A stretch of DNA of 64,000 bases from Takashimella koratensis. Taxonomy: Eukaryota > Basidiomycota > Tremellomycetes > Trichosporonales > Tetragoniomycetaceae. The position numbers and the translations under genes are program-made. Position 1 is the stretch's first letter; every line of letters starts with the position of its first letter. The stretch covers positions 318,149 through 382,148 of the forward strand of contig BCKT01000014.1 of the NCBI GenBank assembly GCA_003116875.1. The letters are read 5' to 3'. Of the stretch, positions 1 to 64,000 are shown one piece after another. The notes beneath the pieces were generated by a model. The model made no database searches and was not told the DNA's origin. It was given only the letters and a program-made list of their open reading frames with translations.

Positions 1-1704
1 CGACCGGACCCACAGCGATTGCTCAGGTGAGTTTGAGGCATTCCATTTACTGGTGTGGCTTTCACACCTATTCTTGAAACCTCCAACCCACCTTACCCGC
101 CCCACCTTACTCCCCTGAGGACTCAAGGGGCTTCATGAACTCATCAGGACGATTGAAGGATGTAGTCCAACTTGATGGTCGCTGACTTGTTGACTCGCTA
201 TTCTCGCGCACAGCGCCTACTTTCACTCCACCGCGACACTCAACTACATCCGAACCCTGCTTTTATCCGGATTCGCAGACCTACACAAACCGCTCGACTG
301 GTCCTTCTCCCACGTGCGGAGCCCGGAACTCCAACAGGCTTTCACGGCGGTTATCGAGAGTCTCCAGGATAGTCTTGAGTTTATGAAGGTCGCGACGGGT
401 GGGACGGGCGGGAGCGAGCGAGGCGGTGCGGAGACGGTTGATATTTTCACAAGGTGGGTGAAGGGGGGGAATAGGTCGTCTCCTTGCTATTGAAACCGGG
501 CGAACGGTATTAAGGTTGTGGAGAATGGTGGATTGATGGTGTATAGCTGACACGGTCTTTGATTTGATTCCCGCTACTAGCCACGAAGCTCTTTTGCTCG
601 AGTACGAAGAAGCTCTCACGCGGTCTTCCACTCCGGCCTTCCAGACCTTCTCCCAACCACCCACACGCTCGACTTCACCTTCCACCCCTTCCCAACGGGG
701 TCCAACCAACGGCGACGCTTTCCCCCTTGCTTCCCCCGCGCCCATCCCCTCCCGCAGCCAGAGCGTCATCCGTAACGCCGCGTCAGCGTCCAACGGATCT
801 ACCCCTGAGAAAACAAAATACTACAACACTTCAAGTCACTTTATCTGGATTGGAGATCGGACAAGGCAGATTGATGGAGCGCATGTCGAGTATTTCCGGG
901 GGATCGCGAATCCTATCGGAGTCAAGGTTGGGCCGACGATGCAGCCAGAGGAATTGGTCAGGTTACTTGATAGTAAGTGAAAAAGTGGCTCAAGAAAGCG
1001 GAGGCGCGAGGTGTGTGAGGAAGAGGTGCGAGAGTCGTGTTCCCCCCCCCCCCCCCCCTGGTGGTGAACTGACCTTTGATCACAGTTGTCAACCCTGATC
1101 GCATCCCGGGCAAGGTCACGATCATTGGCAGGTACGGAGCCGACAAGGTTGACAAGTACCTCCCTGCGCATATCGAAGCGGTGAAGAAGACGGACCATGT
1201 CGTGGTGTGGCAATGTGATGCTATGGTGGGTTGGATAGTCTTGACTTGAACTTTGACTTTGCTTTGCAATCTTTGTTATTTTTAATTCATGATTATCGAA
1301 GCTGACATTTCCACTCTTGTGTCTTTGTACATGTGTAGCATGGCAACACCAAGACATCTACACACGACTCGTCCCTGAAAACCCGTCACTTTGTCGATAT
1401 CATCCACGAGATCACTCGCTCGATGTCGATCCACCGATCCCTCGGGACCATCCTTGGCGGTGTTCATCTCGAATTGACTGGCGAAGTCAACGAACACGGT
1501 TACTCTGTCACAGAATGTATCGGTGGTTCCATGGAACTCGAGGATAAAGATTTGTCCTTTAACTACAGGACTCATTGTGATCCGAGGTTGAATATGGAAC
1601 AGAGTCTGGACGTGGCGTTCTTGGTAGCTGATCATTTGAAGAGTAAGAGAAAAGGGGAAGAACCGAGGGATGTGTTGGTCGCCGGGTTCAGAGGGAGGAA
1701 GTGA
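1..1704 (+). CDS. Class II DAHP synthase, 5' truncated by window edge
   Basis: 3-deoxy-D-arabino-heptulosonate 7-phosphate synthase condenses phosphoenolpyruvate and erythrose 4-phosphate, the entry step of the shikimate pathway. Five exons are visible: 1-26, 214-453, 581-972, 1086-1225, 1339-1704. Joined, they read through family motifs: [80 protein letters not shown], then CIGGS and [12 protein letters not shown] near the C terminus, followed by a TGA stop. The N-terminal third lies outside the window. Between EEALTR and the YYNTS segment there is a roughly 55-residue Ser/Thr/Pro-rich stretch that I do not expect in bacterial or plant class II enzymes. The intron before exon 4 contains a 17-base C run. 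This is the plant/Mycobacterium/Neurospora-type enzyme, unrelated in sequence to yeast Aro3/Aro4. Confidence 0.93.
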
Positions 1705-2210
1705 GAGCGAGCGGTAGCGAGGTGTCGAGTTGTTGATGAAGAAGAGAAGAAGGAAGAAGGTAGGAGAGCTGGACGGTAGAGGAGATCAAGACGATCGAGA
1801 GCCGAGATACTATTATCAATCAACACCATACCATTTGACCCAAAAATTTTATTTCGCCATTAGCCCAATCGTCGGTATCCGTATCTTGTTCACAGAGAAG
1901 AATACCCAATAGCATCGTGCTCGAGTCGATATCTATGCTCTAGGAAAGTGTTTCATGGAAGGACAGTAGTTTCGGAGGGATACAATCAGTGTGTGAATGG
2001 GTTCTCGACCATGCTCGGATCGAGGACAGAAAGGGGTCACTCTTAATGCATGATGAGTAGAGATATATGATTGAATGCAGAAATTTTTCTTGCCAAATGA
2101 AGAGAGCTCGCTCATGCTTGGTTGGACCCAAACGAAAAGGGAGATCAGAGATGGCCAGATGTTTGCAATAAACAGAACAAGAAGAGCAGTGGTGGAAACG
2201 AACAGAGGGA
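1705..2210. other. Convergent intergenic region
   Basis: About 500 bases between the stop of the DAHP synthase gene (+) and the stop of the uL1m gene (-). It presumably holds both 3' UTRs. I see no gene, repeat or RNA here; the short ORFs lack conserved features. Confidence 0.6.
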
Positions 2211-3433
2211 CTAGAGTACGTCGTTGAGCTCGATACTTGGTCCATTGGTCGTCTCCAATCGCACTTTAAGGATATTCGAGTCTGCGCAACAATTAAAATT
2301 CGTCAGTAACTAAAGTTTTTGTATCTTCACGATCTCTGTTGCTTGACAGGATAGCAAGAACCAGAAGACTATACTCACTTCGCTTGGATCGGCTAGCTGG
2401 GGTGCTAGCGCCCGACGCGGCAGCAGCGGCTGTTGTAGAACCCTCGCGGACGGCGGCGATGAAGGCTCGGATATTGGACTCGATCGCAGGTGGGGTGAAC
2501 GTCATCTGCATTAGAGGGAGAGGTTAGTCGTGTTCGATGAGTTACAGGATAGAGGCCGACTTACCCGTGCGACAGCTGGAGATGAAACGGTAAAGTAGAG
2601 TCAAGTCATCGAGGGAAACAGTCACACGTCAGTAAATCAGCAATACAGCAATGAGACCCAAGTTAGGACAATATCACTTACGAGCTCTGACGACGCCAAG
2701 TTTATCGGCACGCCACTCCATTGTCCCGGCAACGTCTCTAACTTTCTCTCCCAACTCTTCACCCTCCCCTACCGTCCCCCTTTTAGCCACTGGCATCAAC
2801 CCTTTGGGTCCCAAATACCTCGCGAGGTTCTTCGAGACCTCTGGCAAGACTCCTGGTGTACACAGTACTTTTGTCGGTTGGATTTCGCCACTCAAAACTT
2901 TGGGGAACAATTCGGGACCTCCAATAACATTGGCACCCGCTGCTCTCGCGGCGGAGGCGGAGGCTGCGTCGGTCGGCGAGACAAAGACGAGAACGAGATC
3001 AGGAGCTCGTCGAGCGTCAGTTGGCAAGGAAATTCGTCCGCGTAAAGGGAGAGCAGATTTAGGTTGTTTGGTCTGAAGTTCGAGAGATAAAGCAGAAGAT
3101 GGGTTGGAGATTTCAAGAGCTCGAAGAACGCGGATAGCTTCGACTAAAGGGAGGGCGTCGGGGTTGGGAGGTTGTTTGGATTTCCGACGAGCTTGGCGAG
3201 GAGCAGAGGTGGAGAGCTGGGAAGGTTAGTGCGTGAGGTGCGCGTAAGGGGTGTGATCAGAAGGGGCCAGAGAGGGGGAAGAGGGAAAGGAGCAGAAGAT
3301 GAAAGGTGGGAAGAGGGAAATAGTGAATAAGTTGGAGTAGTGATCGTAGACGACTAACCGGTCGGGACAGGAGAGGAACGGATGGGCCAATGGCCAAACG
3401 CCGGAGGGCGGCGGTGGTTGATGCGACAGACAT
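2211..3433 (-). CDS. MRPL1: Mitochondrial large-subunit ribosomal protein uL1m
   Basis: L1-family protein of the mitochondrial large ribosomal subunit (L1 stalk). Five exons on the minus strand: 3433-3359, 3216-2682, 2575-2565, 2505-2379, 2281-2211, giving about 272 residues. The start MSVASTTAALRRLAIG, with Arg and Ser but no acidic residues, and the following RPLSTSAPRQARRKSK look like a matrix targeting peptide. Family motifs follow: PDLVLVFVSP, AGANVIGGPEL, KVLCTPGVLPEVSKNLARYLGPKGLMP, then the C-terminal VARMTFTPPAIESNIRAFIAAV. An 11-nt microexon (2565-2575) is needed to join GVVRA to MTFTPP in frame. The reading frame upstream of the ATG stays open for more than 350 codons (see the neighbouring ORF), so a longer N terminus or a separate upstream protein cannot be excluded. 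Confidence 0.9.
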
Positions 3434-4513
3434 ATCGGTAGACGAGGGGTGAGTGCTGGATTGGGCTAACGGGGCTTGGAAAACAGTCGTTGGCGCTGAA
3501 GGAGGCGTAGAGGGGGGAGAGGTCGAAGATGGTTTCAAACGTCGATGAGGGCGGGGCGAAGGTGCTGGGCTGAGATGGGATGATACGGAAGAGCTAGGTG
3601 ATGTCCTGGTAGGGTTGGTCTTGGTTGATGAAGAAGGACGAGGAGGTTTGTCGTTCCGGTGACGAGAAGACGTCGAGGTCGGGGTAGATGGAGAGGTGGC
3701 AGGAGCGGTGGTATTTCTAGTTGGGTTGAAACGGACTTGTTTCTGGGCAAGACCTCCGCTGGCGCCGGTGCTGCTTGCTGATATTGGGCTCTTGTCGCTC
3801 TCTGACAGACTTGACGAGGTCTGTAGCTTGTCTGAAACCAAGTTGATACCACCACCAGTCGGCTCTTTGTTCTCTTCTTTGCCCTTCTTCTTTTTCTTCT
3901 TCTTCTTCTTTTCAGCCTCTTTCGCACCCGTATTCAGACGGACAGGTTTCGCAGGAGCAAGAGGCTGCTTGCGTAATTTGTCGAGTCGTTTCTTGGCTTT
4001 TTTCTCGTATCGCTCAAATTGACGTTCAAGGTGTCGAAAGAGTCGAGCTTGTTCGGTGAGAAGGGCGTCGAATGGATTGGTCGGTTTAGGCGGGTGGCTC
4101 GGATGGCTCGGATGAGGAAGATGAAGGGGACGAGAGTGTTGAGCCTTGGGAGTGGGGTTTGAGCTGATGGTTGCGGGGAGAGCTGATACACTGGGACTTG
4201 GAGCGGCGGGGTTGGACGACGGAGGAGGAGAAGGGTCTTGTATAGACGACGTTCGTGAAGTCGCTCGTGCTCGGGTTGATTTTTTCGACTTTTTCGATAG
4301 ACCAGGTGGGGGGGACTGTGTCGAGGGGATTGTAGGGACGGAGGAAAGTGGAGGTGGGGACGGAGGGGAGCAAGTCCGGTGAAAGGCCGAGTCTCCGGAC
4401 GAGTAGGCGCCGGTGGTCGCGGGCGAGTGGGGCGAGTGGGGCGAGGGTAGCGAAGACGGCGACTGGGTGGACGGCGAGTTACCGTATGTGGCAAAAGTGC
4501 GACCCGGCGGCAT
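3434..4513 (-). other. Proline/serine-rich ORF in frame with uL1m; possible gene or N-terminal extension
   Basis: From an ATG at 4513 the minus strand is open without a stop into the uL1m start at 3433. Most of the translation is Ser/Pro-rich and low complexity, but one segment is clearly protein-like: NPFDALLTEQARLFRHLERQ followed by a Lys-rich amphipathic helix and a poly-Lys run. Between about 4463 and 4190 a different frame looks better as coding: SPDLLPSVPTSTFLRPYNPL followed by PPTWSIEKVEK, with C-ending codons. A plausible intron of about 85 nt (roughly 4187-4103, donor GTGTAT, branch CTCAAC, acceptor CGAG) would join that frame to the NPFDALL frame. I do not recognise the protein and cannot fix its start or its end. 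Confidence 0.35.
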
Positions 4514-4604
4514 CCTCGAGGGAGTCGGGCTGTGATTGGGTAAGGGGTGGACGTGGGTGAGGGTGGGTAGGGGTCGTCGTGGGGCAGGGGGCCAAGAGGG
4601 TAAG

Positions 4605-5184
4605 AGGGTAAGAGGGTAAGGCAGGGGAGGAAAGAAGGAGTGGGTGAGAAAGAGAGAGAGAAAAAAAACTAGCTGCCCCACGAATGAGAGGGATGCCGCA
4701 GATAGAGTGGGTGTGAGTGGTGGGTAGTGGGTAGTGGGTAGTGGGTAGTGGGTGATGATGATACACTATGTAAAGCAGGCAGCGCTTTCTCTCTCGTTTC
4801 TTCTCCTCTCCACTGTAGCAGTAATACTTATAGGTAAGCACAGACAGAGACCCCCCCCCCCCCCCCAACCAGACACACCTTTGATCTCTTCCTCTCCTCC
4901 TTTGATCCCTCGTCGCACTCGTCTCCTACCCGCTCACCCTCACTACTACTACCCCTCCCACTACCACTTCCACCCACTCCCACCCCACTCCCACCACTCC
5001 CACCATCCCCACCACCACCCCTTTGTACCCTGCTCATCGTCTCGCAGTCCATCACTGACACGTGCTCCACCTTGTCTCACTCTCTCATCCACTCCTCTCC
5101 CATCCACTCCCACTCCCATCCACCCACCCATCTCCCACTCCCTCCCACAACTCACCCCACCCACCCCACCCACCCCACCACCCC
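4605..5184. promoter_or_regulatory. Divergent promoter region upstream of pyruvate kinase, rich in simple repeats
   Basis: It holds a GGGTAGT heptamer array (about 4716-4755), a 16-base C run (4851-4866), and long CCACTCCCA/CACCCCACC tracts directly before the pyruvate kinase start. C-rich and CT-rich sense-strand tracts are common in strong promoters of glycolytic genes in fungi; function here is inferred from position only. Confidence 0.4.
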
Positions 5185-7418
<2,234 letters not shown>

Positions 7419-8502
7419 GCGCTGGGCGGTCGGTACTCGGTACTCAATGCAAGGGCTTAGCGAAGTCTGATGGCTGCAAAGTCTTGACCTCGATTTTTTC
7501 CTCCTTTTCCCCTCGATACCATGCGCTAAGGCTACGAGTGCAAATTCAAAATGTTTTCAAAATTCACAGGACCACGAATTCAGTTCTTCCTTCCTTCCTT
7601 CTCTCCTGCCTTTATTTCCAAAGGTGAATCCATCGGTTTCTAGAACGAGAGCAACAGAGAACCAAAGCAGTACTGGAGTGATTTATGCAGTTTATATGAG
7701 CATGCCCGTGGTTTAGTGGTTTAGGGGAGGAGCTGCCAAGTTGGTCTTACAATGGAGTTAGTCGATCGAAGAGGGACATTTCATTCAGCCTAGTTTGGAT
7801 TGGCTGATTCCGGTTAAGTAAAACAAAGTGTACCGGGACAAGTCGACGCCTCGGGTTTGGTTGAGTTTGGGATCAAATCACCTGCACAGTCCACCGTCAT
7901 CGTCATTGGGTTTGGTGAATTTGGTCACGCGCGGTTGTGGGAACGACGACATCAGCGGTCAGCGGTTCGGTATGGTCAGCGGTGCATGAAAGGCGGATGG
8001 GGACGGTTACCGGCCCTAAAGCGTCCAGTCCACAAGTCTCTCGCTGTCTGCTCAAAGTCAAGTCGCTCTTCTCATCTTGTGATCCGACACTTATTGGACT
8101 GACGAAGCAATTCGTATTTTACTAGATATAGATAGTCTTCGACATCGTTTCGTCTTGCGTCTTGCGTCCCAGTTCGCTCGACGTCCTTGACTGCATTCAC
8201 CTCGGCGCGTCGGCAAGCACGGCCACCATCATCACCATCATCACCATCATCACCATCATCACCCTCCACCGCCCCACCGCCCCACCGCGCCGTTACCCCA
8301 TCAACTCCTCAAGTAAGTGGTTCAGCAGATTATCATCCGTACCTACAGTCTACTCGCTGACTCTCCGAAATCATATCCAGCTCTCATCCAGCCCCTAGAT
8401 ATCTCTTGACATCTTTCATTCAGCCGCAAGATTTCGATCCTCGGGCCCTACCTCCGTCCCATACCTTCCCTCCCTACACTTGTTCTGGCTCAGATCCAGA
8501 CC
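7419..8502. other. Intergenic region between PYK1 and the RING gene
   Basis: About 1.1 kb that must contain the pyruvate kinase 3' UTR and the RING gene promoter. An imperfect hexamer run of CATCAC lies at about 8224-8263. TACTCGG occurs near 7435. No ORF here has convincing coding character and no tRNA-like element was seen. Confidence 0.5.
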
Positions 8503-9974
8503 ATGAGCCTCGCCGACCTCGGAGCAGAGCTTGATCGGCTTCGTCGTGATCGAGTGAATCTCAGCGAACCGAGTCCCGAGACCAGGACCTCGACTGTGGT
8601 CAATGGCGAGACGGGTATAGCCTGTTCCAACAAAGATGACAAAACCGACGACGAAGATGAAACTAATCGCGACAGAAAGCTCGAGCCCGGATCTCAGTCT
8701 GGTGTCGAGACAAGTCCATTGCTCACTGCTTCTATCAAGACCAGGACCAGGACCAAGATCAACACCGGGCAGGTTATACCCACGCACCAAGTCGAGCTCC
8801 TCTCCCGGTCCCAGTCGGAGCCCGAGGAGGAAGGACCAACCACGACCCTCTCTTCTCGTTCTGAGGAGACAAGCGCCAATTACGGACAAGAGCAAGAAGC
8901 CGACCCCTATCCCCTCTGTCTCTTGTGTCTGACCCGACCCCCATCGGCGGTTCTCTTACCCTGTGAGCTACGCTACGCTACCTGACCTCGGGATCTTTCC
9001 TGTCAACCGTCTCCACAGCCCTTGGACCCCTCCCCCTCCCCCTCCCCCTCCCCTCAACCCCCACCTCACCCCCTAACTCCGCTTACTTGTGCATTCCAAG
9101 ATATCTGATACATTCTCCAGGCTGTCATTTGAACCTGTGCTACATCTGTGCCCCAGTTCTCTTACACAGGGCGTCCCAAGATTCCGCTTTTCGAGCGTCC
9201 TTCGACTCTGCCGCTTCCCTCTGGCCTTCCACTGAACCTTCGTCGTCCACTTCCGATTCAGTAAATGGCCACATCTTGACCCGTCATTCGCGCGATACGA
9301 CAAACCCACCTTTCTCGAATCCCAGCGGACCCCCTCCGATCACCCCTTCCTCCCCATCCTCGCCATCCTCCCCATCCTCCCCGTCCTCCCCATCCTCGCC
9401 CCCATCTTCATCTTCATCTTCATCTTCACCTCCATCTACGTCCCCGTCCATGTCCCCTTCGTCCTCGTCCTCGTCCTCTTCGTCACAGGGACTACCTACT
9501 CCTCGAATCCCATTCAACGTCCTCTTGATGCGCGCTACGGCGGGTCACCCCNCCCNCCNCTACGTGAATGGCGGATACCTCGCTCCGGACCTGGGTACTC
9601 TCGGTGGGGAGCTTACAGGATCGGATCTGATCCCTTGCCGCCGTGCTACGTATCGTGACGAGAAACTGGGGCTACGAGTCGGTGAGGAAGATGGTTTGGA
9701 CCAGAGACAAGGTTTGGGGTTGGGGTTGGGACTTGAGCTAGGGAAGGGGATAGGAGAGTGTGGAGGGGATGAGAAAGTAGCAAGGACAGGGATCAAGAGT
9801 GTCTACGCCTCTGAGAAGGGGAAGGATGAAGAAAGACGTGCAGAGAGTGAGGAAAGTCTCGCGGGTGAGGAGTACAGGGTTCAGCTCAGCGCCATGGACG
9901 ACAAGGTGACTGGTGCAAAGTGCCTCGTCTGTCGGGCGGGAGTCAGTGCGTGGTTACGGGTCTATACGGGGTGA
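8503..9974 (+). CDS. RING-type zinc finger protein with the finger split by a long insert
   Basis: Probable E3 ubiquitin ligase. Two exons: 8503-8962 and 9121-9974, 437 residues. The first half of a C3HC4 finger, CLLCLTRPPSAVLLPC then CHLNLCYICAPVLL, spans the exon junction (codon TGC is split). The second half, KCLVCRAGVSAWLRVYTG, ends the protein. The spacing and the LLPC-H-LNLC-xx-C core resemble the MGRN1/IAP-like class of RING fingers. Between the two halves lies a roughly 230-residue low-complexity insert with Pro-Ser-Ser repeats (9343-9490) and a Gly/Leu-rich run. Three ambiguous bases (9552, 9556, 9559) sit in the insert, so a small assembly error there is possible. The N-terminal 140 residues are polar and likely disordered. 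Confidence 0.7.
9343..9490 (+). repeat. TCC-rich tandem tract coding Pro/Ser repeats
   Basis: Imperfect repeats of CCATCCTCC and TCATCT inside exon 2 of the RING gene encode PSSPSS and poly-Ser. It is in frame throughout, so length variation would change only the insert between the two RING halves. Confidence 0.8.
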
Positions 9975-10617
9975 AGAGGTAAGGCATGAGTTAGACTTAG
10001 CGCAGAGCAGATCAAAATCGAGTATCGCGAGGGAGCTGCAGGGTGTAAGAAGATGACGATTTATAGTGTTGTATCAGTTCCGATTTGTTATGCGATATTC
10101 AACTCATTCCCTATGGGACGGATTCAACAGCCAGCGTATCATGCATATGAGCGACCAGTGCGCTAATGTATGGGGGAAAAGACGAGTTGACGAGGTGACG
10201 AGGTAACGCAAACACAAACGAGGTGAGAGTGAGAGAGAGAGAGAGTTTAAGAAAGAGAAGAAAAATAGTTTTGGTACATTGGAGCAAAACGCACAGAGGG
10301 TAGGAAGAGGAGGGGATGACGGGGAATGGGGAATTGACGAAGGGATGCGTCGAGGGTGGGTGGTGGGTGCGGAGAAAGAGCAAGGAAGCACGAGGTGCTG
10401 GGGGGTGAACAGAAAGGAGGGAAGAAGACAGTTTTTGTGAGGCCGGTGAGGGGGATAGACAAGGCATAAGCGAGGCGAAAAAGTCTTCTTCATGTTAAGC
10501 GCGCGAACACGTCCACCGATATTTGTTTCACCACACCCACTCTCGATTTCCCGCCCATCAAACGCCGTATCCTTTTCATCATCAACAACAGCAACATCTC
10601 CTCTACTGTCCAACGCT
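9975..10617. other. Convergent intergenic region
   Basis: Between the RING gene stop and the eIF4E stop. A short GA run (about 10228-10245) and G-rich purine sequence are present. The Ser/Pro-rich ORFs on the minus strand look like translations of biased sequence. Nothing else is supported. Confidence 0.5.
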
Positions 10618-12316
10618 TTAGACCGAGACCTTGGCTCCACCCTTCTTCATCGAGTCCTTGTGACTATCAAACGTGACTTCTGTCTGGAATCCACCCGTCA
10701 CCAGCTTTTGGTCAAGTTCGTAACCCAACACTGAGACTTTAAAGTGTCGACCGATGGTGAGGATGCGTTGCATCATTGGGTCAGTCTCGGGTGCTGAGGA
10801 TTCGGCAGAGTCGCTGGTCCAGATTGAGATTCGGTAGCTGGCGAGTAAGGTTGTCAGCACGAAAGACCAATAGCATGGAGAGACAGATGGGGCAGACAGA
10901 AAGGTTTTAGTGGAGGAGAGGAAAGGACGGGAAAAGGACGAATAGCAGTAGTGGGTGATGATGAGAAGAAGGAGATCAGTGGACCACTTACAAGCCAGGA
11001 CGAGTGGAGACGATGACACCAGTGACGAGGTCTGATTGAGCTGGCGCCGCGACCTTCTCCGCACCGGGCAAAGGGGTCTCAAACGTCTCTCCGATCGCCG
11101 CGAGCATCTGAGCGTCGTCAGTCCAGGTCATTCGTATCCTACAAGGCCGACTCTCTAGCCCTGGGGCAGTTCTCGCTGAGACCTCAACCCTCCCTAGATC
11201 ACACGCCCACTCACGGTGTAGAGCCACATCTTGTCGATCGCAGCCTTGGTCTTGTCCCGCGGGACTTGGATAGACCACTTGCCTCCATTCTTATTCGCCG
11301 AGTCCTCCCACGCGGGCATGATGCCGTTCTGTAGTCACAAATTGTCAGACGGAATTCTTTCCACAAAGCAGCTCGCTTCTCCCACGCTCGTCGTCTAGGC
11401 TCTGCTTCCACTTTCTCCTCAAAAGAGAACCGCAGTGTGTCGAGACAACGGCGTCCCAGCACCCTCGAAGCCAGAAACAGAACCCAATACTCACCTTGAA
11501 GAGGTAGTAGTTTGCCTTGCCTGGCAATTGAGACGGCGGGATGATATTGTTGTAAAGTCCCCAAAACTCCTCGACCGAATCGAACGTCACGACTTTACGA
11601 ATGTCCTCCATCCACCCTGGTAATCAGGTATCAGCACGACCGTAGTTGACTCTTAGCCTGGTTGATAGCTGGTACAGCCGCCTGTGATCAGGGGTGTAGC
11701 CGATCACGGTCTGTGCGCCATGTGCGTGCGTCCGTGTGGGTAAGGAAGAGTCAGGACTCACCGTGTGCGACCGCCGGGGTGCCAGGTGCGGACGAAGGCG
11801 TTTTGGGAAGGAGCTTGGATTGGGGAGAGTCAAAGTAGAGCGTCCACTGGGCGTACAATGGGTGCTGTGAAAGGGTTGACGGCGTTAATGAACAATCCAT
11901 GAGCTTGTGTTTGCCTAATCGTTCTCCTCTCTACTCCTCCCTTACTCCACTCTTAGCCCCTCGCAGCCTGATACCGCCAAACCCGCTCGGCCTACCTCGC
12001 AACCTCGTCCTCCCCGTTTCTTCTCCCTTCCCACCCTCTTCCTTCCTCCCACTCTACACTTGTTGAATCTGCACAGCTCAGAGCTCAAACTCGAACCCAC
12101 CTTGACGTTAAACTTGCTGGCATCGTCGAAGACCGTCTTGACCTTTCCATCCTCCTCTTCGTCCTCCCTGATCTCTCCGTCCTCTAGCTCCTCAGTGGCC
12201 GCAGCAGCGGGCTTGTCGTCCCCTGTCTTTGGGGAGATCGAGGCTGCCGCCATGGCGTCCACGAGGGTCTGGGTGTTGGCTGCTGCCGCCGCAGGAGGGA
12301 TACCGACCGTCGTCAT
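10618..12316 (-). CDS. CDC33: Translation initiation factor eIF4E, mRNA cap-binding
   Basis: Binds the m7G cap and recruits eIF4G to mRNA. Six exons on the minus strand: 12316-12101, 11864-11762, 11616-11495, 11329/11328-11215, 11107-10992, 10837-10618; 296 residues. After a disordered Ala/Glu-rich N terminus of about 70 residues the eIF4E fold follows: HPLYAQWTLYFDSP, WMEDIRKVVTFDSVEEFWGLYNNI (Trp for eIF4G contact), NYYLFKNGIMPAWEDSANKNGGKW (cap-stacking Trp and acidic contact), KMWLYTMLAAIGE, TGVIVSTRPGFYRISIWTSD (basic and Trp residues near the cap phosphate). The core is complete. The family is usually 210-240 residues; the extra length is the N terminus and a Ser/Pro loop after the first strand. 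Confidence 0.95.
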
Positions 12317-13253
12317 GTTGCCTAGCGTGGGGTGGAGGTCGGGTAAAGTGGAGAAGGGCTAATGTGAAGGGCAGGTCGGGGCTGATGGGTTTGTGTTGGG
12401 TCGGGGGGTACAGTGGCTTTGTCCTCGCTATCGCTCAATCCGATCCAAACGTGGTCTGTAGACAATAGCAACAATGCGACTGTAGCTGGAGTGGGAGTTG
12501 GGTAGAGTCGATGAGTTAGACGGATGAAGAAAGAGGTTCAGACTAAAGTTAGTCGTCTGCGATTTTTTTTTTCTCTCCTCTCAATCTCATTTCTTTGTCT
12601 CGGGTTTTTCGAACAAAGGGACGAGCCATTAGGAATCGACACGGGGGATTAGAAAAGCGGATTAGAAATCGAGGATCTGGGGGGTTTAGAATTGCATCAC
12701 AGCAGATAGCATCAGGCAGGGAGTGGCAAAAATGACTCACGTGACTGAATCAACACATTACCAATTGACTGACATCTATGCAGTGGCTGTGATATCTTTA
12801 TCTCTGTAACCGCAGCTGTGATTGGATCTATCCCCCTCTCTCAGCCCGGATGGCACCATCATTATCTTATAACTGTGACAATCCCACTCCCCTAGCTTAA
12901 AGCCCTCTAACGGTTACCCACACCGCCTACTCACTTCTCATACACGGGTCGCCGCTCATCCATCCCTTGGTTATCCTTTGTGTACCACCTCCTGATCCCA
13001 TCGCCTTGCTTTCATCTCTGCTTCACCCCTCAACTCCTCTCCACCCTCTCTCTCTACCAATCGTCCCTTCCCCCCTCTCTCCCTCTCTCCCTCTCTCCCT
13101 ACTCCCACCTCAATCTGTACCCATCCCTACCGACATCCTGCAGACTCATCTTGTACCCATCCTTCCAGACTAACCGTTGTCTCCTCGACTATCCACTGAC
13201 TCTCACTCACCCTTACCTCTATCCGCCCGGCGCGGATCGACTAATCACTCATC
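12317..13253. promoter_or_regulatory. Divergent promoter region, eIF4E and membrane protein gene
   Basis: About 940 bases between two divergent starts. The right part is CT-rich (13010-13110, with CTCTCCCT repeats) on the sense strand of the membrane protein gene. No TATA box or gene is clear. Confidence 0.4.
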
Positions 13254-14253
13254 ATGACCAAATACTGCAATATCCCCGTCCATCTCCAATCTAAGATATT
13301 CTTCCTTGCTCCCATCATCATCGGTACCATCCTCTCGCTCGTGGCGTTTACTTGGAATCCAGTGTTTGACTATACAGTCAATGGGGAGACGTACTCGATA
13401 GGGGCGCTTGGATACGTGTTTCAAGACGAGTTGTTCAAGTGAGTCAGTGGAGTGGGAACGGAGACAACTACATCTCTTTCTCAGCCCAAATCATCCTGAT
13501 CTCGCTGACGCTTACTCTCCCTCTTCTGTTCATCTCTTACGCCTCTTGGCATCCCTCTCCAGGCAATGGATCAACTACGACCCTCCCAGCTCGTGGGAAC
13601 CGCCTGTCGAGCGTATCCCTCTCCTCCTCCTGTTTCACTTCATCGTCGACATCTTTGTCCTCATTCTCGATGCGTGGCTTATCTTCGTAACCATCCGCGT
13701 ACGTCGTAGCTCATCGGGGTGGATATCCGCCTGGGAGCGAGATATCAGTCATCTTGGGGGTTGGACAAGAGCACTGGCGTTATTTGATAGCGCAATCGTA
13801 TTGAGTCTGGTTGTTGCCGATGCAGCGGTTTGGGGGACGGCAGTACAGTGGGGGAATAACTTCCATGCCGATGTCCTTGGGTACTTGTGAGTCGGTCTTG
13901 GGTTAGTGGGCAGAACTTGGAGTGTAAGGCAAAGGGAACCCGACGACTTTTGGAGATGGCTCTCACAAATGTCAGTGCTAACGCTGTATCTTCTACCTGA
14001 CACGCTCGGCTTCCACGCCCCTTTCTCCAACAGCGTAATAATCGTCTGCGGCCTCGCAGTGGTCATTTGGTTCCCCATCCAATTCGCTGCCTGGCTTCAT
14101 TATCGAGAATACCAAGTGTCAGTCCGCGCCGCTACGTACAGAAGCACGTCGTCGTCCCGACCTACGACGTCGTCATCCCGCAGTGGACGCAGTGGGTCTG
14201 ACAAATACGGAAGGTCGTCATCGAGCAGGACGAGGTCGAGTAGTAGAAGATGA
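13254..14253 (+). CDS. Four-helix membrane protein, function unknown
   Basis: Exons 13254-13438, 13563-13886 and, most likely, 13929-14253 (277 residues). Four hydrophobic segments are visible: about residues 15-35 (IFFLAPIIIGTILSLVAF), 80-105 (IPLLLLFHFIVDIFVLILDA), 130-155 (ALFDSAIVLSLVVADAAVW) and 215-240 (SVIIVCGLAVVIWFPIQFAAW), followed by a Ser/Arg-rich cytosolic-looking tail with repeated SSSR. The second intron is the weak point: a 42-nt intron with acceptor TAAG gives an in-frame QREPDDFWRWLSQMSVL; a 69-nt alternative ending at 13955 is also in frame. I do not recognise the family. Confidence 0.65.
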
Positions 14254-14904
14254 TGAACGAAGAGATTGAACAGCGACTCTCTTGTATCATTGACAGAACC
14301 GGGTTGGCGCGATTGGTGTTGTGTAGATGGAGGCGAAGTTGTGGTTACAGTTATACATGCGGCTTTGTAGATGCACCAGACTCATCCCGTTCAATGAAGC
14401 TGGCTGAGACACGGAGATTTGAAGCGGGGAACTGAGAGAGGGGAGAAACATACCATCCACCGCTACCACGACCATGACCACGATACCGACCAGAAGTCTC
14501 TGCTGCGCTGTCATATCTGGGGGGGAAATGTCTCAGCGCTGACCGATACAGGCAGGTTCAGACCGACGGTAGAGACACATGTACTACAGAAAGCACCGAT
14601 TTCTTTCGATAGAGTTTGAGCTCCGCCGTAGACGAAAAGGGTAGACGCCAAAGGCGGTGGATGGCGAGGGGCTGGAGAAAGGGTGTGAACGGGTATTCCA
14701 CATGTTTGGATACGAGTCTGATGCGGAGAGGAATGGTGTAGGACGGTGTAGGATGGGATTGAGGCGGGAGAGGTATGAAAAGAGGGTAAGATGGCAGGGG
14801 AAGAGGAAATAGGATGGGTTGTATGATGAATCAAGTCGATACGGATCTGGTTATGACCATTGTTTGCCGCGTTTCGCCAACGATCTGATCGATGAGGCAC
14901 TCGT
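14254..14904. other. Convergent intergenic region
   Basis: About 650 bases between the membrane protein stop and the SPF30 stop. ORFs on both strands are compositionally biased and share no motif I recognise. Likely 3' UTRs. Confidence 0.5.
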
Positions 14905-15765
14905 TCACTCGTTTTGATCGGTATCAAACTTGTGCTTCCCCATGCGCTCGTACTCGGTCACGCCGCGACCGGAGCCGACGACGCCGACTGCTACCGTTAG
15001 CTATGTTCTTGCAATTTGGAAAAGGTGCTCTACTGCTCTCGACGTGGGACAAAGGCATAATGAAAGTAAAGATAGGATGAGATAGCGTACCTTTTCCTAA
15101 AGAATGGTCAGCGCTGTCATTAACGAGGTGCGAGAGATATACAGTAGATGAAAGACTCACCAAATGGGTTATCAGGCGTCCTGAAGACCGACTTGCCCTC
15201 AAGCCTGTCAAAGAGTCAGCATCCATTCGATCGCCCCTGTGATTTCTTCACACTTTCTCCTCGTACTACTCTGACGGCTCACGCCACTTACCCAGAAATA
15301 TGAATCCCCTTCTTAGCAGCCTTCTTCCCAAACTTCTCCCAGGCATTCTTTTTCTCCCTCGCTTCGTCTGATTTCGCCTTTTGACTCTCCATCCATTTAT
15401 CTCCTTTCTTCTTCTTCTTCTCCTTCTCGCGATCGCTGAGGTCGCTGTGGTTCCGCTTCACCTGCGGAGTCGGGATGGGTGCGGACGGGTCGTGTGGACG
15501 CAAAGAGGAGAGAGGGACATTGGTTGATGAGGAGTAACCTTTGAAAGTGATTGTGTACAAGGGCGACTCTTGAGATCCGATCACGGCGTTGACTCGCGCA
15601 GGATACCTGGGATCGTTAGTGGCTACTTCCTAGAAGGCAGGGGGAAGGGTGAGGGGAGAGGGGAGGGGAGGGGGGGGGGGGGTCGTCGATGCTCTGAAGG
15701 AGGAGAAGACAGGTAGCGGCGACGAGTGGGGGCGAGCAGACGACGAGTCGGGGGGGGGTGGGGGT

Positions 15766-15805
<40 letters not shown>

Positions 15806-16190
15806 GGGGGGCAGAAGAGAAAAATGGAAGAGGACCACGGTAGGATCGTGACCAACCCAATCTCCAAAGAACCCAAAGTTGGAAACTTTTTACTCACCAC
15901 TTGCCGTCTTTATACTTTGCCATACAGTCCATACCAGCCTTGTACTCTCCCTTCTCCTGCCAGCCAGCCGTCTCCTTGGCCTTTCCCTTCCCCTTACCCG
16001 CCTCCACTGCTCCCGCGCCCTCGACCTTCCCTCCCGCCCCACTACTCCCTCCCTTGCTCACGGGTTCCAGCAGCCCAATGACCTCCAACAACTCGGTCTT
16101 GAGCTGCAGCAGCTCAGCATTTGACCCGTCCGCCTCGAGCTGGAGGTTGACGAACGCTAGTTGGTCTCGATAAGTCTGGAGCTCTTCCAT
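14905..16190 (-). CDS. SPF30/SMNDC1-like Tudor splicing factor
   Basis: Survival-of-motor-neuron-related factor; the family acts in assembly of the U4/U6.U5 tri-snRNP in the nucleus. Exons on the minus strand: 16190-15898, 15606-15292, 15204-15161, 15096-15091, 14987-14905; 246 residues. The N-terminal coiled segment MEELQTYRDQLAFVNLQL is followed by the Tudor domain (CMAKYKDGKWYPARV, then YTITFKGYSSSTNVPLSSLRP), a Lys-rich linker (KEKKKKKGDKW), and the family C terminus: NAWEKFGKKAAKKGI, KSVFRTPDNPFGKVGVVGSG. The GK of FGKVGV is encoded by a 6-nt microexon at 15091-15096. Intron 1 carries a 39-base G run on the plus strand. It shares a promoter of about 190 bp with VPS51. Confidence 0.9.
15766..15804 (+). 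repeat. 39-base G homopolymer (C on the sense strand of SPF30 intron 1)
   Basis: A run of about 39 G, flanked by further G8-G12 blocks from about 15671 to 15811, all inside intron 1 of the SPF30 gene. Read on the gene's strand it is a C tract upstream of the acceptor. Length may be inexact because sequencing through such a run is unreliable. Confidence 0.9.
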
Positions 16191-16381
16191 ATTGTGTGGA
16201 TAAGTGTTGAGTGTTGAGTAAGATGCAAAGTGTACTGTACCAGACCAAAGACGATAGGTTTTGGGTGGCGTGGGGTCTAAGTGGGAGGCGGGAATAAACA
16301 CCGTCTCTTCAGGAAGCACCTGCCCGGGTAGGACGCATCCTCGATCACCTCGGATGTTGCCTCTACTCATTCCACCAAACC
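16191..16381. promoter_or_regulatory. Compact bidirectional promoter, SPF30 and VPS51
   Basis: Only 191 bases separate the two divergent ATGs, so both promoters and 5' UTRs must overlap here. No canonical TATA box is seen. Confidence 0.6.
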
Positions 16382-17635
16382 ATGTCATCCCCACTACCCG
16401 CGCGCCAGCCCTCGCTCACACCCAGCACCGGCTTTGGGGGAGGCGTCGAAGACCACGCCGGACTCGCATCTGCCGAACCGAGTCGACGGCCCAGCGCAAT
16501 CTCGGCGTCAGCGAGCGAAGCGAGGCGCGCCAAACGGGACCAGCTGCGTGATTTCTACGGACTTGGCGCGAAGCGGGACGGAGAAGGGAAGGAGAGCGGG
16601 GCCGGGGTAGCAGGAGCAGGCGGATCAAGTGGGGCTGGGGGAGAGAAAAGTGCAGGAGCAGGAGCCGGTGGGAGAGGGGCGGCGGGGCAGAAAGGAGAAG
16701 ATGGGAAGGGCGCGCTGGATTTAGGTGAGTGTGTGGTAGTCGAGTGGATACCTCAAGAACGAGCGCGCCCTGGAGCACGTCTCGAGCGTGTTGACTGCTC
16801 GAGGTGGTGGAGAGAAGTAGACATGTGTTGACGCGCTGTAATGGCTGTTTCTGCCCTCTGTATCAAACGAAAACAGATTCGCCCGCCTTCAACGCCAACG
16901 CATATTACGACGACTTGATATCCCGATCTACATTGTCTGGGCTGCTACAAGCTGCTTCCAAGATGATCACAGGTGAGTCCTTCTTTCTCATCCTCTTCTA
17001 CCCTCTTTCTCACCCACCCACACCACCACTGCACCTTCCCTTATTCTCTTCTGACTTGATTATCAGATATCAACGGCCTGGAATCATCGAGACACAGTCT
17101 CGTTTACAACCATCACCACCAGCTTTTCTCGGCCGGGGACACCATCTCCGTTCTGAATGAGCGAACGCCTCAGCTGCTGGGTATCGTCACGGCGCTGCAA
17201 GAACGGTTCAGCGCCGTTTCGCAGTTGGCAGACAGTGCGGCTCTGGCTGATGCCCCAGCGCTGAGTTCTGTGGAAATGCGGTTGCGTGCGGTGGAGAGAG
17301 TCAAGGAAAGGTTGAAGTTGATGATTGTCGCGCAAGGTGAGTAGAAGGTGTACGTTAACCTTCGAGGGAGTTGTGGATACCCCGTTCCCTGCTAGGCTGG
17401 AATCAGGAGTAATGTCTCGGTGAAGACTTTTAAACTGACGAGTTGCGCAGATGAGGAAGGAGCGCAAAAGTACTGGACACGGGTAAAGGAAGAGATCAAC
17501 GCCCTTGAGACGAGTGACAAAGGCGACGAGCAAAACCCAGCCCTCCAAGAACTGATAGACGAGTGCGATAAGATCGCGGGCGTGGCGCAGGAAACCAGGA
17601 CCGAGGAACCAGAAGAGGAGGGGTACAAGCTTTAG
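16382..17635 (+). CDS. VPS51: GARP complex subunit Vps51
   Basis: Subunit of the GARP tethering complex that receives endosome-derived vesicles at the trans-Golgi. Four exons: 16382-16724, 16877-16972, 17067-17336, 17451-17635; 297 residues. After a disordered Gly/Ala-rich region comes the family signature: RDFYGLG, FNANAYYDDLISRSTLSGLLQ, DINGLESSRHSLVYNHHHQL, FSAGDTISVLNERTPQLL, the short Vps51/Vps67 helical hairpin. The rest is helical (about 185-260) and ends in a Glu-rich tail. The length fits the short fungal form rather than the long animal Vps51, which carries an extra C-terminal domain. Confidence 0.85.
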
Positions 17636-18810
17636 AGGGTCGTGTGTAGATCGCCTTGGATTCGTATTGTACTTGGTGACTTGGAACGACATATCATGAT
17701 TCATACGTAGCTGCATTGGCTATTAATCTCGGAACGGAGTTGAAGAAGCTCATACTGATTCTCGACAGAGGAATCTGAAGAACGGAACAGTGACGTGTAG
17801 AATGCCTGGGTACGGCGGACAGCGGTCACTTGTGTCAAGCGAGGCACTGCATGAGCGACGCCGAGAGAACCGCGACAACCTGTCACCGTCTCGGCTCGGC
17901 ACGGGACTCGTTCTCGGCACATTCGTGTCAACAAGTCGGCAATGTGTCGTAAATACCAGGTACCGAGCAGCCGCTGATCGGCGTCATGCCGGTTTGTTCC
18001 ACCTACCCGGCGTTGCCTACCACCTCCGTACTGCAGCTTTCAGAAGTCTGAGCCACGGCCCACAGCCCTGAGAATGAGTGCTAGGGTCCCCTCCAGATCC
18101 GGTACGATCCAACGGCACTGCATCGCACTGTGTATACGGCTAGGAGGCGAGCGTCATCGTTGTACGGGGTATGGTCTTACAGGTGGCCGTTGTCCGAATA
18201 AGCGGTCCCGAGTACCGTCTCCCCGGAATTGCCTCTTTGGGTAAAATGCCCCCCCCCCCCCCCCCCCCTTTGACTGCCTAGCGCTACTCGGCGTCGGATA
18301 CTCGGCGTTGCGTCTCTGCCCCTATGTACTTTGCATGCTCCCTAGTCGGCGTAAATACCAACTTGCCCACAGCGGAGGGGGTCGACCCCAACGCCGGTTC
18401 TTGCCCATCCTTCTTGTGCACTACCTCACCATTGCCCTCCTCGTGCTCCGTCGTCGGCGGCGCGTCGCCGTCGATACGTGGCCACCCCGGCACAAGTCTA
18501 CCTCGAGGTCGGACTAGGCGGTACTCGGACTAGTACTCGGACTAAAGGGTACATACTCGGCCTACTAACGCTGACCACCACTGACCGTGTTTCAACTCGC
18601 CCCGGCGCCGTGACGGACGCCGCGCATGGTCACCTCGAGAAAAGGTATAAATATAGCTCGAAACAATGGTCATGTCCCATCCTCATCGCAACAACAACCA
18701 ACTCGAACACCAACACACCAACACACCACACCGCACCCACTACCACCACCACCACCACCACTATCACCACTATCACCATCACCATTACCATCACCACCAC
18801 TACCACCACA
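17636..18810. promoter_or_regulatory. Intergenic region with TACTCGG cluster, C20 tract and TATA box
   Basis: It holds a 20-base C run (18249-18268), five copies of TACTCGG (18285, 18299, 18522, 18534, 18554) and a TATAAATA box (18646-18653) 158 bases upstream of the hydrolase ATG. CCA/ACC repeats (18727-18810) form the 5' leader. ORFs that run in from upstream begin at GTG and translate the leader; I do not accept them. Confidence 0.55.
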
Positions 18811-19614
18811 ATGCCCTCCACCACTGCCACCAAGTTCCTCCGCCGCTCCGACGGCCAGATCGCATACGATGACACTCTCGGTTCCGGCCGGGTTGTCCTC
18901 TGCGTTCCGGGGATGGGCGACCTCCGCCAGTCCTGCCGTTTCCTTACCCCTCTCCTCGTCGACGCCGGCTACCGAGTGATCACCATGGACGTTCGCGGGC
19001 ACGGCGAGTCGAGCACTACTTTCTCCGACTACCGCGCCTCGGCCGTCGGGTCCGATATCGTCGCCCTTCTCGATGAGCTCAACATCACCAACGCGGTAGT
19101 CATGGGTAACTCTATGGCTGGCGGTAGCGCCGTCTGGGCCGCTGCCAACTCCCCCTCCCGTATCGCCGGCCTCGTCCTCACCGGTCCGTTCGTGCGCGAC
19201 GTCCCCGTTTCCGCCGTAATCAAAGCCATCATCAACCTCATGCTGTGGCGACCGTGGGGCGCGACCATGTGGAAGGCGTTCTACAAGACGCTCTTCAAGA
19301 CCAACCCCCCGACCGACGTCGACGAGTACGCGAACAGGCTCTCGGCCAACTTGCGGGAGAAGGGAAGGCTCGAGGCGTTGCAAAAGATGATGAAGGCGTC
19401 CAAGGCAAACTGCGAGGCCGCCATCCCCAAGGTCCAGGCGAAATCGATCGTTCTTATGGGCTCGCAAGACCCCGATTTCCCCAAACCCGCCGAAGAGGCA
19501 GAGCATCTCGGCAACGTACTCAACGCTACCGTTCACATGGTCGAGGGCGCAGGTCACTACCCGCACGTCGAGCAGCCCGAGTTCGTCCTCCAGGCCCTCC
19601 GCGAGCTCGCCTAG
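18811..19614 (+). CDS. Alpha/beta hydrolase, intronless
   Basis: Single-exon gene, 267 residues. The fold's motifs are in order: oxyanion segment VPGMGDLRQS (about residue 32), VRGHGESST (61), nucleophile elbow GNSMAGG with Ser101, an acid at Asp220/Asp222 in GSQDPDFP, and His249 in GAGHYPHVEQPEF. This arrangement (IAYDD near the start, PGMGDLR, GNSMAGG) resembles hydrolases common in actinobacteria and also found in fungi; substrate unknown. It lacks introns while most multi-exon neighbours have several, and is strongly C/G-ending in third positions. The start at 18811 follows a TATA box; upstream in-frame sequence translates CCA repeats and begins with GTG. Confidence 0.85.
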   Translation: MPSTTATKFLRRSDGQIAYDDTLGSGRVVLCVPGMGDLRQSCRFLTPLLVDAGYRVITMDVRGHGESSTTFSDYRASAVGSDIVALLDELNITNAVVMGNSMAGGSAVWAAANSPSRIAGLVLTGPFVRDVPVSAVIKAIINLMLWRPWGATMWKAFYKTLFKTNPPTDVDEYANRLSANLREKGRLEALQKMMKASKANCEAAIPKVQAKSIVLMGSQDPDFPKPAEEAEHLGNVLNATVHMVEGAGHYPHVEQPEFVLQALRELA

Positions 19615-19908
19615 TTATGATTCTCTTAACCTCTTCCCTCTTCCCACTTCCTTACTGTTGATAGAGTCCGATTGATACGAACCACTGTACCGATAGCCCC
19701 TAGATACGACAATACAATTCCTTAATAGACGCTATCCAAACTTTGTCTGAATGCAGATCTGCCTAAAACCTTGCCTTCCTCGCATCAACTGACCCAATCT
19801 CAAGGGAAGGAGATTGACCGCACTTCTGGGTCGTTGTCAGTCCATGGCCACCTTGAGTAATGTGAAATCACGGGGCGGGACATTCGCTGCATCTGGTCCA
19901 CCGCCACG
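19615..19908. other. Short convergent intergenic region
   Basis: 294 bases between the hydrolase and SWD1 stops; presumably overlapping 3' UTRs. Nothing further is visible. Confidence 0.5.
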
Positions 19909-22178
19909 CTACAATTCTTCCTCTTCGTCCACCCTTTGCTCAAGCAAGTCGATACTGAGATAAAAACCTTCCCAGTCATCATCATCCGGACGCGCCTCGG
20001 CCCACTTGACAGCATCCAACATCATCCTCGCGGCTCGCACCTCGTCACTCTCGCTCTCCCCTCCTGCCGCCCCTTGCCCGTCTCCAGCTGGCGACGCGGT
20101 TGTGGTCGAAGCCGCTGCTGCAGCCACTGACGCAGCGGGAATCGGACGAGGGCGGCGAGGGTAGGCGTCCTCTTGGGGTTTCAAAACATCAATATACGTG
20201 TCTTCCTCGGCATCTTTACGCCTCGCGAGGTCTGTTTCGTCTTCCTGTGGAGCATGGCAATGTCAGCGAGTCAGAATGGAAAGGAAACGGGATCGGAACG
20301 AGCGCGCCACGGCCAGGCCGAGCTTGCCAGGCCGAGCTTGCCAGGCCGAGCTTGGTCAGACGAGGAGATTCAGATGATGTACGCACAATGTCAAACTCGT
20401 CTTCACGTTCGTCGTACTCTACATTCTCCTCCAACTCCTCAAACCCAGGCGCAAACGCTGCCCAATTATCCGGTGACGAAGTCTGCCAAATATGAATATC
20501 TCCCGACTGGGCTACGGAAGCGATCACCGGTCTTGTCGGATGCCACTGTTTCCAGCCGTCAGTCATCAATCACCCTTTCCCCCATCTTCGATCCTGTCTC
20601 CCAGTACGGCCATCTCCCGTCGCTTACTCACATCACTATTGGTCAGGGGCTCTTTTGGCCCCTCGAGAACTTTCACAAGGACCCCTGACTCTCGGTCCCA
20701 GATGAACACGTTGTGTGCCATCTTGTGGCCCGCACCACCCATGACGTACTCGCCGTCGCCTGAGAAACCGACCGCGTACCAGGGAGTCCGGTTGACCGAG
20801 TCTTGGAACTTGTGCACGGGCTCAAGCAGACCTGTCGTGGGTGAAACGACGCAGACGCGGAGTGCGCGGTCAGAGGAGGAGATGATGAGATTGCTGCGAG
20901 GCGGAGAGGGAGGTGTGTCAGTCAGTAATGCTAGGGCGTGAGAGAGGAGGCCAGTTGGGCGAGCGTGAGAGAGTTGGAAGTCAACGAGAGGGGCTCAAAC
21001 TTACTGCCCGGAAGCGTCAAAGGCCATTTGTTGGATCTTGGAGTTGCATATCCGGATCTTGTGCAGAACCTGGGACAAAGTCAGCATCGTGGCACCAGGG
21101 CAGATCGGAGCGCTCACCTGGCGAGTGACAGGGTCAAAGACGAGCAGCGTTCCCTGTGTAGTCGCTGCATATATCCTCGTCCCACATGCCGACCACAGGG
21201 CACATGACAATGATGACCTGCGCAAGGACTTGTATCAGCGCTGCTTTTCATATCTCTCATCTGCCCAAGGATCTCCGTGGCCGAAGGTTTGATATGGTAT
21301 GTGGACACTTACTTCTTCCTCGCGTCCCCGTCAACGTCCATCTCATCCATTTCCACCTCTTCCTCGAGGCGATACTTTCCCCCCGATCCCGGTCGGAGAT
21401 CAACAAGAAGCACCTCGTTACATGACAAGGTAGCGAGGAAGATTCGGCTGTTGCGTGGGTGGAACTCGGCATTCATGACGGGTGCGTCGAAGCGGATGGT
21501 GTGGAGCCGGCTCGTGGATGTGGATGCCGGGGTAGAAGTAGAAGGGGTGTTGGGATTAAGAGTAGGAGTGGATCCGAGGTTGTTAGAGGTATGAGAGCCA
21601 GTAGCTGGGGTAGATGGGGAAAGGAGTGGGTGGGTCAGGATGGATAGGTCCCAGATGATGGCGGTAGAGTCGAGCGACGCGGTAAGAAGGTACCGGTTGT
21701 TCCGCGACCAGCTGGGTAATGTTAGTGAAGTCTAGTCGCCGAAACAGATTGTAGACCGCTTTCCATAATTAAGAAGAGAAAAAATGCAGCGGTGAAGTGG
21801 AGAACGGGGTGGTGTTCAAGGGGCAATACCGACACCTACCTGACCGAACCAACAGCCTTTGCATGTCCTTCGAAGACACGAACAACACCTCGACTCTCCA
21901 CGTCCCATACCTCGACAAGGCCGTCTGACCCGCCCGCAGCAAGGTAGTGGCCCGCAAAGGGTCCCGAGGGGTTGAAGCCGATACTTGATGCTTGAGTGGA
22001 GAGTGTGCAGTCCACTGCCTCGGGGTACTTTTGCGCAAAGGGGTCTGGAAGTAGGTGGTAAGAGAGCCCATTCAAGCGGTTGAGATGGTGGATGATTTGC
22101 TGGACGGCGAGGAAGGAGTGGGGGGGAGGGAAGACGGGAGAAGGGGTATGGGAGGAACTTACTCAAGAGCTGCTGCAT
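19909..22178 (-). CDS. SWD1: COMPASS subunit Swd1/RbBP5, WD40 protein
   Basis: WD40 scaffold of the Set1/COMPASS histone H3K4 methyltransferase. Eight exons on the minus strand: 22178-22163, 22044-21840, 21711-21313, 21217-21118, 21069-21005, 20893-20632, 20545-20387, 20244-19909; 513 residues. It starts MQQLLNPFAQKYPEAVDCTL. WD repeats are visible (AAGGSDGLVEVWDVESRGVV, then LTASLDSTAIIWDLS, FIWDRESGVLVKVLEGP, ASVAQSGDIHIWQTSS). The family-specific segment WAAFAPGFEELEENVEYDER then DEFDI identifies Swd1/RbBP5, and an acidic C-terminal tail follows. A Ser/Thr/Pro insertion of about 45 residues sits inside one repeat. Intron 7 contains three copies of a 14-bp repeat (about 20306-20349). It diverges from MED8 across 227 bp. 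Confidence 0.92.
20306..20349. repeat. 14-bp tandem repeat, three copies, in SWD1 intron 7
   Basis: Unit CCAGGCCGAGCTTG repeated three times head to tail near the 5' half of intron 7 of SWD1 (gene strand reversed). The intron is otherwise about 140 nt. Confidence 0.85.
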
Positions 22179-22405
22179 CTTCGCGAGGGGCCGAGACTGG
22201 TTTGCAGATGATGAGTGAAGGAGTGGACGGTTGAAGAAACGCAAGCCAAGTCGTGTTGGGCAGACTTTTCCGGGACATGGTGGACATGGAATCCAGGCAC
22301 CACCACTAACACCACCACCTCTCCAGCCAAATCTCACCGTTTCGCTCTCTCCATCTCTCGTCTCTGCCAACCCCCCGTCCCAACTCATTCCCATCCTCAC
22401 CCACG
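22179..22405. promoter_or_regulatory. Compact bidirectional promoter, SWD1 and MED8
   Basis: 227 bases between the two divergent ATGs, so a chromatin-complex gene and a Mediator gene share one control region. Confidence 0.55.
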
Positions 22406-23874
22406 ATGCAGCCCCGCCCACCAGCTCCCGCCGTCTCCCACCTTCACGGGCACGGACACGGACACGGGCATGGGAACGGTCCCGTCGCTCCTCAGATCCC
22501 ACTCCAAGCTGTCCAATCTCTCGTCCCGCGCCTAGCTACGACAATCAACGATATCGACTCGCTCAATGCCCAGTTTGCAGCTGGGAACCAAGACGGCAGT
22601 TTGCCCGATTGGTAAGTCAATCTCTCTTAGGGATGGACTGCTATGGTATCCTGTTTATACTAGTCCCGCATGTGCTTGTTCTCGTGTTGCTGGTAGATTG
22701 ACTCGTGCTCGTATCAACACGAATCACACCTGCAACGACTCTTTATATCTTGATCCATCTACTTTGCTCGCATCGTTCGAATCGAGCTGATTCGTCCAGG
22801 GATACTCTACTCCAGCGCTACTCTATCCTCTTGGGTCGTATCCACGCCCTTTCTCAATCCATCTCCCAACCCGCGCCCTCCGCACCACCCGTCCGACCTG
22901 GCGCACCCGCTTCTCGACCCCCGATCCCCACCCCTTCCGGCTCCGGCGGTCCCGGGTCCACCCCCGGCCCTTCGTCCTCCTCGTCCACACCCGCGCTGGC
23001 GCAGTACCTTGTCCACCCACTCAACTCACTCCCACCAGACGCGGGCCCACTCGCTCCCGATGTCATGTTCCAAGTAATCAACACCCAGCTTCTCCCTTCC
23101 GCCGAAACTCCGGGTCCACCATCCACCTCTACCTCCGACCCTTCAGCTTCATCAGGAGGTACAGCCGGGATGGACCGCGACACCCTCGCGCGAATGAGCG
23201 AGACGGAACTGGGCGCATTCACGCGAACGCTCAGAGCAAGGATGGATCGGGAATCGGGTCGGGCGCAGGCGCTGGGTCGAGAGATTCTGCGGAGGGAAGA
23301 GGAAGTGGAGTGGGGGATGCGGGTAGGCGAGGAAGGCGATGAGGAGGATGAAGATGGTGAGGAAGAGGGTGGACAGGAAGGTGCGGAAGGTGCGGAAGGT
23401 GCGGCAGGTGCAGCGGGTGCAGCGGGTGCAGCGGGTGGGGCGAGTGGGGCGAGTGGGGCGAGTGGGGCGAGTGGGGCGAGCGGGACGACAGGGAAGGAAG
23501 AGCGCAGGATACGTGAAGATGACGACGACGACTTGTTTGGTGACGAAGACGACGAGGGAGATATCGTCATGATCACCGCCTCTGAAGCCGCCGCTAGTCG
23601 AGCCGACCGTCCAGCGCCTCCAGCGGCAGCGGTAGCTACAGCTACGACTATAGGAGTGGCGCCGGGGCCCGAGAAGGACCCACATGAAGGATGGGCGGTA
23701 CTTGATTACTTGCGGTATATGGACAACGGGCAGACTCCCGGTGCGCAGCTGCAGCCTCAAACTCAGGCGCAGGCGAAGGCGCAGGCGCAGGCGCAGGCGC
23801 AGGTTCAGGCTCAGTCTGCGACATCAGCTGGGGGAGCGGGAACGACGGGGTTGGTAGCGCCCGCAGCGAGCTGA
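22406..23874 (+). CDS. MED8: Mediator complex subunit 8
   Basis: Head-module subunit of Mediator, bridging activators and RNA polymerase II. Two exons: 22406-22611 and 22800-23874; 426 residues. The N-terminal helical region LQAVQSLVPRLATTINDIDS, LPDWDTLLQRYSILLGRIHAL and then YLVHPLNSLPPDAGPLAPDV match the Med8 pattern (helix, W-x-L-L-x-R-Y, then hPL...P). The C-terminal half is low complexity: an acidic stretch, Gly-Ala-Ala/Gly-Ala-Ser tandem repeats (about 23377-23490), an acidic DDDDLFGDEDDEGD block and a Gln-Ala repeat (23760-23815). Family identification rests on the first 150 residues. The Trp codon is split across the intron, which supports the splice. Confidence 0.75.
23377..23490 (+). 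repeat. Coding tandem repeat in MED8 (Gly-Ala-Ala/Gly-Ala-Ser)
   Basis: GGTGCAGCG and GGGGCGAGT units in tandem within MED8 exon 2, in frame. Confidence 0.85.
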
Positions 23875-24530
23875 GGCGGCGGTAGGCTTAGGAGGCGTAG
23901 GTTGTAGTTGGTAAAAGTGGATAAAGATATTCACGTCATGTACTATGCAGTACACAATCAACAGAGATCAAGTTCTTCAGACTTGTCTCGTCACTCTTAC
24001 GATTTCCCCACACTTGACGTTCATACAGTAGATCCTTCCACACAAAGTGTCAATCATTTCCAAATCGTTGCATCTCTTCGTCATTTCTTCAAACCGTACT
24101 GAAATCGTTTTTTGGCCTAGCAGAAAGAATACGGCTCCGTATTTCGAAAGAAGTAGGTGGATAGGAGTTTGTGTGTAAGGGAGGGGGTAGGTAAGAAAGG
24201 GAGTATTGGAAAGTGGGCAGGACACTGAGGACGGGAGACAAACGAGACCCAATTTGTGGTTCCAAAAAGGAAGAGAGGTTAAAGAAGACTGAAGCAGAAC
24301 AAATAACAGACTAGCTAGCTGATTTACAGCCCAAACGACCGCCTCTGAGTGTTTCTGTAAGATTATAGCGGGCAATCGTGTATCGCTTCGTCCAACATCC
24401 ACCTCCATTTCTCCCCCCCCCCCCTTCTTTCTCTTCACCTCCTCCTCCTCCTCTCGTCAACTTCTCGCTTCGGTGCGCCTTTTTACCTCATCGGAACTGA
24501 GGTCCAAGACCAGACACGGCTTCCGACAGC
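23875..24530. other. Convergent intergenic region with C12 run
   Basis: About 650 bases between MED8 and tricalbin stops. A 12-base C run lies at 24413-24424. No gene is supported. Confidence 0.5.
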
Positions 24531-27500
24531 CTACTCCTTCTCTGCCTTCTTCTTGGGGGTTAAACTGAATCGACTTGGACTATCAGGTCCCTTTGACGAG
24601 ATACTTGGTGACCTTCTCAACGTCCCTCCAGTCGTTTTTGATGCTGAACCCGGTGTCCATTCAAGTTTGAGGAAGAGTAGACCAGTCCCTGCGGTGAGCT
24701 CGACAGAGACGTCCGCGGTTTGAAGAGAAGGAGGTTGGATGTGGCGCCAGATCTGAGGATCGGTCAGTGCTGACTCTCTTGAGGCTCTGGATGGATTGGA
24801 CGAAGTGGAGGAGTGGAGAAGCGGCTTGGAAAAGCCGGTGGTAATCAAGACTTACGTCGATTTGAGCCTCGCCGAGTTCGGGGTCTTTGCCAAACGAGTG
24901 GTGATCTGTACCAGGCGTCAGTGAGAGGGCTATTTGAACCTGTCCATCTTCTGAATAATGCACATACCATAGACAGTGGCGGCGAAAGCTGAAGTGCCAG
25001 GAGCGACGTTGAACGTAAACGTCTCGTTCCTGCTCTTGTCAGTCCTTGTTCGCCTCCAATCTCTCTCTTTCTCTTTATCTACCCCACGTTGCTCAATACA
25101 AACACCACTCTCACTCACCATTGTGGTTCGACGCCCTTTGCGTGGTCCGTCTTATGTGCGCGTCCACCCAACTTAATCTGAACATAAGGCTTGACGTCCT
25201 TGGCTGTGTGGCTTCCTTGCGGCTTGAGGTCTTTCGCTCCAAGTACTGTAACCGTCAAGGAGCCCGGTTCGCCTGGTCCCTCGCCTTGTCCTGGGGGCAG
25301 TGTGGTCGCTGCGTTGATCCCGTTCAACCCAGAGGGCTGCGACACTTGACCCGCGGGGACCTCGAACCCTGCCGACGCCGCAGCTGCAGCCGCCGCTCCG
25401 CCAGCTGCGGGGAGACCGTCGCCTTCGTGTAGTGTCCCAAGGGACTGGTCGACTTCAGAAGGGACGAGGACCTCTTTACCCGACTTGTCCTTTTTCTTGA
25501 TCAGACCAATTCGGCGTCCGGCAAACCCGCCAACGGCACCGACACCGTGGCCGACACCCATGACGACACCTGCACCGCCGTGGATGACGTTCTTGCCCAC
25601 CCCAACGGGCACACCAGTCAGAGCTCGCCCGGCCCCAGAGAAGGTACTGGTCTTCTGGCGGGTCCGCGCGATGACTAAGTGTGGGGAGAGAACACAGATC
25701 AGCGCCCCTCCACCAAGACTGTCCCCATGGAGCCTTAGATCAAAGTCTCAATCACTACTCACTCTCTGGCTGGAAGAGCAACCTCAAGGTGATCTGCCCT
25801 TTCTCCGCACCTCCAATAATCACCGGGACGTGCATTTCCGTCTGCTCGAACGGTTCGAGCGCAGCGAGGTCGATTGTGTTCCCACCCAGCGGTGTGGACG
25901 AGTTGACTTGATTCCAATCGTTGACTTCGAAATTGAACTTGGCAGCGACTCGGGAAGGCACGATCACTTCGAAGGCCTCGTTCCATACGGGCGTGAGTGT
26001 TCTGCAAGCGCATTATCAGTCAAAGGCTCTGACTGCGTGTCCCTCTCTCTTATGCGAAAAGAAATACTTGGTCGAGCTTACTTTTTCTTGGTCTCCGACT
26101 TGAAGGCACGGTTGCCGTTGAGATTGAAGACAACGTAAGGCTGCGACAACATCAGCAAGACTCCACCTTAATCCACTTCAGCAGGCTCAACTCACGTCCG
26201 ACTTTCCGCCTCGATCTGCCGCCATCAGGCCCTTGGCGCCGACCACGTCCACGCGCAAGACGCCCATGTCTTAGTAACCACGTCAGCGTACAACTCTCCA
26301 ACTCTTCAATCTTCCCATGAATGTTTGAAATCAGAGAGACTCACTGTTGATGCTCTCCCTCGGCTCGAGTTTGATATCGACAGGTACATAACGTGCCGCG
26401 ATGCGAACGGTACTGCGACCCGCTCCGTCCGCTTGGGAGAGTAAAAAGTCTGTCGGGTTGTTCTGTACCCAAAAGTCAGCTACCTCTCCTGTTAAAACAC
26501 TTTTACAATAATTCGGCCCTTGCCTTAAACTCACGAGACACGATTCGAGGAAAGACCTGGTGTCCGTCTTCAGCTCAGCGACGATATCTTCTTTCTCGGT
26601 ATCGTCCGCAGCGTTGATACGCAACCAGATTCGGCTGAATTCGAGTTCACGGACAAAACCTTCACCAACTTGATCCCATGTAGGTCGGTTGCTCCTTGCT
26701 TTCTCAGAGACGAAAGACGGCCAGTATCCGTCGTCAAACATGACTTCGAGCGAACCTTTGCGGGCAAGTTGACCCGAAATGACTTGGAAGACGAAGATAC
26801 CGGATTCTGAATGATCATCACCCCAAAGTGAGCATTATGTCAGCGCTATCTCAACCCCTAGGAAAGCAATACAAGAGATCCTGCTTCTCTCGCAAGAATT
26901 GTGTCCAATAGTTACTCACGGCTGGCAAGGAGTTCGGCAGTGGTGAGCTCTACACCGACCTCGGGGTCTTCTGCCGCGGTGATGCCCGTGTCTGCCGTCG
27001 CTGCCGTCTTGGTCGACACGACCGACTGACCACCCAGGGACATGCTGGGCTTGTGTCCACCGACAGGTGACCTGATCGACGTCGGGCTCGTCGGGCTTGT
27101 AGGTAACGCCGCTGAAGACCCATTCGCCGTGGATCCATTGATGACCAAAGGCTGGGGAGTCCCTGTTCCGCTCCCATTAGGAGTAGCCGCGGCTGCTTCC
27201 GCCGCAATCTCGAGCTCGTTCTTCTGTGCGTCAAAGTGAACCCCACCCTTGATCGAGACCGCGGGACAGAAATCGACCTCGTACATGAGCTGACCCTTGT
27301 ACGTTGTTCTGTCCAGCTTGATCCGGTCGCTGCGTACTTGGTGGCCCTTGGATTCGTAAGGGTACTTGGGGTCCGAGACCTGCTGGACAAACTCGGACGC
27401 ATTGAGCTCGACGATACCCAGAGTTCGATCTTTGCCGATATTTTGGTAATCCATGAGTTCAAGGATAAGTCGTTCTCGAAGACTGTGGATAGGGACGTAG

Positions 27501-30500
27501 ACGATCTGGTCCCATTCTGGGTTGAGGTTGTTGTTGATGACTTCAGTACGAGCGAGGATCTTGTTGTTGCCCATGACACGAACGTAAGGGTCGCTCTTGC
27601 CGCCAAGGGTCGCTTCAACATTCTTCACGTCCACGGCCTTCTTGAGCCAGACGCGAAGAATACCGATAGGCGGGACGTAGGCAGCAGCGCCACTGATACT
27701 ACCAGTCATCGCGACTGGCTTCCATTCCGCGGTCAAACGGATTTTACCAGCCCTGCTTCCTTTAAGAGGGAACCAGTCCTGGCCGCGCTCTTTCGCTTCG
27801 AGCAAGTCCACCAGCTTGACAGTCGCCTTGCCGAGGCTGGCTTGACCTTGCAGTTCCTTGTGGTCGACAACATCGACGGTGGCAACGCTGTTGTTCTTCT
27901 CGGCGACGAGGAACTCGGTCGCTGACTCCCAGATCGGCTCCCTGGCGTGCTTCATGACGGGGGTCTTGTGCGTCGCTTCCCTGCTGCCACCGAGGAAGAC
28001 GCGGGCATAAGGGTTGAGCTCGCCATGCGCTCGACTGATATCGAGGTCCTTGGCTTGGTGGATCGTGAGGCGGACAACTCCCGTCGCCGTATCCGGCAGA
28101 GGCTCTATCGTTCCATCGGCCGCCTTGACGGGTTTGAGAACGGGGAAGTAGGACAAGTCGTAGCGCAACTCGCCGCGGTCTTTGCCGCCACTGATGATCT
28201 TGCCGACGACACCTTCCTGCTCGGCGTCCTCCTCGAGGCGAGACAGCTCGTGGCTGACAGTGCCCAGCAGGTTGTCCGGTCGGTGGTCGTTGTAGTCGAA
28301 CAGGTTGAGGTTGAGCACGTCGGCGAGGGAGTTGATGAGGACGAACTGAGTCTCGTTCCACTGTGGGTTCCCGGTGCTCGGAATCGTCTTGGTCTTGGTG
28401 ATGGTAGGCTTGGCACCGAGCGAGATGGCGACGTAAGGATCTGGGTTGCCGCCGCCAAGCTTGACAGCCTTGAGGCCGTTCGCGTCAAGGATCGTGATCT
28501 TGAGCACACCGATAGCCGAGTCGAGAGGTGTACCCGACAACAGCGCCTGCAAGTCGATGGTGAATACATTGGGGTCATACATCATCGGACCCAGGTTGGC
28601 GTGCACCTGGTCGCGAATGAAAGGAGCGAGACCCGGAATGTTGTTGATGTCAAAGCCAAAAGTGTCACCGCCCAGGGGCTTGAGCACATAGTCGAATGTC
28701 GGCTTCTCGATAAAGCTCATGTCGACGGTTTGGATGTGCGGGAAGTTGGACATGAGCTTGAGCTTGATCCTGCGCAGTGTCAGCATGCGCCGTGTCCAAA
28801 TTAATCCATCTGGACTCACCTCATCCTGCCAGTGAAGCTCATGTCCTCGAGGAGGATCGGGAGCGACTTGGAGACTGCTCCCTTGCCGATTTTGATGGAG
28901 AGGACAATCTTGGGGTTGACTCGCTTGGCGGCCTGACGCGGGGTAATGTCCTGCAAGTCGTTGGGCGTAAACGAAATAGCCCAGTCCATGATGACGATGT
29001 CCTCGGGACTGTATATCAGCAGTTAGCGCATGTAGGGCACTCACGTCTTGGGGAAAGTGCGCACGTAGTCGATCCTCGGAGCTGCCAAAGTTAGTACACA
29101 CATCGAGAGTTCCAAGTCATCGCATTCTCACCTTTCGTGCCGACTGTAAACAGCAGGAGTCAGCGCTTCACATCATGACCCATCCTAGAGAGGACGTACG
29201 GGTAAAAGTGCTCAACCGGATGCTTTCCAAAAAGCTCGGAGTGTTGGCAGCGAGGACAGCGTCGACACTAGCGACGATCGTCTGCGACAAGACAGGCTCG
29301 TAACTGCCTTGAGTCAGCTTTTTGCTTCATAAATTTCCCACAAGCTGGTCACACTCACATGAGCCAGAATCGGTCGAGGAAACCGTTGAGCCAGTCTGCA
29401 CTCTCGGTCTCAGTGACGAGCCTAGTCTTGACGAGTTCACGCTGAATATCGTCTCGGGCTCGTTGACGGGTCCGCGAGATGGACAGGGAGTAGTAAGATG
29501 CGCAGGAGGCCATGATGAGGACGACCCAGCCCCAGCCGAGGTGGAGAACGGTGAAGAAGCGAGTCGCGACAACGGCGAAGATGATCTAGAGCGGTCAGCG
29601 AAAGTCGAGCTGAACGAATGACGAAGAGATGGGCAAGGATATACTTACGATACCGGCATTGTGGTACCATGAGCCGTACATTTGCTCGGTCCTGCCAAGC
29701 GTCAGCGGTTGAAGCTGTGACAAACTTAAGCAGCCACTCACAAGTACTCGCTGAGGATGCTGAGCTGCTCAATCGTTTTGGTATCACGGACAGCCATGGC
29801 ATCCAGTCCAGCGACCTGGCGCCAACCAGTGAGCATCTTTGGTGAGAGAGTCAGTTGCCTCCGTGTCATTTCAAGGAGCTAACTCACCCAAGTCGGGATA
29901 GGCGGGGCAGCACCGGCTGGGATAGATCCGGGGATAGCTTCCTGCAAGACCGTTAGCGACTGATAACATCTGGTGATGAGAGGTGATAATGGTATCGCGT
30001 CCGACTTACACCGCCAGGCACCTCGCCCTCGGCACGAGAAGCGAGGTCGATCTCTTTGAGCGAGACGGTCGGCGCGGGGGCTCCGACAGAGGACGAGTCC
30101 AGAGCGACGGCTGTGGACATTCAGCAAGCTGTCGATGAGGATGAAGCAGGAACTGAGGCGTAGAGGATGTAAGCTGAGGGGCAGTACTCACCTCGACCTC
30201 CTTCTTTGGTGTCGGCTTTGGCACCGGGCAAGCTGGCGAGCTGCTCCCGAGCTTTCCCAGCCGCAGCTGCTTTCTGCTCTGGGGTGGCATCGGGGTCGAA
30301 CGCCTGTGTGGGTGTGGTTTCAGTGATTGCTCTCACTTCACTCTCAACGCGATGGCAGTGAGTGGATAGAAGACCGGTGTGGTTTGTATCCACGGCACAC
30401 TCACATGGACGGCAGCGCCCTTGTTCTCGTCCTTGTGCAACATCGAGCTGACGGCGGCCTTATCGGTGTTGGTCATACCGCCCGGTGAGGCGTTGGCTGT

Positions 30501-30557
30501 GCCGTTGCCGTTGCCGTTGGGCAGGGCATGGTCGGTGGCTTTGACAGGGGCTGCCAT
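24531..30557 (-). CDS. Tricalbin-like ER-plasma membrane tether with SMP and six C2-like domains
   Basis: Extended-synaptotagmin/tricalbin family; tethers cortical ER to the plasma membrane and moves lipids. I could assemble 21 exons from the ATG at 30557 to the TAG at 24531, summing to 1542 residues in frame. Order: disordered N terminus (1-140), hydrophobic hairpin about 187-220 (FFTVLHLGWGWVVLIMA), SMP domain about 235-455 (LSQTIVASVDAVLAANTPSF, ISFTPNDLQDITP), then C2-like domains starting near 465 (GVLKITILDANGLK), 610 (GVVRLTIHQAKDLD), 745 (GILRVWLKKAVDVKN), 994 (IFVFQVISGQLARKG), 1123 (MGVLRVDVVGAKGLM) and 1365 (GSLTVTVLGAKDLKPQ). Exon 12 (28769-26920) is very long; exon 9 (29132-29143) is a 12-nt microexon encoding GTK between TL and APRIDYV. 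The fourth C2-like domain looks degenerate. Confidence 0.93.
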
Positions 30558-31500
30558 GGTGTCGCTGTCAAGCCCAGTTGATGGGCGTGGGCGGTGGTAA
30601 AGAGATGCGAAGTGGAGGTGGAGGAGGTTGAAAGACGTCGAGGGGTTAAGGAGTCGAGGGGTGATAAGGAAATGGAAGCACAGACAGGATACGATACGGC
30701 GGTGGGAGAGAGTCGCTGGGTAGGGGCGGGATGGTGCGAGGTGGTGAGGAGAGGGGAGGTGGTGGAGAGGTGGAGAGTGGGAGATGGGTTGAGGATGGAG
30801 CCGTCAAACGTGTGAATAAAAGAAGCAGAGGTCTAACCTAGGCAATGAGCGGTGCGTGCCTGGTTGCTGGTGCTGGTGCTGAATATGACGCAAGATATCC
30901 GACCACCGTTCAGGTGATGGGTTGATCCTGGGTGATGTTTCACCTGCCTCGCTGTCCTTTTGTCGTCGACGCTACGTCAGAGCGAGTGTGGTTGGGTGGG
31001 GATTGGGCGGTGAGCGAGGAGCAGGGCGTGGTGAGGAGCGTGCTTGCGGTGACCTCGAGGAGGGGAGGGGGAGACTGGGAAATGGGAAATGAGAAATGAG
31101 AAATGAGAAATGAGAAATGAGCCAGGCTAAGGCGAGGCAGGGGGCAGGGGGGAAAGAGGGGGTCAGGCGCAGAGAATGCAAGGGCGGGTAGGGAGTAGGA
31201 CGAGTGCTATACTTGATACCCAGTCTACTATAGAGTCAATACCGTACCTCGCTGCGGGATCTATTCGTCTACTTGCTCCCGGCCCAGGCAGCGATCGACC
31301 CGGAAGCAGACTATGGATAAACGGGGAGCAGGGGCAGGGGCAAAGGGCAGGGCCAGGGGATGACGTACAGTTCACGGTATACACTACACGTGTGTTTTAT
31401 CACCTTTCAATCCTCACCTCACTCTCCCCGTATCACTCCGTCCTTGGCCTGTCAACCACCAGCAACCTATTCTGAATCACGAAACTTTTCTTACTCTTTG

Positions 31501-31556
<56 letters not shown>

Positions 31557-31984
31557 CAACCATTCCATTCTCATCCCCCACCCACCCATCATCGCATGCA
31601 CCAATCCTCCTCCTCGCAATCTCCCATTCGGCCAAGTCCACATCCACTAACATCCCATCCCTATATCCCATATTCCACTCTCATCGCCCTCTATATTCAC
31701 GATCGACGCTCAATTCGTTAGCGATTCGGACGGGGAAAGGGGGGCAAGAACCATTTCTTCTTTCTCATCTCGGCTTTGCTGCTAGCTTTAGTCGGCCGGC
31801 GGCTTAGACCTTTAGGGCGTGGCGAGGTGACCCCTTTTTAGGGGGGGTTATTGTTCTCGCCGCGCTGAACGAGGTGGTTAGGGATATCCCTCATTTCGTA
31901 TTCAGTTGTCGTCATGCATCTCATTTCTACTGTACTCTGAACCATCTGTTACGCTGAGGTGTGACACTTCTCAACCAGGCACTC
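30558..31984. other. Intergenic region with GAAATGA and TC repeats
   Basis: Promoter side of tricalbin and 3' side of the IMPase gene. It holds tandem GAAATGA heptamers (about 31084-31121), a TC run (about 31505-31554) and GC-rich sequence. All ORFs are compositional. Confidence 0.5.
31505..31554. repeat. (TC)n microsatellite
   Basis: Nearly perfect TC dinucleotide repeat of about 50 bases with one interruption near 31543. Confidence 0.9.
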
Positions 31985-33724
31985 TCAAGGTTCCCACTCG
32001 TCCACAGTCGAGTAAAACTCCTCGCCAAAGCGGCGCTGAACCTCGAGCGTTGACTCGTCCTGGAATGTAAGGAGGCGGACGAGTTAGCCAAGGCCTTCGG
32101 TTGCTTATCATAGGCCCTCAGTTGTACTCACCGAAGTCGAGGCAATGTTGCGGACAAAGAGGTACTTGCGACCGGCTGAAAAGTGCTCGTCAACAAGTGA
32201 ATCTTACTTTTCGTGTTACATAGTCGACTCACCCAGAAGCGCAGCGTCACATTTGCCAGTGAGCGCATTGGCTTTGGTTCCAAACGAAACACCGCCAGCT
32301 TCACTCAGGATGCAGATGCCAGCCTAGACGGGGGTCAACCCATATTCATGCCATTCTCCCCCTCCCCACACCGATTTTTGCGCATCACACTTACGCAGAC
32401 GTCCCACGGCCAGACCTGAAGAATCAGCTAAGACGCATAATCTTGACCTACCCCAATCTCCCAGTACCTGTCCCTTTGTCAGCTATACCTTTTGATTGCC
32501 ATTTAGCTACTCCAGTTCCAACTCACAGGTCAATAGCGCCGCTGGCCACGAGACAGATATTGATGGCGGCACTTCCGACGGCGCGGAGCGAATGGACCAT
32601 CTTACCTCCCAAATCGGTATGTTCTGCGAGTTTCTGGAACGTGCCGATCTTGCTCGGCATAGCTGGTGGGGTCCTCGAGGATCCAAACTCGACCGCGACA
32701 CTGGTTAGGGATCAGTGATTCTCCTTACATTTGAAGCTGCGTTACGGTCCCCGTTGCAGCCTTTGTGGACGGCGCTCTCACGTACAGGGCTTGACCGAGA
32801 CTTGCGAGTGGCTTGGGCTTGCCAGTGAGCGGCAACTTGGTGGTCTGGTTCAAGAACGCGCCCCGCCCCTGGGCCGCAGAGTACTGATCCGTGTCAGCGA
32901 TGAGCAAAGGTATGAAGAGAGGGGGTCACATACCAGCTGGTCAAGGAACGGGTTGTAGATGACGCCCACGACGGGAACGCCACCGACCGCGAGACCAATC
33001 GAGGTGCACACCATCGGGAAACCATGAATCTATAATTGGTCAACCGAAATGCGTCGTAGAATATTGTGTTATTTAGATAGGCGCTGAGGCGTACAAAGTT
33101 GGTGGTTCCGTCAATAGGGCTGTAGGGATCAGAAATTAGTAGTCGACCTTGATAGATGACCTCTAGCTTACTCGACTGTAACGAGTCAGTGAACTCAGCA
33201 GACTCATTGAAGCGTTGACTCACCAATCCAGGTCGGCTTGTCCGTGACTGGCTGGCCAGCGTACGTCTCCTCGCCGATACTAGGTACGTCAGCACGACGA
33301 CCTACTTCCAGGCCATTAGACCCTTACGCCACCTTCACATACAAGTCGTGGTCCGGGTACGCAGCCGTGATCTTCTTGGTGATAAAGTCTTCAACGGCCT
33401 TGTCGACCTCTGTGACGAGCTGCAGTGTCCACGCAGATGTTAATGGCGTCAATAGAAGAAAAGAAAGAAGTGAGAAAGACTAAGGCTTGAGCTTACGTCT
33501 ACGCTGTTGAGCTTTTGGTCCTCGGACGCAGCATCAGAAGCGAATCGCTTCGCTTGGCCGGCACGGATCATCTCTCCCGCCTAACACGTGGAAGTCAGCT
33601 CTTGACACGGCACATGCGAGGGCGGATCAGTCGGGGTAAGGATGAAAGAAAAAGAGGGTCAGCTCACCTCTAGGGCGAGGGCGATAGTGAACTTGAGGAT
33701 ACTGTCGAGGTCGAGCTGTGCCAT
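31985..33724 (-). CDS. Inositol monophosphatase family protein, 14 exons with 4- to 25-nt microexons
   Basis: Mg-dependent phosphatase of the IMPase family (inositol-1-phosphate to inositol; QutG-like proteins are an alternative). Fourteen exons on the minus strand: 33724-33668, 33580-33497, 33419-33328, 33279-33224, 33175-33172, 33119-33095, 33029-32934, 32883-32786, 32700-32527, 32467-32452, 32415-32395, 32323-32233, 32175-32132, 32059-31985; 310 residues, in frame. Metal-site motifs: [28 protein letters not shown], and VWPWDVCAG near the C terminus. The IVDPIDGT motif is assembled from three exons, the middle one only 4 nt. Other landmarks: [19 protein letters not shown] and LYWEIG. It is divergent from DBP6 across 270 bp. 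Confidence 0.92.
33172..33175 (-). other. 4-nt microexon (TCGA) of the IMPase gene
   Basis: Bounded by acceptor TTACAG and donor GTAAGC on the minus strand. It supplies the bases that turn ATT G and C CCT into codons for Ile-Val-Asp-Pro, completing the conserved metal-binding motif; omission shifts the frame. Confidence 0.8.
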
Positions 33725-33994
33725 TGCTGTTGAGTTGGTAGGTGGTAGTGAGGAGGGAGGGTAATGATGAGGTCGAGCGTATTTAAGCCCGGCCCAGGAG
33801 AAAGGAGGGTATCCGGGTCAATCCCGATTTCTACTTTCCCACGGTCCCCGCAGTCCGCAACCCTTGTCAGTTACCCCTGGCCGACCTCCACCGGTGAGTA
33901 TTTTTTCGGCCTCAGACTTTTGACTGTTACCAGTTCCCAGATCACCTTGAACCTACCGACCCACTTACCCACCCCGTCCTCACACCTACACGCA
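33725..33994. promoter_or_regulatory. Compact bidirectional promoter, IMPase and DBP6
   Basis: 270 bases between divergent starts. A TATTTAAG element near 33779 could act as a TATA-like box for the IMPase gene on the minus strand. Confidence 0.45.
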
Positions 33995-34254
33995 ATGTCG
34001 CACGCGCCCCTCAAGCGCAAGCACACTTCCTTTGACGACGGGGGCTACGGCGGTCACAGCGCCCACGGTGGATCTGGGTCTGGGCCCTCTTCTTATGCCA
34101 CTGGCTCGTCCGGTGCGCCGGTGGGTGGGTCGCTCATCCATCCGGATCGGATGAAACGGATGGCTGCTGCTGCGCCTCCTGCGAAGAAAGTCAAGGTGCG
34201 TTGCAGGTGTGGTATGACCGTGAAGGGGGTGGGAAATCATCTCGGGAGTGGGAT

Positions 34255-34344
<90 letters not shown>

Positions 34345-37300
34345 GCTTTCCCTTGCTGCCTGCCCGTGTGACCGATGACATTTGTCAAGTCATGAGTGCT
34401 GACTCTGCCTCTCCTTGACAGGTCAAGACCGAAGCCAAGAAACGATATCTCAAAGCCAAAGCGAATCGTAAAAAGAAGAAAATTGCATCTCAGAAACCTC
34501 CCGTTCCCAAACCTCAAACCACCTTGACCACTTCCGTTACCTCTGATCCTTCTGGGTCCAGTTTGACGACCAAGTCGGAATCAGCGATGACCCCCGAAGA
34601 GAAAGAGCGCGCCAAACGAATTGCGAAGAAACATGCGATGCGAGACGCTCGAAGAGCTGAGCGAGTAGCTACCCGAGCAGCGAAGAGGGAGAAGGAAGCG
34701 AAAGAGGCAGGGAAGGAATGGGAGGAGAAAGTGAAAGCGGATGCGGAGAAGGCGGTTAATGGAGATTTCATGGCGGTTGCCATGCGGTTAGCAGAAGTGG
34801 GACAAGGCGAGGGTCAGGGTGGAAGACAGGAAGAGGTGGAGAAGGAGAAGAAAGAGGTGAAAGAGGTGAAGGAGGTGGACCCGGAAAAGGCGAGAAAGGC
34901 TCAGATGGAAGCAGAGGCCGCGGTTGATGGGGATTTCATGGCGGTCGCGATGAGGTTGGCGGCGATTGGTCAGGTGGGGAAGAAGGTCGAGCAGGAGGAG
35001 AGTGACGAGAGTGACGAGGATGAGAGTGACAGCGACGAGAGCGAGAGTGAGGAGAGTGAGAGCGAAGGGAGTGAAGATGACGATGAGGACGAAGACGTGA
35101 ACGAAGACGAGGAAGAGGAGGACCTGAGTAAAGATGACGAGAAAGAGGCTGTCGAGCAAAGACAGAAAGTTACAAACGGCGACGACTCTTCTTCTGATTC
35201 GGACGACTCGGACGACTCGGACGACTCTGACGCCCCCAGGCCCATTCTCCTCCCATCACCCTCGCCACCGCCACTTGAACCCTTCCCCCTCCCTCAACCC
35301 GCTCCGGCCCCCTCGCCCGCCCTCCTAGCGCGTCAAGGTCTCCCCAGCGGCCTTGAAGACGCCCACTTCGTCGACCAGGACCTCAAAGTGCCCGTGGACC
35401 AGGTCGAAGGGGTCTCAGGGAGGATGAAGGAGCGCTTAGCCGAGATCGGGGTCGAAGAGTTCTTTGCAGGTATGTAATTTCCACATCAGATCATTGGTTT
35501 TCATTACTTGAAGCATTATGACTACCTACCTTGTTCGCTTCTCGATACCTAGTGATAGACATGGTCTGGAAAAGAACGAAGCTGACAGAGTTGACAATTT
35601 TTTTTTTGGCTCAACGTAGTGCAAGCCGCGATCTTACCTCACCTTCTTCCCCTCCCGCTCGTCCCTCTCCCTTTCGCCGACCTCAACGACTACCTGATCT
35701 CTGCACCTACGGGGTCCGGCAAGACCTTGGCCTACGCTGTCCCCGTCGTCGAGATGCTGGCTAAACGAGCGGTTACAAGGCTCCGAGCGTTGATTGTACT
35801 CCCAACAAGGGATTTGGTCGTTCAGGTCAGAGAGACCTTGGAGGTTTTGGCTAAAGGCACGGGTTTGGTGGTGAGTACGAACTGGAACCGCAAGGGGTGG
35901 GCAAGTGGTGAAGAGGGTTGATATAGAGAGAGGGAGAGAGATGAGAAAAGATAAGAAGGGAATGCTGATTGGAATAGATTGGGAGTGTGACAGGACAACA
36001 TTCGTTCACTCACGAGCAATCTCAACTAGTCGCTGACCTTGACTCGGAGTAAGTACCCCTCCCTCCCCTCCCTCCCCTACCTCCCCTCCACCCCCTCATA
36101 ACCCCTTCCCCCCACCGTTGGCAACCCTACTGCGGTCACGCTAACACCTCTCAGCCTCCTCGGCGGCTCCTCTAAACTCGACATCCTCGTCGCCACCCCC
36201 GGTCGTCTCATGGACCACCTGACATCTACCAAAAACTTTACACTCCAACATTTGCGGTTCTTGGTTATTGATGAAGCGGATCGGCTGCTCACGCAGAGTT
36301 TCCAGAATTGGTTGGCGCAGGTGTTGGCGCATACTCGCCCGCCTACGGAGGGAGGGAGGGAAGGAAAGGATGAGAAGGAAGGGGAGGAGACGGACGAGGG
36401 CCAGCACGGCAAGCAAGGGAAGAGTCGGCCACGGAATGATGCTGTTGCCCCGGGATGGGCGGGGCGGGGCGTCGTAGCCAACGTGCATGGATTGAGTACT
36501 CGTCGATCCATCAACACTGTGAGTTGAACATTGCTTTACTCAAGGCCAGTCGCTGACAAACTTCTTCCATCTCTCTCCTCATGTCCACTTTATCCACCCT
36601 CCGCTCGTCGTATTCGCTGTTCCCTTGTTCCACCACAGTGCCAAAAACTCCTCTTCTCCGCTACGCTGACACGCGACCCGGCCAAAGTCGCTTCCCTCTC
36701 CCTGACCTCTCCTTCCTACTTCATCATTCAACCTCCTTCCCACCCCTCCTCCTATCTCAACCTGGGCGAGACTTTTGCGCTCCCTTCCGAGCTCACAGAA
36801 CGGATGCTCGTCCTCCCTGCGGCGCTGAAACCGCTCAACCTCATTCATCTGTTCCATGGCGGCGCCGAGTTTGGGGTCAGGTCCGCGCTGGTGTTCACCA
36901 AGAGCGTGGAGAGTGCAGCGAGGCTGGTCAGGCTGTTGAGTTTCTTCGAGGACGCGTGGGTACTAGGTGGTGGAGGTGGGGAGAGGACAGTGGTTTCTGC
37001 GTATACGAGGGATATGGCACCAGGGGAAAGAAAGACTCTGCTCAAGAATTTCGCACAGGGGTCGGTCAACATGTGAGTGGACACTATGGCAAGCGTGCAC
37101 GTTTAGACTATGAGCTAACAACCTGCTTTCTTTTTCTCCCTTTCTACCTCTTTCCTTTCGCTGTCCCTACTACCGACGCCACCTCCACAGCCTCGTATGC
37201 TCCGATCTCGTCGCGCGTGGTATGGACCTCCCTACCGTCGAGCACGTGGTCTCTTACGATGTCCCGCTGGATATGACCAAGTATGTCCATCGTGTTGGCC

Positions 37301-37732
37301 GAACAGCGAGAGCTGGGCGACAAGGGACCGCATGGACTCTGGTTGAGAAACAAGAGGTGAGTTTTTTCTCTGCGGACTTGTTTTGCTGCTCTCCTCCTCG
37401 TTGCCTCCATCTTTGGAGTTCTCAACCTTGTGCGCTGTCGAGTACTCGCTGATCCAGTTCCTTTAGGCAATTCATTTCAAGGCCATGCTCAAAGCCGCTG
37501 GTCACGAGAAGCGGGTGAAGAAGATTAAAGTCCGCGAAGACGATCTCGCGCCGTACCGAAGCAGTTACGATGTGAGTCCCGAGTCTTTTTACACAATCTG
37601 TTACATTCCCCCTCCTTTACGAAAAGTGACCATCACTGCTCGAGACTAGTCTGTTCGCTGCGAAACGCACACTGATGCTTTGTACAGATCGCGATGAGGC
37701 GCCTCAAAGAGATCTACGTTCGTGACGCCTAA
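33995..37732 (+). CDS. DBP6: DEAD-box RNA helicase Dbp6/DDX51 (60S ribosome biogenesis)
   Basis: ATP-dependent RNA helicase, nucleolar, early 60S assembly. Nine exons: 33995-34195, 34422-35469, 35620-35870, 35978-36048, 36155-36518, 36639-37072, 37191-37356, 37467-37571, 37688-37732; 894 residues. The N-terminal 450 residues are charged, with two copies of a short motif around [11 protein letters not shown] and a long Asp/Glu/Ser-rich stretch. Helicase motifs: [11 protein letters not shown] (I), LPTRDL (Ia), [10 protein letters not shown] (Ib), VIDEADRL (II), SATLT (III), [20 protein letters not shown] (V), [12 protein letters not shown] (VI). The unusual [18 protein letters not shown] region with a [11 protein letters not shown]-motif and the [12 protein letters not shown] variant fit DDX51. 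Intron 1 (226 nt) is filled by an 85-base CT microsatellite. Confidence 0.92.
34257..34341. repeat. (TC)n microsatellite in DBP6 intron 1
   Basis: About 42 perfect TC units inside intron 1 of DBP6 on the sense strand, making this intron about three times the usual length. Confidence 0.95.
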
Positions 37733-38213
37733 GCCAATGGACTAGGTTGATTCACAAAAGGCAATTTTGGCTCGGACATTTGCCGGAAAAACCAAGGAGG
37801 ATCGGGGCAGCCTGCTTAGATTGTGCATAGGGGATATCCTGAGTTGGCCGCGGCGTCGGACCGGATCTGATGTCGTCTTGTCTGTCCTGCATCTCTCCGG
37901 TGGAACCCCTTTTCCTTGCCCTTCCTCCTCTCCCTCCCTCTTCTTCCCCTCTGCTCCCTAGGGAGGCAGGGGGTCACATGCATACCATACCCACCTTGGT
38001 CATATATATAGATAGTTAATAGCCAGACGACGTGTTTGAATTACATGTACCCCTCGTCACTTGGTACACCTTTGCACTTGCCAATCACTCCTGATATCCC
38101 TTCAATCTCAACTTTGACAGGTGTAAATCTCGCCCAAGAGAAATAAGACACCGCAACCCCACAGAATCAAGCATCAGTTGTCGAAAGTCGTCACTCATAC
38201 AATCACAATCATC
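37733..38213. other. Intergenic region, DBP6 to dioxygenase gene
   Basis: About 480 bases; DBP6 3' UTR and promoter of the next gene. ATATATATAGATAG near 38003 is AT-rich and could be a promoter element. No gene is seen. Confidence 0.4.
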
Positions 38214-40192
38214 ATGGTCGCTGTAACTGCCACAGAGACGCAAGGTACTTCGGTACAGGCTGCTGGGACCCTCAAGCTGCGGGGGGCTCATACGGAGGCG
38301 TCGCCTGACGCTTTCCCAGACATGGAAGTCAAGGGGGTGAGTTGACCTCTCGCTCCTCAGTCTACCAGAAAGACGATCTCACGAGTGGAGACGCTAACAA
38401 GCACTTTGGTCGCCTACTCTTACTCCCGCTCCTTCTTCCACAAACTACCACGGGTCATCGTAAATTCTACGTATGATTACAGTACACCGTCGTGCCCGGA
38501 GTCTTGTCGCGAGAGAAGGCAGCATCGTATCTCGATAGGGCGTACAGTTGGCTAGAGGCCTTTGGGCTTGGTTTTGATCGTAACGACGAATCAACTTGGC
38601 ATATGAAGAACCTCCCTCCCCATACGAGGTGAGTCTGTCGCCGCTTTTCGACTGTTATACTTGGATCCTCCCTCATGCGCCGGTCACTGGCGCTTTCGGA
38701 TCAAGTTATCGGGTGCTCTTGGACGAGCGAGTATGGATGACTGGGGAATGTGAAGATGGGTAGAGGTGGGGGAAGAAGAAGAGAGGTTGAAAAGAGAAAC
38801 TTGTGCTGATGCCAACCTCTAACCAGAGGAGGCATGTGGACACGATATGGGATGAACCAAGAACAATACAACTGGGACATTAGGAGCGAACCCGAGGTGA
38901 TCAAGGTGTTTGCCAAAATCTGGGGCACGGAAGAACTCCTCGTGTCGTTTGGTGAGTGCACGAGACGACGGGTCCGAGCGAGATCGCGGAAGGAGGAGAC
39001 CTGGAGGCGGTGGGGGAGGCGGTGGGGGAGGTGGTGGCAAGGGGGGAGGTAGCCGGGGAAATGGGGAGCAAGGGAGGAGAAGGGAGGGGGTGGGGCGAGA
39101 GGAAAGAGAGTAGTGGCATACTGACACGGAACTCTCATAGATGGAGCGAGCATTGCAATCCCCCTTCCTGATGAGGAATTCGGAGACATGGTCAGACCGT
39201 GGCCGCATGTTGATCAGAACCCGGTACGCAGGTACAAGCATTGTATCCAGGGAATCATGAACCTTGTGAGTATCCTGCTTCGCCGTATCCACTCTATTGG
39301 CAGGCGATGGTGATGAGGAACGAGGAGTGGTTATCAATGGTTGAGAATGGGCTTCAACTGACATCTCTTTCCGCCATGCTCTACGCTGCACCATGCCTGA
39401 ACCTTTCAATTCTCGTATCAGAACGAGAACGGACCCAATGACGGCGGTCTCATGGTCCTTGAGGGCTCTTCGGTTCTCTTCAACGACTTCTTCGATGCCC
39501 ACCCTGAAGAGCGTCCAGAATCCGGATGGCCCGATCGTGACTTCTTCCCGCACACCGAAGCGCATCAACAGTGGTTCTATGACCGAGGGTGTAAATGGGT
39601 CAAAGTCTGCGCTCAGCCCGGTGACGTTATCCTTTGGGACTCGAGGACGGTTCATTATGGAGCTGTACCCCAAGGTCGAGTCCCTCGCGTCGCTTCTTGT
39701 AAGTGTAGAGTGCGAGCAAGGAAGTGAGATGAGCTGCAAAGTAGGGAGAAACTGGGGCCATCAGGGGTATATAGGCTGACTGGAGAAACCTGGATCACCA
39801 TTATAGATGTCTGTTATAAGCCTGCGGCAGATATCACACCCGAGATGCTCGAGCGTAAACAAACGGCCGCAAGGAATCTTGATGGGACGGTGAGTGATTA
39901 CCGAATCTACGTGGCTCTTTCATTCGCAACGATCTCAACGACTGACCCGTTGCCTTTTCCCCCTCTTCCTCCTCTTCCTCCTCTTCCTCCTCTTCCTCCT
40001 CTTCCTCCTCTCTTACTGTGATGACTCATCCACGTTCCTCGGTTCTTGTCCCAGTCGCATGACCCGCTCGAGTTCCGTCTGACGGGCGCCCTTGAACGCG
40101 GCCGACTAGCCCCCGACGAACGGCTGCACCCGCCTGTCCCGCCTGTCCTCTCGGACCGGGCGCTTCAGCTTGCCGGCTTGAAGCCTTACTGA
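38214..40192 (+). CDS. Phytanoyl-CoA dioxygenase-like Fe(II)/2-oxoglutarate oxygenase
   Basis: Member of the PhyH superfamily; substrate unknown. Seven exons: 38214-38336, 38483-38628, 38827-38951, 39141-39265, 39422-39698, 39807-39889, 40055-40192; 338 residues. N-terminal GYTVVPGVLSREKAASYLDR is typical of the family. The iron ligands can be placed: HVD in RPWPHVDQNPVRR and the distal His in LWDSRTVHYGAVPQGR, with the following Arg as a likely 2-oxoglutarate contact. GGLMVLEGSSVLFNDFF matches the loop before the second half of the barrel. Similar proteins of about 320-340 residues are common in fungi and mostly uncharacterised. The intron before the last exon holds a TCCTCT tandem tract (39961-40013). 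Confidence 0.85.
39961..40013. repeat. TCCTCT tandem repeat in an intron
   Basis: Repeats of CCTCTT/CCTC in the last intron of the dioxygenase gene, acting as an extended pyrimidine tract. Confidence 0.8.
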
Positions 40193-40946
40193 GGGAATAG
40201 GAATTAGCCGCGTTGAGGGATTTTCTCTATATACAGCGGTTGAGTGAAGGATGTGTATGTAGCCAATGGAGAGAGTGAAGAGGGTCGACGTGGGCTGGTG
40301 GGTTATGGGGTGGGATATAAACCGGAGGAGGGAGGGGGAAAGGTACGGTGTTGGACTGGGTCGCGGGGTAGGTTCCGACGGAGAGACGACGGATGCATAA
40401 GACTAAGAGAGTAGGCTAGAACATGTTGGCGATAGACCCGGTGCCCTGTGGGTGGCCTGGCCAGTGGCCAGTGGACAGTGGTATGAACTACAGTGCTCTC
40501 CTCCGATGCACTCGCTGGAGTACTGCAGCCACGGTGCCGAGGCCGAAGCCGTGACGGTGACGCGGACTGGACATGTGGACCGGAGATTCGTCTTAGGCCC
40601 ACAACGCCAGCGTACCATGTCCGCCGAGATGCCCGAAACGGAGTCGTCTCAATTCCACTGTTTTTAGTCACCCCTACCGTCTACACAACCGTCCCCCCTA
40701 CCCACTACCCCAACCCCTACCCACTACCCACTACCCACTGCTAGCCCACTCCGTGATTGCCGCTCCGCCCCTCGTCGTCGTCATCGCCGCGGTGTCCGAC
40801 TCGAATCCCTAGTCGTTGTCTGTCATCCTTTATTCTTCCGTGATTGCGACAACTGGGGCCTTGGCTTGTTGATTCTGATCACTTTCTCTTTGCATCAATC
40901 ACCAACCCCCTCATCCTCACCCTCATCCTCACCACACTCATCCCTC
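40193..40946. promoter_or_regulatory. Intergenic region upstream of the Zn2Cys6 gene
   Basis: About 750 bases. A CCCACTA/CCCCTAC array (about 40696-40741) mirrors on the opposite strand the GGGTAGT array upstream of PYK1. A CATCCTCAC repeat (about 40910-40932) precedes the start. No gene is seen. Confidence 0.4.
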
Positions 40947-43900
40947 ATGCCGGACGCAGGCAAGCCCGAGTCCTCCTCGGCGTCCTCCTCCGCCGCCGCG
41001 GGCGACTCTCAACCGCCTGTCAAACCCCCTCGCAAGCTGCACCGCTCCTCCAACCAGCTTCACCGCAACCAAGCTTGCATCCCCTGCCGGCGTCGACGAA
41101 TCAAGTGCGACGCGGCCAAACCGCACTGCTCGAGCTGCGTCCGGAGCTTCAACTTTCAACAACGCACGCAGCCCGACGAGGCCCGAGACGCCAAGGGCGT
41201 TCAGTGTTTCTACGAGGAGGAAGGGGAAGGGGACGAAGGAGAAGAAGAGGAAGAAGAAGAGGTTGGAGTAGAAGGGACGGCAGGTGGAGCGAAGAAGAAG
41301 AGGAAGAGTACGAATGGGGCGGCAGTGGTCGCTGGAGCTGGTGGAGAGGGCGGTGATGCGCGCGCAGCAGTGAAGAGACTCGAAGCGAGGATCGGTGAGT
41401 TGGCTGATGTTTTGTCTCCCTCCTTGCAAGCGCTTAGCTGACATTTTGCCTTCTTCACCCTCGATCAACAGCCGACCTTCAACGTCAACTGCAAGATAGC
41501 CCAGACGGGAACGTACCGGCCCCCACACAATCAGGCGACTTTACTTCTTCCATCGAATGGCCAATCACCGCTGAACCCGCGTCCTTCGACATTTTCCCTA
41601 ACGGCAACGGCAGTGGGAGCGGAGGTGGCACGAGCGGTACGGCGGGACCAAATCATGGGCAGTCCACATCGTCCACCTACGACCTCGGGAACGGTTCGAG
41701 CGGCACGGGTAACGGGTACAGCGGGTACCGAAAACCCACGGTGCAGGATGTGCCTGATCTCGCGGACGGCGGGTTCGCGGTGGACCTCGATATCGGCGCA
41801 TGGGACGGGACGAACAACGTCAATATGAGTGGAGTAGGCAATGGCTACGCTCCTCCCGGTGCACAGAGCAGGAGCGGTAGTGGCCAAGCAGGCGGATTGG
41901 ATACTGTGCTCGTTGAACCAATCCAGGGTTTAGATACGTCGTCGTTCTTGCCCCCGACAGACGCGAATATCGTCGATGCAGAGGCTGGGAAGATTAGTGG
42001 GCCGTTTTTGGAGGTGTTTTGGCCAGGGTGGCCACCAAGATTACCTACGCCTGGTGAGTGGGGATTCATCTATGGAATCTAGCGAACCAGGACGAAGCTA
42101 ACGTAGATGTGTAGTTATGCTTGATCACCTGTGAGTAGCAACGACAACAGAACAACAAACGATCATGATTTATCCTTACGCAAAGCTGACTCCAATCATC
42201 TGCTACTCTTTACCTCTCTGCTTTGTGCCTACACCAGTGTCAACACCTTTTTCTCTGTTGTTCCATCCGTTCCTCGAATACTTCAGCGAGATCAATTCTT
42301 CGCTCGTCTCGCCCTCCCACCTCTCCACGCCAACTTTCCGCACCCCGCACTCCTGCACTCAATCTGCGCCGCGTCGGCACGGTACACCGCGGCAGTCCGG
42401 ACCGACTCGGTAGCTGAGAGTATCCGGCGTACGAACGAGGAGTTGGCAGGTGGGAGGCGGAGACCGGCTGGGATGACTGCAGAGGAAGAAGCATCGAGTT
42501 TGACTTGTTTCGCGGAGAGGCATGCCAAGTTTGCAACAATGGAGATGAGGGTGGCCGAAGCGAGAGGGAGGCAGTTTGTGGAGATTGCACAGGCTCAAGT
42601 AATCTTGACACATTATTGTCAACAACATGGTGAGTCGAAGGGGTCAACGACCCCTTTCTAGTCCTTTTGGAACTCGGTCAAGACGTTTGGAGAGCCGTGA
42701 GCTAATAGATCTTAGCGCGCTGGGTTGACGGATGGAAGATTGTTGGCGAAGCAAGCAGAATGGTCGCTCCTCTCGGTCTCATGGTTGACAGCGACACGAA
42801 CCGCCGCCTCCGAACCGCGATTGTTCCTCCACCAACCGAGGAATGGGACAAGGAAGAGCGACGGTTCCTCATGGCGTATATCATGATTGCCGACGCACTG
42901 ACCTCGGCCTCATCGGGATGGCCCAACTCGCTCGCCTTGGATGAATTGGTGTGTGCTGGTATTTGGGCGCGGGGGACCGTGTTGGCAGTGTGCGAACGCC
43001 GAGTATCGTGGCTGACTCCTCTACAGACCTCGACATTGCCTCCCGGTCGAGAAGACTTTGAGCGAGGGGTGAGTGACGCACCCCACTCTTCGATTTCCAC
43101 CCTTCTGACCCAACCCAACGCCTGATCTGAACCCCAGCTGACCCATTCCTCTTCACCCAGGGCGTGATTCCTAGCAACCCTCAGACCTGGAAATCTCTCG
43201 ACCTATTCGTCAACCACCCTGTCGTGGACAGTTTCATCCTCATGTCCAAGGGAGTCTTTCTCCTCAACCAAGTTAATCGGTTCTGTCGACTGTGTCATCA
43301 GCTGGATTCGAGGATCTCTGCCAGGGATTCGGAAGGGTTCAGGAAGCTTGATAAGGATATCGCAGGGTACAAGTGGGTGTCCAAGGAGTAGAGAGAGGAG
43401 GAGATACGTGGTTTCCTTGTACGGCTAGTTGGGCCTTGCTGATAGGCTCGCAGTTTGACGTTCCCGCCCTCGCTGAGAGACCCGCTCACCCCAATGGACG
43501 GAGTCAGCAAAGGCACGGACCCCGACTTGATCGTGAGTGCTCCTCTCTTACTTTTAACCCGCATGCTCGTCCACGTCTTTATCGTCTTTGCTAGCTCATC
43601 TACTAATGCTATATTTGCCCGCCATTAGAGCGCTCACGTCGTCGCCCACGTCGCCGCCATCTCGCTACACGAGCCTTTTGCGGATTTGACGATCCCCAGC
43701 GACCCATCGACTCAGCGTATCCTCACGGAAGCGAGGTCAATCTTGTCTATTGTTTACTTGTTGACTAGCACAACACTCGATTTTTCACATATCTGTCATC
43801 CAATCAATTCTTGTAAGTGTTGCTCTTGTCTCCACTTAATATTCCCTTCCGCCGAAGCGCTTTCCTGCTTCTGCCTCTCATCTTGTTGGCATTTTTTCGC

Positions 43901-45169
43901 TGACTATTCTCTTTCTATTCACAGTGTGAGTCACTACAGATCCACTGCGCGACCTAGCCGGGATATCAAAATGGGTCGTGTACGCTGACAATTGCTCGTA
44001 GCTACTTTTTCGCCGCGGCGAGGACGCTCGTCTTGTTTTATGCCAATGCACTGCGAAACGGTAACCACGAAGCCGCGATGCCGCTTCTTGCCGAGATCAG
44101 CATGTTCCAGTAAGCTTACCTGCTCTGCCCTCAGGTCGACCTCTTACTCGTTCGTGACTCTTTCGCTGATATCCTTGGTATCGATAGACTTGCGTTCCGA
44201 GCTCTCGGCAACCGCTTCTCGATCGGTCTGCGACACGATTCAATGATTGAACAGATGTTGACTGCGCTACACGAGGAGAACGGAGCCATGGCTCAACGAC
44301 ATGCGCCTACCACCGCCTGTCCGTCCACTGTCGTTATGGAGCCTGAAGACTGGAGACCGAAGAACATGCCTCAGCGGAATGGGGAGCGAATCATTATCAA
44401 TTCCGGATTTGATATTCATTTCAATCCTCAGGCAACCCCACCTGGTCTCAACCCGAGCAACGGCTCACTTCTCAATTCCAACTCCAACAGCAACAGCAAC
44501 ACGAGTAACCCGAACAGCGTGGCGTCGGGGCCGGCGCCATCCCCACACCTCCGCGCTTTCGCACCCGGTACATCATGCAACAATGGGATTCACCCTTACC
44601 ACCCCGAGTCTGTCCTCTACGCTTCTCGGCTAAGCACGAACACGGATCTCGATTTTGCCGATATCTTGGATACCCGGCGCGGGTTTAGGGGTAGTACGGG
44701 CGGGAGTGTCAAGTCGATGTCGACGCCGCAATCGAATCCAAGCAATAATAACCCAGGTAGCGGAGGGGTTGGTGCAGGTGCGGGTGTCGGTGTCGGTGTC
44801 GGTGTCGGTGCAGGTTCAGGTTCAGGTTCAGGTTCGGGTCCAGGTGCGACTCTTCGATCCCTGACTAGCGACTCGCCAGCGAGTGCTGGGTCTGGATCAG
44901 CAGCGACTCCAGCGCCTCTCGTCTCGACTCCATTAGCGATGCCGCCGCTGTTCCCGGAACCAGCAGTATCACAATGGTTATCGTGGACAACGACGTCGGC
45001 GAATATCACCTCGCTCTCACCAGAGGGTATGGGGAGGGGGAGTATTGGCGGAGCAGGGGGTGGAGTAGACGGAGGGGTCGGGACTGGGCTCGGTGGGAGT
45101 GGTGGGGTAGGGGGAGTAGGAGGTGTAGATGGAACCGGGACAGGGCAAGGGATGCCTCCGGGCTGGTAA
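40947..45169 (+). CDS. Zn2Cys6 transcription factor with 12 exons, including a predicted 1-nt exon
   Basis: Fungal binuclear-cluster regulator. Exons: 40947-41394, 41472-42053, 42115-42130, 42238-42629, 42716-42948, 43027-43068, 43161-43372, 43454-43532, 43629-43812, 43925, 44002-44109, 44188-45169; 1092 residues. The cluster is CIPCRRRRIKCDAAKPHCSSC with the sixth Cys 23 positions later (KGVQCFYEE), an unusually long last loop. An acidic/Lys linker follows, then the middle homology region: FARLALPPLHANFPHPALLH, ICAASARYT, QAQVILTHYCQQHARWVDGW, EERRFLMAYIMIADALTSA, SFYFFAAARTLVLFYANALR. The C terminus is Gly/Ser/Asn-rich with a GTGTCG repeat (44778-44840). The single-base exon at 43925 is required to keep frame between HPINS and YFFAAAR. 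Confidence 0.88.
43925..43925 (+). other. Predicted 1-nt exon (T)
   Basis: Preceded by branch point CTGAC, a pyrimidine tract and acceptor CACAG (43920-43924), followed at once by donor GTGAGT (43926). The downstream intron has its own CTGAC and acceptor CGTAG (ends 44001). T + T + C from three exons makes a Phe codon. The alternative is a nested twin-intron arrangement spliced in two steps. Confidence 0.65.
44778..44840 (+). repeat. GGTGTC / GGTTCA hexamer repeat, coding
   Basis: Tandem hexamers encode Gly-Val and Gly-Ser dipeptides in the C-terminal region of the Zn2Cys6 protein. Confidence 0.85.
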
Positions 45170-45920
45170 TAACAGGTACTCGAGGTTGAGGCGGAGGAAA
45201 TTCGTGTGTAGTAAAAAGCGTATAATGTGTCAATATAGTACTGTTGTTACACGTGAGCCCGTTGGGGCGGTTATGTCAATTAATCTGGGACTGTCAACAA
45301 GTCTGCGCTTTTTAAGTTTTGTCATAGTCTCTGTCTCTGTCTCTGTCTCTGTCTATGGTCAGTACTCGAGGTTTCTCCTCGGATAGGTACGATATCTCGA
45401 AACTCGACGACTGCATTATGAACATCTTTGATTTTGGGGTTTTCCGAAGATGAAAAAGAAAAAGGAGAAAGAAACAAAGAGAAGACAGAGTAGACCGAGA
45501 AAATCAAAACCTACGATCAGGTGGTATCTCACATACGAAAGAGAAGTTGGTCGCTATCTGACTGAAGAAGAGGGAAGAAGGGTATGTTGCACATTTGGCT
45601 GTGGTTGAAGGTTGAGATCGAAGAGAGAGAGAGAGAAGAAGAGAGATTCCGGGGAAGAGTAGAGGAGTTAGAAGGAGGGGTGTACTGTACAGGCGTTTGT
45701 TTCTCTGTTAAAGACAGGGATTGCTGTTTTTTGGAGTTTAAAATTTTATTGATGTTTTTGAAGATGGAGCAGCTTTTTTTTTCGTTTTACTCATTCCACT
45801 CAATACTGCGAGACTTGTAGGAAAAGGAGAGCAAAGATATACAACAGACTTAGACTCCTCTTGAGATCCACATGAGTGACGATCGACGACCGACGACCGG
45901 TGGCCTATTAGGCTCGGGCA
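45170..45920. other. Convergent intergenic region
   Basis: About 750 AT-richer bases with a TCTGTC hexamer run (45327-45355). 3' UTRs of both flanking genes; no gene supported. Confidence 0.5.
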
Positions 45921-48556
45921 TTAGACCGCGGGGGGCCACATGTCGCCAACTTCGTCAGAGCCGTCGGTGCGGGCCCGTTTCTGCCTCTCGGTTCCCATCC
46001 CAACGCCGAGCTCTTCTGTTGCCGACCCTTGGCTACCGGGGATCACAAACCCCTGGGGAGGGACCGAGGCGCTGTGTTGTCCCTGGGACGCGGACGATCC
46101 TGCGGCCGACTGGTTTACGTCGACAGCCATCCCAGCCACGCCCAATTGCGAACCCTGCGCGGTGTGGGGTAACGCCGACGACGTCGAAGTGGGCGTCAGG
46201 ACCGAGGCCGAAGCGGCCGAGACGGGCGCACCGGAGCCACCAGGCATCTGGACGGTCATGGGCACCTCGTTTTCCCCATACATGGGCGGCGGGGCGTCCT
46301 GGTGCGGGTACCCATAGACGACCGCGTGCGGGGTTGGATTCGCATATGGGTCGCTTGGGGATGCCATGGTGATTGAGACGCTGCGGGCCGAGGTGGGGAC
46401 GGCGAGGTTGGCGCGTGACGGGAAAGAGCGAATCACACGCGGCGGGTAGGTCGCGATGATTTGGCCAGCGGTGGAACCAGACCCGCGGTGGCCCGGGGGA
46501 GGAGTCGGCTGGGTGAGGGTGACGTTGGCAAGGTCGCCTGCCGGGTCGTTGATCCCCGAACCCGCCCGCCACTCGATCATGCCGTTCTCGATCGGCTGCC
46601 ACTTGTTCTTCCCAAGCACCCTGCGGAGTATTGTCAGTCGTGTTCTTTAGGCTTGGACAGATACCTCAACTGCACCACTCACTTGTCGAGAATATCGCGA
46701 CGGGTGTACTTGTAGTTCTCGCACCGCTCCACAATCTTACGACGGACGTCTCTGACCGCGATCCTAGTGTGGTACTCGAGCTCGGGCAAGCGGTCCTCGG
46801 GACCTTCGTACTTGCGATCACAGCGCTGAGTGAACGCATCGAGCTGCGCGAGCACTCTTCGACCGCGGTGAAAGTAGGCTTGGAGAGTATCGGCCTTCTC
46901 GATCGGCGTGTACGTGGACGGGATCGAGCCGATCAGGGGCACGGAATCGCTATTGATCGTGAGGTCGTTGTTGAGTGTAAAGTAGAACAGTGGGTAACTG
47001 TGCGGAATCTGCGAATAGACCTCGAGCAGCCCGTAAAGCGAAAGGAGCGGCTTGGGTGATTTCCCATGACCCTTTGGCTAGTCGTCAGCAAAGGACTTGG
47101 TTCTTGTCTTGCACTTACCTTGCTGCCGCCGCCGCCACCGTGGTGGCCGCTAAAGGCACGCTTGGCGCCCTTGCTCTTCTTGGTCGGGCGGAACTCGTCT
47201 TCGTCCTCCTCGCCTTCGGGGGACGAGTACTCGTCTTCACCGTCCGACAGCGAGCCCGACGCCGAGCGCTGTCCATCCAACTCGGTGTACGAGACGTTGC
47301 GGCCCTGCGAGGCGATCCGGGTTGAGATGCGAACTTCTCAGGCACAGGTGTCAGCAGGGTTTTTGTGGCAGTGCCATGGGTTCATGGACGAAACTTACCT
47401 TGGTCGTCTTGACGACGCTTCTTGTGCTTGCCCGTCCTCACGGAATGGCTCGAAGCGCGCGACCTCGGCTGCTGCTCACGCTGTCAGCCTACTACTCTAC
47501 ATAAATCACTTTGTGCTAATCACTTACCCCGTGGTCTAAGCCGAGATCAGTCATGACCTTGCGGTTCTGAAGAATGTTCGCCTGGCGTTCTCGCTCGTAA
47601 TCGGTGTCAGAGACGCCAAACGCGCCCATCTCAGTCTTCATATCGCCCCGCTCAGACGAAATGGCAAAGTGATCCGGCTGGTACATCCTCCCCGGTGCGT
47701 GAGTGTAGTAGAGACCCTCTGGCTGGGGGTGGGCACCGATCCCGACCGACCCGTTCAGGTCGTGGTTGCCGCCGTGAGTCGCGTAGAAGTGCGGCATGGC
47801 CCGACCGCCACCAGATACCTTGCGCATCTCTTGGTCGCCCGAGGGAGCAAAGTCACCGCCGTGGCCACGGTAGTCGTAGTGCGGGGTGACGAGGCGGCCG
47901 TCGGCGTCCATGTCGGACGAGCCACCCGAGACCGAACGGGCCATACCGTAACCGTTCGAGGTTAAGAGGGACGTGTCGATGTGTCGCTTGCTGTCGACAA
48001 AGTCGTCGTGAGTGACGCTGATCGAGGGGTTGTGCATCGCGTAGGCACCAGGCGTGGTAGTCGCCGTTGGAGGGGGGCCTGTGCGAGTGTCGAACGCTCC
48101 GCCGGTGTGTGCCGAGTGGGGCGAGTTGGAATACCGAGACGAGGCGGTGTGCTCAGTCGCCGAGTGGATACCGTGGGCGTGAGAGAAGCTGCGCACCATG
48201 GGCATACTGCCGCGGGTGTCGAAGACCGGCGAGGCGTCGTAGCTGCCGAGCGGAGGGGCCGTAGTGGGGTAGGTCGAGTAGAAACTCGGTGCGTTGGGGA
48301 CCGGAAGGGCGAGGTGAGGAGGCATTCGGAGTCCGGGCTGAGGGTGGGGACCAGAGTAGTTAGACATGAATGGGGAGTTCTGGGTCGCGGTTCCGTCCTG
48401 GCTAAGTGGCGAAAAGCTGGCCGGGGGTAAATGCAAGCTAGCTTGAGAAGATGGGCGCTGTACACGAGGAGATTCGGATGAAGGTGTGTGGATAGTGGTA
48501 TGAGTTGCTGGCGGCTGCATCTGCCCGTCGAAAGTAGCGAGTTGGATCGAAGCCAT
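45921..48556 (-). CDS. Unrecognised 800-residue, probably nuclear protein
   Basis: Five exons on the minus strand: 48556-47528, 47468-47399, 47333-47119, 47071-46683, 46620-45921; 800 residues, in frame. Residues 1-343 are disordered, rich in Ser, Pro, His and Gly. Basic patches HKKRRQDD (about 360) and PTKKSKGAKR (about 415) could be nuclear localisation signals; an acidic Ser stretch lies between them. One folded-looking core is at about 440-580: PKPLLSLYGLLEVYSQIPHS, DSVPLIGSIPSTYTPIEKAD, RRVLAQLDAFTQRCDRKYEG, then RRKIVERCENYKYTRRDILD. The C-terminal 220 residues are again low complexity. I do not recognise the core. The very long upstream intergenic region would suit a regulated gene. 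Confidence 0.75.
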
Positions 48557-51446
48557 TGAACGGGTAAGCGGCTAGAAGCACAAGGAAGCGGCGGTCGAAG
48601 AGACGCCGAAACCTGCGACGGTCAGTCTGTGTTCATAGTCTCGTGGCTGTGTGACTTACCTGCGAGCTGTGACCTAGACCAAGACGAGTGTGTCTAGTAG
48701 ACGTTGGTAGACTACAAGACCAGTTAAGTCGTAGACAGAGAGGAGTGGAAAAAGTAGGTTGGAGGAGGGGAAAAGAGGATCAAGGAGTGCCGTTCGTCTG
48801 TACTAAAAGGACAGAGATATGTGCTTGGGGGACAAGACACCACTCCGTGAAAGGGGGAGGGTGAGAGCGATGAACAAGGTAGTCTGCTAGGTATCACTTG
48901 GGTGTACAGTGGAGTGGGAAAGAAAAAATGAAGATGAGTGGATGGGGAAGGGAAAGCGACGTGTCTCCTTCGCCTCGAGGTCTGCCTTTAAAAGGACTCG
49001 GTGGACGGAGGGGGTTGTGAGCTCGTCGTCGAGCTGTCTGGAGAGGGGGATCGTGTGGTCGCCTCAATCTCGCCTCAATCTAGGCTAGACCGACTCGGGG
49101 TTCGCCGGTGCACTGGAGCACACGAGGCGGTGACGTACGACGCCTGCTGCTTAGTCTGTATCGAGCGTCAGCCGAGGAAGTCAGGAGCGATGCCGGCCTC
49201 AATCCCGGAGTCGTCGAACAGCACGCAGTCACAGCCACCTCCTTCAAACGGGGGGCTTTACCGGGACCCTCGCCGTAACCGGGCTGAGCGGGATGACGGT
49301 GGGGGTCGGAGGTGTGAGGGAAGAGAAGGGAGAGAGGGGGGAGATGAAAGGCGAAAGAGCCGAGGAGCGCCGCCACTCACTTGAGCAGAGGGGTCGGGTC
49401 TGAGCCGTGAGACGCGGCCAACGCGAATGGCGCCGAGGTGGAGAAAGGCGGTGAGGAGAACAAAGGAGGTGGGCGAGCGGGTAGCCTGCGGCGGAGGATT
49501 GTGAGAACGAGGAGTGTCGGTGGGAGATGGGCGACAGACTGGTGGGGGATGAGCCAGGCGATGGACGAGAGCGGTGAGGAAGGAGGTGAGGGTGGGTGAG
49601 GGATCAGAGATAGCCCGGATTGGTCACGAGAAGGGGGTGAGTCGAGTGATTATGCCAGCCAGTGCGATGATGACATGCCCCGGGTCGATCCAAAGGCGAT
49701 GGCCCGAAGAGAAAGGATCGGTCAAATCGTCAACGGGAGGGGAGTGACGCAAAGGACGATCGAGACCGGGTGAGATGGGATGATTGTAGTGATTGTGTGA
49801 TATTTTTTTTCGGACAAAGGCAGGTCCGTTGACGAACGGAGGTGGTGAGTACAGAAGCAGAGAACACGAGGCCGAGAAGAACGAGAGAACACGAGGGCGG
49901 GATCCGGGTGAGCGATAGCGTCGAAGAGGAAAGGACGGGCGAGGGTAGCGGATTAGACGATGGGAGGAGAGGGGAAGAGGGGGAAGTGGAGGGTGGGAGA
50001 GAGATCAGGTCGTGTGGGATGGAGAAGAACGGGGTTGACGAAAGGAGATTGCGAGTGTGACCAGAGCGAACAAGGCGAGAAGAAAGAAGTGTCAGCGTCT
50101 TTTTGTACAGGTGTCGCGTCAGGAGGGATCTGACGTTCTGGGCGAGGTGATGGTCTGAACGAGGACTTGGTGGTTCCAAGGTCGGAATTGAGCGAAATCC
50201 ACGAGTGCGTCGAAAGAGGTCCCGTTGAGTGGTCGTTTGGGAAAAAGGGAGGTCGCCGTGCCGTTGAAGGTATCGACTTGGACTTCGGGTCTGGCGACAG
50301 ACGAGAGAGTGGAAGGGGCAGACTCACGTGGATAGGTAGCGCGAAGGGGTAAGGCTGGGCGATGTGACTGTGACTGAGAATTCGAGTGACTATTGAGATG
50401 AGACCAATGTCAGGCCAGAGATGAAAGGTAGAGTAGTGAGAAATCGACTTACTCTTCGTTTTGTACGCGACTTGACGACGAGAGCGGGGCGATGGATGGG
50501 AGAACAGAGAGACAGAGGGTTGTCTTTTGTTTACTGGTCTTTATGCAGCGTTGTTTGCTCGCTTTTGTAGAGGGTGTCAACAAGACCGAGGTGTAGATGG
50601 TGGTGATCAACTGGACAGAGGTTTTAGTGGGATGTGTGAGCGAGGTGTGCGACGTGGATAGTAAAGTGTGTATGGGGATTTGTAAAAATGATGCAGGAGG
50701 GTGAAAAATAGCCACATAGGGGGAGAATGAGTAATGATGGGGATAGCAAGAGACCCCATCATCACTATCACCGCTCTCGACCCAGGCGGCAAAGCGCAAG
50801 GGTAGGGCACTGATGGGAAAAACTTTCTCATCACACTACTCAGCCTTGTTTATCGCTCCACTCGACAATGGATCACTACCACCACCACCCAGGCTTTAGC
50901 CAGGGAGCCGCGCAAACCAACGAAACAGATACGACTGCAGATGTCCCAGTCATACCCTAACCCTTATGCGACTCAGGTACTCACAAGAGAGCGATATCGG
51001 GTGGTCAATAGGTGGCAAAGGAGTAAAGGACGTCGACGATCTGGGTTTAATATTCAATCTGAGCACCTGGGATCATTGGGCTCTCCTTGGGCTCCTTCCC
51101 CGCGATACTCTTCCTCTTCCGTGCCGGCACCGTCCTCCTTTGAAGGCCCGGTTGACACTCGGCGATTCGAGACTTATCACTTGCGACTCGACTCGCGACG
51201 TTTCGACTTTTTGACTGTTACGACCTTGTGGGTGGAATGCTGGTGGGTAGATGAGGCGTGCTGTCTTTGCACTTTGAGTCTGTTACCGTTACCGTTGCCG
51301 TTGCCGTTGCCGTTTCCGTTACCGGTGGTCGGCACTGGTCGAGAGGATGAGGAGCACCACGCGGGTGCCTTGGAACGGGAGGTGGAGGCCAGTTGTCAGG
51401 TGGTGATGAAACGATGAGGTGATTTATAAAGATGACCGGAGATGGG

Positions 51447-51450
<4 letters not shown>

Positions 51451-51479
<29 letters not shown>
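51451..51479. repeat. (GA)n microsatellite
   Basis: Perfect GA run of about 29 bases in the gene-poor region. Confidence 0.9.
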
Positions 51480-51483
<4 letters not shown>

Positions 51484-52441
51484 TGGGAGGAGGGATGAGG
51501 AAGAGTAGAGCGGCGATGGCGAGGGAAGGGGCTATGTAGGGGCCGAAATGAGTGACTGGGACCGAGGTGGACACGGGGACTTGCTGCCCTCAGTACCCGG
51601 ATGCGCTTGGTGGGTCGACTGGCTTTGTGTTGGGATCTGATGGGCGCGGGGGGTTGGGGGTGGGGTGGGGGGAAGGAATACAACAGCTCGCCACCGTTAG
51701 GTAGCCCCTGACGCCCGCTAGGCTGTTACTGCGGGCATACTTGCCTGATGCCTGGCTACGAGCTAATTACGCACACCACGGGCGCTCTCGTCTTCATGCT
51801 TGATGTCATGTGAGGGCGTGTGCCTAGGCCCCTCTGGGCTCCAGGGGGGAAGGTGAAAAGGGGAGGGCGCAGGGAGAATGCGGATTGGGGTGACTGGTCG
51901 TGTGTGTGTGTGTGTAGGGTCAGTGTGTATGTGTGTATGTGTGTCTGAGAATCAGTGTGCATGGGGGCAGAGGGGGACGGCGTATGGTCCTGTCTATTGT
52001 TTGCATCGTATGATGGGTTCAGTGTAAGATGGTAGTAATTGATCAACCCTCGATGATAGGTGATGATGGTGACGACGCGGTTGATTCAACCAACCAGCTC
52101 GGCGACGGTCGCTGCAATCAAGCAAGTAAGCAGCCTGGAGACAGAGTATTAGACTGTCAGTCAGGGTCTGTCGGGCCGGGTGATCAGCAGGAACCGCCGC
52201 AGCAAGCGAGGCTGGGCAGGGCCAGGGGTGGGGGCAGAGCAGAGGGGGAGACGGCGAGTCGGGGATGGGGGCGAGGGTAGGGCGGGGAGAAGGGCAAAGG
52301 GGCGAGTGGGAGAGGGGGGAGGGAAGGAGGAAAGGATGGTGGGGTGCGACTCGGTCGGAGCAGAAAGGGGAGGGCGCAGTTTGGGGTTGGCGCACGGAGC
52401 GAGGGAACTGTATGTGTTGAGCGTTGTGTGTGGAGAGTGTT

Positions 52442-52442
<1 letters not shown>

Positions 52443-52489
<47 letters not shown>

Positions 52490-52490
52490 T
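52443..52490. repeat. (GT)n microsatellite
   Basis: GT repeat of about 40 bases followed by ATGTGTGTGG; ORFs through it (Val-Cys or His-Thr repeats) are artefacts. Confidence 0.95.
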
Positions 52491-53458
52491 GGGTGGAGGT
52501 GTGGAGGTACGTGTGTGGAACCGGCGGCGCCCGTCCGTGTTTCATCGCTCAAAAAATGCCACACCTACTCCTCCGAGCCTTTCCTACGATCCAACACTCA
52601 GGATGCTATCTTCCACACCTATGCCCACGCCCACACCCACTCACGACAGGGAGCACCGGTCGATCCCGATCGAAGCTAGCTGCGGCGCCAAGACCAGCAC
52701 CGACCTCGAGCAAGAGCATCACCCCAGCGTTATGCGCAATGTTCAGTGTGCAGCGTTCAGCGTGCAATGGGGGACGAGCAAAACGGAACACGGTATACAT
52801 CAATGAACACAGGCGCGCGCCGACGGTCAGCGGGACGTATGGTAGGTACTATGGTAAAAATGGGTAGGTAGCGGATACACTAAACAACATGGGAATGGGA
52901 ACCTCGGAGGGGACAGCAACGACGACTACAATATCAACACCTCAGACTCGACTACATAATCTCACAATGCCGCTGTGCTAAAGGGCGCGGGGGTTCGACA
53001 GGAAGTGGTGGAGTCGATTCAACCCGGTTTGGGCGTCGGAAAACTCAAATGCGAGACGAGGGCGAAAACCGAGCGAGAGTACGGACGACGGCGAATTCCG
53101 GAGCGGCTCGGGTGGTTTCGACTCGGCCATCACCGGATCGGAAAACGATAGGAGAGCGGTGGCGCGAGACTAGGCGCGAGCGAGGGTAGCCGCAAATGCA
53201 GAGAGAGGAATATGGTGCGGTCGTGCAAGTAGTCCCACGAGCAGTGCAGTGGACGAGGGTGCGTATTAATGGTGGGTGGTGGGTGAGGTCGACGGTGGTC
53301 GGACGTAGCGGTGGTGGTGGTGGTGATGGTAGTGGTGGTGAAACAACAACGTGGGTGTGGTTGGGTGTAATGCACAATGGGGGGGATGAGAGCCCGAAAC
53401 AACGACTGAACCAACGATCACGAGAGAGGACAAGAGCAAGGGAGGCAAGTCGGTCGAC

Positions 53459-53823
53459 CTAGCCTACTTGCTCGACGAGACGGGTGATGACGAGAGCGAA
53501 GAGGGTTGGCTCTTTGGGGAACACGAAGCCGCCGCGAATGCCGCCGCCCACTGTTGCCTCGCCACCTGGGGTTGAGGCTGGTGCAGCATCTGCTGTGTTG
53601 TTGTTGTTGGTGGTGTTGGCTTGCTGTGGGAGTTGGCACCGTTGCCACCCCAGTACGCGACGTAGAGACTGTGAACGAGGTCCGCAAACTGGGGGCACGG
53701 GTGCTCGGCCAAGGTGAGGGTTCGTGGCGGGTGAGACTGGGGGCTGCCGTGGGCGTGGGCGTGGGCGTGGTGGGTCTGCGAAGAGGAGGTTGGGATGGCC
53801 ATTGGCCGTGCGACAGACGCCAT
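53459..53823 (-). other. Doubtful ORF, possible exon or decayed gene
   Basis: From an ATG at 53823: MASVARPMAIPTSSSQTHHA, a His-Ala repeat, then the protein-like segment CPQFADLVHSLYVAYWG. After about 53625 coding character moves to another frame, ending GGFVFPKEPTLFALVITRLV-EQVG and a TAG at 53459. The change would need a one-base indel; no intron fits. CAA|GTAGGC at the end could be a donor, but I found no continuing exon downstream. The first-helix pattern faintly recalls Pho80/Pcl cyclins; this is a guess. Confidence 0.3.
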
Positions 53824-54105
53824 GATGTGGTGCTGGTTACGACGAAGGGAGGGAGTGGGAGGAAAGTGAAAAGTGGGGTGGAGTGTGGTTTGGTTTGGTT
53901 GAGGTGGTGCAGTGGTCAGAGAGCGGAAGGCCAGGCGGTGGGAATAAAAGGAGGGTGGGTCCAAGGTGAGCTCCGGAAGACGGAAAAACGTGCGAGCTCG
54001 GGGTCCGGTGAAATCGCTTGGTGGTGGTTGTGGTTGTCGTGGTGGTCGTGTGCGGGTGACCAGCGACGAGGTTATGTGTTCACGAGAGGGGGGAGAGCGG
54101 GTGGT

Positions 54106-54221
54106 GGGGGGGGGGGGGCGTGGTCGTGTGCGTGGGTGGTGTTGTAAATGGGGGGGGGGGGGGGGGGGGATTGAGCGTTGTGGGATGTTGGGAGGTTTGG
54201 TTGGGGGGGGGGGGGGGGGGG
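54106..54221. repeat. Poly-G blocks bordering the assembly gap
   Basis: G runs of 13 (54106-54118), 20 (54150-54169) and 19 (54203-54221), the last ending directly at the Ns. Confidence 0.9.
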
Positions 54222-54961
54222 NNNNNNNNNNNNNNNNNNNNNNNNNNNNNNNNNNNNNNNNNNNNNNNNNNNNNNNNNNNNNNNNNNNNNNNNNNNNNNN
54301 NNNNNNNNNNNNNNNNNNNNNNNNNNNNNNNNNNNNNNNNNNNNNNNNNNNNNNNNNNNNNNNNNNNNNNNNNNNNNNNNNNNNNNNNNNNNNNNNNNNN
54401 NNNNNNNNNNNNNNNNNNNNNNNNNNNNNNNNNNNNNNNNNNNNNNNNNNNNNNNNNNNNNNNNNNNNNNNNNNNNNNNNNNNNNNNNNNNNNNNNNNNN
54501 NNNNNNNNNNNNNNNNNNNNNNNNNNNNNNNNNNNNNNNNNNNNNNNNNNNNNNNNNNNNNNNNNNNNNNNNNNNNNNNNNNNNNNNNNNNNNNNNNNNN
54601 NNNNNNNNNNNNNNNNNNNNNNNNNNNNNNNNNNNNNNNNNNNNNNNNNNNNNNNNNNNNNNNNNNNNNNNNNNNNNNNNNNNNNNNNNNNNNNNNNNNN
54701 NNNNNNNNNNNNNNNNNNNNNNNNNNNNNNNNNNNNNNNNNNNNNNNNNNNNNNNNNNNNNNNNNNNNNNNNNNNNNNNNNNNNNNNNNNNNNNNNNNNN
54801 NNNNNNNNNNNNNNNNNNNNNNNNNNNNNNNNNNNNNNNNNNNNNNNNNNNNNNNNNNNNNNNNNNNNNNNNNNNNNNNNNNNNNNNNNNNNNNNNNNNN
54901 NNNNNNNNNNNNNNNNNNNNNNNNNNNNNNNNNNNNNNNNNNNNNNNNNNNNNNNNNNNNN
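54222..54961. other. Assembly gap, 740 Ns
   Basis: Unsequenced or uncalled bases. It starts right after a G19 run and ends right before a C20 run (54962-54981), so assembly or sequencing probably failed in homopolymers. True length is unknown. Confidence 0.98.
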
Positions 54962-55583
54962 CCCCCCCCCCCCCCCCCCCCTTCCCCCCGACCCACTTCC
55001 AGCTCCAAGATCCTCGTCCTACGTACCCCCGTGCACAGCGTGACTGAAGAGACGACACGGCCTATGACGCCAGCACCTCCCTGCTGCTGCCTAGTACCTA
55101 CCGCCTACTGCCTACCCCATGCTCCTGGCTAGACGCTCGCATGCTGAAGCGTGATCTCCCCTCGCCCAGAGCCAAGGGGTGAGCACCATTCACGCACTGC
55201 TTGCGACGCCCGGTTGCTCGGATTGGCAATTTTCTTCAAGGACCCCTCTCGGAGCTCGCCGCGGTCCAGAAACGTGCCAAGGCAGAATACGTGAGCCTAT
55301 TCGCTGAGCCACGGCTATAAAGGCCTGCGCGGCTTGGTTGGGCTATTCAAACCTCCTTGCGCGCCTAATCTCCCTTTACCTCCAATTTTGATGACAAACC
55401 TCTCCCCTTCCTTTGGGCGCCTTGTGGGCCGGTCCGAGTCGCTGAAAAATATCCACATCCACTCACTGTTGCTTACTCTGCACCTTAAACATTACACATC
55501 ACTTCAGTTCCCTTCTCCTAGCTCACACCTCACCGTTCATTCTTCACATTTTACGACCACTATCCTCACCGCTCAACCCCATC
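54962..55583 (+). promoter_or_regulatory. DRE2 upstream region with C20 tract and TATA box
   Basis: C20 run (54962-54981), then unique sequence and a TATAAA box (55316-55321) 263 bases before the DRE2 ATG. The leader is CT/AC-rich. Confidence 0.5.
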
Positions 55584-56797
55584 ATGACCACCGTATCGAC
55601 TTCTGCACCGGCGCGACAGGTCGTCCTGGGCTCACTTGAGCGCGGGGTCGATTACCAGGCCGTCGTGGCTGACCTCCAGGCCGCAGGCGGTTCCGTCCAG
55701 GCCGAGATGGTCGATCGAGTACTGGACAATGGTAAGTCCAAGTCTGCTCAAACCTCACATCTCACCTCATATCACTTCCTCCCCTCTCTTTCTTTTACTC
55801 ACACCTGCCCTACCTCCTCTCGACTCGCTTGCTATTCGGTATTTGCCACCCTTCCCGCCCAATCGCTTACCCTTGTCCCTTTCTCTAGCCACTACTCTCC
55901 CATCTCCCCCACTCTCACTCCACCTCGTCCTCCCTCTACCTCTCCCTCCCACTCTCCTCTCTCTCATCCCCTCCTCGACCCAGCTCTTCATCCACGTACC
56001 TTCCAACCCTGGCGCCTCTGCTATCGCCGACTTGCACCTCGCTCTCTCCAGCCGCAACTTTGTCCCTCTCCTCCCTACCCCTCTACCTACCATCATCGCC
56101 TACACCTCCCCTTCCTCTCCATCCGCATCGGCTCCGGCTCCCACGCCTTCGTCGACGGTGACCCCTGCTGCGGCTTCTACCACCACTGCCCGACCCCTCG
56201 CTCTTCGACGGAACGGGGGCAGCAGTAAAGACAAGGCCGCGAAAGCCGCGATCTGGGCCCTCGACTCCCCCGCACTCGCCGATGGCGGTCGGTCCCTCCT
56301 TACCCCCGAGGATCGCGCTCGACCCGAGTGCGTCTTCCCCGCCGAGGACGGGAAACCCGTCAAGCGTCGCCGAGCATGCAAAGACTGCACCTGCGGTCTC
56401 GCCGAACTCGAGAAGGAAGAGGACGCCCGCGCTGCCGCCGCAGTCAAAGAAGCCCAACAGTTCTTCCTCGAAGGAGACGACGATATCCCCGCCCATGTCA
56501 AGGTCGCAACAGCTGGTGTGGAAGGGATCTGGCCAACGGAGAAAAGGGCGGAAGCGAAGAAGACAAGCTCGTGTTCGAGCTGTTACCTCGGTGATGCGTT
56601 TAGGTGCTCGAGCTGCCCTTACCTTGGTGAGTGCGGGCGATGATGCAATGTAGAAGACTAGGCTTGGAAGGGTTGTACTCAGAGAAGTGGGAAGAGGGGA
56701 GATTTAAAGCTCGAAGGCAGCAGCTAACACGGCAACAGGTCTTCCCCCCTTCAAGCCCGGAGAGAAGGTCCAGCTCTCCATCTCTGACGACATCTAA
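55584..56797 (+). CDS. DRE2: Anamorsin/Dre2, cytosolic Fe-S assembly electron carrier
   Basis: Works with Tah18 to supply electrons to cytosolic iron-sulphur protein assembly. Three exons: 55584-55731, 55889-56626, 56739-56797; 314 residues. The N-terminal methyltransferase-like domain is poorly conserved ([40 protein letters not shown]). The C-terminal Fe-S motifs are complete: RPEC then [14 protein letters not shown] for the first cluster, and [19 protein letters not shown] for the second, followed by [18 protein letters not shown] and the stop. The last Gly codon is split by the second intron, confirming the splice. Confidence 0.95.
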
Positions 56798-57288
56798 AAG
56801 TTTCTCCCGAGCCACGACGAGCAACGCTCATCGAGCACACTCTGTATCCGCTACCCGCGCTTCATTCATGGTTACACCCAATCGAACATCATTCCGGTCC
56901 TGATATTGTTGCTATCTCATACACCCCCAAGTATGCTTCACCCATTCCTTCTCTTTTAACCTCCATCCATCATCTCACTGGCCCTACCTCGACTACCCCG
57001 CCCTCATTTGTAACCCGGAGCCGTGTCACGGCGTTGTATCTGCACTAACGCAGTGCAAATCTATCCCCAAAATACAAAATAAAAAAGTCGTATCTCAGTT
57101 TTGGATCTCCCACCGTCTCTAGTCGCATCGAATAGATGCTCCGATGCTACTGAGTTGCTATGACCGACAAGTTGCAGATATCTTTCACCTCTGACGCCCT
57201 CGAGACGCATATCAATAAAACTGCATGTCCTATCAGGCAACACAGGTACCTGTCATACCATCCCTAATTCTTATATTATAGTACAACT
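56798..57288. other. Convergent intergenic region
   Basis: About 490 bases between DRE2 and ADE8 stops. Nothing beyond likely 3' UTRs is visible. Confidence 0.5.
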
Positions 57289-58447
57289 TCATTCGGAGGT
57301 CTCCACCTGCTTGTCGAGGTCTTCCAGCACTTTCCGCGTCCCCTCGACGATAATTTGGTGCTCGACCTGTCAATAGTGTGTTAGCGAGCCTCCCCTTGAG
57401 CCTTGTGTTTTCCCCCTGTTTCTGCCCTCTTCTGAAACACCGAGCAGAGCGATCACCCTGCCACCCCTGCTCTCGCTTTGCCCAAACTTGTCGTCCAATC
57501 TTCCTCAGACCCGACCTTTCAACTCACCTCGTGAATCCTCTTTTCCAAGTCCTCAATCTTGTCCTCTTTCTCGATTGGGACCTCCCTAACGACCAAGGGC
57601 TGGCCCCGGTCGACCTCTGCCACGACGCGGTGGACCATACAACCTGTCCCTTTTGTCTCTCCCTTTTGAAACGCCTCGAAAGCGCGGCCGATAGCATTGG
57701 CGCCGTCAAAGGCACCAGGGAGCGCAGGGTGAAGGTTGATGCATGGGATCGGGAAGGTGAGGGGCAGTAACGATGCGACTGCGGGTTCACTTGTCGACCC
57801 TGACAAAGTCGTTGGAGAGATAGGGGAAACCGCAGCGTCAATGGACAACGCACTAATACCTTCCTCCAAAGCGGTAGGGGAAGACGTAGGTTTCGGTTCC
57901 GTTTGAGTAGGTAGCGATGACGGTTCAGGAGGAGGTAACGCCGGAGCTGGAGGTGCTTCTTTCACCCCGTTCAAGATATCTAGAAACGCATCAGAGAGGA
58001 TATGCATCCATCCTGCGAGAACAACGATATCGGGTCGGGATTCAAGAACGCGTCGAGCGACTTCGGCATCGTAGTCTTCTCGAGAAGAACCAGGGTTACG
58101 GTTAAGAAAAGTCTTGAGCGCGCAGACAGAGGTAGGGATAGGTGGAGTATGGGTCGAGGCGCGAGTTAGACCGTAGGCGTTGGAACGGGAGGAGAGGACG
58201 TAGGTGATTTCGGCAGAGGGAAGGAGAGGGGTCCCAGCGGCGTCGAGGAGGGCTTGGAGGTTGGAGCCTATAAAGTAAGGGAGGCAGATATGAGGATGAG
58301 ATGAGGATGAAGAGAGGAAATTCAGCAAAGTTAGTTGAAGGCGAGAGTGGAGTAAAGGTCTAGGGGAAGAGAACACTCACCCGAGCCAGAGATGAGGACG
58401 GTGACGCGGCGTTTCCGCTTGATGATGGTCTCGTGGAGAGTAGGCAT
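57289..58447 (-). CDS. ADE8: Phosphoribosylglycinamide formyltransferase
   Basis: Third step of purine synthesis: transfers formyl from 10-formyl-THF to GAR. Three exons on the minus strand: 58447-58381, 58267-57528, 57366-57289; 294 residues. Motifs: VTVLISGSGSNLQALLDA (phosphate loop, Gly codon split by intron 1), DIVVLAGWMHILSDAFLDIL, the catalytic PCINLHPALPGAFDGANAI (Asn and His), and GCMVHRVVAEVDRGQPLVV (catalytic Asp), ending IHEVEHQIIVEG. An insertion of roughly 70 Pro/Ser/Thr-rich residues lies between SDAFLDILNG and the IPCINLHP strand, directly before the active-site loop; this makes it longer than the usual 200-240 residues. Confidence 0.94.
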
Positions 58448-59462
58448 GGTATGTAGGTGGGTGTGGTAAGTTAAAAGGTAAGCGCAAGAGAGAGGAGGTG
58501 AGGCTGCGGTGGTGGTGGTGGACGGTGTCAAACGTCACTGACACTTGTGATTCAATCCAAAATTATTTTTCATTTCATATCATTTCATATCCATCCACTC
58601 TAAGCTTGCAGCCGGGCGGATCAAGGGGTGGACACCATGACGTGTCATTTCTCCCTCACTGCTTGTCCCCACCTGTAGACCTGGTATCACTCCTGGTCAT
58701 CACTTTTTCGATTCCTTGGCCGAGGCAAGCAGCAGCCGCCAGCAGCCAGGCGGGCTTCACAATTCGACATTCCCAATCCTCAATCCTCAACCTTCAGCCA
58801 TACCCTCCACCCACCTGTCCACCTACCGAGCCAGTCACAGTCAGAACCACATCGCATACCACCTCGCGCCGTACCCTTTGTGCGCCGGCTCGACCCTCGA
58901 CCCTCTGGTCTCTTTTAGCTTTCTGCTCACTCTTCTACCTTCCCACCTTTCATCTAACACATTCATCTCCCACTCCACCCACATCCTTCCTCACCTTTCC
59001 TCACCTTTTCCCACACCTCTCACCTTCCTCTCACCCCGACTTTCATCACACCCAGATACACATCGGCAGAGCCCGAGTCTAGGCACCTGAACCAACGAAG
59101 CCGACCCACTGCGCTTTCGTCCCTTCTCGGAGACTCCTCGGCCGCGGCGCAGGAATACCCACCCCCCGCGAACGAGGACAGTGCACCCGGTGCACGGGAA
59201 GGGAAGTAAAGGACGTCACTACCCCGACGTCGACCAACACCCAAGCCGCCCTAAGTACAGTAGACCTCGACGAGCCGAGTTTCATCCTAAGCTTTAGCTG
59301 CGATCTCTCGCACCTACATTCAAATCGCTTCCGTGTCCCCCGTGTCGATCGGCCACTGAAGCAACTGTCGTCGCTGCTGCGGTTACTCGACCCTCGGCCC
59401 CACCGGCCTCACCGACCTAGCCATTTTCTACTCGGTCTCACCCGCTCTCCCGCTCCTCTGCA
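58448..59462. promoter_or_regulatory. Divergent region between ADE8 and the His-rich gene
   Basis: About 1 kb. A repeated TTTCATATC (58567-58590) and CT/CCA-rich leader sequence precede the His-rich gene. The plus-strand ORFs here are Ser/Thr/Pro compositional. Confidence 0.4.
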
Positions 59463-61024
59463 ATGGGCCGGTCCAAGCCGCGCACTAACAAGCGGCCTCC
59501 GCCCAAGCCTGCGCGCACCGTGAGCGGCACCAGTCCCGCCCCTGCCCCTACCACCACCTCCACCGCTCCTCCTCCCTCCCACGCGTTACCTCAACCTCAC
59601 CACACCCACTCTCACCCGCATCATCACAACCACGCCCACTCTCAGCCCGGACACGGGTACCCCCACGCTCCGCTCAACCACACGACGGCGCAGCAGCTTC
59701 CCTACATCGACCCGGCGACACTCGCCCCTCTCCTCCCACCCACCTCGCTGGACCCTTCAGACCCGGCCTTTCAACAAGCCTTTCAGAACTGGTCAGCGTC
59801 CGCTCTGAGCCAGCTTGGTCAACTCCCCAAACTCACCCCGGCCCAGCTCTCCGCCCTCGCCGGCGCAGCAGCGGGCGTCGGTGGCGTCGCGGGTGTGGGC
59901 GTCGGTGTCGGCGGAGTCGGTGTCGGCGGGGACGCGGGGTTCTTCAACCCAGCTAACCCGATTGATCTACCCGCTAGCCTCGCAGCGCTGTTTGAGGCGA
60001 AACTCACGCTCGATCGGGAGAAGGCCAAGCTCATGAGAATGCAGAAGGAGCTCAAGGGTTATAGAGAAGGTGTAGGGGCAGTCGGCGCGAATGGAGCACC
60101 AGGGCACTCGGCAGCGACGGTGCCCCCGACAGCGCATGGGTCTGGGAAGGGGAAACAGGTAGCTACGGAACTGGACGATGACGATCTGGGCGAGTGCACA
60201 TGTGGTCGGAACGGGTGAGTCGGAGTTCTGCATTGGTACTTGGTTTACCATGGCGTAGGACGTGTTTCTCAAGTGCGTGCTGACTGGAATCCTTTTGTCA
60301 CCACAGGCACCACTCGTACCCAGAATCGGCACACTCAGGATCGGACGACTACTATTATTACGAATCTGACGAGTGTTGTTCGTGTGCCGGTTCGGAATGC
60401 TCTCATGATCATTCATGTGAGCACACCTGTGAGCACTGGGACCACGACCACGATCACGATCACGACCACGCATGTGAACATTGGGACCACGATCACGACC
60501 ATGACCATGGACACGACCACGGACACGACCACGGACATGATCATGGACATGATCACGATCTGGATGAGAATGAACACACCTGTGGCCACGAGCATGGACA
60601 CCATCACCACCATCATCATCATCACCACCACCATCACCATGACGACGACGAGTACGAGGACGAAGAGGATGACGAGGAGGCAGGTGACCACGGACATAGA
60701 GCGCACGCACACAGAGTGATGTACGGGGTCGACGCGAATGGGCACAGTCGATTCTCAAAACCGATCACAGAGGATCCACACCGCTTGGTAAGTGAAGAGT
60801 CAGGTTGTCGGGTTGTATCGCTGCCACGCAATTCAAGTAACCTAGAAGGAGCTGATAGATACGTGTTTCGTTTGTCCTTCCGGACTCAGGACGAAGCCGT
60901 ACGCGAGCTGTTCAATTGGATCAAAGCGGTCGTATGGACAATCGAACAAGCAGCGACTGTCTCCGGTCGACGATCATGGACCGCCCCGGCGCCTGCAACC
61001 AACGCCGAGGAGATCTCCCTGTAA
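59463..61024 (+). CDS. His/Asp-rich, probably metal-binding protein of unknown function
   Basis: Three exons: 59463-60214, 60307-60787, 60890-61024; 455 residues. The basic start MGRSKPRTNKRPPPKPA and Pro/His-rich stretch faintly resemble the N terminus of fungal Nst1 stress proteins, but the long Nst1 core is absent. Exon 1 ends DDDDLGECTCGRNG. Exon 2 encodes ESDECCSCAGSECSHDHS, CEHTCEHWDHDHDHDHDHAC, then HGHD repeats, a His run of about 14 and an acidic block. Such alternation of Cys, His and Asp suggests Zn/Ni/Co binding. The last exon (DEAVRELFNWIKAVVWTIEQ) is helical. Intron 2 is 102 nt, a multiple of 3, with no stop in frame, so retention would add 34 residues. Confidence 0.65.
60395..60650 (+). 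repeat. Tandem CAC-GAC / CAT-GAC coding repeat
   Basis: Imperfect hexamer repeats encode His-Asp and Gly-His-Asp units and a poly-His run in exon 2 of the His-rich gene. The antisense frames give Val/Met/Ile-rich hydrophobic artefacts. Confidence 0.85.
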
Positions 61025-62072
61025 TTGGCACCAGTCCTTTCACGAAACGCTCGTCGCCTGTCGTCTCAATCTTTCGTAGTCTCTGGTCCTAGCGAACCAA
61101 GGAGGAGCTGTTAGCAGACAGATTTGCTCAATATTTATTCATTCATTCATTAGGCGTTTGCGGCCACTTTGCAACTTTCATACCAACTAGCATTCCCACA
61201 GTCAACATTTCACCCATCAGCGTAACAATAGCCCTTGTGGCCCTTTCCCTTGCCGACGAATCCTCAATGCTTGGTCGTCACTCTCCCCGTACACGCTCGT
61301 TAGCTCGTATCGTGTCAAACTCCATGTAACAGCTTGCCATTGAGTAAAAAGATTGAGCCAGGGGAGTGTGGGGACTAGTAAATTAAGGGACGATGTGTAG
61401 CTATCGACTGGAACCTGACTGGCCCGCGCACGGAGACCAGACCGGACATAAGGGACAATTCTTGGGTTTACGTAATGTGACAGGGAAAGAACTGGAAGAG
61501 GAAAGATCCGAGTCGGGAACATCGGAAGTCGGTACGAGCAGGGGTTAGAGAGGAGGGGGGAGGAGGGAGGGGGAAGGAGGAGGGAGGGAGCAGCAGAGCA
61601 CAGCCGACATGGCAGGATCGGACCGGGGGAAAACGGGGAACAGGGCGAGGGATGAACCGGGGTATGCGGCAGTTGCTAAACTCATAATAAAGGGCCTGGG
61701 ACGTCGTCCGACACCCACCCACAATTTTTTTTTTTTTTTTTTTCTTTCTTGTTGCTTTCCATGTCGTGCTTATAAACCATCCATCAGTGATCAAGACGAC
61801 GACTCGACCCGACCACGACCACCCCCTCCACCCCCTCCACCCCCTCCACCTCATCCTTCATCCTCGTTTCGCCTGTGCGGTGTCTAGACGACTACCCCTC
61901 TCGCAGCGAGCTCGTCACCTAGAACCCGGGCCTACGAGGTCTCACCCTCTCTCCCCAAATCCATATCGGATTTATCCCCAACCCCCCACCCTCAACCCTC
62001 GGGTCAACTCGCCACTGCCCACCCACCCTCCTACCTTTCTCGATCTAGGCCACACCTACACCGCTCGACACG
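61025..62072. other. Intergenic region upstream of BNA2
   Basis: About 1.05 kb with ATTCATTCATT near 61137-61152, a 17-18 base T run (about 61726-61743) and CCCCTCCAC repeats (61823-61850). No gene is seen. Confidence 0.45.
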
Positions 62073-63995
62073 ATGCCTGCGATGCCTGCGCCGATCACCG
62101 TCGCGCCGCCTCAGCTCCCTGCTGCTTGGCTGGCTCGACTCAACCGCGGTCCCAACGCTCTCCCTACCTCTCCTTCCTCTTCCTCCTCTTCCACTCTCGA
62201 CGACTCCTTCCCTACCTCGACCCCGTTTGCTCCTTCGACCCCACCTAACCCACTTGTTTCTCTTCCACCGGGCCACTTCCTCGCTCTCCCGCCGACTTTC
62301 GCGACCGACTCCTCCGCTGCGGCACTCACAACCTCACACGCCACTGCCCCAGGTCTCGCTGTCAACGTCGCCTCGCTCGCTTCGGCCGATTTCGACGTCG
62401 ACGTCCGGACAGGATTCCTCCCCTCGGGACGCAACGTCGAGCGATTGCCGGAACCCTGGGGTGTGTGGGAAGACGCTTTCGACGCTGCACGCGGGGAGGG
62501 AGTCGGAAAGGGGCTCAGGCTGGGTCCCAAGGCCGGTGGGAAGGAGAGGAAGTGGAGGGAGGCCGTGGGACAGATGGACGTCGTCTCCACAGATGGGCTC
62601 AGGGCGTCCCTCCCCCTCCTTAGGCGAGCCCACCTCGTCCTTACCTTCCTTCTCCACTTTTACGTCCATTCCTCTCCCCCATCAACCTCGGAACCCATTC
62701 ACATCCCGGCCTCCATCGCCGTCCCACTTTCTGCCGTCTCCTCTCTCATCGGTCTCCCGCCTATTCTCACTTACGCCGACACCGTTCTCTACAACTTTCT
62801 CCCTCTCCGCCCTGATCAGCCCACCACTGAGCGCTCCAACCCGCCCACTACCGCTGTCTCAACCTTCACCCACACTGTCTCCGAGGAACAGTTTTACGTC
62901 GTTTCCGCCGAATGCGAGATTGCCGGCGCCGAGGCACTCAAGCTCATGCGTCAGTCAATGGACGAATTGTTCTTGGGTGACGAGGTAGCGCTCACCCGGT
63001 TGACCGATTACTTGGCGAGATTGGCGGTGGTTATTGATCGGATAGGAGAAACGACGCTCAAGATGATGAAGAATGTCGACCCGGAGGAATTCTACCACCT
63101 TATCCGACCTTGGTTCCGCGGAGGAGACGCAGACGGACCGGATAGCCCCGGGTGGCTTTTCGAGGGCGTGGAGGAGGACATCGAGAGTGAGGAAGAGAAC
63201 GCAACAAGGTCGCAGGCTGAGAACCCCTTGGCGACGGCGGCGGCGGCGGCGGCGGGGAGCGGCTCGACCAAAGTCGTGGGCAAGAAATTCTCAGGCCCGA
63301 GTGCAGGTCAGAGCAGCTTGATCCATGCGATCGATATCTTCCTCACTGTCGATCACTCGGAGCGAGAAGAAGAGGTCGCGGATAGAGAAGAGCGAGAGCG
63401 TGCTGAGCGCCGCCGCGAGTCTGAATTTGCCCCCGCCTCCTTCTCTACACCATCCATCAAGCTCGCCGATTCCCCTATCACCACCCCGGCCTCGGATTCG
63501 ACCACTCCTTCTCGACCCGCGGTTGAAGCCACTTTCCTTCAACGGATGCTTCAATACATGCCCCAACCTCACCGAACTTTCCTCATGCACCTCTCCTCCT
63601 CCACCTCGCCTAACCCCTCGACCTCTTCCTACTCGCACAGCACATTGCGCCCTCTCGTCGTCGCACACGCTCAGACCCACCCGGCTTTGGCAGAGAGTTA
63701 CAACTCGGCCCTCTCGGCGCTTAAACGGTTCAGGGATAGGCACATGAGAGTGGCGACCATGTTTATCGTACAACAGGCGAGGAGGCCGCCATCGGATCGG
63801 ATCAAGGCGATGCTCGCGGGCGAAGGGGAAGGGTCGATGGATGAAGGGGCTGGTGAAGTGAAGGAGGATGAAGAGGAAGTTGAGGCGGACGCGGTGGATA
63901 GTTTGAGAGGAACGGGAGGAACTCCATTGGTCAGGTTCCTCAAGCGCTGCAGGGACAACACGACGAGAGCGATGATCGGGTCTGTAACGGCCTAA
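62073..63995 (+). CDS. BNA2: Indoleamine 2,3-dioxygenase (kynurenine pathway)
   Basis: Heme enzyme opening the indole ring of tryptophan, first step of kynurenine and de novo NAD synthesis. Single exon, 640 residues. Landmarks: DVRTGFLPSGRNVERLPEPW, LLRRAHLVLTFLLHFYVHSS, LIGLPPILTYADTVLYNFLP, EEFYHLIRPWFRGG, FSGPSAGQSSLIHAIDIFLT, LQYMPQPHRTFLMHLSS, and LKRFRDRHMRVATMFIVQQA, whose His is the likely proximal heme ligand. It is long for the family (about 400-500), through a Ser/Pro N terminus, an acidic/Ala insertion around residue 380 and an acidic C-terminal loop. The stop lies 5 bases from the window end. Absence of introns contrasts with the neighbours. Confidence 0.95.
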   Translation: MPAMPAPITVAPPQLPAAWLARLNRGPNALPTSPSSSSSSTLDDSFPTSTPFAPSTPPNPLVSLPPGHFLALPPTFATDSSAAALTTSHATAPGLAVNVASLASADFDVDVRTGFLPSGRNVERLPEPWGVWEDAFDAARGEGVGKGLRLGPKAGGKERKWREAVGQMDVVSTDGLRASLPLLRRAHLVLTFLLHFYVHSSPPSTSEPIHIPASIAVPLSAVSSLIGLPPILTYADTVLYNFLPLRPDQPTTERSNPPTTAVSTFTHTVSEEQFYVVSAECEIAGAEALKLMRQSMDELFLGDEVALTRLTDYLARLAVVIDRIGETTLKMMKNVDPEEFYHLIRPWFRGGDADGPDSPGWLFEGVEEDIESEEENATRSQAENPLATAAAAAAGSGSTKVVGKKFSGPSAGQSSLIHAIDIFLTVDHSEREEEVADREERERAERRRESEFAPASFSTPSIKLADSPITTPASDSTTPSRPAVEATFLQRMLQYMPQPHRTFLMHLSSSTSPNPSTSSYSHSTLRPLVVAHAQTHPALAESYNSALSALKRFRDRHMRVATMFIVQQARRPPSDRIKAMLAGEGEGSMDEGAGEVKEDEEEVEADAVDSLRGTGGTPLVRFLKRCRDNTTRAMIGSVTA

Positions 63996-64000
63996 GGCCT

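Follow-up and report, generated by a model that had tools for sequence, protein, structure and literature searches.

A single base as a probable coding exon in a Zn2Cys6 transcription factor gene of a Tremellomycete

In the Zn2Cys6 transcription factor gene analyzed here, which belongs to a Tremellomycete, the single base T43925 very probably constitutes a one-nucleotide coding exon (Table 1). The window, i.e., the whole 64,000-nt stretch of DNA that was analyzed, comes from a genome of 25.1 Mb in 24 contigs. At the junction, the sequence reads CCA ATC AAT TCT T43812 / GTAAGTG...CTGAC...TTCACAG43924 / T43925 / GTGAGTC...CTGAC...CGTAG44001 / C TAC TTT TTC GCC. As the original prediction had it, the 189 bases between the flanking exons consist of two canonical introns (43813-43924 and 43926-44001) and one T, so that a single base stands between the AG of one complete intron and the GT of another. 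The branch-like A is found at 43903 in intron 9, 21 nt before its last base, and at 43988 in intron 10, 13 nt before its last base. T43812 closes exon 9 in phase 1, and direct joining of this exon to the one at 44002 (C/TAC) would leave the frame one base short. The T is thus needed for the frame, which a donor shifted to 43817 could also rescue. With the T, both the length and the residue at the junction match those of the regular homologues, from which, together with the frame, we infer that the T is present in the mRNA.

The 12-exon model was rebuilt and, as predicted, gave a coding sequence of 3279 nt with Phe spelled by T+T+C; this sequence was open throughout, with no internal stop. The domain search identified Zn_clus (PF00172) at residues 42-67 with 31.4 bits (cut-off 21) and Fungal_trans (PF04082) at residues 351-570 with 28.3 bits (cut-off 23), both above their cut-offs, which places the protein among the Zn2Cys6 transcription factors. 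Its closest proteins are those of Cryptotrichosporon argae (57%) and Vanrija albida (56%), both members of the Trichosporonales, Tremellomycetes, and the three form one clade in the protein tree with support of 100/99. Several very small exons, such as exons 3 and 6, are found in this gene, and simple repeats of Gly, Val and Ser (GVGVGVG, GSGSGSG) abound in the C-terminal part of the protein (44780-45150).

Table 1. Positions in the window of the regulator gene, of its small exons and of the elements at the exon 9-exon 11 junction
Feature	Position	Strand	Basis or details
Zn2Cys6 transcription factor gene	40947..45169	+	12-exon model, CDS 3279 nt, 1092 aa
Exon 3, micro-exon, 16 nt	42115..42130	+	12-exon model
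Exon 6, 42 nt	43027-43068	+	12-exon model
Exon 9, phase-1 end, T following HPINS	43629..43812	+	sequence, aligned to homologues
Intron 9, 112 nt	43813..43924	+	GTAAGT donor, CTGAC at 43900, pyrimidine tract, TTCACAG acceptor
Exon 10 (probable), single T, middle base of Phe codon T/T/C	43925..43925	+	frame, profile scores
Intron 10, 76 nt	43926..44001	+	GTGAGT donor, CTGAC at 43985, CGTAG acceptor
Exon 11, starts C/TAC TTT TTC GCC (YFFAAAR)	44002..44109	+	sequence, aligned to homologues
Rival donor GT (GTGTTG), four bases downstream	43817..43818	+	with acceptor 44001, in-frame HPINSCNYFF

Chance controls were run on the splitting of such a stretch into two introns with one base left over. Under loose site rules, 11 of the 18,205 overlapping stretches of 189 bases that were taken in steps of 7 from both strands of the window, those containing 43925 excluded, could be split in this way, and none of the 18,205 could when the inner donor was required to be GTRAG. 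No such split was possible in any of the 167 stretches of 150-230 bases that start with GTRAGT and end with YAG. When the 189 bases were shuffled 100,000 times, 0.135% of the shuffled sequences could be split. The motif YAGNGTRAGT occurs once in the window, both strands included, and 963 times in the 25.1-Mb genome, fewer than its reversed control (1389 times); its rarity was accordingly dropped as evidence for the one-base exon. Common as it is across the genome, the short motif counts as evidence only in combination with the frame problem and the homology.

Alternative splice models were enumerated for single introns of the GT-AG, GC-AG and AT-AC types with donors at 43760-43989, and for pairs of GT-AG introns with the first donor at 43795-43829, an inner exon of up to 43 nt and the last acceptor fixed at 44001. 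In this range, the GTAAGT donor at 43813 was used by only one two-intron model, the one that leaves T43925. Three more solutions left the same T with weak first donors (43795 GTCATC, 43819 GTTGCT and 43828 GTCTCC), and one solution with its first donor at 43817 had a 27-nt inner exon. The only close single-intron model among those listed used the donor at 43817 and kept the conserved segment plus one residue; the remaining models listed lost or gained at least two residues in the HPINS-YFF segment and were rejected.

The model with the one-base T ranked first in all three profiles used for scoring. The scores of the one-base, shifted-donor and T-skipping models were 911.9, 904.3 and 799.1 bits with the profile of the 11 regular orthologues, 558.6, 551.8 and 498.6 bits with that of 9 distant homologues, and 879.3, 871.0 and 773.7 bits with that of both sets. 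Retention of either intron scored 62.1-114.9 bits below the one-base model in the three profiles, with a stop at codon 731 if only intron 10 is retained and at codon 788 if only intron 9 is retained. Read on from exon 9, intron 9 itself has no stop (open frame 43629-43988), and the stop at codon 788 that its retention alone produces comes after the frame has shifted. When the base of exon 10 was replaced by A, C or G, T was still the best in the three profiles, by a margin of just 0.7-3.0 bits. Phe is also found at this residue in V. albida and in Kwoniella pini of the Tremellales, and the small preference for T in the distant profile is not owed to them, because that profile includes no orthologue. 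The one-base exon is thus the reading of the junction that is best supported by the frame, the comparison of splice models, the profile scores and the homology, as was originally proposed.

The main new result comes from the orthologue alignment that had been suggested as a check. The alignment included 51 of 67 proteins (P0025-P0031, P0037, P0054-P0057, P0060-P0062 and P0067 were omitted), of which P0033, P0044, P0050 and P0065 stop short of the junction and were set aside; the remaining 47 comprised 35 orthologues and 12 distant homologues. Searches of viral and genome contig collections yielded no DNA of a relative, and the structure in these relatives was judged from annotated protein sequences. 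By eye, the 35 orthologues, which represent fewer than 35 species, were assigned to four junction classes: 11 are regular with one residue, 14 carry SC[N/D/A]Y (SCx), 3 have a stop or unrelated residues, and 7 have another gap or insertion, i.e., 24 are irregular at the same junction. In the distant homologues, one residue is found in 10 of 12, while P0051 is without it and P0066 has more. A separate alignment had one residue at this column in P0025-P0027 and P0029-P0031; P0028 has no alignment at that position. Further, a paralogous Zn2Cys6 gene of the same genome (contig C4, 1271500-1276500, - strand), which is 37% identical over the stretch spanning the junction, has no intron there, and its uncut sequence HSSSSVTLVTAAR equals HPINSFYFFAAAR in length with the same spacing.

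When a phase-1 donor is shifted four bases downstream, T/GTAA is read as Cys-Asn, T/GTGA as Cys-Asp and T/GTGC as Cys-Ala. The 14 SCx proteins are therefore telling, in that they may well reflect a gene finder that moved the donor four bases on to save the frame. If the donor was indeed read as coding sequence, the Asn and Asp in SCx need a pyrimidine next, so that the following exon would start with C or T ahead of the Tyr codon, as it does in the window, and a T in between would give Phe in the SCx proteins, too. The other irregular proteins differ in form. P0038 of C. deuterogattii reads ITSSSRALILFY, which would fit the splicing of a phase-1 exon end to a cryptic acceptor within the exon that follows, so that the true junction is avoided. 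P0067, which is not among the 35, reads ASCKLIGTEV and then ends, as expected of a run through a T/GTAAG donor at the same position. P0015, P0022 and P0041 have Thr/Ser-Leu followed by a stop or by Tyr-Val, which fits TT/GTGA or TT/GTATGT. The latter proteins, from Tremella mesenterica, Kwoniella shandongensis and Cryptococcus neoformans, respectively, end at or soon after the junction, so that the database records probably lack their C-terminal parts.

In the tree, the SCx class is found beside the window regulator in C. argae (99/95), in seven Kwoniella rows and in six Cryptococcus rows, and is accounted for by 7 changes, at least 5 of which are forced by well-supported branches. A single SCx origin followed by several losses or corrected annotations is possible, and in the 11 regular orthologues the single residue may go back to intron loss instead of a shared one-base exon. 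These protein sequences suggest that the one-base exon is old and often misannotated. The chances seem to us evenly balanced that it predates the split between Tremellales and Trichosporonales and survives, mostly misannotated, in Kwoniella, Cryptococcus and Cryptotrichosporon, with inclusion and skipping of the base perhaps serving as an on/off switch; the latter idea comes from the truncation of the protein by skipping or partial splicing.

The main rival, which was absent from the original prediction, is a single intron from the donor at 43817 to the acceptor at 44001, giving a protein one residue longer (SCNYFF for SFYFF). This model is in frame and free of stops, scores just 6.8-8.3 bits under the one-base model and is the form annotated in the 14 SCx orthologues, some of whose models may rest on RNA data. 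Against it, the donor at 43817 has T at position +5, where, intron 9 aside, each of the 10 introns in the model has G; the residues added in the 14 orthologues are in every case Cys followed by Asn (5), Asp (8) or Ala (1), i.e., the spelling of a donor; and a single residue is the rule in the 11 regular orthologues, the distant homologues and the paralogue. We thus disfavor the shifted donor and consider it distinctly unlikely. It is highly improbable that the whole of 43813-44001 is spliced out as a single intron of 189 bases with the T skipped, whether in a pseudogene or in a nonproductive or regulated isoform. Such an intron would start with GTAAGT, a strong outer donor, and end in AG, and very small exons are known to be skipped, as was an artificial 1-nt exon in 33% of transcripts (cited in PMC4674806). 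Skipping, however, results in a stop at codon 785 and loss of the conserved downstream frame, at a cost of 60.0-112.8 bits, in agreement with the earlier claim that the conserved segment is out of frame without the T. In addition, the rest of the gene is intact. The model's nine remaining introns measure 61-107 nt, next to which 112 and 76 nt are nearly ordinary lengths and 189 nt would be long. The T-skipped form could coexist as a minor isoform.

An assembly error, in which a base was lost or inserted close to the junction of what is really an ordinary single intron, would produce just the one-base discrepancy observed. It would have to fall exactly at the junction, and the same place is irregular in the 24 of 35 orthologous database proteins, which come from several genera though not from 35 independent species or annotation pipelines. 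The occurrence of SCx in Kwoniella, Cryptococcus and Cryptotrichosporon likewise argues against an error, the chance of which we regard as very remote. The probability of a classical stwintron, i.e., an external intron with a splice element split by an internal intron and with no intervening base kept in the mRNA, is close to negligible: the two introns do adjoin and are probably removed in sequence, but a [D1,2] stwintron is ruled out by the TA that begins at 43814, an [A2,3] stwintron needs G after the last acceptor where 44002 is C, and neither would leave the T that the frame needs. No intron at 43813-44001 thus lies within the donor or acceptor of another. The stwintron-like two-step route that had been offered as an alternative holds in part, in that sequential removal is likely; the published definition of a stwintron does not apply, and the T must stay.

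For the one-base exon, a route of splicing can be proposed. The CACAG acceptor of intron 9 and the GTGAGT donor of intron 10, which are one base apart, would be too close to be bound simultaneously, so that the two introns most likely leave one after the other. This is in line with the APC11 paper, according to which the acceptor and donor of a one-base exon are hardly usable at the same moment (PMC4674806). As to the order, we infer with only a slight lean that intron 9 leaves first: T43812 would join T43925, the GTGAGT donor would then lie right after the new exon end (TCT TT/GTGAGT), and removal of intron 10 would next give TCT-TTC-TAC, which encodes Ser-Phe-Tyr in a segment that is conserved in the protein. 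The intermediate from which intron 9 is gone reads TCT-TTG-TGA, i.e., it stops immediately. P0015, P0022 and P0041 hint at such a state, as they could have intron 9 removed and intron 10 kept; a lineage without intron 9 fits equally. Contrary to this lean, the second intron leaves first in the mini-exon of potato invertase (cited in PMC4674806).

If conserved in these short-intron fungi, the junction would be a tractable system for studying how the spliceosome deals with an acceptor and a donor separated by a single base. The SC[N/D/A] fingerprint in proteins, i.e., a donor read four bases too far, could also be used to locate missed one-base exons in databases.

The nuclear one-nucleotide exons with which the present case was compared are those of plant APC11, plant VPS55 and Fusarium CYP621A, none from a basidiomycete, and no report of a one-nucleotide exon in Basidiomycota was found in the titles and abstract beginnings of the open-access literature. 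A further one-nucleotide exon is reported from placozoan mitochondrial cox1; mitochondrial papers on the subject include PMC12308204 and PMC5436844. A regulatory parallel is offered by Xlr2 of Trichoderma, a GAL4-like regulator with a microexon switch (PMC11121469). In stwintrons, adjoining introns need two consecutive splicing steps, and two steps are likely in our case, too, given the one-base spacing; our case differs in that intron 9 ends one base upstream of the intron 10 donor and this base would be retained (PMC9024468, PMC5639578).

The closest likenesses are as follows. APC11 of Arabidopsis and other plants has one coding base between two introns that is required for the frame and was missed by annotation, and most land plants retain this one-base exon, with copies free of introns found elsewhere, a distribution to which that seen here may be likened (PMC4674806, PMC8831610). 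It belongs to a plant and to another gene family, and was proven by cDNA and reporter assays, whereas our case is argued from sequence (PMC4674806). VPS55 likewise has a conserved 1-nt exon with a GTRAGT donor that is absent from reference annotations; it differs in being from plants and in that forms with and without the base were seen by RNA-seq (PMC8831610). The CYP621A case (PMC12940212, 2026), called the first for a fungal gene by its authors, supplies the second base of a codon within a conserved motif, where a phase-1 exon meets an exon one base short, as in our regulator; in contrast, it is a G in an ascomycete P450 and is supported by transcript reads. The original statement that one-base exons are extremely rare hence needs updating, given VPS55 in land plants and CYP621A in Fusarium besides Arabidopsis APC11, and the present case belongs to a kind that is still rare yet known from plants and Fusarium, rather than being the first of all.
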